NCBI GenBank assembly: GCA_916610825.1
Contig: OU744449.1
Span: 1,612,001 to 1,676,000, forward strand
Source of the DNA: Haliclystus octoradiatus
Taxonomy: Eukaryota; Cnidaria; Staurozoa; Stauromedusae; Haliclystidae
DNA: 64,000 nt
Direction of reading: 5' to 3'
The notes beneath the pieces were generated by a model. That model did no database searches and was not told the origin of the DNA. It saw only the letters and a list, made by a program, of their open reading frames with translations. How positions within the stretch are numbered: the stretch's first letter is position 1; every line of letters starts with the position of its first letter. Positions 1 through 64,000 of this stretch are shown here, one piece after another. Position numbers and translations under genes: made by a program.

Positions 1-356
1 AGGAACCCCAACAATTAGTTCATGAAGTTCATGTCGTCAATGAACTCCACAAACAGCTCATGGACAATACTGGTAAACCCCAATGTCGTAGGGTTGTCTG
101 AGACACTAGGCTCATTTCTCTGAAAGTACACGTATACTACAAAAAAAAAACAGTTTGTGATTTCATGAACTGTTCATGAACATTAAATAGCTCAAAATTC
201 ATGAATTCGTTTAATGTTCAACTTTCCATAGCAATTAATAACTATATTTCATATTAATAGAAATCAATAATAAAATTTCGAAATCCCAATATTTGGATGG
301 AGGTCTTGGAAACACTATCCCTATCAGTTTTAGGAATAACAAAATCTTTAACAAAC

Positions 357-3300
357 CTTTCTTAACATCTTTCGCTGATAGTTTTCCAGGTTCTTGCATT
401 AACACCAAAGCTACTGCAGAGGGACAATTCAAGTTACTTGGAAATCGAATTCCATCTTTAACAATGGGTATCTCCTAAAATGTTAAACAATTAAAATGAG
501 AATACCGTATATGCATGACTATAAGTTGACCCCTGGTTTTCAGGTCAAATAATCCAGAAAAATGTAATGCACAAGTATAAGTTGGTTGATACAAAATAAA
601 AACCAAAATGAGTAATTAAACATCTCATATACCACGGAGCGATTGTGATTTACTAATTGTGTAGACATTTGTGTTTTAATGTTTAGGTACTGTATCATTG
701 TCAAATGCAATTAATGGATTTTAAGACATTAGAATATTCTCGAATATTTGAAAATTATGCTACGCATTAACCCCTGTGAAAAACAGTTCATGAACAGTTC
801 ATGAACAGTTCATGAACGTTAAATGGCTCCAAATTTCCTGAACTGTTCATGAACTGTTCATGAACAGTTCATGAACCCTCACAGGCAGTTCATGAACAGT
901 TCATGAAAATTTGGGACCATTTAATGTTCATGAACTGTCCATGAACTCCTGAACTGTTTTCGCAGGGGAAGAGTTATAATACCTCTTTTGTTAAATCATT
1001 ATTCGATGATTTCATTTTTAGTTTTTCCGATTTTCTTGTTCGCGATCTTTCCAGCGGACTAATGACTCTTGGGTTAAGAGTTTTATCTTTTAATTCAACT
1101 GTACTATTTTTCAAATCTTTCTCCAGAATCCTGTATCAAATCAAAAATTACAAAGATCCACAAATGTATGTTCAATGCAGTGTTAACAATATTAAAGGAT
1201 TAATTTTGTAAATAATCTATACATTGTTATAAAACATTCATGAACTGTTCATGAACTCCAGCAACGTTTTGGCAGAGGATTGCAGCTGATGTTCATAGAG
1301 TTTTAAAATGTACCAGCACTCTGCAAACTTGTCAGTCGTTTTCCACAGAATATCTGTGATAGTTAACTTAATGGTACATTATATTTACTTTATAATAATA
1401 TAATTTGTTACAATGTTTATAACATATTGAAATGAAACGTTAATACAATTTTTTGATCATAATCTCATAATCTTACCTTTTAGCAAGTCCTGGTTGTGAC
1501 GCTCCATTGATATGACATTGTACAGGAACAAAATTGAATTGAGATGTAACAAGCTAACAAATAAAACAATCAGAACAACTATGTCACCGTCAAAATGTCT
1601 CATTACGCACCCAGCGTTTTTGTAAATGAATTATCAGCTTCAGAGTACATAAAAATTAGCACCGATTTCTATTTGTTAATTATAGAATAGATGGAAACGT
1701 GCAGCTTGTGAATTAATGAAAGTTCATGGATGTTTTGAATAGTCCATGAACGTTTTGAATAGTTCATGAACGTTTTGAATAGTTCATGAACGTTTTGAAT
1801 AGTTCATGAACGTTTGAATAGTCCATGAACGTTTTGAATAGTTCATAATCGTTTTGAATAGTTCATGAACGTTTTGAATAGTTCATGAAGGTTTTGAATA
1901 GTTCATGAACGTTTTGAATAGTTCATGAACGTTTGAATAGTCCATGAACGTTTTGAATAGTTCATAATCGTTTTGAATAGTTCATGAAGGTTTCGAATAG
2001 TTCATGAACGTTTTGAATAGTTCATGAACGTTTTGAATAGTTCATGAAGGTTTTGAATAGTTCATGAACGTTTTGAATAGTTCATGAACGTTTTGAATAG
2101 TTCATGAACGTTTTGAATAGTTCATGAACATTTGAATAGTCCATGAACGTTTTGAATAGTTCATAATCGTTTTGAATAGTTCATGAAGGTTTCGAATAGT
2201 TCATGAACGTTTTGAATAGTTCATGAACGTTTTGAATAGTTCATGAACGTTTTGAATAGTTCATAATCGTTTTGAATAGTCCATGAACGTTTTGAATAGT
2301 TCATGAACGTTTGAATAGTCCATGAACGTTTTGAATAGTTCATGAACGTTTGAATAGTTCATGAACATTTTGAATAGTTCATGAACGTTTTGAATAGTTC
2401 ATAATCGTTTTGAATAGTTCATGAACGTTTTGAATAGTTCATGAAGGTTTTGAATAGTTCATGAACGTTTTGAATAGTTCATGAACGTTTTGAATAGTTC
2501 ATGAACGTTTTGAATAGTTCATGAACGTTTTGAATAGTTCATGAACGTTTTGAATAGTTCATGAAGGTTTTGAATAGTTCATGAAGGTTTTGAATAGTTC
2601 ATGAACGTTTTGAATAGTCCATGAACGTTTTTAATAGTTCATGAAGGTTTTGAATAGTTCATGAACGATTTGAATAGTCCATGAACATTTTGAATAGTTC
2701 ATGAAGGTTTTGAATAGTTCATGAACGTTTTGAATAGTTCATGAACGTTTTGAATAGTTCATGAACGTTTTGAATAGTTCATGAACGTTTTGAATAGTTC
2801 ATGAACGTTTTGAATAGTTCATGAATGCTGTGAATAGTCCATGAACCTTTTGAATAGTTCATGAACGTTTTGAATAGTTCATGAACGTTTTGAATAGTTC
2901 ATGAACGTTTTGAATAGTTCATGAACTTTTTGAATAGTTCATGAACGTTTTGAATAGTTCATGAACGTTTTGAATAGTTCATGAATGCTGTGAATAGTCC
3001 ATGAACCTTTTGAATAGTACATGAACGTTTTGAATAGTTCATGAACGTTTTGAATAGTTCATGAACGTTTTGAATAGTTCATGAATGCTGTGAATAGTCC
3101 ATCAACCTTTTGAATAGTTCATGAACGTTTTGAATAGTTCATGAACGTTTTGAATAGTTCATGAACTTTTTGAATAGTTCATGAACGTTTTGAATAGTTC
3201 ATGAACGTTTTGAATAGTTCATGAACGTTTTGAATAGTTCATGAATGCTGTGAATAGTCCATGAACCTTTTGAATAGTTCATAAACGTTTTGAATAGTTC

Positions 3301-6300
3301 ATGAACGTTTTGAATAGTTCATGAATGCTGTGAATAGTCCATGAACGTTTTGAATAGTTCATGAACGTTTTGAATAGTTCATGAACGTTTTGAATAGTTC
3401 ATGAACGTTTTGAATAGTTCATGAACGTTTTGAATAGTTCATGAATGCAGTGAATAGTCCATGAACCTTTTGAATAGTTCATGAACGTTTTGAATAGTTC
3501 ATGAACGTTTTGAATAGTTCATGAACGTTTTGAATAGTTCATGGATGCTGTGAATAGTCCATCAACCTTTTGAATAGTTCATGAACGTTTTGAATAGTTC
3601 ATGAACGTTTTGAATAGTTCATGAACTTTTTGAATAGTTCATGAACGTTTTGAATAGTTCATGAACGTTTTGAATAGTTCATGAATGCTGTGAATAGTCC
3701 ATGAACCTTTTGAATAGTTCATGAACGTTTTGAATAGTTCATGAACGTTTTGAATAGTTCATGAATGCTGTGAATAGTCCATGAACGTTTTGAATAGTTC
3801 ATGAACGTTTTGAATAGTTCATGAACGTTTTGAATAGTTCATGAACGTTTTGAATAGTTCATGAACGTTTTGAATAGTTCATGAATGCTGTGAATAGTCC
3901 ATGAACCTTTTGAATAGTTCATGAACGTTTTGAATAGTTCATGAACGTTTTGAATAGTTCATGAACGTTTTGAATAGTTCATGAATGCTGTGAATAGTCC
4001 ATCAACCTTTTGAATAGTTCATGAACGTTTTGAATAGTTCATGAACGTTTTGAATAGTTCATGAACTTTTTGAATAGTTCATGAAGGTTTTGAATAGTTC
4101 ATGAACGTTTTGAATAGTTCATGAACGTTTTGAATAGTTCATGAATGCTGTGAATAGTCCATGAACCTTTTGAATAGTTCATGAACGTTTTGAATAGTTC
4201 ATGAACGTTTTGAATAGTTCATGAATGCTGTGAATAGTCCATGAACGTTTTGAATAGTTCATGAACGTTTTGAATAGTTCATGAACGTTTTGAATAGTTC
4301 ATGAACGTTTTGAATAGTTCATGAACGTTTTGAATAGTTCATGAACGTTTTGAATAGTTCATGAACGTTTTGAATAGTTCATGAACGTTTTGAATAGTTC
4401 ATGAACGTTTTGAATAGTTCATGAACGTTTTGAATAGTTCATGAACTTTTTGAAGAGTTCATGAACGTTTTGAATAGTTCATGAACGTTTTGAATAGTTC
4501 ATGAATGCTGTGAATAGTCCATGAACCTTTTGAATAGTTCATGAACGTTTTGAATAGTTCATGAACGTTTTGAATATTTCATGAATGCTGTGAATAGTCC
4601 ATGAACATTTTGAATAGTCCATGAACGCTTTGAATAGTTCATAAACGTTTTGAATAGTTCATGAAGGTTTTGAATAGTTCATGAACGTTTTGAATAGTTC
4701 ATGAAGGTTTTGAATAGTTCATGAACGTTTGAATAGTCCATGAACGTTTTGAATAGTTCATGAAGGTTTTGAATAGTTCATGAACGTTTTGAATAGTTCA
4801 TGAACGTTTTGAATAGTTCATGAACGTTTTGAATAGTTCATGAACGTTTCGAATAGTTCATGAACGTTTTGAATAGTCCATGAACATTTCGAATAGTTCA
4901 TGAACGTTTTGAATAGTACATGAACGTTTCGAATAGTTCATGAACGTTTTGAATAGTCCATGAACATTTCGAATAGTTCATGAACGTTTTGAATAGTTCA
5001 TGAACGTTTTGAATAGTTCATGAACGTTTTGAATAGTTCATGAATGTTTTGAATAGTTCATGAAGGTTTTGAATAGTTCATGAACGTTTTGAATAGTTCA
5101 TGAACGTTTTGAATAGTTCATGAACGTTTGAATAGTCCATGAACGTTTTGAATAGTTCATGAACGTTTTGAATAGTCCATGAACATTTTGAATAGTTCCT
5201 GAACGTTTGAATAGTTCATAAACGTTTTGAATAGTTCATGAACGTTTTGAATAGTTCATGAATGTTTTGAATAGTTCATGAAGGTTTTGAATAGTTCATG
5301 AACGTTTTGAATAGTTCATGAACGTTTTGAATAGTTCGTGAACGTTTTGAATAGTTCATGAACGTTTGAATAGTCCATGAACGTTTTGAATAGTTCATGA
5401 ACGTTTTGAATAGTTTATGAATGCTGTGAATAGTCCATGAACCTTTTGAATAGTTCATGAAGGTTTTGAATAGTTCATGAACATTTTGAATAGTTCATGA
5501 ACGTTTTGAATAGTTCATGAACGTTTTGAATAGTTCATAAATGCTGTGAATAGTCCATGAACGTTTTGAATAGTTCATGAACGTTTTGAATAGTTCATGA
5601 ACGTTTTGAATAGTTCATGAACGTTTTGAATAGCTCATGAACGTTTTGAATAGTTCATGAACGTTTTGAATAGTTCATGAACGTTTTGAATAGTTCATGA
5701 ACGTTTTGAATAGTTCATGAACGTTTTGAATAGTTCATGAACGTTTTGAATAGTTCATGAACGTTTTGAATAGTTCATGAACGTTTTGAATAGTTCATGA
5801 AGGTTTTGAATAGTTCATGAACGTTTTGAATAGTTCATGAACGTTTTGAATAGTTCATGAAGGTTTTGAATAGTTCATGAACGTTTTGAATAGTTCATGA
5901 ACGTTTTGAATAGTCCATGAACATTTTGAATAGTTCATGAAGGTTTTGAATAGTTCATGAACGTTTTGAATAGTTCATGAACGTTTTGAATAGTTCATGA
6001 ACGTTTTGAATAGTTCATGAACGTTTTGAATAGTTCATGAACGTTTTGAATAGTTCATGAACGTTTTGAATAGTTCATGAAGGTTTTGAATAGTTCATGA
6101 ACGTTTTGAATAGTTCATGAACGTTTTGAATAGTTCATGAAGGTTTTGAATAGTTCATGAACGTTTTGAATAGTTCATGAACGTTTTGAATAGTCCATGA
6201 ACATTTTGAATAGTTCATGAAGGTTTTGAATAGTTCATGAACGTTTTGAATAGTTCATGAACGTTTTGAATAGTTCATGAACGTTTTTAATAGTTCATGA

Positions 6301-9300
6301 ACGTTTTGAATAGTTCATGAAGGTTTTGAATAGTTCATGAAGGTTTTGAATAGTTCATGAACGCTTTGAATAGTTCATGAACGTTTTGAATAGTTCATGA
6401 ACGTTTTGAATAGTTCATGAACGTTTTGAATAGTTCATGAACGTTTTGAATAGTTCATGAACGTTTGAATAGTCCATGAACGTTTTGAATAGTTCATGAA
6501 GGTTTTGAATAGTTCATGAACGTTTTGAATAGTTCATGAACGTTTTGAATAGTTCATGAACGTTTTGAATAGTTCATGAACGTTTCGAATAGTTCATGAA
6601 CGTTTTGAATAGTCCATGAACATTTCGAATAGTTCATGAACGTTTTGAATAGTACATGAACGTTTCGAATAGTTCATGAACGTTTTGAATAGTCCATGAA
6701 CATTTCGAATAGTTCATGAACGTTTTGAATAGTTCATGAACGTTTTGAATAGTTCATGAACGTTTTGAATAGTTCATGAATGTTTTGAATAGTTCATGAA
6801 GGTTTTGAATAGTTCATGAACGTTTTGAATAGTTCATGAACGTTTTGAATAGTTCATGAACGTTTGAATAGTCCATGAACGTTTTGAATAGTTCATGAAC
6901 GTTTTGAATAGTCCATGAACATTTTGAATAGTTCCTGAACGTTTGAATAGTTCATAAACGTTTTGAATAGTTCATGAACGTTTTGAATAGTTCATGAATG
7001 TTTTGAATAGTTCATGAAGGTTTTGAATAGTTCATGAACGTTTTGAATAGTTCATGAACGTTTTGAATAGTTCGTGAACGTTTTGAATAGTTCATGAACG
7101 TTTGAATAGTCCATGAACGTTTTGAATAGTTCATGAACGTTTTGAATAGTTTATGAATGCTGTGAATAGTCCATGAACCTTTTGAATAGTTCATGAAGGT
7201 TTTGAATAGTTCATGAACATTTTGAATAGTTCATGAACGTTTTGAATAGTTCATGAACGTTTTGAATAGTTCATAAATGCTGTGAATAGTCCATGAACGT
7301 TTTGAATAGTTCATGAACGTTTTGAATAGTTCATGAACGTTTTGAATAGTTCATGAACGTTTTGAATAGCTCATGAACGTTTTGAATAGTTCATGAACGT
7401 TTTGAATAGTTCATGAACGTTTTGAATAGTTCATGAACGTTTTGAATAGTTCATGAACGTTTTGAATAGTTCATGAACGTTTTGAATAGTTCATGAACGT
7501 TTTGAATAGTTCATGAATGCTGTGAATAGTCCATGAACCTTTTGAATAGTTCATGAACGTTTTGAATAGTTCATGAACGTTTTGAATAGTTCATGAATGC
7601 TGTGAATAGTCCATGAACGTTTTGAATAGTTCATGAACGTTTTGAATAGTTCATGAACGTTTTGAATAGTTCATGAACGTTTTGAATAGTTCATGAACGT
7701 TTTGAATAGTTCATGAATGCTGTGAATAGTCCATGAACCTTTTGAATAGTTCATGAACGTTTTGAATAGTTCATGAACGTTTTGAATAGTTCATGAACGT
7801 TTTGAATAGTTCATGAATGCTGTGAATAGTCCATCAACCTTTTGAATAGTTCATGAACGTTTTGAATAGTTCATGAACGTTTTGAATAGTTCATGAACTT
7901 TTTGAATAGTTCATGAAGGTTTTGAATAGTTCATGAACGTTTTGAATAGTTCATGAACGTTTTGAATAGTTCATGAATGCTGTGAATAGTCCATGAACCT
8001 TTTGAATAGTTCATGAACGTTTTGAATAGTTCATGAACGTTTTGAATAGTTCATGAATGCTGTGAATAGTCCATGAACGTTTTGAATAGTTCATGAACGT
8101 TTTGAATAGTTCATGAACGTTTTGAATAGTTCATGAACGTTTTGAATAGTTCATGAACGTTTTGAATAGTTCATGAACGTTTTGAATAGTTCATGAACGT
8201 TTTGAATAGTTCATGAACGTTTTGAATAGTTCATGAACGTTTTGAATAGTTCATGAACTTTTTGAATAGTTCATGAACGTTTTGAATAGTTCATGAACGT
8301 TTTGAATAGTTCATGAATGCTGTGAATAGTCCATGAACCTTTTGAATAGTTCATGAACGTTTTGAATAGTTCATGAACGTTTTGAATATTTCATGAATGC
8401 TGTGAATAGTCCATGAACATTTTGAATAGTCCATGAACGCTTTGAATAGTTCATAAACGTTTTGAATAGTTCATGAAGGTTTTGAATAGTTCATGAACGT
8501 TTTGAATAGTTCATGAAGGTTTTGAATAGTTCATGAACGTTTGAATAGTCCATGAACGTTTTGAATAGTTCATGAAGGTTTTGAATAGTTCATGAACGTT
8601 TTGAATAGTTCATGAACGTTTTGAATAGTTCATGAACGTTTTGAATAGTTCATGAACGTTTCGAATAGTTCATGAACGTTTTGAATAGTCCATGAACATT
8701 TCGAATAGTTCATGAACGTTTTGAATAGTACATGAACGTTTCAAATAGTTCATGAACGTTTTGAATAGTCCATGAACATTTCGAATAGTTCATGAACGTT
8801 TTGAATAGTTCATGAACGTTTTGAATAGTTCATGAACGTTTTGAATAGTTCATGAATGTTTTGAATAGTTCATGAAGGTTTTGAATAGTTCATGAACGTT
8901 TTGAATAGTTCATGAACGTTTTTAATAGTTCATGAACGTTTTGAATAGTTCATGAATGCTGTGAATAGTCCATGAACCTTTTGAATAGTTCATGAACGTT
9001 TTGAATAGTTCATGAACGTTTTGAATAGTTCATGAACGTTTTGAATAGTTCATGAACGTTTTGAATAGTTCATGAATGCTGTGAATAGTCCATCAACCTT
9101 TTGAATAGTTCATGAACGTTTTGAATAGTTCATGAACGTTTTGAATAGTTCATGAACGTTTTGAATAGTTCATGAACGTTTTGAATAGTTCATGAACGTT
9201 TTGAATAGTTCATGAAGGTTTTGAATAGTTCATGAACGTTTTGAATAGTTCATGAACGTTTTGAATAGTTCATGAACGTTTTTAATAGTTCATGAACGTT

Positions 9301-12300
9301 TTGAATAGTTCATGAATGCTGTGAATAGTCCATGAACCTTTTGAATAGTTCATGAACGTTTTGAATAGTTCATGAACGTTTTGAATAGTTCATGAACGTT
9401 TTGAATAGTTCATGAACGTTTTGAATAGTTCATGAATGCTGTGAATAGTCCATCAACCTTTTGAATAGTTCATGAACGTTTTGAATAGTTCATGAACGTT
9501 TTGAATAGTTCATGAACGTTTTGAATAGTTCATGAACGTTTTGAATAGTTCATGAACGTTTTGAATAGTTCATGAACGTTTTGAATAGTTCATGAACGTT
9601 TTGAATAGTTCATGAAGGTTTTGAATAGTTCATGAACGTTTTGAATAGTTCATGAACGTTTTGAATAGTTCATGAAGGTTTTGAATAGTTCATGAACGTT
9701 TTGAATAGTTCATGAACGTTTTGAATAGTCCATGAACATTTTGAATAGTTCATGAAGGTTTTGAATAGTTCATGAACGTTTTGAATAGTTCATGAACGTT
9801 TTGAATAGTTCATGAACGTTTTGAATAGTTCATGAACGTTTTGAATAGTTCATGAACGTTTTGAATAGTTCATGAACGTTTTGAATAGTTCATGAAGGTT
9901 TTGAATAGTTCATGAACGTTTTGAATAGTTCATGAACGTTTTGAATAGTTCATGAAGGTTTTGAATAGTTCATGAACGTTTTGAATAGTTCATGAACTTT
10001 TTGAATAGTCCATGAACATTTTGAATAGTTCATGAAGGTTTTGAATAGTTCATGAACGTTTTGAATAGTTCATGAACGTTTTGAATAGTTCATGAACGTT
10101 TTTAATAGTTCATGAACGTTTTGAATAGTTCATGAATGCTGTGAATAGTCCATGAACCTTTTGAATAGTTCATGAACGTTTTGAATAGTTCATGAACGTT
10201 TTGAATAGTTCATGAACGTTTTGAATAGTTCATGAACGTTTTGAATAGTTCATGAATGCTGTGAATAGTCCATCAACCTTTTGAATAGTTCATGAACGTT
10301 TTGAATAGTTCATGAACGTTTTGAATAGTTCATGAACTTTTTGAATAGTTCATGAAGGTTTTGAATAGTTCATGAACGTTTTGAATAGTTCATGAACGTT
10401 TTGAATAGTTCATGAATGCTGTGAATAGTCCATGAACCTTTTGAATAGTTCATGAACGTTTTGAATAGTTCATGAACGTTTTGAATAGTTCATGAATGCT
10501 GTGAATAGTCCATGAACGTTTTGAATAGTTCATGAACGTTTTGAATAGTTCATGAACGTTTTGAATAGTTCATGAACGTTTTGAATAGTTCATGAACGTT
10601 TTGAATAGTTCATGAACGTTTTGAATAGTTCATGAACGTTTTGAATAGTTCATGAACGTTTTGAATAGTTCATGAACGTTTTGAATAGTTCATGAACTTT
10701 TTGAATAGTTCATGAACGTTTTGAATAGTTCATGAACGTTTTGAATAGTTCATGAATGCTGTGAATAGTCCATGAACCTTTTGAATAGTTCATGAACGTT
10801 TTGAATAGTTCATGAACGTTTTGAATATTTCATGAATGCTGTGAATAGTCCATGAACATTTTGAATAGTCCATGAACGCTTTGAATAGTTCATAAACGTT
10901 TTGAATAGTTCATGAAGGTTTTGAATAGTTCATGAACGTTTTGAATAGTTCATGAAGGTTTTGAATAGTTCATGAACGTTTGAATAGTCCATGAACGTTT
11001 TGAATAGTTCATGAAGGTTTTGAATAGTTCATGAACGTTTTGAATAGTTCATGAACGTTTTGAATAGTTCATGAACGTTTTGAATAGTTCATGAACGTTT
11101 CGAATAGTTCATGAACGTTTTGAATAGTCCATGAACATTTCGAATAGTTCATGAACGTTTTGAATAGTACATGAACGTTTCGAATAGTTCATGAACGTTT
11201 TGAATAGTCCATGAACATTTCGAATAGTTCATGAACGTTTTGAATAGTTCATGAACGTTTTGAATAGTTCATGAACGTTTTGAATAGTTCATGAATGTTT
11301 TGAATAGTTCATGAAGGTTTTGAATAGTTCATGAACGTTTTGAATAGTTCATGAACGTTTTGAATAGTTCATGAACGTTTGAATAGTCCATGAACGTTTT
11401 GAATAGTTCATGAACGTTTTGAATAGTCCATGAACATTTTGAATAGTTCCTGAACGTTTGAATAGTTCATAAACGTTTTGAATAGTTCATGAACGTTTTG
11501 AATAGTTCATGAATGTTTTGAATAGTTCATGAAGGTTTTGAATAGTTCATGAACGTTTTGAATAGTTCATGAACGTTTTGAATAGTTCGTGAACGTTTTG
11601 AATAGTTCATGAACGTTTGAATAGTCCATGAACGTTTTGAATAGTTCATGAACGTTTTGAATAGTTTATGAATGCTGTGAATAGTCCATGAACCTTTTGA
11701 ATAGTTCATGAAGGTTTTGAATAGTTCATGAACATTTTGAATAGTTCATGAACGTTTTGAATAGTTCATGAACGTTTTGAATAGTTCATAAATGCTGTGA
11801 ATAGTCCATGAACGTTTTGAATAGTTCATGAACGTTTTGAATAGTTCATGAACGTTTTGAATAGTTCATGAACGTTTTGAATAGCTCATGAACGTTTTGA
11901 ATAGTTCATGAACGTTTTGAATAGTTCATGAACGTTTTGAATAGTTCATGAACGTTTTGAATAGTTCATGAACGTTTTGAATAGTTCATGAACGTTTTGA
12001 ATAGTTCATGAACGTTTTGAATAGTTCATGAACGTTTTGAATAGTTCATGAAGGTTTTGAATAGTTCATGAACGTTTTGAATAGTTCATGAACGTTTTGA
12101 ATAGTTCATGAAGGTTTTGAATAGTTCATGAACGTTTTGAATAGTTCATGAACGTTTTGAATAGTCCATGAACATTTTGAATAGTTCATGAAGGTTTTGA
12201 ATAGTTCATGAACGTTTTGAATAGTTCATGAACGTTTTGAATAGTTCATGAACGTTTTGAATAGTTCATGAACGTTTTGAATAGTTCATGAACGTTTTGA

Positions 12301-15300
12301 ATAGTTCATGAACGTTTTGAATAGTTCATGAAGGTTTTGAATAGTTCATGAACGTTTTGAATAGTTCATGAACGTTTTGAATAGTTCATGAAGGTTTTGA
12401 ATAGTTCATGAACGTTTTGAATAGTTCATGAACTTTTTGAATAGTCCATGAACATTTTGAATAGTTCATGAAGGTTTTGAATAGTTCATGAACGTTTTGA
12501 ATAGTTCATGAACGTTTTGAATAGTTCATGAACGTTTTTAATAGTTCATGAACGTTTTGAATAGTTCATGAAGGTTTTGAATAGTTCATGAAGGTTTTGA
12601 ATAGTTCATGAACGCTTTGAATAGTTCATGAACGTTTTGAATAGTTCATGAACGTTTTGAATAGTTCATGAACGTTTTGAATAGTTCATGAACGTTTTGA
12701 ATAGTTCATGAACGTTTGAATAGTCCATGAACGTTTTGAATAGTTCATGAAGGTTTTGAATAGTTCATGAACGTTTTGAATAGTTCATGAACGTTTTGAA
12801 TAGTTCATGAACGTTTTGAATAGTTCATGAACGTTTCGAATAGTTCATGAACGTTTTGAATAGTCCATGAACATTTCGAATAGTTCATGAACGTTTTGAA
12901 TAGTACATGAACGTTTCGAATAGTTCATGAACGTTTTGAATAGTCCATGAACATTTCGAATAGTTCATGAACGTTTTGAATAGTTCATGAACGTTTTGAA
13001 TAGTTCATGAACGTTTTGAATAGTTCATGAATGTTTTGAATAGTTCATGAAGGTTTTGAATAGTTCATGAACGTTTTGAATAGTTCATGAACGTTTTGAA
13101 TAGTTCATGAACGTTTGAATAGTCCATGAACGTTTTGAATAGTTCATGAACGTTTTGAATAGTCCATGAACATTTTGAATAGTTCCTGAACGTTTGAATA
13201 GTTCATAAACGTTTTGAATAGTTCATGAACGTTTTGAATAGTTCATGAATGTTTTGAATAGTTCATGAAGGTTTTGAATAGTTCATGAACGTTTTGAATA
13301 GTTCATGAACGTTTTGAATAGTTCGTGAACGTTTTGAATAGTTCATGAACGTTTGAATAGTCCATGAACGTTTTGAATAGTTCATGAACGTTTTGAATAG
13401 TTTATGAATGCTGTGAATAGTCCATGAACCTTTTGAATAGTTCATGAAGGTTTTGAATAGTTCATGAACATTTTGAATAGTTCATGAACGTTTTGAATAG
13501 TTCATGAACGTTTTGAATAGTTCATAAATGCTGTGAATAGTCCATGAACGTTTTGAATAGTTCATGAACGTTTTGAATAGTTCATGAACGTTTTGAATAG
13601 TTCATAAACGTTTTGAATAGCTCATGAACGTTTTGAATAGTTCATGAACGTTTTGAATAGTTCATGAACGTTTTGAATAGTTCATGAACGTTTTGAATAG
13701 TTCATGAACGTTTTGAATAGTTCATGAACGTTTTGAATAGTTCATGAACGTTTTGAATAGTTCATGAAGGTTTTGAATAGTTCATGAACGTTTTGAATAG
13801 TTCATGAACGTTTTGAATAGTTCATGAAGGTTTTGAATAGTTCATGAACGTTTTGAATAGTTCATGAACGTTTTGAATAGTCCATGAACATTTTGAATAG
13901 TTCATGAAGGTTTTGAATAGTTCATGAACGTTTTGAATAGTTCATGAACGTTTTGAATAGTTCATGAACGTTTTTAATAGTTCATGAACGTTTTGAATAG
14001 TTCATGAAGGTTTTGAATAGTTCATGAAGGTTTTGAATAGTTCATGAACGCTTTGAATAGTTCATGAACGTTTTGAATAGTTCATGAACGTTTTGAATAG
14101 TTCATGAACGTTTTGAATAGTTCATGAACGTTTTGAATAGTTCATGAACGTTTTGAATATTTCATGAATGCTGTGAATAGTCCATGAACATTTTGAATAG
14201 TCCATGAACGCTTTGAATAGTTCATAAACGTTTTGAATAGTTCATGAATGCTTTGAATAGTCCATGAACCTTTTGAATAGTTCATGAACGTTTCGAATAG
14301 TTCATGAACGTTTTGAATAGTTCATGAACATTTTGAATAGTCCATGAACGATTTGAATAGTTCACGAACGCTTTGAATAGTCCATGAACGTTTTGAATAG
14401 TTCATGAACATTTTGAATAGTTCATGAACGTTTTATAGTCTTTAGTATTAACTTAGTGTTAAACATATTAAATAATCTTTTAAGTTTTGATTATGCATAA
14501 ATTTCTATTCATTTACAGGTCATTGTTATTGTTGCGTTTTTAAGTTATATAGACAGTTCAATAAATTATTACAATATGGTGCGTCTTTATTGTCTAGTTA
14601 AAAGCCATGGATATGCTGAAGCACTTGATGTATGACTTCCTTGGAAAATTGTGAGTTTTGTTTTTCTCAACGGCATCCCCAGCGAAAAACAGTCCAGGAG
14701 TTCATGAATAGTTTATAAACAGTTAATGAACGTTAAATGGCCCAAATTTTCATGAACCCTCACAGACAGTTTATGAACAGTTCATAAACAGTTCAGGAAA
14801 ATTTGGGACCATTTAACGTTCAACAACTGTTCATGAACTGTTCATGAAGTCCTGAACAGTTGATGAACGTTAAATGGCCCAAATTTTCATGAACCCTCAG
14901 GGACAGTTCATGAACAGTTCATGAACGCTAAATGGCCCCAATTTTCATGAACCCTCACGGACAGTTCATGAACTGTTCATGAACTCCTGAACTGTTCTTC
15001 ACAGGGGCATACCTCAAGTGTATATTATTCACCTGTAGAACAATGCTTTCTGTTGTGTACTCTGATGGTGAATATGTTACTGATATTTTACTTGATGAAC
15101 ATGCATTCACAGCACCTGTGGAAAATTACAAAATCCAATGAATACTTCAACATTACTGCAAGCTAAAAACGGAAGTTTACTAATGTGAGATTCATTAAGC
15201 ATTTCAATTTATTTACAAAAGGCCTGCTTGAGTCAGAAAACTTGTTTACGTCCGAAGAACACAATATGCTTTCAGATTTCAGCCGTGATAATTCTCAGTA

Positions 15301-18300
15301 AAATCTACTTATAATGTATTTGTTCAAGGAGAATTATCCAGAAAAAGTATGCAAGAAAAAAATTTGTGTCACTAGAAAATAATGAAATGCCACAAGTTTA
15401 CTAGTTCATCAATTGTCAGTCAGTCTCATAGGAAGTGTTCATAAATTGAATACAAACTGTCAAACTAATGAAATTCTCTGCAGGGGTTCGAATTGACACA
15501 GTGTCGGGTGAGGAGTCATCTTTTTCAGTCAATGCCCTTCCAATATTCCAAACCCTATCGATTTAGATCCAACACAATTTATGTTGGTTGACTATAGAAT
15601 CATCATCTTGAAAATGTTTACATTAAGACAACACAAGAAAAAAACATATTTTCGGATGAGAACGATCGCCCAACAAAAGTGTGTGGAGTCAGAATTTTAC
15701 GCCACTGAAAAAAGTCCTTAAAGAAGCGTTTGACTTCGAATCTGGCTCTGAAAATGTAAGAAAAATCAACTGTAACTCCGATTCAGGCTCAAGAATAGTT
15801 CGAACAAACTCTTGTAAAAAGTCAAATTAATTTATCAACCCAAAATTAAGAAAGCAGAGAAAGGTACAAAATAAGCTAACATAATCAGTAATAAGTAGCC
15901 AATCCTTGAATCTTAACCTCTATGTAGAAATAGACAGATAATTTTCAGCTTTGCAATTACCAACAAAGAAGTCTAGACTACGGCTCCGATTCTTGCCACT
16001 GACTGGAAAACATCCATTCTAGTCTGGCTTCTGTAGAGCTCCTGCCAGGCTCAGAGTTGACTCCGACTCCTGTACTGACATTTGACAGACAGGAAGAAGC
16101 TGCTCCTACCTGTATTATCTTTTAGCTTTCAACGTTACAAATAGAGCATCATGAGCTATTCATGAACTGTTTTCACGTTAAATATATTCTAGGATTTTAA
16201 GATTCTCCTTTATCATAAAATTACCTGACATGGGTTCTACAATGATAGATGGATGTTTCTTTATATAGGTAAGATCGTAGGTGAAATCAACTGGTACATC
16301 AGATGAGATTTGAATTGTCTTTGTCTTGCTAATATAAATAAATAAATGAATTGACATATAAATAAATATTGAGATGTTAAACAATTCAACATTGATCATC
16401 TTATATCTGTTTTACGTAAAAATGATATCTAATGACATCAGGACAAATGCCAACAGTCAAATCTTTTGTAAAAAATTGAAGTTTTTTAACGTCAATATTA
16501 ATAAATCAACTTCTTTGACTGCTATCATAATGACATCAACCCCTGCAAAAAACAGTTCGGGAGTTCATGAACAGTTCTTGATTGTTGAACAGTTCTTGAA
16601 CGTTGAACAGTTCATGAACGTTAAATGGCCACAATTTTCATGATTTGTTCATGAACTATTCATGAACTGTTCATGAACTCCCAAATTGTTTTCACAGGGG
16701 AATTGGGGGCCTACATTTTTATTTAACTCAAAAAGTAATATAGGAAGCCTTGCCCAATCAAACATTCCATATTTACACAAACAAATTAATGATCATGAAC
16801 TTTATGAGCTATTCATGAAAAAGAAGCAAATTAACGTTTGTGAATTAGTTCATAACCTGTTCACAAACTGTTCATGACAAACAGTTTAAGGGTTCATAAA
16901 CACTTCATCAACTTTCAAAAACTGTTCATGAACTCTTGAACTGTTTTTAGTCGAGGTAGGCCTACCTATCAGTCAGAAAAACAGTCATGAACACTCAGAA
17001 AAACGTTAGGCCTACAATCTGTATGACTTTGCTTATGTTGAGCAGATTATTAAACGTACCTGTGCCCTACAGGAACTGCTTTGAAGAATAATTGTCTTGG
17101 AAACTTATCAATGTTGATGATAGGATAAGCATGAAGAGGTACCATCAGATGATCTTTGTCCTGCATAATTTATTCAAATTCAAACCAATTACCAAACTTT
17201 TATTTGGTACAGTGAAACCTGTATATAACAGCCAGCTACGTGAGGTAGATAAATTGACCGTTATAGACAGGTGGCCTTTATATACAGGTTTGATTCAATA
17301 GAAAATACTATTTTAGACATTTCAAGAGTGACCACTATAGACAGGTGAGACTGCATAGAGGTGACCATTATAACTATAACAGGTTTGACTGTACTTAAAT
17401 GGTGTCTTTATACATTTTAACATTGAGATATGTTGTCTATATTTCAATAAATATAAACCATATCAAAAAACTGTAGAAGTCTCTGAAATTTCAGATTTCA
17501 TGCCATGTTTGAAACAATTCGAAAATGATTTAACTGGCGATCACTATATGGAATATTACATGAAACATAGTTTCACTATTGCTGTAAGAGACTATCGGCA
17601 AAATCTCTTTGGAAGCTAATTATCTGTCTGATGATTGCATGAAATGTATCACTTTAAGTCACTCCAAACGAATGAGTAATCTTCCAATCCCTTATATAAT
17701 TATTTTTTATTGATTATCTGCACATAAAATACAATGTCTTTGTGTATGTGTGTTTGTGGAGGTTTTTCGCAATTTTTAGGCCATTTCAAAGCCACATGAA
17801 TCAAATAACATCTCATCTGAGAGATAACTACAAAGTGTTGTACCTAATAGGCTTCAATTTTTCAAATTTTCCATTTGCTTTTGCGTATTAAAAGGAAATA
17901 TCATTTCAAATACTGATTTAGTTTTGATTTTTGGAATCACATGCTTTGTTGTGTCGACGATGCGTTCTTATTGTTTGATATTAAAATTCATGTGTTTTCC
18001 AATTTAATTTCACGTCAAAGGTAGTCTAACTTAAGCCACAATTAATCCAGCAACAAGGATAAGAAAGTGCTAGTAAATCATATAGAATTACAGCCAATTA
18101 CAGACTCCTATCAAATAATACATTTTAAAGCAAGTACAGAATATTATCTCAACTTACCGAAGTGTGTATTTTAATGTTATCGTAATGATGATTATAGCTT
18201 GATGCCTTGAAATTAACTAGAATATCGACGAATAAGCCAGGAACAAGGATATTCTACAGAAGAAAATTAATGCGAAACAGGTGCGAAATAATTTGACGAA

Positions 18301-21160
18301 AGATTCACAAATTTCTTACAAATGGTTCATGAACTTCATGGCGGCTCATGCAAAGTTCCTGAACAGATTATGGATATTTCCTAGCGTATTTAATGACATT
18401 TCCTGAACGGTCTGTGAACAGTTCATGAACCAGTTGTTCAAAAGTCCATGAACGTAGGTAATTGACCAAATTTTCCTGAACACTGCAATACCAGTTCATG
18501 AACTGTCCATGAATGCGGTTGGCAATTTCACATGTAGGCTATGGACTTATGAAATGTTTTAACAGTATAACTACCTCTATGAAATCATGAACTGTTTAGA
18601 GTTTAGAAGATGTTCATGAATAGTTCATGAAGTTTCCTAAAATCAATGAACTCACTTCCTAAAATCTGTTCACATCTACTGTTTATGAGCTTGGCGAAGT
18701 TTTTCGCGGGGAAACTATTATTTACATGCATTGATACAAATTGATATACTTACAACTTTTTTATAACTGATAGAAAATTCAGTAGATGAAGGAGGTAAAA
18801 TATGCATTCTCTGACACTCTGATGAGATATTAAGCACCCTCTAAAATGATCAAGAAAAAATAGTAAGAAGTTAAAATCTAAACAGCAAAAACATTAGTCA
18901 TCTTTGAGATAACTTTTATACAAACATTTGTGAACTATCATGAACAACGTATAAACAGTTTCTGAACAGTTCATCAAAGCTGAACAGTATGTTTGTCACG
19001 GAACTTTTCACAAACTGCTCAAGATCAGTGCATAGAAATTTGATCATTTAAAATTCATGAATAATGATAATGAAGATAACATTCATGAACAGTTTTCACA
19101 TGACTAATATAAGTACCTGGAAAAATTTGTAAAACTCGTGAGCAGCAAGTAGAGTGAGCCACATAATATAAAATATTGCTATCACGTCATTCACTTTACG
19201 AATGGCTTTTTCGTATAGGGGGCCTGTAAAATTTTCAGTGGATGAAATGATGTTACAAAAAATCAGAATAACCAATCACAGATTTGCATGTACGACCTTG
19301 GGGTGTGATGGGTCTACTTTTCAAATTTATGAAAGTATTTGTGACGTCTTATGTGAATTGAAAAGTTGCCAAAGGAGATTCGCACACCATTTCATTGTTT
19401 TATTGTTTGTATAATATGTAGGATATTCTGTTTATAGAGTAGGTGACACAAATCTAAGCAAGTGGCACATCAATTCATTCGCTGGGACTTTACAAGGTCC
19501 ATGCGCGGAGTAGCATTGGGCCTCGTGGAATTACGCTTGCGAAAGACAGTTCAGGTGTTTATGAACCGTTCATGAACATTAAATGGCTCAAAATTTTCAT
19601 AAACTGTTCATGAACTGTACATAAACTGTCTGTGAAGTTCATGAACAGTTCATGAAAATTGGGTCCCTCAGCGTTCATGACCTATTCATAAACTGTCCAT
19701 ATGAGGGTTCATGAACAGTTCATAAAAATTGGGGCCCTTAGCTGTTATGAACTGTTCATAAACTGTCTGTGGGGGTTTATGAACAGTTCATGAAAATTGG
19801 GGCCTTTAGCGTTCATGAACTGTTCATAAACTGTCTGTGGGGGTTTATGAACAGTTCATGAAAATTGGGGCCTTTAGCGTTCATGAACTGTTCATGAACT
19901 CCTGAACTGTTTTTCACAGGGAAAGGTTAGCTTTTGCTATCAGGATAGCTCTGTCTCTCTCTGCGTATGAGTTTGTCAGCAAACCGTGCAAGAAAACTTC
20001 TTATCGACTCATTTAAAATCATTGCAAACGTTTGAATTCAAGATTTTCTTTGCTCTACTCAGCAAACTTTGTCACATTTATTTGAAAAATATCTCCAATA
20101 TACTTACGATTTTCCTTGAAATTAACTGATTTTCATCGTAACCTTCAATATAAAGGCTAGGAGGATTGACATCCAATACAAGATTTGATCCAATTTTAGA
20201 GTATATTTCTGGAAAACAAACAAACCGATGTTGCATTTTATATCTTACAGACATGGGTAAGCTACATAAACCATAGTGGCAATTGACTTGGGGCATATCT
20301 GATTTACGGAAAACAGAAAGAAACTAAATTTTCTGTATATTTTCTTCCTGTTTTCCGTTAAATCAGTAGTTCTTATTGGATTGCAGCTACAACAGGTTAG
20401 TTTGACATGGAACTGAGCAAATTTGAAACATTTGGAGTAGACAGGGCAGGGACCTAATTTGAATTTTTATTATATTGGGTTTAATTGAATGTTGGGGGGC
20501 TTATTGAATTCTGATATGCGTTACGTGGCATAAAATTGGCATTTAAAAAATAAATACCTGCAGTTTCAAACCTTCAAGTACAGATAGTCGACTGGATGCA
20601 TCAGGAATTGAAGATCCACACCAATTAACTCAAAGAGAATAAAGCGCTGCCACTGCAAAATGTGAACCATCATTTTTTTATGATGAAATTTAATAGTTGT
20701 AGTCAATATGGAAGAAACAATGTATATTTCAATGTCATCATTGACATTGTCATCTTGTGTCTTGTCATCATGATTGAAGCAACAAAAAGACATTATTCTC
20801 TTATTACTAGGCCTATATAAATATTGAACGATGCTAAAGGGCTTTAATAAAGTAATAATTTGAAAGAGAATTAAAACCTCTATCGTAATCAGACCAAAAA
20901 ACAGTCAGTGACATTGACTCAGCTCAGGATTCAGTCATTCAGGTTGTAAACTCTTGACTTGAGCTTCGTAAGCGACGAGAGTGGTTTCAAATTTGGCAAT
21001 CAAATATTATATCTCACAGAGGAAAATTTACAAATTAATAAAACTAAAGCTTACTGGTTTCTAATAAATGATTTGGAACATATCTTTGACCTCGAGGAGA
21101 CATTTCTTTTGGACTTTCTGGTAAGAAAGTATCAGCAACTGATCCTACCAAAGCCGCCAT
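357..21160 (-). CDS. CFAP221: CFAP221 (PCDP1), N-terminal 10 exons, 3' end outside window
   Basis: Central-pair (C1d projection) protein of motile cilia. Ten exons were rebuilt by hand: 21055-21160 (ATG), 20108-20208, 18754-18840, 18158-18253, 17060-17160, 16225-16328, 15033-15115, 1477-1553, 983-1130 and 357-474. They total 1021 nt, or 340 codons plus one base, and every junction is in phase with GT/AG. Blocks that I recognise from the vertebrate protein, in order, are VPNHLLET, LYIEGYDENQ, RMHILPPSSTEFSISYKK, LVPGLFVDILVNFK, NHHYDNIKIH, LMVPLHAYP, VPVDFTYDLTYIKKHPSI, SVTYSPSEY, TSQFNFVPVQC, RFPSNLNCPSAVA and LMQEPGKL. These cover the ASH/MSP-like beta-sandwich region. The start is the ATG preceding VPNHLLET. 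The last exon seen ends at a GTTTGT donor, and the rest lies left of base 1. Intron 7 carries the 12.7-kb satellite. The identification rests on remembered family sequence, but the run of in-phase matches makes it strong. Confidence 0.92.
771..968. mobile_element. Inverted-repeat element (CCCCTG...CAGGGG), GTTCATGAAC family
   Basis: A 198-bp palindromic element that opens with CCCCTGTGAAAAACAGTTCA and closes with GAACTGTTTTCGCAGGGG. Inside are several GTTCATGAAC decamers around a GTTAAATGG / CCATTTAA pair. It is flanked by AA on both sides, a possible 2-bp target duplication. It has no coding capacity and looks like a MITE or foldback element of unknown superfamily. It lies in the CFAP221 intron between exons 9 and 10. 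Confidence 0.7.
1720..14436. repeat. Giant 20-bp minisatellite, palindromic core, in CFAP221 intron 7
   Basis: About 630 tandem copies of a 20-bp unit, consensus GTTCATGAACGTTTTGAATA, with occasional 19-bp units (GTTTGAATA). GTTCATGAAC is its own reverse complement, so every unit carries a perfect 10-bp palindrome. Recurrent unit variants include ATGCTGTGAATAGTCC, GAAGG, GTCCATGAACATT, ATAATCG and ATCAACC. Their order repeats, showing higher-order structure and segmental duplication. The whole array lies between the CFAP221 exons at 1477-1553 and 15033-15115. Short minus-strand frames of 60 codons inside it are by-products of the repeat and are not genes. Confidence 0.98.
14677..15007. mobile_element. 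Inverted-repeat element (CCCC..AAAAACAG...CAGGGG) beside CFAP221 exon 7
   Basis: This is a 331-bp member of the CCCCTG...CAGGGG family, with many GTTCATGAAC, AAATGGCCC and TCACAG(A/G)GACAG blocks in mirrored order. It is flanked by CAT on both sides. Its right end is only 25 bp from the 3' end of CFAP221 exon 7 (15033), so it sits almost on the donor site. It is also about 240 bp from the end of the 20-bp array built from the same decamer. Confidence 0.65.
16540..16700. mobile_element. Inverted-repeat element, GTTCATGAAC family
   Basis: A 161-bp copy opening CCCCTGCAAAAAACAGTTC and closing TTGTTTTCACAGGGG, flanked by AA on both sides. The interior is mirrored GTTCATGAAC and GTTAAATGGCC. It lies in the CFAP221 intron between exons 5 and 6. 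A degraded stretch of the same words continues to about 16960. Confidence 0.65.
17210..17391. mobile_element. TA-flanked MITE (CAGTGAAACCTG...CAGGTTTGACTG)
   Basis: A 182-bp element with inverted ends CAGTGAAACCTG and CAGGTTTGACTG between TA dinucleotides, as expected for Tc1/mariner-type MITEs. The interior is itself mirrored (GACAGGTGGCC and GGCCACCTGTC-like blocks). The same family recurs in the MIOS introns. It has no coding capacity. Confidence 0.8.
18320..19100. repeat. Degraded GTTCATGAAC-word clusters in a CFAP221 intron
   Basis: Two loose clusters (about 18320-18720 and 18930-19100) of GTTCATGAAC, GTTCATGAA and ACAGTT words flank exon 3 (18754-18840). Element ends are no longer clear. 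They look like decayed relatives of the CCCCTG...CAGGGG elements. Confidence 0.5.
19535..19921. mobile_element. Inverted-repeat element with internal tandem duplication
   Basis: A degenerate left end (GCGAAAGACAGTTCAGG) and right end (CTGAACTGTTTTTCACAGGG) enclose mirrored GTTCATGAAC words. A block of about 65 bp containing ACTGTCTGTGGGGGTTTATG and TTGGGGCCTTTAGCG is repeated in tandem near 19740-19890, so the family can grow by internal duplication. It lies in CFAP221 intron 2. Confidence 0.6.
20299..20366. repeat. Short imperfect hairpin in CFAP221 intron 1
   Basis: CTGATTTACGGAAAACAG on the left faces CTGTTTTCCGTTAAATCAG on the right, with a spacer of roughly 25 bp. This gives an imperfect stem of about 25 bp. 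It is intronic and of unknown origin. Confidence 0.5.
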
Positions 21161-22931
21161 ATTGGCTTGGTTGTTGTCAAGATCAAAATGTGGTGTACGA
21201 TGCACAAAAGTAGGAGTTTCCTAGATTGAGAGTATTTTGTTCAGTCAAAAACGGGGGAAATTTCAGAAAAACCACTGAGAAATAATTAATTTGTGAGCCA
21301 ATGGCTGCCTGCATTGGTTTGCAAAGAAAAGTTACTTTGTTGAGCACTCTCTTCACTCTCATCATTGCTCGCTCGTTTCATGCCACTGGTGTTGTGTTTC
21401 TCATTGGAACAAGTTGTACCCGTTTCTGTAATGGGGACTGCAATAGCCTTGTAATGTTCAAGCAGAAATGAATGGATTATTAATACTTGGAATCCAAATG
21501 TCTTGTAAATACAACATCATATTTGCATGTATATAGTTTGCTTCTTGTAATCTTGATAGCAACTTGCATTTTTTATTTTTTATTCCCCATACGTATATAT
21601 GATATTAAATTATGACACTTCATATTTTTGTTCTTACGCCAGAAGTTACTGTTTTAGATGTTTTATTATCTCGATTTATACTGCTAAAATGGTCGGAATA
21701 GCTCAGTTATTAATGATTCGGTCGTTAACATTTTGATCGGGAGTCATACTAATTATCCTAGTCAAAATTTAAGACAAATTAAAGAAAAATTCTGATCGTC
21801 TGTTCAACTCAATCGTTTATTATAGTTTTCGAAATAGGCAGAAACTCAAAAGATCGATTAACATTGATTGGTAATTCAGTGTCAATTTCTGTTAAATGTT
21901 TTTGTAACTACCTTTGCCTTATCTGCCACATGGCTACATTAGTCGATTTCTATTGAAGCAATTAGACACTTTCTCATCGTTGATTCGTTGTCAATGTCAA
22001 CAGTCTTAAATTGTCATTTCGGTGGACCTCATTTGGCTATTCGATGGTATCAAAATAACTTTCAGGACGTGCCATGGAGATACCGTATATATAGAGGCAC
22101 AATCAGGCTGATCAGTATTTTTGTAGTCGTCAAAAAAAATTAGAAATTAAACAATTTTATACTGCGATTCGGAATTATAAACCCTATTTTTCAGGCATCC
22201 GACTTTTTAGCATGCAATTCTGCCATAAAGTCCCGCGTATTTATAACTACTGATAGCTTGTGTTCTCCCCTCAGTTCCCCACACAGAATTCAATCTTTAC
22301 ATATATACTGGACTTCTAATTCTTGAAATCCCGAGAATAATGCAAAACACACTCGGATGTATTTTATTCCCGGATTTTAATATAAGCTTTGAGACACATG
22401 TTAAAGTTGAATTGATTCACTTCCATTTGAAATAAAACGTGTAAGCCAGTATAAAGCCTAAAAAGTGCAGTACTTTGTTTTTCACTCTATAGATGAAAAG
22501 TGGTAGAAGAAAAGCACTCTCAATCACCCAACATCAAAGTCTGTAGTAGAATAGCTTAAAATCATTTTAGAGTGCAGAAACATTATATCGCTAGTTTAAT
22601 ATCAGAACGAGACGATTAATATATAGTGATTCAAAGTTTAAATTTCAAACTAAGGAATTTAAATAATAACATTTTATAAAGTAGAGGTCTATCGAAATTA
22701 CATAATATTCTAATTAGCACTGTACCGTCCATGGCTACCTGCTATTGACAAGCAATATATATAATATATACATCACGGACATGTAATACCATCATCCGCG
22801 TCATATAATCCCTGTATCCATAGTTACATAATTATTTACATCTATCCAACTGACTTTCAATCGCGTACAAGTTTTTCCGACAAGTTTCAATTTTGACAGA
22901 CTATATATTTAATTTAATATTTAAATTCTTT
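21161..22931. other. Intergenic region upstream of CFAP221
   Basis: This spacer lies between the CFAP221 start codon and the end of the 181-codon ORF. It is AT-rich and unique-looking. I see no coding region, no clear repeat and no core promoter element that I can defend. The CFAP221 promoter and 5' UTR should lie in its left part. Confidence 0.5.
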
Positions 22932-23477
22932 TCACATATATTCAGCATATTTTCTCATCCATGCTACACATTTTTCTATAGATATTTTCATTTGTTTCGG
23001 TGGAATAGTATCTAAATTAGATCGTTGTTGTATATTTTCATCTTTATTCTTTGAGAACCAAAATAATGTCGAGTTCATTGGTGTTATTTCAAACTCAGTG
23101 GAATTGTTTCGAGATACATCACCTATAGCTTTAACTTGCTTAGAATCTTTTGAAGAACGTAACATTCGTTTAGTTCTTGTATTTTTCGAGATGCTATAAT
23201 TAGCGCTACCACGTTTGAACATTTCTTGTTTCTCTAGTAATTCCTGGTCGTAATAATTTGCAGGCGTTGTTGTATCATAATTAGTTCTTGTTGTAGCAGG
23301 TATAACTGGCAAACGATTTAACTCCATATTATCTGATTGTTGATAATGCTCATCTCGTAAAGCCTCACTCATAGCTAATTGTGTTTCTTTAGAAAATAAA
23401 TTAACAATAGTGCATGATGTATTTTCCTGCTCGTGTTTATCGGAATATCGCGATTTACGCTTATTGAGCATAATCAT
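22932..23477 (-). CDS. Unrecognised 181-residue protein, possibly single exon
   Basis: An open frame of 181 codons, the longest unspliced frame after the TSP1 exon. It starts at an ATG that has an in-frame TGA about 30 bases upstream in the same stretch, so it can be an intronless gene. The composition is polar, rich in Lys, Asn, Ser, Thr and Glu. There is no signal peptide, no transmembrane segment and no cysteine-rich motif. A basic stretch (NTRTKRMLRSSKDSKQVK) lies near the middle, and the C-terminus ends ISIEKCVAWMRKYAEYM. I do not recognise the family. It could instead be a terminal exon: a TAG acceptor-like site lies just upstream of the ATG. It is co-directional with its neighbours, CFAP221 and the TSP1 gene. 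Confidence 0.5.
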   Translation of the reverse strand: MIMLNKRKSRYSDKHEQENTSCTIVNLFSKETQLAMSEALRDEHYQQSDNMELNRLPVIPATTRTNYDTTTPANYYDQELLEKQEMFKRGSANYSISKNTRTKRMLRSSKDSKQVKAIGDVSRNNSTEFEITPMNSTLFWFSKNKDENIQQRSNLDTIPPKQMKISIEKCVAWMRKYAEYM

Positions 23478-26284
23478 ATATTCTACAGATGACTTTCTTT
23501 TCTTTTGTCAATGTTTACTTCTTTTTTAATCCAATCGGAGCAGATAGCAGCTAGTAAGCATCTAAAACTGTAAGTCCAATAACACAAAATTTACACAACA
23601 ACACATACACACATTTTTTAATATAATTTTAAAGCAAGCCACAATATTCAAGTAATGATACGGATCTAGTTTACACAAGAAATTATAGCAATAGACTTGA
23701 GATAGAATCTATAGCGGGCATCGTAGCTACAATGGAATCTGATAACCGACTCAAATGTAATCTATAGATCTTGACCTACAGTCTGCAACAGAGTAAAAAG
23801 TAACAATATATAACCAAAAATATATGTATACAGTATATATATGTACAAGCATTTTTCTCACGGACACTTTATCATCACTATATTTATAATAGGTCAATCT
23901 ATAAATCGCTATTGTTGTAAATTGGTATAAGCCTTGGACCAGTGCAACACTCTATAACTAGGTCAATGGAGTTGCTGTATTGAAGGAACTCTTGTTAACA
24001 TAGGATTAGTAACACATTATATACCGTTGTGGTTTTTATCTGGAAGCTTTTGGCAGTCTACTTCTACTATAAATGTTATCATACGCTCTATATGCGCTGA
24101 GGGAGCGGCGCTGTAGTTGTGCGTTTGGTCACATAGTCATGCCTCCGTCCCAAACTTATCAGCAAAAAGATGGAGGTCGTCTGACTGAAATTTAATATTC
24201 CTGAAGTTCAAAGCTTCGGACAGAGATCAGGCTGTTTTTCATTAGATATATTACAAAATTATGTTACTTACCAACCTACATAGACTCACTGAGGTGTAAC
24301 CTCAATATTCAATAATCATTGTAAAACTCAATATCATTGGAATGCTGTACTTTTATTAAGCATGTCATTTGTCCAGTATAGAGGATATACAGTTAATTAA
24401 GTCGAATTTCAAGTAAGGCCTTCAGAATGCGCCAATCAATACAAATATAATTTTATTATTACCACCAGAGCACACGTATGATTTTTTATATGAGATTTCA
24501 AATTATCAGCAAAAGCGTTTTACATATGGTCATTTTCCGTAATAGGAGCAATTTGACCAGCTGGAGTTGTGATTAAAAATCGTTTTCTTTTTGGTAAAAT
24601 TTCTCTGTTGCACGTGACAGAGCGCACAAATTTTACGCTTTGTATGACGTCGACAATATCTTTATGAATTATTTTTAGACACACATTATATTAAATTTCT
24701 TCTTTCGACGTCACACTGACTGAAGAGACCCTTACCAGATTAATCATGAATTCATACAACCATTATTACAACAATGATATTTTCGTAGCTAAAGCAATGG
24801 AGCTCTACTTGCAGGCCCTTGATCTTTGAACTAGCTTATGGACCAAAGACCAGAGATTAAATATTGCGAGTAAATTTAAACTGACCAAAGAACAGCTAAT
24901 CCTTCAACATACGCACTTGACTGTCAGAGTTAATCTTCTTATATATGGTGTTAAAGAAAGCACCTTTACTTAGAAGTTATTAGCTCCATCAGCTGCTTGG
25001 AATGAGCTATATAGCTCCATGTACGAGAGTAGGGCTCAGTTAAAAGAGAGGAAGCCCTTGGGAAATCGAAATGCATTAAGAAATAGCTTAATCAGTGTTT
25101 TATTTGTTGTAGAGCTACATCAGAAAAGGAGGAAATCCGTGCAACTTTCTCATGTCTAAGCTTGTTTACCAATTGCAAGACCGAAGCGTTTCATGCAATC
25201 ATGTATATACTGTATGCTAGGATATAGTTGACGTTTGATTTTTTACCTACAGTCCCAGAAAAATCTCATGGCTAGTATACACTACAGGCTTGTGGAATGA
25301 ATTTATCGACAATGGACATTCAGGGTGTCATCGACGCTAGATCAAAGGCTCGTGTATAGGTATAACTGATAACACGAGTACGAAATAGGTTTGAATGTCT
25401 TATAAGCCCACTATAAGAACTTGCAAGAGCTGAAATGGAAGTTCATAGTTGGAGCCAATTTAAACGGCAAAAATGTTCACGGGATATATATATATAATTT
25501 GATATATAATAAAAGGAGTCAAAGACTACACATTCATAATTGTTACAACGAGTAACAATTATGAATGTGTAGTCTTTGACTCCTTTTATTATATTTAGCT
25601 CTGTCAAATGATATCGAGCACTATTTTTTGCTATTAGATAATATCTAATATAGTTTGATATATATTTTTTCCATCGGACTCCACGACAGGTTGGATCCAC
25701 TCCATATTACTGGTGCAATCTCCGAATGAGAGGCCCATAAATTTAGATGAAATTTTCTAATGCTGAACCAATTTTTTTGTTCTATTCATATCGAGGGTAG
25801 GCTGCCTATGAGAGGCTCTAATGACATTTGATAGAAATCAACAATATAGCGTATATGCAAAATGTTCTACAAATTCTGATAGGCTCAGCTGGAAAAATAA
25901 CATGGCCGATAAAAACTTGAAGAATTTGGAACAAAAATGAGCAAAATTGATTGTATCACATTTTAACAATTGTCAGCAGTTGATATTGCAAGTAAAATGT
26001 TTCAAAACTTCTTTATAAAAGAGATATCACGAGCGCGGGGAAAGGCATAGTCGGCTTCCTATACTTTATGCTCCCAATTCAACAATGAAAAAATATGATT
26101 AATTACATCATGGATAAGAAAGATTTCATTGCTTTTACAATCATATGTATTACACATAAATATATACGACATAAGATAATATTGAATGTATACCAATAGA
26201 GAAAAACTATAAATACAAAATTATTATAGAAAAATCTCAGACATTTGATGTATTAAAGTCAATCAATGACTTTTATTGAGTTAA
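23478..26284. other. Intergenic region, no gene recognised
   Basis: An AT-rich spacer between the TSP1 gene's stop and the 181-codon ORF. Apart from the perfect hairpin at 25504-25594 I found no coding exon, no tRNA and no strong repeat. Confidence 0.45.
25504..25594. repeat. Perfect 43-bp-arm hairpin
   Basis: The arms 25504-25546 and 25552-25594 are exact reverse complements separated by 5 bases (AACGA). The arm contains AAAAGGAGTCAAAGACTACA. Sequence to the right (GCTCTGTCAAATGATATCGA then TAGATAATATCTA) resembles, in inverted order, 36092-36160. This suggests a fragment of a dispersed foldback element. Confidence 0.85.
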
Positions 26285-27189
26285 TTATAGAGGGATAATA
26301 CCAGGCGCTTTAGGCACAGGTTTGTTGTGATTGGATGGGCAACAGATGGCTGCTGAAAAACGTGGACGGAAAAGAAAGAAATCCGGTGGATGGCATAAAC
26401 AGTGGCATACCCTGGATGATAAAATAGTTTTGGGATGACAACCCTTGTAACAATGACAACGTGACACGTGATGAGAATGTGGACATGTCACATGACTACT
26501 TTCTTTTGTGTATTTCAGATAACATTGTGCATAAGATGAGTGAATTACTTCTCCGCTATGACACGTGTAACCTGTTCCACACGCAAGACGATGGTGGCAG
26601 CTATAGTGGAATAAAAGCATAAAAATCATTATAAAAAAATTCCAATGTGGGAGGAATGACCCTCAACCGGTAAAACCCTGCAAATAGTAGCAGTTTAACC
26701 ACTGATCTATATAAATGACTGGATAAAGCGTTCCAGTAGACACAAATGAAGCTTCCATGGTGCCGTTTCAGTACGCAAAAAAATGTTCGATTAGGCCGAA
26801 ATTTTCGATTTGCTGTTGAAGTTTTTTTTTCGCTAACCGCTGATTTTTTCTCTCAACTTGACAATATTGATAAAAACTTATTAAAAGCTAAACACAAATT
26901 AAACTAACTTAAAACTTATGTTAAATTGAAAATTTCGTACATACTATCTGGTTTGTTGATAGTGAGTGCCCATAATAGATATGGCATTTGTTCTTTGTAT
27001 ACATATACCGATGGAGATGCTTCGACGGGCTATGGGGGAGTAGTATCTTTTCATAATGTTTTGTATCGTGAATTGTGTTATTTACAAGTTTCTTTGTCAG
27101 CTATGTCTGGCCGTGATTTGTGGCGTTCTTTGTGTAGCAAATATATAAGGCGTAAGAGGGACGGCACATTCCTATAATGTGACTGTCTA

Positions 27190-27269
<80 letters not shown>

Positions 27270-30200
27270 TACTACTACTACTACTACTACTACTACTATA
27301 CATATATTTAGTCTTTTGTAGTAGAAAAATTCTTGCTCTATTATCATTGAAAATCATTTCAGTAAACGTCCTAATTTGTCTTCAAACTTTCTTGTTGATG
27401 CACCCATTACTCCAATTGTTTCTATTGTTAGAGGTTGAATAATATGCGTGTCTGCCAAACTTTCGTATTCTTTTTAATTTTCTAGTTTGCTGATTGGAGG
27501 AAATCTGCCATGCCTGCGAGCTATGCCTGCGTGTTGCTGGTTAAAGTACGTTATAGTATTTAAAACGACAGTGCGACTGGACGACCGAACGTACGTTTTA
27601 TGGTCGGATGCCCTCTTCTTGACACCAGCCAACAGTGCTTCTGCCAGGCATTGATCGAAGCCAAGACTCCACAGGTAAAATTTCAACGCCCTACTACCCA
27701 CTACACTATAGGCTGCACTTGTAGTTGAGCATGCGCATTAAATACATACCTTGAACCATAAGTCAAGAGTGGACATACGCATTGTCCTGTTATATGATGA
27801 CATGATCGATGTGGACATGTTTCACAAAGTTGTTGACATTTTTTACCAAACAAACCAAGTGGACATTTTGTAGAACACGTGCGACCCTGAATACACAAGA
27901 AATATGATAGTTTATTAATAATATGGCACTCAATTTTTCATTTTTATTTACCCAGGAGTGACCAGGTTCAGCAACGATACAGCCTTTAATATCGGGGTCG
28001 TGGATATCAAAGGTTTTTGGTTCAGTTACACATTTGACTTTGAGATATACAGGGAAATTAATCGGATGTAATCGGATTTCCATACTTTTGGTATACGGGG
28101 ACGATCAAATATTAAAGTAGCGTCAAAATTCTGAAAAAAATTAAGGGTATTCTTGAGCATGAACATTTTTAGATGAATACTTTTTGGCTTTTGGCAAATT
28201 TTGAAATTATGTTCTCAATTCCTTTTTTTTACTCAAACATTTCTCTCTCTCATTTTTAATGGTAATATGTCTTTTTTCAAATATCTTTGGGGTATCTTTT
28301 TTTCCTTTTTTTTTTGGATTAATCATTTCCCCACAAACCGGGTAGGCTTGCAGCTTATTTTCACCGGGGTGATTGGTTAATTTGTTAGTGTTTTGAAGCT
28401 GGTGTGCGTTTAATAGCCGCATACCCTTCATGACGCCACCTATATAGTGGTCCCGGCGAACAGGGATTGAACCCCCAGACCCTGCGGCCCGTGGTCCAAC
28501 GCCCTAGCCACTACACCATGGTCATGATCTGAAACTTTTTTATGGTGATTTGTCTAAAGTTTTATTTGAATGACAAACTAACTGAAGCGCAATATGGATG
28601 TCACCCTACCGGGAAGATGTAGCTTTTATTCTAAGGGATCCATCATATTTAACATTCAGATGGAAATAGCCTTTACTTAGAAATATTGACTAAATTATAG
28701 CATGAACTGACTCACAAAATCTAAGAGTGATCTTACACATGTGCTTACGAATTATGTTGCACAAGAAGAATCTAAACTTTTGACACTGAAATTTCGGCTT
28801 GGGAATTAACACTTTTCTCATTTATCTTATGTACAATATCATGTTATACAGCGAGCGGAAACATATATGATAGCAACACCAAAGTTACCGCTTGACCCGG
28901 AGGAGGGGTACCTTCCATACTTTCGGTATACGGGGATGTTCAAATATTAAGGGGTACCTTTTTCAAAATCCACAAAAAATTTTAAGGGCATGCTTTGTTA
29001 TGAAAACTTTTTGAGGATCCTTTTTGACAAATCGCAATTTTTCATTATGCAAAACAAATTTTGCCTATGAAATTATTATTTGTTTCATTGTTTTTGGTTG
29101 AATCTGCCATTCATGAAAATGTATTTGGGGTATCTTTTTCATTATGCGAAACATATTTATAGTCATTCTGCCAAAGTTCCATTTGAACAACCCCGTCGAA
29201 GCGCAATGGAAGTTACCCCCAGGGCCGCTTGGGCACTCCCGTGCACATTACAGTCTTAATTAACTCATATCACTGCAAGCGTCTACTAGCGTACACATTG
29301 GAGAATCAGAAATGAAGTAACTACTCACCAGATAGCCTGTTTTACAATGACATGCTCCATTGTCACCGCAGATTCCATGTACACATCTAAAATATAAACA
29401 TGACAGTACTATATGGTCTGACAGGCTGTAATAAGTGCAACACTCTTGAAATAATACGGTGCATAATATATATACATTAACTCACTATAGAGGCTCTAAA
29501 GTGCTAGGCCGACTATATAAAATGCCACGCACTATTCAGTATGTCAATAAATTCAACAATCATAGTATCTATAACGGCAAGCTATACAGTGGCACACCCA
29601 TGCATTATAGTTGTCCATAGCTGAGACTATCAACTGCCACATCCTTTGTATCTACTGTACAGTGATGTGAACATTAATTTACTCTATATCAGATACGTAC
29701 TTGCTTGGTTTATGACATTTTCTTGTTTCTGATAGCGTCCCAGGACATGGTCTACCTTTGCATTCATGTTGTCTTACTACCGTTCCATATCTTCTTTCAG
29801 TTCCATCGCATTGACAATCCGTCCATTCACTCCAACGGACTTCACAGTGAACAGGACAACACACACGATTACATGATCTACTCTCGTCCAATTTAAACAG
29901 GCATGTACCATTACATTGTTCTGTGAGAATCTTTCCTCTATGTCTTGATTGCGTCCCGTTCGAGCCACATGTATTCGAGCATTTATCCCATTCACCCCAG
30001 AAACCAACGGAACAATCTTGACGGCAGCAAGGTACGTCACACTTGGCAGTATCAAGTAATTTTGAGTTACACTCACCTCCACATTCTTCATCTTTAGTAA
30101 CGACACGACTTCTACGTTTAATGCTTTCACCGCAAGAGGTAGAACAACTAGTATAGTTAGACCATGCAGATACTTTACAATCTTGTGGGCAACAAATACG

Positions 30201-30944
30201 ATTACATTCACCAACTTCTGTTAGAGGGAAGCAACTTCCGTTACATGAAGCTTGTTGAACGATTTCCCTCGTACGTGATCTGGTACCATTCTGTCCACAT
30301 GAAGCACTACATGACTCCCAGTTCTCCCATTCAGTAACAAAGCAGTCTTGGGGACAACATTTACGATTACATGACCGTGTTTCTTCAGTTGGGGGGCAGG
30401 TTCCCTTGCAAGATGCTGGTATTAAAACATCTCTTGTACGCAATTGTTCACCATGTGAGCCACACGAAGAGGAACATGATGTGTAATTACCCCATTCAGC
30501 AACTTGACAATCCACGGCACAGCAGTGACGATTGCATGGTCGTTTTTCAGATAAAACATTAGTACAAGTACCACCACAAGTTTGTTTTATAGATACAGAT
30601 CTTGAACGTGATTGATGACCATCTTCACCACAACTTGCTGTACATTTATCCCATACTTTCCATTCACTGTATTCACAATCTTTCGCACAGCATTCTGTAT
30701 TACAGTGTCTTGTAGTTAAACGATGTGGACAGGAATCTCCACCGCAATGTGGATGTCTAGTAATAGATCGACGGCCTTCTTCTATACCTCCACCACAAGT
30801 GACCGAACATTCACTCCATTCCCAAGATGAAACACGACAATCTATCGGATGACATGTTCTTCTTCTTCTAGAAAGCCAACTATCTCCATCACTAGCAAAT
30901 AATCCAACTATTAAGGTCACCAGAGTGACTTTCCACCACCTCAT
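26285..30944 (-). CDS. Secreted protein: signal peptide, 7 TSP1, EGF-like, RELM-like C-terminus
   Basis: Four exons join in phase (29701-30944, 29329-29386, 27750-27886, 26285-26600), giving 1755 nt and 584 residues. Residues 1-22 are a signal peptide, followed by a basic SRRRR. Thrombospondin type 1 repeats span about 36-86, 90-142, 146-197, 201-252, 256-307, 311-363 and 367-410. Six have the C-S/T-x-T/S-C-G core and a W-x-x-W/Y start, with linkers of the form CCxxDC. The seventh (CQCDG) is a variant. EGF-like modules follow: [14 protein letters not shown] is completed across the intron by KTGYLGRTC, then [18 protein letters not shown] continues in the style of MEGF/laminin EGF. The last exon has ten cysteines at 506, 519, 528, 530, 534, 545, 547, 549, 566 and 567, which is the resistin/RELM spacing. 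The TSP1+EGF layout recalls the ascidian Ci-meta1. The product is presumably extracellular matrix or signalling; its function is unknown. Confidence 0.88.
26926..27177 (+). pseudogene. Possible RNase H-like retroelement fragment
   Basis: An open frame of 83 codons in the last intron of the TSP1 gene, on the opposite strand. It contains [16 protein letters not shown], reminiscent of the TDAS-x-x-GxGGV segment of retroelement RNase H domains (DIRS/Ty3 type). No flanking reverse transcriptase or LTR was seen. It is a short, truncated relic at best, and the match could be chance. Confidence 0.3.
27191..27297. repeat. (CTA)n microsatellite
   Basis: About 35 ACT/CTA trinucleotides with one interruption (CTATA near 27269), in the last intron of the TSP1 gene. 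Confidence 0.97.
27952..28083 (-). other. Possible cassette or alternative first exon of the TSP1 gene
   Basis: This open stretch lies in the intron between the two EGF-encoding exons. It reads [15 protein letters not shown] near its start and [11 protein letters not shown] before a TGG|GTAAAT donor that is in phase with the next exon. No acceptor is in phase with the upstream exon, and skipping it gives a better EGF (GYL joined to GRTC). It is therefore either an alternative ATG-starting exon or chance coding-like sequence. Its 5' edge abuts a dispersed repeat that starts at 28081. Confidence 0.3.
28081..28230. repeat. Dispersed repeat, copy 1 (CATACTTTYGGTATACGGGG)
   Basis: This begins CATACTTTTGGTATACGGGG and continues CAAATATTAA...AAAAATT(T)TAAGGG. 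A second copy begins at about 28917 in the same intron and extends to about 29240. The family is unknown. Confidence 0.6.
28315..28515 (-). mobile_element. tRNA-derived SINE
   Basis: On the minus strand the head reads ATGGTGTAGTGGCTAGGGCG (A-box-like) and, about 30 bases later, GGGGTTCAATCCCTG (B box). A body follows with GGTGTGCGTTTAATAGCC-type sequence seen again near 31421-31540 and 40416-40500. The tRNA fold is incomplete and it lies inside an intron, so I call it a SINE and not a tRNA gene. Confidence 0.65.
28903..29240. repeat. Dispersed repeat, copy 2
   Basis: CATACTTTCGGTATACGGGG plus downstream AAATATTAAGGGGTACC and TTTTAAGGGCATGC correspond to the copy at 28081-28230. It ends near GCAATGGAAGTTACCCCC. 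It lies in the intron before exon 2 of the TSP1 gene's EGF region. Confidence 0.55.
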
Positions 30945-31944
30945 TTTTTTGTGTTTTTAAATCATCGGCTCAGTAACAGGAACAAATTCGTCCTGCATCA
31001 AATCTCATATAACAATACAATTTGTAGACAATAGATGTGTTTATTATGTCATAATAGAAATGGTTTTCCCCGACAATTAACGATAACTATACGATTGTTT
31101 AATAACACCTTCAGAATAACAATCATCTCAAATTTGATAATAATATGTGATCTATCTGCTATGACTAGACTGCAAAGTCGATCGACCAATTCGAACAGAT
31201 ATAATATTAAAGGCCAAATAGGTATAAGTTACATTGGCTACATGGTGTATGTCTCATATAGGGATGATGTTGTCTATGAGATTACAAGAGCATAGAGCAT
31301 TTAAAGGAGTTCATGATAGTAGATATTAAAATCCGAATATATTAATATTAGGATTCGATCCGAACTACATTAACTTGAATCAGGATAGAGATTTAATTAA
31401 ATATTTTCTTCAGATTTCTTCTTTATCACAAACTGGGTATGCTTACAGCTTTTTTACTAGGTGGCTGGTTGATTAATTGATTAGTTTAAAAGAGTTGGTT
31501 TGCATTTTATGGCCGAATATCCTTCCCATTCCAAACGTAAAACATAATGCTCCTGTCAGGGGGAATATTTTAGCAAAAGGCCACCAGAAAGAAGCATCTC
31601 CCTCAAAAGCATAGGTGGACCCCAAGACGAACAAACGATTCAGGGAAGTTGATTGGATGGGTCAAAAATAAATGACTCAAATGATTCGATTAGTTGATGT
31701 ATCTTCCAAATAATCCTTTGATAACAACAAAGTTTATTTGAATGTTCAAAAGTATAAATTGAGTGTCCAATTAGTAAAGCATGCTACTGTATAATTAAAT
31801 TGTAAATAAATTATGGATAAATGAAGGAATTTAATTAAGTAAATAACACAATATTTACTGTATTTCACAATTATATGTACTGATAATTATGTAGATGGAT
31901 ATAAAGTCTGGTTTCTATTTTGAATGACGAAATGTCTATGGAAT
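30945..31944. other. Intergenic region between the TSP1 gene and the sorting nexin
   Basis: A spacer of one kilobase between two co-directional genes. It should hold the sorting nexin 3' UTR and the TSP1 gene promoter. A SINE-body remnant (ACAAACTGGGTATGCTTACA, GGTGGCTGGTTGATTAATTG) lies at about 31421-31540. Nothing else was recognised. Confidence 0.5.
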
Positions 31945-38961
<7,017 letters not shown>

Positions 38962-39893
38962 TTTGACAGCTTGTAACACTGGTTTGGTAACATAAATAGG
39001 CGACAAATGCCATATTATTGGGAAATAATGTTATTGCAAGTCGGCCATTTTGACACTTCGAAAAAATATTTTTAACAATTCGTCACCAGGTTTCTTTGAT
39101 AAGCTATTTTAGGGGTGAGGCATGGGTGTGGTGGGGCTAAATAGGAATTATTACCTCTCAAATAAACACCTTTCAGGAAGTGTTAATCTCTGTGACACCA
39201 ATACTATGCAAGTAACAAAAACATACGATATCCTTCACAATAGCACTGAGATCACTCTATCTCTCATTTTTGAGCATCAGCGTTTGACCACATTAAGGAT
39301 TAACAATTCTCTGTAGTGACAAAATTCCATTAGCTTCTGTCTGCAATTTTTGAATCTAATGTTTTTCATATACTATTGAAGTGGCTGCTATTGACAGGTG
39401 ACTGCTATAGCAGTTTCAATCCAATAAGTTTAGTAAGTAAAAATTCAAATTAATTGTTCTCAATATAGTTAAAATTCATATATAATTTGAATATTTTTAT
39501 TTTTTTATCTATCTAATAACGAAATTGACTATGAACACTACTTTACCTATTTGAAGATAGAACGAGCATTTATGTTCACATTTACAAAATTTTCAGAAGA
39601 AAATCAAATAATAATAATTATCTATTAATTCTTTATTATTTGAAGATAGAATTAATTATATATCCATCATACATTCTTAATATCATCATATCATTTATAT
39701 TATATAATTTTCAAGCAGCAAATAACATTCATTTGATGAATGCTATTAAAAACTAAACACGATTTACAAGACAAAACAATATTTTACATTATGACAATGT
39801 GTTTCCCTCCCTCCTATAGAATTATAATTTACTACAAGAATTAATAACCAAATAATGTATTCAATAGTGAATAATTAACTTATTTTGTATATC
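38962..39893. other. Intergenic region between MIOS and the sorting nexin
   Basis: A 0.93-kb spacer between co-directional genes. It should include the MIOS 3' UTR and the sorting nexin promoter. A worn MITE-like stretch (GCTATTGACAGGTGACTGCT) lies near 39385-39415. No other structure was recognised. Confidence 0.45.
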
Positions 39894-42800
39894 CTATATC
39901 GATTCAAGTGTTAGTTCAGCTATACCATGTGGTAATAGGTTTTTTCCTTCTACGCCAAGTCTTGATACACCATCTTGTAAATCACAACGACAGATACAAC
40001 CTGTTACAGGACACTGAGATTGATTCCTGAGAAGAAAGATAAATTATTTTACAAGCGGAACAAACTGAGCAATAGCATGCAGTAGTTCATCTGTTTAGAG
40101 TATATAAACTTCTGGATCATTAGCCACATGGTATAGAATAGAATTTTACTTGAGCCACACGATGCAAAGATATATACACGCTAAAGACATTGATTAATCA
40201 TTGATTAATCATAAGCATTACATGGATTCCTATAGGATCTCTACAGGCAGTGTGGACATTTTCCTATAGAATCGTATACTGCAGAAGTTCTATATATTTC
40301 CTATACAGCTTTTATAGCGATCTTATAAGATGTCATCCAATGGTATAGAATTCGATAGAAATCCTATAAAACTTGAATTGTCATGCAAATCAACAGTTGT
40401 TGCATATTTGTTCTCATTTTATGTTGGATTTATCATCTTACCACAAACAAGGTAAATTGGTATCATTTTCCCCAGGGTGTTGGTTACTTTACCCCTGGGA
40501 AAGCGATGGCAACATTTGTTCAAATTTTATTTGTTCAAGTGTTGGGATTGTGTATGTTAGTCGTTGCATTGTGTTTGATAGCCAACAATTTTTTTTTACA
40601 TTTTTACAGTCAATGAATGACCGAAAGTCACTTCGTAAGCACAAGTTCTTGTTTATTTTGGGACATGAACAGATTTACAGAGAAATGCAGACATGTGGAA
40701 CAAAACTCCGTAAGCACCGACAAGGAATCTTAACCTGACCTCCCGCACAGAGTGCAGACACTCTGCCATTGAGCTACCAGTGCATCAGTGTACCAGTTAT
40801 ATAACGTCGTCGTCATCCTTTTGAAATGTATTGAACCCTTTAGATGCTTGGCTTTTCTAAGGCTTGGCTTTCTAAGAATCTTAACCTGACACCCTTCCTT
40901 CCAACCGATAGTGCTTTTGCCAGGGATTGAATGCAATACCTGATGGGCAAGGTCTAATACCCTAACAACTACAATAACGTGTACATTTTGTGCATTGGTT
41001 TGGGCTTCTGGATCTTAACTGATAGGGTATTGGTTTGATCTATATAAGACTGGTTGTTGGTGTTAGGAAGGAAATACATTTTAATTTCTGTTAATTTTCT
41101 AGATGGAGTCATACGACTAATGTCCACCAGCTCAAAGTTATGGCTAAACTTCCCAAATGTCTATGAACTGTGTATAAACCTGGAAAGAAACGTTCATGAA
41201 CTATGCTTGAATTATTCATGAACTCACAAGAGCCTTTCACAGTGGAGTTACTGCACAGGATAAATGACGATGATCATGCCAATGATGATATTATAAATTC
41301 ACAAGGATTTCAATAGCCCAATTTAAGCTCAGATGCCTTGACTATCCCTTTAAAAACAGTTTATGAACTATTTACAACATATTCATGAACGGGTCATGAA
41401 AGTTTGTAAAGTTCATGGACAGCTCAGAACTCAACTAATAGCATAAGAGCAAGTCTAAAGCAATACCGCAGCTGCTGCAAATATATAATTTACACATGCA
41501 TTTTGATTTCAAATAAATTTATTTTCGACTTACTCAAACCAGCTCATCATGTGAATAGCATGGCCTCCATGACGACATGATTGACACCATGTAAACCAAT
41601 TGTCAAACGGATTACATTGCGTCTTTGGATCATTAGCAGTCGGTGACGATGCTGAAGCAGACAAATATAATTGTATTCACCTCGGACAAATATTCAATTG
41701 TGATCTATTATAGTACTGTATATGGAATACCTTTAAAGTACAACTTCATAAACAGTACACAAACTTTTGAATATTTTTCATGAACCCCAAAAAAACATTT
41801 AAAAAACACAACATTTCCTGAACTATTATCAAACAATTTTACAGAAAGTTCATGAAAATTTTATGAACAATTAATTGAAAATTTATGGGCATGAAACGGC
41901 ACCTTTCTCAAAAACAGTTGGACGTGGTCATTGATATCAAAAGAAATCGAGATTTTTACAGGTTTATTTTATAATGCGATCTGTGGCATTTCTTTGTGTA
42001 GCAATACGTTATACAAATTGAAGGCTGAAAATTCCACACTAGTTCATCTCCAATGTCAGTACTGTCCTACTACTGCTCTTCATCAGTACTTATTAAGATA
42101 AAAGACCGAGAGTAAAAATTTAGAGTATAATAAGGTAATACAAGTCTAGTGCAAAGTCTGAAAAACAGCTCTGCTAGGTCAGTTATGCAGACTTAACGCT
42201 TTCCTTAAGTCTTAACAAAGGTGTTACAGGCTACACATTCCTATAATGTTATGATCTATACTTATGTACAACATAGCTACTCATTGTTTTACTATTGTAG
42301 GCAACCTACTTGTTCGTTGGATCTTTAACGAAGATGTTGCCATATTAATCATACAAATAGCACATCGCGGAAGAGGTTTTCTACAATTGGGACACGCCAT
42401 AGTCTAAAAATAAAATATCAATATTAATTAATATGTAACCAATCAAACAAGCAAAATTAGTTCATTATTTAATTCATAGCAGTTATACCCCTGAGAAATC
42501 AGTTCAGCAATTCATGAACGTTAATTGGCTCCAATTTTTCTGAACTGTTCATGAATTGTTCATGAACAATTCATGAACCCTAACAGACAGTTCATGAAAA
42601 TTTGGGGCTATTTAACGTTCATGAACTGTTCATGAACTGTTCTTGAACTGTTCATGAACCCTCACAGACAGTTCATGAACAGTTCATGAAATTTGGGGCC
42701 ATGTAACGTTCATGAACTGTTCATGAACTGTTCATGAACTGTTTTCGCAGGGGTAAGTCTGTTTTATGTGTTGATTTGTGAATTTCAAATGGTCACAGAA

Positions 42801-43224
42801 ATGTCTTGCTCAAGCATAATGGATAAATACAACCAGAAAAAGGGGAAATCTGCCAATAGACTGAACAAATTTATATCTATCTCCTGTCCATACACGCTAA
42901 CGCTTGAACAATCATACCTTAGGTTTGCTAGATGGTGCACCAGGAATTCTACTTGATCGAAAACCACCTAATATCAAAAATAAACAGAAAAATAACAATG
43001 GAATTACAAAACATAATAATTTATTCAGATCCGTAATCATATTTCATAGAACAGATAAATTATCATGCAAATAGATTCAAAATGGCATTATAAAAATAAG
43101 TCCTTATTCTGTAATCTAATTGCAACGTTTGAAAAAACGTTCATGGGTTTATGAACGTAAAATGGCAAGAAAATCAGTCCTTTGAAAAAAAGCTTGTATA
43201 ACTTAAAGGTTCTGAATAAATGAC

Positions 43225-43257
<33 letters not shown>

Positions 43258-46200
43258 CCATAAACTTTTAGGCAATTTCAAATTCATGAACCAGATCATG
43301 AACTGGTTCATGAAGTGTTCATGAACACTTTGTGAATGTTCGTGAACTGTTCATGAACTAACAAAAAATGTTCACAAACTGTTCATGAAGTTGATGAACT
43401 ATTTGTGAACGTTTATGAACTGTTCATGAACCCCAAAAAAATGTTCATGAACTGTGCATGAAGATGATGAACTATTTGTGAATGTTTATGAACTGTACAT
43501 GAACCCACAAAAAATGTTCATGAACTGTGCATGAAGATGATGAACTATTAGTGAATGTTTATGAACTGTTCATGAACCCCAAAAAAATGTTCATGAACTG
43601 TGCATGAACTCATTAATTTTTGTTACAGAGGTGGTCATTTATATAACTGTTAAAAGTTGGAATCAAAAGCGTGATTGTTTGAAATTCATGCAAGACTTCT
43701 ATTAATATAAATATTTCTACTCTAAACATATAAATTGCTGCCACATTTCGTAAATCACAATTTTAATATATAAATGTATCAACAAGAAAAATCCTTCAAT
43801 TTGATATTTGGGTTGTAAATCATCACATGAATTGAAACTTTTTAATAATGACTTAATCCTTCAAGAGGCAGAATCCCAGATAGAACCCTCGACCACAAGA
43901 TTTATTGGTATTATCATCTATATTTTATATCTCGCTCATTTATGTATACAATAGCAAAACGTTATACATACATATACAGCATGTATTTGCTATACTAACT
44001 AAGAAAATCTTATCTACAAGATGACTGTTTGCCGCTATATTGACCAAATGCTAATTTTTTCTATTTATGAAAATCGAGTTCGGATTCATTGAGTGAAACT
44101 GGTATCAAGTGACAACAAATGAGCAATAATCCCAAAAATAGAAGCAGTTAAAACATTTTAATGATTTTATTACCGTAATGAGCCAAAATAAGTTGGGAAG
44201 CAAAAATTAGAATCTTTCATGAACAGTTCATGAAAAATCGTGCCAATTCATATTCATACACAGTTTTCACAGAGACTTTGTTTGAACTACACTATCCTTT
44301 TCATGGAATAAATTATTACATAACAATGGCATAATTCATAATTATCAACACAATAGAATGTAATAATTGACTGACGTACTCCCAGCGAAAAACGAGGGTG
44401 AAACTGAACGACCACAAAAATTACAACTGACAAGAACCTCCTTTGGAACCTTTTGACTACTATCTGCTCCATAAATATATGAATCCAGCATAGCTCTAAA
44501 AGATAACATTAAAACAAAGATATAATACAGTACAGTATATATAAATGCAAAATGTAGAACAAAAACAAACCAAGAAAGTTTGATGCTCTTCTAACATGTG
44601 TTTCCACATAAGAGCTAAACCCCTTCAATGAATCAAATACTTCAAATGCATAGGAATCTAGTCGTTGCAAGTAATAATTAAGTAAGCACACATGCTTGTT
44701 TATTGGGGGACATTAACAAATTTACATATACAAATGATTAATAACCATAAACATGTGTGCACCTACGAGGAATCGAACCCCTGCTTCCCGCACATAATGC
44801 GGACAGCCGGACACTCTGCCATTGAGCTACTAGATTGGACCTCCAAGTAGCATATTTTCTGCAAACCCGTTCCACAAGCAATGAGTTATGTAACGTTTAC
44901 GAACTTGTTACAAAACATTTCAGAACTTTGACTACCGGTATATTGGTATTTGGGTAAACTAATAGATACCTTTGATGCCAAAGCCGCCAAGTGTCAAGAA
45001 GATCACGATAACTGAAGAAATAACAAATTTTAAACTGATGAACTTGACTATAAAGAACAAAAAATTTGTATTCAGACAGTTTCCATCATTCGTACTCAAC
45101 GCTTAAATTTAAAATTTTATATTTTATAAGTCAAATATTAAAATCTATATATATATATAAAATGTCAAAGTCTGTGTGTGTGTGTACGCGTGCTGTCGCG
45201 ACCATGGATTTGTTTTTCGTTTTTCTCTGTCAATTGTTACGTAAGAATTCCGAAAAACATATCATTAGAATCAATGTCATCCCGCGAGTTTAATGACGCT
45301 TTTAGTTTTTTATATTCCATTCCCTATTTTCTGCATTGAAAGAAAACATATCTTTATTTTGTAATCCAACTTTGCGTGACAACAACAAAGCAATTTGTCC
45401 TTCTCAATTTCACACGCATCATTCATTGACCATTCTCTATTGTTGACGCGATTATTCTATTGTTCTATTGATGAAATCTGTCAATCAAATTCTAAATCTA
45501 AGTAACGGAGACTTGCAGTCTTGAAAATGAATGGATCAACCCAGCAGCGCGGGTCACTCATTGCTAGTATAATATAATACGAATACATGTATGTGTAAGT
45601 AAGTCAAATAGTAAACACTTTCTTCTGTAATAATAATTGATATAAAAACTTGAATTTTACGATACATAAAAGAGTAATTATTAGAAGCCTTCCTTGTGCT
45701 TCATGTCGAAGCCATGTGTTATAAAACACTATTGCATAGGCAGTGGTTATTCTCGTTTATGAGACAATTGACTTACTTGTCTAACCAACAAATAACACGT
45801 TTGTCTCTCCGCACTTCTGCTACCCTAGAATGAACAACAAGCAACGCTGCTGTTTGAACATCACTTGTCTACAACATAAAACACAAATATATGTCAAATA
45901 GTTTATTCCACAAATACATCGATAATGCAGTTAAAGTGCACATGCCACAAGAAGACCTACCATTGTTACGTAATTTTCTAATAAGTCCAAACCCTCGGAG
46001 GAAAATCCTGTTGATAAAATAAACAATCATTACTGGGGTTTTGTGAAAATGCATGTTGTGCTACTCCTCGGTGGAATGAAGCAATTAACCATAGTAATCC
46101 TAGTTATATAATAACAAGGGTCACATTGCTAGAAAAACATCACTTTTCTGCCTACCATACAGTAATTGCAATAAATATGGCAATGCAAATCACAGTAAGA

Positions 46201-49200
46201 TATACGGTAACTGCCATAAGGTTTTTATCTAGGGAGAGCCATAACGTATGTGAACTAACACACAAATTTCTACCCAGCAAAAATAACACCTAACTAAAAT
46301 TTGGTAAAGTATTCACAGTCTAATCCATATACTGTTGCAAAACCCCAATTGTCAGAAAATCAACAACATCACAACTCTATGCGAACAGAACACTTCACAA
46401 CTAGCAAACACCAACAATGACTGACTCTTAATATGAAGTAAGATATAAATTATAACCAGAACTCAGTGGAGCGTGTTGGGTGGAAAAACACATGTTAGTT
46501 CACAGAACCAATGGTTTCAAAAACTTTTAAGGAGAACATTCTGGGCCCAATCAAATCGTCAATAAATAAAATCTTACCGGTCAACAGTAATCCTTCAAGT
46601 GAACCGTTTTGTATAAGCTCTCTTGTGAGTAGATCGACATAAAATAGTAGCTAAAATATAAAACATATTGAAACAAACTAAGCTAGGGGTCATTCCATGA
46701 TGAATCTGCAGTTTTACCCCTCACCCTCTTAGAATTTGTTGAAAAATATATACGCATATAGATCTCGATGAGCTGAGTTTAGAAATGTAACTTATTGCCA
46801 CGATTTTGCAACAGTTCGATTTTATGACACCTCGAAGTCGCGGAAAAGGTGTGAAAATCACAATTTCACTACTCATTTAAACGCTTATATCCTTTCCATT
46901 TCTCGTTGGATTTCAACGATTTAAAACATCTGCAATAGAGGAATAAATTGTCTAGAGGAGATTAAAAACGAGGCAATAAAGCCATCTTGCAGCCGCTGAC
47001 CCAAAAAATCTAGCATTTTTTAATGATCGTATTTGAGTTTCGTAAAAATTTAAAGTCATACATGCGTGAATAAAATCAAGTTAGTTGAGAAAGTATCACA
47101 AAATAATGCTATAGGTTCAAAATATAGTATTTGGTATATTGGTCAAGACGAGTGCATGCTTTTAAGATGAGTAAGATTTATATCATTGCTTCCATCACAC
47201 AGCAACAATAACAAGCAAAATGTTGTTTAAATTGACAAACTTTAATTTTCGAATAATCAAAAACAATCATCTCTTCGTAGGTTTGGATTAAGAAATTTAG
47301 ATTTCTGGATGCGCGTTCTGGCTTTTCATAGATGGCAAATGGCTAGGTTGGTCATTTTCTGAGTCACATTCTAGGCTAGTGATAGATTTAAATTAAAAGT
47401 CAGTTGTCTCGTTATGAAGCCATATAATTTGACAAACCTCATTATCAGGTAAGTATTTAGAGGCAAATCCAATTCGATCTTGTAAAATAACTTCAGTCTC
47501 TTGCTGGAAAGTAGAAACGAGGCAAATCATGTTAAGAGTAATATCAAAAAAGTTTCAATTGAATATCATGATTTTTCGTTATTGATGGCATCTGCTTACC
47601 AAAACGAGTGAAAAATCATTGTTTTTGCTTGTTAGAAAAGCAAACGCAGCTCTTAAATATGGATTGATTAACTAAAGAAGACAATAGAACAAAATTAGAT
47701 GAATAGTTTATCATTACTGTTTACAGCTATGTTACAGGCCATCTGAGATTTAAAACCGTTATTAAACGAATTTTAAGACTATTCCAAGCCATAGGAGAAA
47801 ACCTGTTGAGTTCATGAACTGCTGCCATTCAGTGCCATTCAATGAGCCATTCAGGGCTCATGAACGGTTTTCAAAGTTTGAACTCCCTTTTTGTTTTAAC
47901 TGTTAAGAAACTGAATAATTCATAGACGAATGAAATAAATTGAAATAAATCAGTTTAGTAAATTTGGTATTCATGGAATTTTACGTCATTTTGCATTCAT
48001 GAACTGTTTTCATATGAGATATGAATGTTACTATCTGGGATCACATATCTGTTAAATCAAGAGTTAAGATTACCTGAGAGCTTAGAGAGCTACACATATT
48101 AGTCCACATGGTCTCCTTTGGTGAAAATCCAGATAATGCCATGGCAACAGCATTTAAAACTGGATCTAAGAATAATATATCAATAGTTGCATGATATAAA
48201 AACAAAAAATAAAATCAAAAATAAGCAGTCACATGGCGTGGAAAGGACAATTCATCAAGTGTCTATTTGCGTTGGACTTGTAAAGACGGGAAATTCATTT
48301 TAAATTAATTTGATTAACTATTAAATAAGGCATGCAATTTCAAAAATGTGATATGGAACTTAGTGATATGGGCTATCATCATTGTATCAACACTTGAGAT
48401 GCTGTGGGACATTCTCATGTAACTCACTATGCATTGTTTATGTTCCTATACAGTACATTCTATTTTCCCGTTCCATATTGAATAAATATAAAACCTGTAT
48501 ACAAAGACCACCTGCCCATATTAGCCAAAGTATTAGCTAGTTATCAAATCTATGTTCCAATATATATGTTGCAGCCTACCTGAAATATTCCGTGGAGATG
48601 AAGTTAACACTGAGGTTGGTTGCGTTTTGCCGCCACTCAAAATATTAATGGCTAATTGAATGTTGTTATTAAATAACGCAAGGGCAGCTGCACGCTCAAT
48701 TTCATTCTCATTTATCAATCTATAAGAAATATATAAATAAAAAATTTATGACCTAACAGAGTTCTGCATCATGGCATTTGCTCATCATCAAGCAAATGTT
48801 ATTATGTTATTATGATATCGTGTTAATTTCATCCCCTGTGGAAACAGTCCATGAACAGTAAATAGCCCATTTTTCATGTCCTGTTATGAAATGTTGACAA
48901 ACAGTTCATGAAAAAGAGCCATTTAATGTTCATGAACTATTTGTGAACTGTTCATGAACTCAGTATATGTTGCCACAGAGATTATCAGTTTCAGAACATG
49001 TGGTGAAATATGAACTTAACAGAGGCAATTATAAAAAAGTAAATTTCTACCAGTAGAAAAACATTTGGGTGTTATTTAAATGTTGACTTCTCTTCAGTCC
49101 TAATCGTGACAATGAAACAAGCTTCTATAGCTCATGTGGCTGTATTTACAGTAAATAACAAAGGAAAAGAAAAATTGCACATAAATAAAACACGCGCCTA

Positions 49201-52200
49201 GATAAACTATCCATTACGAATCCAGTAATCCTAGCTAAAAAGGGGGTGCCGAATAACAATAACCTGTAACAAAGATTATTTTAGCAATTTCAAACGTCTC
49301 ATTTTGTGCTCAATAACATAGAGGAAAATAGCAGAGAAAAATAGTCAATAGAGTGACTACATACTATGGGCAGGGTGAAGGTGCTGTTATGACATGATTG
49401 GCTGTATTACTTACTTGTTAAGTAGATCACTGTTTGAACTGAGGCCTTTAGGATCCCAACCACACAGCTGAAGAGACAATCTCCTGCAATAAAAGAGGCA
49501 TTATCGGTGTTTAACTTTTCATGAATATAAATTATTATCACAACGAATCATCAAAGTGGTTTTATAAAATGGTACTTTATTGTTATGTACCTATTTATTT
49601 GTTCAACATATTTTATAAGAACATACTGTATATATTTCCATCTAAGGCTTTGCATCATTGGTGCTAAAGAGTTCAAACTCGCCTTGTAGTAGAATAAGCA
49701 AAGTTGAATACAATTATTCAATGAAATATAGAATTTGGATTCAACCAAATCCTTTAACTCAACCAAATAAGGGTGTTTCTTCCAGATTTAAACCAACAAC
49801 AAATGTAGAAAAAGTCAAATGAAATCAAAACAATTGTAAAAATCTCTGAAAAAGACAAACTGACAAAAAGACATAGAGAAGACTTAAGACACAACGTTTC
49901 AACAAGTGACAATTTGTTTACAATAAAATGATCCGTGATAAAAATGTGTTAACCAGCTTATTCTGATAAGTTCTTCGACTGTTGCTTAACTTATAGAGGT
50001 ATGAATCAGATCGAATAGGGTATTAGTTATTTTACCAAATTTTCCCAAATTTTAATCCAAATCCAATCAAAGTCAAAAAATAATTGGATTCTGCGTTGAG
50101 AATCTGGATTTGAATAATCCATAATCTTCATCTCGATTAAAATGTGCTATACCTCAAAGTAGCAACATAGAACCCACCTCTTATCACTTTGTAAAGGTAA
50201 TGTTATCAAATAATTTTCTTTTATCCTTTCATCAAACTGTCCACTAGAATCTTTACCTAAATAAAGGAAAAAAGAGTTAGAAAAATTATAAACTAGAAAA
50301 ACCTTGTTTAAGATAAATTGCTATGGATAGTTTATGATTGAAAAATCTGTAATTGAGATTTGCGTTGATGTTGGGGGGATGATTTAGCATTGCCGGTTAC
50401 ATGACTGATACAGTCAAACCTGTTATAACGGTCACCTCTATACAGCAGCCACCTGTCTATAGTGGTCACTCTTACAATGTCAAAAATAGTATTTTCTATT
50501 GAATCAAACATGTATATAAAGGCCACCTGTCTATAGTGGTCAATTAATCTACCTCTCGTAGGTGGCCATTTTATAAAGGTTTCACTTTATTTAAATTATA
50601 TTGCAGACTTGGAATTACACATCAACCTTTTGAGTTTCCAAAACGTGAAACTTCAAGTTTTACATTGTGTTTATTATCACCCTATACAATGAATTTGTTA
50701 TGCAAAGTTTCACTGTCCTGTTTAATAGTCTGGCAACTGTTATACACCCGTTTGAACCACCTTCACAAAACTGTAATAACATTAACAATAATGTTTAGCA
50801 CAATATTTACTAAGAAGACCATTGGTAAAATGTTTTTCCTTGTAAAGGAAAACTGTACTGACTTCAATTTTAGGACAAGGACAATTAGTTTATTAAGCCT
50901 TTTATTAACTATAGATCAGAGAGCAATATAACGGCCAACCATTTGTATAAGCCTGATCGTAAATCGATTCTACTTGACCATTTATTATTTTGGCAAGCTG
51001 GTTTCCAAATTTTATTTTTTCAACCACATTAATTAATCGAGTTTATAATGAGATTGTAAGTTAGGACTTGCAAGTCATTTTGTTAAATAATTTTCATGTT
51101 TATGATTATAATGCACTGGTAGCTCAGTGGCAGAGTGGTCACATGAAGTGTGGGAGACCGCGGTTCAATTCCTCAACGGTGCACAAATAATGTTCTTTGT
51201 ATTTTTCTGCAAATCTATTATGTCCCGCAAACAAACAACCATTTGTGCTTACACTAGGTGACTATCAATCATAATTATATATGATTGACAATTTGTAAGA
51301 TTATATTATTGTTAGGCCTATATTGTTCCCAGTGAATCAGATAATTGAATTGGACAGGTTTATTAGTGGTTGGAACGTTTTGATTAATAGAGTAGATATC
51401 AAGATTATTGATACAAGAGACATAATTGTGCGTCATTTTGTCATTGTCTTTATTCTTTGATATGACATATTCAAGTAAAATTCTACTTTCTTTATCTATG
51501 CTAATTGTCTTCATACCTAAATGATTTATTAGAGTAGAAATTATGTGGAAAAGTCTTTTTCAACTGCTTGCCTTTATATCAACACAGTTTAGAAATTACT
51601 TTGAAGTTATTAATTATTTCATATAAATTATAAATCATATTAAACTTGTAACAATTTAAACGGCAGTAATAAAAAACACAACGTTTCGTATACGGTATAC
51701 CTGATGATGCCATGAAGATATGACATGGCGAAACGCTGTGAAATCCCGTGTTTTTTATCGCTGCCATTTGTTACACATTATATATAAATGCCAAGTTAAA
51801 TTTAATGTTACCTTTTTTCTTTTCTTTTGAACGTTTAAGTAGATTGATAAGTGCTGTAATAGTTATAAAGTTTAAACGATAGCAGAATGATCATTATTGA
51901 TTGTTAATAGATTAAAGCTAACATTTCATAATCTATTCTTGAAAGTTATTTATGTTATGTTGACATAATGTTCAATTTCATTTGGTTTTGAGTGTTTCTA
52001 TCAATTACATTATAGTTTTGTTGTAACATTAATAAACTTAGGTAGGGTTACATGGACGCACCGAACTCAATGTGAATTAGGTGCAACACCAAATTGCATT
52101 AAATTCGCATTTGTGGTTATACAAACGAAAAGGAATGTCGACGATCTTTAAAAACTGGCCAAAATGTCACGTTCTTGGATTTATACCGCATGGTTTGAAA

Positions 52201-54003
52201 CCAGAGTGTTTTGTTTGCATTATTTTTCATTTTCAGCGATTTGTCCGTTCTATTTTGCCTATCTTTAGTTTGAAACTTGTATGAAGTAGTAATCTTGGAG
52301 GTTTACAAGCATTTTTACGGGAGACAGTTTTTGTTCTAACAAGGCATTATGTGCTCAGAGCAAATTAAATGCGAATTTCCAATAAAATAACATATTCTGA
52401 TAAAAGCGACCGCAATTCTAGTGCTGATGCATTGTGATTGACTAAAATAAAATGTTTTTAAAATGTTTTAAATCATGATTTTGGAAAACATCAGCTTCCC
52501 TGTCAGTCATCTTTCAATCATACAAACAAGTCAACATAAACATCCCTGTTTATTGCGATATAAGGTAGATATAGGAGCTAAGTCACGGCACTGTGAGTCA
52601 AATGTATTTAGTTCGGTGGGATGATAGCTCGCTCGTATAACGCGGTGATGAATTTAATTCATGGAGAAGAGCTCCGCACGTCAAGGCTTGATGTGCGCAG
52701 CTAGCTTGACGCACTTAATGTTTTTTGAGGAATGTTGATGAACCGAATGGTGCTATACGAAGCACGCTATCATGAGATTTAATTCAAATGAAATGAATCA
52801 ATTGAGTTCGGTGCGTCCATATAACCCTAGCCTTATACAATTATCAAACAGTAAAAGCAATTTGTAACAACATTTATGTTTAAAGTAAACTATAATAAGA
52901 GACAAAGATGAGGCAAAGCCTTTTTCCGTTACTCGAAGATTCACGCGTTTAATTGCAATCTTCAGACAGTAACCATTACTGGTAAATAACATTTTCATGA
53001 ACGTTTGAAGAAAAATATTCAAAACTTTAAATTGATTACATAGCTTTTTAAAACAGACTTCTACTTTTCAATATTTTTATAGAGATCTTTATAAAGAGTG
53101 TTTATTCATGAAACTCCTCAATACTGAATAACAATATAATATTCTTGCCTCAAACTGCAAAATCAAAATTTCTTCAGCAAAAACAGTTCATAAACTGTTC
53201 ACAAATGGTCTATGAACTGTTTAGAATATGTCCATGGACAACTCAAGAATTTCCATCTACCATATAAACGTCGACGTATGTCTGTTTGTATCTACTGTAT
53301 TCGAGAATCATGCTTCTCATTGTAAACGTATCAAATCCATACTTTTCGTGGGGTATCTTATAATTTTTTGCGGCAACATAGGCCATGTTTTAGGTTCATA
53401 CCTTCATATTCCTTTAATTGACGGCGTATTTTTTCGTAGGATTTCTCTTGCGGCTCCATAGAAAGAACAAATTACATTCTCATGTTCGTCACACAATATC
53501 TTTCACACCCGACTGACCTTCAGTTCTATAGTTTATTTATCATTTGGGCTAACTTCTAGGATCTATCAATTGAATTTTCTATATTTTTATTTTCAAATTT
53601 CATCCAGCGGAGTGGGTTCACTTCACTAGTTAAATTATGTATATATATATATATATATATATGTCATTCTGTTGTACTATAAATAAATAAAAATATACAA
53701 CAAGGTATGCAGGGTACCTAACAAGTATAGATATTCAACAGCTGCAACCGAAAAAGTTCAAAGTCAAGATCACAGTAAATATTTTCGCAAAAACACAACA
53801 TGCCGCAGTTATAAGATCCAATAAGAACAATAATCTGTTGCTGATTAATTTTTATAACTTCAAGATAAACATTTTAAGTCTGCGATGTTTCCACAATTAC
53901 AATCCTACATACCTGGATTTGGTCCTTTGTCATTTAATATTGATTTGATACCATAAAATTTCTTTGGTTTTCTACTATCTAAAATTGATAACAACAAAAA
54001 ACA

Positions 54004-54051
<48 letters not shown>

Positions 54052-57000
54052 TATAATTTATTCGGCACCCGATAAGCTTGGAGCCTTTTTCATGGGACTG
54101 TAGATAGATTTTAGATTATAACATAACATAATAGATTTTCACATTGAACAATTCATAACAAGTGCCTCCACCCCTGCGAAGAAAATGTGTTGAGTTCATG
54201 AACTTAGTTTATGAACGTTATTATGGCCTAATTTTCATGGACTTTTTAATGAACTGTTCATGAATTGTTTTTTGGAGGGGAAAGAAGATTTCTTTCAATT
54301 TCAATTTTAATGACTGACGACATATCTTTTAAGGCACTGCCAATTACAAATAGACCATTTTATGCAGACATGAAAATAGACTGAAAATTAACCGAAAAGA
54401 TACATCTTAGAGTTAATAATAGTAAATGAGACGGTATCTCCTTACTGAAGGCGCCAGTACCACTCTTCTATTTCTATAGGAGTGACTCTTTTCGTTAAGA
54501 GCAGTGATTGTAAAACATCTTTATTGATCTCAGTCGCAAAACTACATATCAATTTCAATAGAGTTCATGGCAGATTGGCCTCAAATGTCAATGTAGCATG
54601 ATGAAAATGGGCAAATTTAACACTCATGAACAGTCCACAGGGATTACACAGGCACTTAAACTTGAAAGTGATTGAAAAGAGTAGAGTCAAATCTGTTACA
54701 ACGGTCACCTCTATACAGCGGCCACTTGTCTATAGTGTTTCATCCATCATAAACATTATAGTTGGTTAAATAGCACTGTACTGTATTATATTAACAAGTG
54801 GACAAATTATGTCCGTGTTTGAATTATGTTACCTCCCTTATATTTAGAGGTATTATCATGTTAATAAGTAATCTACATTTAGCATATAATTATCATTGTA
54901 ATATATAATTTGTATATAGTAGATTTCATGTTTTGTTTATTGCTATAAAAGCGAATAGTTGTTACTTGAAAATGATAGATTTCTTCATTATAGAAAATTA
55001 TAAATTCTGAATGCAAATTTGAAAATCCTATCGATCAAGAAATAAGAAAATAATAACATTTGAGCTCTGTTATACAAAGTCATGTTTAATAAATTGCATA
55101 AACATGCTGCACAGACCATATCATATCATATTGTATGTATGTATATACAGTCAAACCTGTTATAGCGATCACCTCTATACAGCAGCCACATGTCTATAGT
55201 GGTCACTCTTTACTGTCTAAAATAGTATTTTCTATTGAATCAAACCTGTATATAAAGGCCAGCTGTCTATAGTCGTCAATTTATTTATCTCTCGTAGCTG
55301 GCTGTTATGTACAGGCTTCACTGTAATATATTTATGCCTATATTAATAATATAACATCAAGATGAACATATCGTAGTACGAGTAGATATAAATAATACCT
55401 TGCTGTTGAATAGTCTTCGTTTCTATAATAGATACAAATCAATTAGGTAAATATCATCATCAACATTGATTTGTTACTAAGGATTCTGATCGGCAATACG
55501 GGTAGTTGGAAATATTGTTAATATTTGAATGCATTAAATTGACCGGCGTGACAGCCTTTGCATTCAATCTTCGAACAAAGTGCGTGATGCACTCGTTCAC
55601 GGATTCATTTTACTCATTGTGACTCGAGAAATGGCAAAACTTTGAGCCCGCAAGAAGTAATGGTCCATTTGTGTTTTCAAGTTGAATTAATATGAACTTA
55701 CGTTGCATCCACTCCCAAAGTTTAAACAGACCAACATCATCAAGCATGTATTTTAATTCATCATGTTGCTGCATCTAAAAATACATTGAAAACAAAAAGA
55801 TCTTATTACTGTCCCTTGTCTTTACTTATCATGTAATATATAATGCATGTGGCCCTGTAGTGATGCTCAGTTCATGGCTTGCTCATGAAGTTTTGTTAAG
55901 AAAAGGGGAATAGATGATTCAGTCATTAACAAATCATTGTGTATTTGTTAGATACAGTGAAACCAGTATATAGCGGCCAGCAACGAGAAGTAGATAAATT
56001 GACCACTATATACAGGTGGCCTTTATATACAGGTTTGATTCAATAGAAAATACTATTTTAGACATTGCAAGAGTGACCACTGTAGACAGGTGGCCGCTGT
56101 ATAGAGGTGATCGCTATAACAGGTTTGACTGTATATACATACATACAATATGATATGGTTTGTACAGCATGTTTATGCAATTTATTAAACATGACTTTGT
56201 ATAAAAGAGCTCAAATGTTATCATTTTCTTATTTTTTGATCGATAGGATTTTCAAATTTGCATTCAGAAGTTATACTTGTCGGGCCTTTTGATCAGAAGA
56301 CAGAATAATTTCATCTAAAAATGTGTATACAGTCAAACCTGCTATAATGGTCACCTCTATACAGCAGCCACCTGTCTATAGTGACCACTCTTGCAATGTC
56401 TAAAATAAAGATGTGCGAATCTGACCTAAATCCGAGTCCGATCCGACAGGGTTAATGTTTTAGGTCTTTGGATCAGATTGGATTTGTAAAGTTGATTTTT
56501 GTTCGGATTGTTTCGGATTTCAAAACTTTACTGAGTATTTGTATTTTTAATAATTACTGTGTTCTAGCTTCCTTTTAACACAGAAAAAAAAGTCAATGTA
56601 AACATAGCTACGTTAATACCGTAGGCCGTTCTCTATATCAATTATACAACTGATTCAATTGACTCAATTAATGTGAAATGAATTGAAATTTTATGAAGAG
56701 CGGAAATGATTAATATGTCTTTTGATTAATCGTACAACATTTCAATGTGTGTTGTGTCTCATGTTCTCCTCAACAATTCCTTCTTCGCATTATACAGTGA
56801 TAGACAGCTTAGTACGTCAAACGTCATATATTCATGACTTGGAATCTATCTTTAGAGTGTGGCGGTTTTGTGTGTTTCAACATAGTAGTAGTTATTTAAA
56901 ACCACTTAACCTCGATGCAATATGTCCATCAGCCCAGCTTGACAGAAAAGAGTATGATATATCATCAAGACTTGAAATTGAGGAAAGATCTGGCCGTGTG

Positions 57001-60000
57001 TCTGAGACCTTGCATCAAGCATATCAAGCAAGCGTCGATAGATTTATAAGTGCCACTGTTTCAAGATTTGTTAGCTAAATGTATGTATATTGGATGTTTA
57101 CATAATTTACATATCTTTGATTCCCTCTGGAACTCGGATATTTTCAGATTTTATGCAAAACATTTCGGATTGGTTTGGATTAATTTAGAAATTTTAGTTT
57201 CGGATTGGATCGGATCGGATTATATTTATGATTATTGATTCGGATCACTATCACGTTCGTACCCGTAATCAATTTTCTGTAAATCCGATCCGACACACAC
57301 CTTTAGTCTAAAATACTAGATTCTATTGAATCAAACTTGCATATGAAGGCCACCTGTCTATAGTGGTCAATGTATCTACCTCTTTTAGCTGGCTGTTATA
57401 TACAGGTTTCAATGTACATCATTAAAGCAATACTTTTTTCACGTCATTCAAAAATCTTTCTCTTGTGATATTTTATGATCTCTTGTTTAATTATTTCAAC
57501 AATCAATACTTACAATAGAAGGATCACCATATTTGGCTACAGCCCGTCGTTTCATTTTAGAAGATATATCTTCAATTGGTGAATTTTTATCTTTACCCTG
57601 GAGAAAACAAACAGCTTTCAAAAAAATCGCTGCAGTAATGAGTTCAAGAACGTGAAATTGCAATTTTTAAAGCACATGAAGAATTGTGACATTACAAATT
57701 CATATGTCTTCAATAATTTGTTGCGGCATTAATCCCTGGCTAAATGACCTTTTATTTTGCAGAAATCGGTGCAAAAAAGTATGTCAAGAACAATTGTATA
57801 GTCACAAACGATGTTGGCATAAATTTTCACTTCAAAATCAAAAAAGTGAATTCAACACATTAAAACAAGCCAACAAAGCCAACATTGTGAGGGTGGCCAA
57901 ATAACAGTTCATTTCGTCAACATCAGTAGGATTTGACCAAAGTCATTTGGTCAGGGCTATTAGTGCAGTGGTTAGGGCTTTCGACCTGTGAAAACAGTTC
58001 AGGAAACAGTTCATGGAAATTGGGGGGGGGGGGTAACTAGTTTAAAGGCATGCAATTGAATTGAAAAATGAATAGCATTTCTCGAGTCGTAATTAGTGTG
58101 CATCACGCACCATATTCGAAGACCGAGCGCAAAGTTGCCCATCAATTTTATGCATTCAATTCAGAGAATGTAAACAGAAACCAGTTTTATGTGGGGATAT
58201 CAAGCAAGGTGGAACATTAAAAAAGTGATATCATGAGAGCTTAACCGTATACATATTTGATATTTTGAATCAAGATTCACCTTTGTTGAGCACGACACCA
58301 TTGCATTGCCACAACCCCATGCTAGATCTAAGCTTGCAGACCAACTCTAAATAATACAAGTTTGAAACAAAGGTTTAAAAATAATTTGTAAGTATCTTTT
58401 AAGAAAGATACTTAAGTTAAATATATCATTTAAATTCCCCTAATTTCATCGGTTGTCAAATTCCAAGAACACAACAACTCAGTTGAATCATTTATTATTG
58501 TTTACTTTTGATAGTTAGTAGTTAGTAGTAGTTAGTACTCATTGCTAGTAGATAAATAGCATAAAAATACACAGGAAAATACTTAATTAATTTGTGTATA
58601 TGAAATTATTATTAATAAAAATTCACTCCAGTCTATAACAAATTAGTGCACTAGCATCTGAGTGTACAGAGAATACAATCAGGGTTCATTCACAGGTTGC
58701 CGTGCTTCATCGGGATTGACATGCATAAGTGATACTAGGAGATACGAGTGTGAAGCGTAATGAATATCTGAGTTGCAGGCAAGATGATGATTAATACATA
58801 CTTGAGACCATCTTGATTTTGCCCCCCAAAAAATTATAACTCACCAGTGCAATCCTCTCAAATACAGTTGTGTATTGTAACGATCCTGAATGAATGAAGA
58901 AAATCACAACAAATTGAAATAACACAAACTGTAAGCTGTGTACTAGCAGAGTTATTTATTGCATACAATGGTGAGTTTTACTACCTCTCTAATTTATATT
59001 AAGTAAACCTGTTTGCTGTGAACAGGTACAATGAAATGAACAAAACATGGTTGAGATATAGCCTAACTTCAGGGCCTCTTTCTACGAGTAGCTGAGGCAT
59101 GGAACAAGAGTTTTTTTAAACAATCATAAAATTCAACTCAACCACATCAAGCGATTAAGCAAATTCACTATGGTAAAGCAAGCCTTTAATTCTTCATAGA
59201 CTAATAAAACTATTACCGACAACACTTGACATCAAAATTGCATTTTTCTTTGTTGGATGCCAGCTAAACGATGATACTTGTTGTTTTGGAACTAAAACAA
59301 AACGAAACAACATGAAGCAAAATAATAAAACAAAATGACAGTCTTAAAATTAGTTACAGATGTACCGGCAATATTAGACCGAGCGTCAACAAATCAAAAA
59401 TGGTAGATTTCTCTGGGCAACTCGAAATTTACATGGAAGTGTGGATAAAAACACCCTAAATAATTTCCTGTTTCATGTTTTAGTTAAATTCTATAGTAGA
59501 GCTCACCAATTGCAAAAACTTTGATGAACACAGAAGAAGCTATTAGTCACATAGGCATACTCACATTGAACAGTTCTTTCGGGTACAATACAGTCAATCT
59601 CTTCCTCAAGCCCAGGTCCGTGTGATACAGATGGCGCTGTAAAGATGATTACAAAATAGAAACAGGTTGATATCATTATCCTAGGAAATAAAGTAATTTC
59701 ATGTACAGCTCCCCTATCTATACCATATCAATGCAAATAGATGGTTTTAAAACAAATCTTTGCATTGGTCAGGTAAGCCTTTTCAGATAAATATCTTCTA
59801 ACAATAGTGGAGTGCTTTTTCAAATTGTGTCCAATTGTTGTTAGAGCACTTTGTTGGTAAACAATGCTATTTCCAATACAATAAATCTATATATTTTACA
59901 AAAAATTGGATCAGTTTTAATTGTTTACTTTACACGTTTATAATTGGGCCCTTCGAATCAACGGTAGGCCTAATAGAATACACGAGCTTAGAATCATGTG

Positions 60001-60871
60001 CGTGCTTATATTGTAATATTTGTTTGAATGGTTTTGTGTCTGACATTTGAAATTTGAAGCCATAAATGAATGTTGAAATCTGATACGCGTGTTTCAAAAT
60101 TAAGCTAGCAACCGCCAGCCAGTGTCTTAAGGTAACAAAGGCTAAAAGTGAAACTATTAATGATTGTTATAGCAAACATGCCGTCATGTAAAATTTGATT
60201 CTAAAGTATGACGTCATATTCGAACGTAATTCTGCAATTTGATTGGTTGGTCTGTGAGTTGGAAATACAAAGCAAACATTTTTTAGAAAATTCCCGTCGA
60301 AATTTGTCGATAAAACTTTGTCAGATTCTCAAAGCTGAAGAAGAATAGGAACTGCAATGTATAATTAAAGAAATAATATCAACAAAGCTATCTCTATTTA
60401 AGAAAGACTAACGTTTTGAAGTTTGAATTTGATCCAAGGACATTTTAGTGAATGAAAACATTGAATTTAAATTGAATTTTAGATCATTAATCCAAGATTC
60501 GACCAACCTTCAGCAATATAAACGAACTTGATTATGAAACTTGCTTTATTTCAGAAAAGGGTTACCACACACTTTTGTCGTGTTTGTATTCATATTAAAC
60601 ATTACACTTGAAAATGGTGGAAGACACTCGGGAAGTGTTGAAAGCACTCGCCCTTTAATAGACATTGTGGTTCAGATGACAAACTGTTTATGGGGTTGAA
60701 AGTATTTTTAATTTGTCTACAAAACAGTGTAACCATATTATATGATGAAGGAGTATTTAGTCAATTGATAAATAGCCTAAAGTCAAGCCATGACACCCCT
60801 AAAGATATACAGAAAGATGCTGTGATACAACCTCCACAAACTCTGCACAGTGGATCATAGTTTAACACATG

Positions 60872-60908
<37 letters not shown>

Positions 60909-60920
60909 TATTTTGTTTTG

Positions 60921-60970
<50 letters not shown>

Positions 60971-62711
60971 ATATAATAATAATTAATTAAAAAATTAATT
61001 GTATTGAGTGTGAACTCTTATACACACATGTATATGAAAGTGCTCAATGTTTTTTAGGACAGAGCATAATATAGAGTATAAAACAGAGACGAGGCAAAGC
61101 CTTTTCCGTAACTCGGAGTTTCACGCTTTTATTGCGATCTTCAGACGGTGATACTAGAAAATTAAAAACATACGATTACTCCTAAACATACATACATGAG
61201 TGCGATATCTAGCTATTGTTATCTACAATGGGTTACTGATAAATTAATATTTTTATTGTTTGTTTACAAAGGCATATTGTTGTAAATTTCTTAATGTCTA
61301 CGATTTACCGGATTTAAAATTTCTAAGGTAAAATTTGTTCTCATGCCGGCATTTGGAAATAAGTTCTGATCTTTTGTTGAGTAGGTTAGGCGAACGTGAT
61401 GTTATAATGTGAAATTTCTCCGTAAGGCATAGGTTACATTTATTTGAGATGTTAGTGTATGCGCTAGCAGTAGCTAATATAGACCAATCGAGTAATCGTA
61501 TGTTTTTAATTTTCTAGTATCACCGTCTGAAGATCGCAATAAAAGCGTGAAACTCCGAGTTACGGAAAAGGCTTTGCCTCGTCTCTGTTTTATACTATAT
61601 ATATATATATATGATCTTCTGAATTAATTCTACGCTCACCCGAGAAAAGATGTTGCAAGTCAAACAATTTCAAAGTTGAGCTGTCACCAGAAAGAACAGT
61701 CAACAAATCTGATCTATAAAAAGATGAAACATAATACGAACCATTAAATTATTTGGTTTTGATAATTAATAATAGGATTTTAACTACAGTGAAACCTGTA
61801 TATAACAGCCAGCTACGAGATGTATATAAATTGACCATTATAGACAGGTGGCTTTTATATACAGGTTTGATTCAATAGAAAATACTATTTAGACATTGCA
61901 AGAGTGACCACTATAGACAGGTGACCGAGGTGACCGTTATAACAGGTTTGACTGTACTAAGTTAATCACAACAGAAACCATTACATGTTGAAATCAACAA
62001 ACAAAAGTTACATCAATTAAAAGAGATATTCTATCATATCAGGGAAAAAATATTGTTGAGTTTATAAACAGTTCATGAACTTTACACATATTCATGAACT
62101 ATTCATTAACTCCTTTTAATAATCACTTGAAAAAACGCAAGTCGTGATTGGCGGATTTTTAAAACGATATTTGAAGTTATGACAAGAAAACTCACAATAT
62201 TCCATGACAACGAGTAAAGTTAAATATATTTTTTTGCTATGTTGTGTATAGACAGTGCTGCACGTATAAGCATATACCCGCATAATCTATACCTAGCAAC
62301 TTCAACTCAGCAGATCGAGCACATGTACTGAAAATGGAAACAAGCTGTAACAAATCTAATAACTTTTCTGAAAATCAAATTAAATGTGCTCTGTAATCTG
62401 TAATTAAAGGAAAATCCAAAAAAGTATCAGCTTGGAAGATGCGATATTCAGACATAATTATTATTATTAATGCATCAAGAGTTTGTAAAACCATTATGTT
62501 TAATGCTTCAAGTTATGTTTTGAAATGATATTTGTTGGAATTTCAATATTGTCACACCATTAAATGTTATGTAGCATGGTGAAGAAAGTGTTCAACAGTT
62601 CAGTCCGACCATGTTTTGGACTGCAACATTCAACGACTGCTGCAACATTTACTTTGATGTTGCGGATAAAATTTACCTTGTTGGACACCATGATATACTT
62701 GTGACTGATCT
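39894..62711 (-). CDS. MIOS: MIOS (GATOR2 subunit), 25 exons, 5' part outside window
   Basis: MIOS is a WD40/RING-like subunit of GATOR2, which antagonises GATOR1 and so promotes mTORC1 signalling at the lysosome. The exons are 62677-62711, 61640-61713, 59565-59636, 59217-59291, 58845-58885, 58281-58346, 57514-57597, 55702-55774, 55399-55422, 53913-53978, 50178-50256, 49415-49483, 48580-48719, 48074-48165, 47600-47671, 47438-47503, 46578-46650, 45961-46007, 45777-45868, 44970-45011, 44380-44495, 42918-42967, 42310-42403, 41534-41651 and 39894-40026. They sum to 1893 nt (630 residues plus stop) with every phase consistent. Matches include [61 protein letters not shown] and [15 protein letters not shown]. 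The C-terminal zinc region is [37 protein letters not shown] and [10 protein letters not shown]. The N-terminal propeller exons lie right of the last one found. Confidence 0.95.
40634..40790 (-). mobile_element. tRNA-derived SINE
   Basis: On the minus strand GCACTGGTAGCTCAATGGCA (A box), then GGTTAAGATTCCTTGTCGGT (B-box region), then a tail with CTGTAAATCTGTTCATGTCC and AAGAACTTGTGCTTAC. The tail recurs in the copies at 44691 and 51108. It lies in the last MIOS intron. A weaker SINE-body stretch precedes it at 40416-40500. Confidence 0.7.
42488..42753. mobile_element. Inverted-repeat element, GTTCATGAAC family
   Basis: A 266-bp copy opening CCCCTGAGAAATCAGTTCAG and closing CTGTTTTCGCAGGGG, flanked by TA on both sides. 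The interior is mirrored GTTCATGAAC with ACGTTAATTGG / GGCCATGTAACGT pairs and CCCTCACAGACAG. It lies in a MIOS intron. Confidence 0.7.
43221..43257. repeat. (GAT)n microsatellite
   Basis: About 12 GAT trinucleotides in a MIOS intron. Confidence 0.95.
43280..43610. repeat. Tandem repeat of about 72 bp made of GTTCATGAAC words
   Basis: Three copies of a unit of about 72-73 bp, marked by G(A/T)TGATGAACTATT(T/A)GTGAA at 43390, 43463 and 43535. Each is followed by a TGAACTGTTCATGAACCC-like block and CAAAAAATGTTCATGAACTG. It is a second, independent tandem expansion of the same word as the 12.7-kb array. Confidence 0.75.
44691..44845 (-). mobile_element. tRNA-derived SINE
   Basis: On the minus strand TAGTAGCTCAATGGCAGAGT (A box) and AGGGGTTCGATTCCTCGTAG (B box), followed by GTGCACACATGTTTATGG and the shared tail ending AAGCATGTGTGCTTAC. 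It lies in a MIOS intron. The A and B boxes fit tRNA descent, but the acceptor stem does not pair well and the family is dispersed. Confidence 0.7.
45144..45567 (+). mobile_element. Helitron-like non-autonomous element
   Basis: It starts A|TCTATATATATATATAAAAT, followed by GTCAAAGTCTGTGTGTGTGT. It ends CCCAGCAGCGCGGGTCACTC then ATTG-CTAG|T. The 5' TC, the short GC-rich hairpin (ACCC...GGGT) about 12 bases before a 3' CTAG, and insertion between A and T are Helitron hallmarks. It has no helicase coding. It lies between the MIOS exons at 44970 and 45777. Confidence 0.6.
48833..48979. mobile_element. Decayed GTTCATGAAC-family element
   Basis: The left end CCCCTGTGGAAACAGTCCAT is clear and the right end (ATGTTGCCACAGAG) is worn. 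The interior has mirrored CAGTTCATGAA and GTTCATGAACT words. It lies in a MIOS intron. Confidence 0.5.
50411..50587. mobile_element. TA-flanked MITE (CAGTCAAACCTG family)
   Basis: A 177-bp copy starting TA|CAGTCAAACCTGTTATAACG and ending AAAGGTTTCACTT|TA, with mirrored GCCACCTGTCTATAGTGGTC blocks. It lies in the large MIOS intron. Confidence 0.8.
51108..51265 (+). mobile_element. tRNA-derived SINE
   Basis: GCACTGGTAGCTCAGTGGCA (A box) is followed about 35 bases later by GCGGTTCAATTCCTCAACGG (B box). A tail then reads TTTCTGCAAATCTATTATGT and CAACCATTTGTGCTTAC, shared with the minus-strand copies. It resembles a tRNA, but the anticodon and T arms do not fold cleanly. Confidence 0.7.
51656..51773. 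repeat. Imperfect foldback
   Basis: The left arm ACGGCAGTAATAAAAAACAC AACGTTTCG faces the right arm CGAAACGCTGTGAAATCCCG TGTTTTTTATCGCTGCCATT. This makes a hairpin of about 45-bp arms with small gaps. It is intronic (MIOS). Confidence 0.6.
52043..52829. mobile_element. Element with about 28-bp terminal inverted repeats
   Basis: The left end TAGGGTTACATGGACGCACC GAACTCAAT is mirrored by the right end ATTGAGTTCGGTGCGTCCAT ATAACCCTA, with one mismatch. The segment is 787 bp, with no transposase frame. Target duplication is unclear. It is a non-autonomous DNA element in the large MIOS intron. Confidence 0.7.
52886..52980. repeat. Fragment of the 61.1-kb foldback family
   Basis: AGATGAGGCAAAGCCTTTTT, CCGTTACTCGAAGATTCACG and CAATCTTCAGACAG correspond to one arm of the foldback at 61075-61596. 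Confidence 0.65.
53228..53629 (+). mobile_element. Helitron-like element, 3' end clear, 5' end uncertain
   Basis: It ends CCAGCGGAGTGGGTTCACTT CA-CTAG|T, like the copy ending at 45567 (short hairpin-like block, then CACT..CTAG before T). ACGTCGACGTATGTCTGTTT near the left and the GAAAGAACAAATTACATTCTC interior suit the same family. The start coordinate is approximate. Confidence 0.45.
53639..53662. repeat. (AT)n microsatellite
   Basis: About 11 TA dinucleotides immediately right of the Helitron-like end, in a MIOS intron. Confidence 0.9.
54007..54052. repeat. (CAT)n microsatellite
   Basis: About 15 CAT trinucleotides just upstream of the MIOS exon at 53913-53978. Confidence 0.95.
54171..54280. 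mobile_element. Short GTTCATGAAC-family element
   Basis: It opens CCCCTGCGAAGAAAATGTGT and closes GAATTGTTTTTTGGAGGGG. The interior has TGAGTTCATGAACTTAG and AACTGTTCATGAATTG. It is a 110-bp, partly decayed copy in a MIOS intron. Confidence 0.5.
54683..54735. mobile_element. Fragment of the CAGTCAAACCTG MITE
   Basis: GAGTCAAATCTGTTACAACG then GTCACCTCTATACAGCGGCC ACTTGTCTATAGTG match the first third of the complete copies. Confidence 0.65.
55148..55323. mobile_element. TA-flanked MITE inside the left arm
   Basis: A 176-bp copy, TA|CAGTCAAACCTGTTATAGCG to ACAGGCTTCACTG|TA. Confidence 0.8.
55955..56131. mobile_element. TA-flanked MITE inside the right arm
   Basis: A 177-bp copy in the opposite orientation to that at 55148, TA|CAGTGAAACCAGTATATAGC to AACAGGTTTGACTG|TA. 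Confidence 0.8.
56406..57305 (+). mobile_element. 900-bp hAT-like element nested in the MITE
   Basis: It starts TAAAGATGTGCGAATCTG. The reverse complement of its right end starts TAAAGGTGTGTGTCGGATCG. It is bounded by an exact 8-bp target duplication, GTCTAAAA (56398-56405 and 57306-57313). Subterminal GGATCGGATT / CCGATCCGAC words are repeated. It holds one 118-codon frame (56722-57078). It lies between the MIOS exons at 55702 and 57514. Confidence 0.85.
56722..57078 (+). CDS. 118-residue frame carried by the hAT-like element
   Basis: An ATG-started frame filling the centre of the 900-bp element. The N-terminal half ([20 protein letters not shown]) is low in signal. The C-terminal half reads like real protein: [20 protein letters not shown], then [21 protein letters not shown] recognise no transposase motif (no DDE, BED finger or hAT dimerisation signature). 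It could be a captured gene fragment, an accessory protein or chance. Confidence 0.3.
   Translation: MINRTTFQCVLCLMFSSTIPSSHYTVIDSLVRQTSYIHDLESIFRVWRFCVFQHSSSYLKPLNLDAICPSAQLDRKEYDISSRLEIEERSGRVSETLHQAYQASVDRFISATVSRFVS
60877..60966. repeat. Compound (TA)n microsatellite
   Basis: Two TA runs (about 60877-60904 and 60924-60966) are separated by TTGTTTATTTTGTTTTG, then ATAATAATAATTAATTAAAA. They lie in a MIOS intron. Confidence 0.95.
61075..61596. mobile_element. Foldback element with perfect 106-bp arms
   Basis: The arms 61075-61180 and 61491-61596 are exact reverse complements by eye, separated by 310 bp. The arm begins AGTATAAAACAGAGACGAGG and ends AACATACGATTACT. There is no coding capacity. 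The flanks are TA-rich, so the target duplication is obscured. Partial relatives lie at 52886 and 36160. It is intronic in MIOS. Confidence 0.9.
61787..61954. mobile_element. TA-flanked MITE (CAGTGAAACCTG family)
   Basis: A 168-bp copy, TA|CAGTGAAACCTGTATATAAC to AACAGGTTTGACTG|TA, slightly deleted near the right end. It lies in a MIOS intron. Confidence 0.8.
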
Positions 62712-63049
62712 CTGCGATTGCATCGAATAAACGTAAACATAAATTAAGGAAAACATCATTCAGTTTGATTGCAAACATGTATCATACTCTTCAGATATTA
62801 GGAAATAAAGATCAATATATAGTTAATATCAATTTAGGAACAAACACAACACTCTTGTCAATAATTTAGGAATGTTATAAATCAGGTTCAGGTATTCGGC
62901 TTTCAATTGAACAGATATCATTCTACGCCTGTGTTACATGTACCAACAACTGTTTTGTATTGGCTTTGTCAGTATTAAGAATGCAGCCTATTTATCCTGC
63001 GGAGTAGTTTATTGATATTCGGCCAATTTATTGTTGAATAGTGGCTGAT

Positions 63050-63235
63050 CCCCTGCGAAAAACAGTTCAGGAGTTCATGAACAGTCCATGAACAGTTTAT
63101 GAACAGCTCATTAATGTTATATGGCCCCAAATTTTCATAAACTGTTCATAAACTGTTCATAAACTGTTCATGAAAATTGGGGTCATTTAACGCTCATGAA
63201 CTGTTCATGAACTACTCAACTGCTTTTTGCAGGGG
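63050..63235. mobile_element. Inverted-repeat element, GTTCATGAAC family
   Basis: A well-preserved 186-bp copy, CCCCTGCGAAAAACAGTTCA to CAACTGCTTTTTGCAGGGG, flanked by AT on both sides. The interior pair is GTTATATGGCCCC / GGGGTCATTTAACG. Confidence 0.75.
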
Positions 63236-63627
63236 ATTATTCGGCATAGCCAGATAATTCGTACATCCTTATAAGATTTAATTATCAAAAATAGGATTCA
63301 AAAATTCATCAATGTGAATCAATTTTTTGGTTGAAGGGAAAATTTGATGTACCTAGTACACAACATCAACATTGACAATGATGGTGATATGCATATATTA
63401 TTTAATCTTAACTATCAGTATAAGCTATATAAATGAAAGGATATTGGTTTTTGGAAGGAGCGCATATCCCAAACACAAACTAAAGCAGATGGTCCCTGGA
63501 ATAAAGAATTGATGTAATAATGAAACAAATTAGAACAATGAAATAATCAAATAAATTGCACAGTAAAAGAATAAACAAACAGCCCTCCTACATGGGTTCT
63601 TACTACAGTAAATAGTTAAGAGTATTC

Positions 63628-63720
63628 TCATTGTGTGTGAGGGTGGCCGGGGTTTGATTCCTCGTCGGTGCACACATGTTTGCATTTGGTCTGTAAATGT
63701 GTTAAAGCACAGATATTTAA
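63628..63720 (+). mobile_element. SINE 3' part (B box and tail only)
   Basis: GGGTGGCCGGGGTTTGATTC CTCGTCGGTGCACACATG carries a B box and the shared tail (TGGTCTGTAAATGTGTTAAA). The A-box half is missing. Confidence 0.55.
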
Positions 63721-64000
63721 TGTTGAATCTACCCTATTTTCAATACGTCACTTTTTCTAAACTCGGAACGATAGTAGGAATGACAAGAGGGCTTACTATA
63801 GTAAAACGAACAGTTGAAAACATTAAAAAGCAGCATCTCCATTCACGCGGAAACCCAAGTCAGCTATGCCTTCACCTTTTCTGCTTTTTTATACTGAGTA
63901 ACAGTTCATGAACTTAAAGGCAATTTCACATTCATGAACCAGTTTATGAACCGGTTCATGAAGTGTACAGGAACTCTTTATGAATGTTCATGAACTCACG

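Follow-up and report, generated by a model that had tools for sequence, protein, structure and literature searches.

The closest described relatives of the domain reported here are resistin and the RELM proteins, for which the cysteine spacing C-X11-C-X8-C-X-C-X3-C-X10-C-X-C-X-C-X9-CC-X3-6-END has been printed (PMC9869618). PMC8253364 describes a resistin head at the C-terminus, a six-stranded jelly roll, with a coiled coil bringing three protomers together. Human resistin is described as naturally trimeric, and its C-terminal fusion to a foreign ectodomain gave trimers (PMC8576046). The initial annotation of the present DNA had treated RELM as a vertebrate domain. This is contradicted by Table 2 of PMC6214176, in which a Resistin row lists the domain as present in sea anemones and absent in corals, undiscussed in the available text of that paper. 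Invertebrate resistin domains are, in themselves, already known from that sea-anemone entry. A search of the full-text literature gave no recognisable TSP1-EGF-RELM or collagen-RELM protein among the matches listed. Here, we analyzed a window of 64,000 nucleotides (the whole stretch of DNA considered) from Haliclystus octoradiatus. The tunicate source presumed in the initial annotation gained no backing from sequence searches: neither Glyco_hydro_6, a part of tunicate cellulose synthase, nor an ascidian spliced-leader pattern gave a match, and both are weak indicators. On its minus strand we predict a gene whose last exon encodes a candidate RELM-type head behind TSP1 and EGF-like modules.

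Predicted gene structure

The predicted gene has four coding exons totalling 1755 nt, corresponding to 584 aa plus the stop. Splice sites of this gene and of its paralog were placed by hand, with home-made scores derived from approximate consensus frequencies instead of a trained model. Coding exon 1 (29701..30944, minus) contains the ATG, a hydrophobic leader at residues ~1-22 (judged by eye), a basic SRRRR stretch and seven TSP1 repeats, and it ends at the donor CAA/GTACGT in phase 2. TSP_1 (PF00090) and TSP1_spondin (PF19028) each match seven stretches of the protein, scoring 126.7 and 171.2 bits against cut-offs of 21.6 and 41, respectively; TSP1_spondin is the best Pfam family for these repeats (E 5e-51). 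The query behind these scores still included the stretch 28032-27952, rejected below. The first EGF-like module lies on coding exon 2 (29329..29386, minus; phase 2 in, phase 0 out), which has a counterpart exon in the paralog. Coding exon 3 (27750..27886, minus; phase 0 in, phase 2 out) supplies the end of EGF 1 and a second EGF-like module. The EGF region shows motif ends of the CxCxxGYxGxxC type. The four Pfam EGF profiles listed for it are all below cut-off, EGF_PEAR1L at E 3.5e-6 included. The intron phases are 2, 0 and 2, and the last two splice junctions each complete an EGF end.

Coding exon 4 (26285..26600, minus) encodes the cysteine that closes the EGF, 24 residues that include two cysteines, the RELM-type head, a 17-residue tail and the stop TAA. 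Its start at 26600 is set by the acceptor CTATAG/C. An alternative acceptor at 26571 was rejected as out of phase with exon 3, despite its slightly better home-made score (6.9 vs 6.0). An AATAAA at 26272..26277 (minus), just 3' of the stop, is a candidate poly(A) signal and is consistent with a terminal exon.

One further open stretch, 27952..28032 (minus, 27 residues), was tried as an exon and dropped: its phases misfit, exons 2 and 3 join directly as in the paralog, and the DNA just upstream (28078-28115) repeats at 28913-28950. These two copies form a 38-nt direct repeat in intron 2 and are 92% identical. Between them, the region ~28330-28540 has a tRNA-derived look by eye; ARAGORN finds no tRNA in 28300-28700. 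Elsewhere in the window, a long trinucleotide repeat at 35737-36132 reads as 104 Asn on the plus strand and as Leu on the minus strand, and in 18300-19900 a TTCATGAAC(TG)-like motif, picked out by eye, recurs many times.

Cysteine array and profile matches of the last exon

Minus-strand translation of the open frame 26662-26285 contains a ten-cysteine array with gaps of 12, 8, 1, 3, 10, 1, 1, 16 and 0, in RELM order and ending in CC. Retranslation thus gave the same spacing as had been reported for this exon in the initial annotation. In the 584-aa spliced model the cysteines stand at 506, 519, 528, 530, 534, 545, 547, 549, 566 and 567, and the head proper (26339..26524, minus) runs from Cys506 to Cys567, 62 residues. 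The coordinates, numbering and motifs previously given for the last exon agree with this model, including a TCP at residues 518-520, which fits Cys519. Against the signature printed in PMC9869618, seven of the nine gaps are exact, one differs by a single residue and the last loop has seven residues more, which bears out the earlier count of eight of nine gaps exact or within one. The exact spacing published in PMC9869618 is absent from the window head, its gaps of 12 and 16 standing against 11 and 9, and its tail having 17 residues. A tolerant form of the cysteine pattern occurred in 0 of 200,000 full shuffles. Ahead of the head, the stretch from the last EGF cysteine (26525-26599, minus) carries two more cysteines in both paralogs (C-x5-C-x5-C), possibly forming an extra disulfide loop or interchain cysteines.

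The exon was compared with the 24,736 models of the Pfam library, in which Resistin (PF06954) has a curated cut-off of 25 bits. Resistin ranked first for the exon with E 3e-4 and 21.7 bits, and a trimmed 93-aa piece reached E 2.4e-5 and 25.3 bits, so the exon straddles the cut-off (21.7-25.3 vs 25 bits). This profile had been proposed earlier as a check on the RELM assignment. The assignment is supported in that Resistin leads for the exon; the trimmed piece lies at the cut-off, the whole exon stays below 25 bits and the full-length 584-aa protein gives no Resistin match at E<=1. A match to HTH_TANC1 (E 0.013-0.36) was set aside as chance; it lies below its cut-off, and Pfam describes a winged helix-turn-helix domain. 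In a PDB sequence search at E<=10, the exon found only mouse resistin (1rfx/1rgx) and RELMb (1rh7), with E 0.014-0.046. AlphaFold run on the single sequence without an alignment gave a pLDDT of 35.1; a second prediction gave 47.5 with three strands, and both are uninformative about the fold.

Shuffled sequences served as controls for these scores. Against a pooled profile of four RELM sequences (two from mouse and two from the collagen-RELM genes described below, with the window sequence left out), the window scored 33.4 bits. The best full shuffle scored 10.0 and the best cysteine-preserving shuffle 28.1, with 5,000 made of each kind, so none came up to the window. With two-sequence profiles, the window score was reached by 61 of 5,000 cysteine-preserving shuffles for mouse alone and by 10 of 5,000 for collagen-RELM alone. 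By these counts (0, 61 and 10), the case for the window head is strong with the pooled profile and less so with each half on its own. Each of fifteen segments taken from the EGF and TSP1 modules of the window protein and its paralog scored below 0 on the three RELM profiles. Convergence, in which a fast-evolving cysteine-rich tail acquired RELM-like spacing without descent from resistin, would account for an exon score close to the Pfam cut-off and for the shuffles that match it on the mouse-only profile. We regard this as very improbable: with the pooled profile, residues other than cysteine add signal that no shuffle reproduced, and the relatives of the head in the same genome bear on the question as well.

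A paralog and two collagen genes with related heads

The own genome, 261.9 Mb in 33 contigs, was searched at the protein level with the EGF-RELM region. This query, which still included the later-rejected exon 28032-27952, gave matches at C11:1594461-1594724 (E 7.5e-6) and C11:1595453-1595587 (E 5.8e-5). They belong to a paralog at C11:1598103-1594395 (minus) of four exons and 545 aa. Its layout is the same as that of the window gene, with a leader, TSP1 repeats, two EGFs and a RELM-like last exon. Its intron phases are 2/0/2, equal to those of the window gene with hand-placed splice sites in both, and exon 3 is 137 nt long in each. The paralog has six TSP1_spondin and five TSP_1 stretches, a TSP1_CFP_C match (E 1.5e-12) and an EGF_laminin match over cut-off (32.0 vs 21 bits). 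Over a two-repeat TSP1 query the two proteins show 47% identity; for the last exon the figure is 23-24%. Mainly because the layout is kept at this divergence, we take the RELM exon to be part of the TSP1-EGF gene. The joining of the last exon to the TSP1 exons, as put forward in the initial annotation, is supported by the equal layout and intron phases of these predicted gene models, and a RELM-type head is very probably joined to TSP1-EGF here. Beside the paralog, C11:1600757-1603578 contains near-identical open frames ~2.2 kb apart, which may be a recent tandem duplication or a repeat.

The last exon could instead, or in addition, be a separate short gene for a 114-aa stand-alone secreted RELM-like peptide. 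In the frame 26285-26650 (minus), which needs no splice, methionines stand 114 and 111 aa ahead of the stop and lead into a hydrophobic stretch. A length of 114 aa falls within the 105-114 aa range given for RELM hormones (PMC9869618). Moreover, the exon 3-4 join is predicted from DNA across an intron of ~1.15 kb that contains a CTA/TAC trinucleotide microsatellite (27187-27307). Against this, the hydrophobic residues are a reading of the T-rich tract of the acceptor site, and the paralog frame upstream of its last exon offers only LCFR with no methionine. The exon 3-4 join also completes an EGF end, keeps the 1755-nt frame and has an equal phase in the paralog. A separate gene is therefore highly improbable in our estimation, a shade more so than convergence, and the single four-exon gene is the reading we keep. 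A short RELM-like transcript from the 114-aa frame, overlapping the exon 4 acceptor, would nevertheless be of interest.

The head of the paralog departs from the array, with gaps of 12, 8, 1, 3, 10 and 1, valine in place of cysteine 8, the final CC kept and an extra cysteine after it. Resistin is again top in Pfam for its last exon, with E 0.2 for the whole exon and 9.6e-4 when trimmed. Taken alone, this tail is weak: on the three profiles, 27, 95 and 629 of 5,000 cysteine-preserving shuffles did as well. When the two TSP1-paralog tails were combined into one profile and searched against the PDB at E<=10, only resistin/RELMb matched (three entries, E 0.0026-0.0086). In profile-profile comparison, the two tails matched the mouse RELMs with a probability of 80% (E 1.5e-5) and the heads of the collagen genes with 62% (E 7.6e-5), which are moderate values.

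The own genome was also searched with the Resistin profile. This search scores best candidates only, so the number of places is a lower bound. At E<=10 it gave at least three places: the window exon (21.8 bits, E 0.055), C11:3290345-3290527 (E 2e-10) and C11:3304920-3305126 (E 0.018). At this threshold, two bacterial genomes among the 14 controls also gave matches below the cut-off, so E<=10 lets chance hits through. At E<=0.001, the only match was C11:3290345-3290527, with none in the 14 control genomes. Of the Resistin matches recorded in the genome, the strongest thus belongs to a collagen gene on C11 and not to the window.

Each of these C11 places is the end of a collagen gene, and the two genes are divergent in orientation (within C11:3280001-3310000). 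The pieces seen of these genes span C11:3290312-3294257 (minus) and C11:3298534-3305144 (plus), each with a RELM head at its C-terminus, and their N-terminal pieces lie ~4 kb apart. A single open frame in each gene runs from about four Gly-X-Y triplets into the RELM head, and the collagen-RELM join can therefore be read without assuming a splice. The heads have domain E-values of 7.4e-13, a clear match, and 2.6e-5 (25.1 bits vs 25). The second head has gaps of 12, 8, 1, 3, 9, 1, 1, 17 and 0, with a long last loop like that of the window protein. The clearest collagen head (E 7.4e-13) also departs from the published spacing, with a first gap of 12, an extra cysteine and a last loop of 8. Pfam would catch this head automatically in any proteome having it. 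Both genes also encode an N-terminal cysteine-rich domain (C11:3294257-3294006, minus; C11:3298534-3298800, plus) with the pattern CTKV/CTKI..EP..W.N.YIC...WSH.GP...C..C...YLC..C and no Pfam match over cut-off. Upstream of the minus-strand collagen gene there is an exon of similar appearance.

A profile of the four heads of this genome, without any mouse sequence, found RELMb at 8.9e-10 and resistin at 3.4e-7 in the PDB, followed by bursicon at 0.32. Much of this signal is due to the clearest collagen head; used by itself, that head reaches RELMb at 1e-10. Searching the own genome at the protein level with one head at a time revealed no fifth RELM member; distant ones would escape these searches, as the paralog escaped the Pfam search. 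Two other loci were considered and rejected. C2:8036747 (E 0.23) was read and is not a RELM, and C7:10821378 is a many-EGF gene with no RELM array among the cysteine-rich frames listed in 10 kb.

These relatives bear on two alternatives. For convergence, the paralog is weaker still than the window exon, and the profile-profile probabilities are moderate. On the other side, Resistin comes first in Pfam for both TSP1-EGF paralogs, and the same genome has collagen RELM heads, one of them certain and one with an equally long last loop. A second alternative places the window head nearer to the C-terminal modules of PCSK9, which have a resistin-like fold, than to RELM. A review likens the jelly roll of resistin to PCSK9 (PMC4474570), and PCSK9_C3 is a weak second match for one collagen-RELM head (E 0.043). 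Resistin outranks PCSK9_C3 on that head, and no PCSK9 model in Pfam matches the window exon at E<=10, which makes this placement barely credible. Descent from a RELM-type domain remains the preferred reading for the window head.

Proposed trimerisation and comparison with known systems

On balance, we favour the explanation that the window exon encodes a resistin/RELM-type head, that this head is the C-terminal module of a predicted secreted protein, and that such heads would cluster the arms in threes. The head would fold like the resistin jelly roll, and heads would pack in threes as in resistin, making the exon a putative C-terminal oligomeriser. Three TSP1-EGF arms would thereby be gathered into one multivalent adhesion or recognition molecule. 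The TSP1 arms might then bind matrix glycans, cell-surface ligands or microbial ligands with higher avidity. The trimeriser role for the TSP1-EGF arms is drawn by analogy and is tentative, falling slightly short of an even chance, and any particular ligand of the arms is less secure again. The collagen-RELM genes fit the trimeriser idea because collagen chains must form a trimer to fold. The RELM head by itself may not trimerise, as the resistin trimer is described as made via the coiled-coil tail.

Alternatively, the RELM-type head could be a ligand- or membrane-binding module, directed at a receptor, a lipid or a microbe, with oligomerisation incidental. TSP1 repeats are common recognition modules, and the window head is basic: its 62 residues include 8 His, 4 Lys and 4 Arg but a single Asp and a single Glu. 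A review (PMC8253364) presents resistin itself as a peptide of host defence whose head carries positive charge, and gives TLR4 and CAP1 as its binding partners. The window sequence, however, names no ligand, and trimeric tips explain the collagen-linked heads more easily. We therefore consider a binding role as the main function unlikely, while giving it a real share of the probability, and retain clustering in threes as the preferred reading.

These genes also bear on the origin of the family, for which the collagen-RELM genes are more telling than the window gene. Together they suggest that, beyond its role as a short hormone, the resistin domain can serve as a tip module on proteins of the matrix type. 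It is conceivable, though doubtful, that the RELM domain was first such a matrix-protein tip clustering chains in threes, and that vertebrate resistins are its stripped-down descendants, in which a short coiled coil replaced the collagen or TSP1 stalk. Studies of resistin usually treat it as a short hormone; heads on collagen and on TSP1-EGF proteins in one genome provide sequences for asking where the family came from. They also allow one to ask whether holding chains together is the basic job of RELM.

Compared with resistin/RELM (FIZZ; PF06954; 1rfx, 1rgx, 1rh7), the window head has the ten cysteines in the same order with eight of nine gaps within one residue. It also has the SCP/TCP at cysteine 2, the CHC, the final CC and the C-terminal position. 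It differs in a first loop longer by one, a last loop longer by seven and a tail of 17 residues vs 3-6. In the favoured model it belongs to a 584-aa modular protein, in contrast to RELM hormones of 105-114 aa (PMC9869618). Exact spacing, short tail and stand-alone size are all lacking in that model, and the window protein is therefore a carrier of a RELM-type domain, not a RELM hormone. The collagen-RELM genes resemble the window gene in placing a C-terminal RELM head on a modular extracellular-type protein, and they differ in that a Gly-X-Y stalk and a different cysteine-rich N-terminal domain stand where the window protein has TSP1-EGF. Spondin-like and properdin-like TSP1 proteins have TSP1 repeats akin to those of the window protein (TSP1_spondin is the best match, and the paralog matches TSP1_CFP_C); we know of no RELM head in these families. 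Collagen proteins of the C1q/adiponectin type combine a collagen stalk with a trimeric C-terminal jelly-roll head of another domain family, and they are comparable to the collagen-RELM genes by analogy only.
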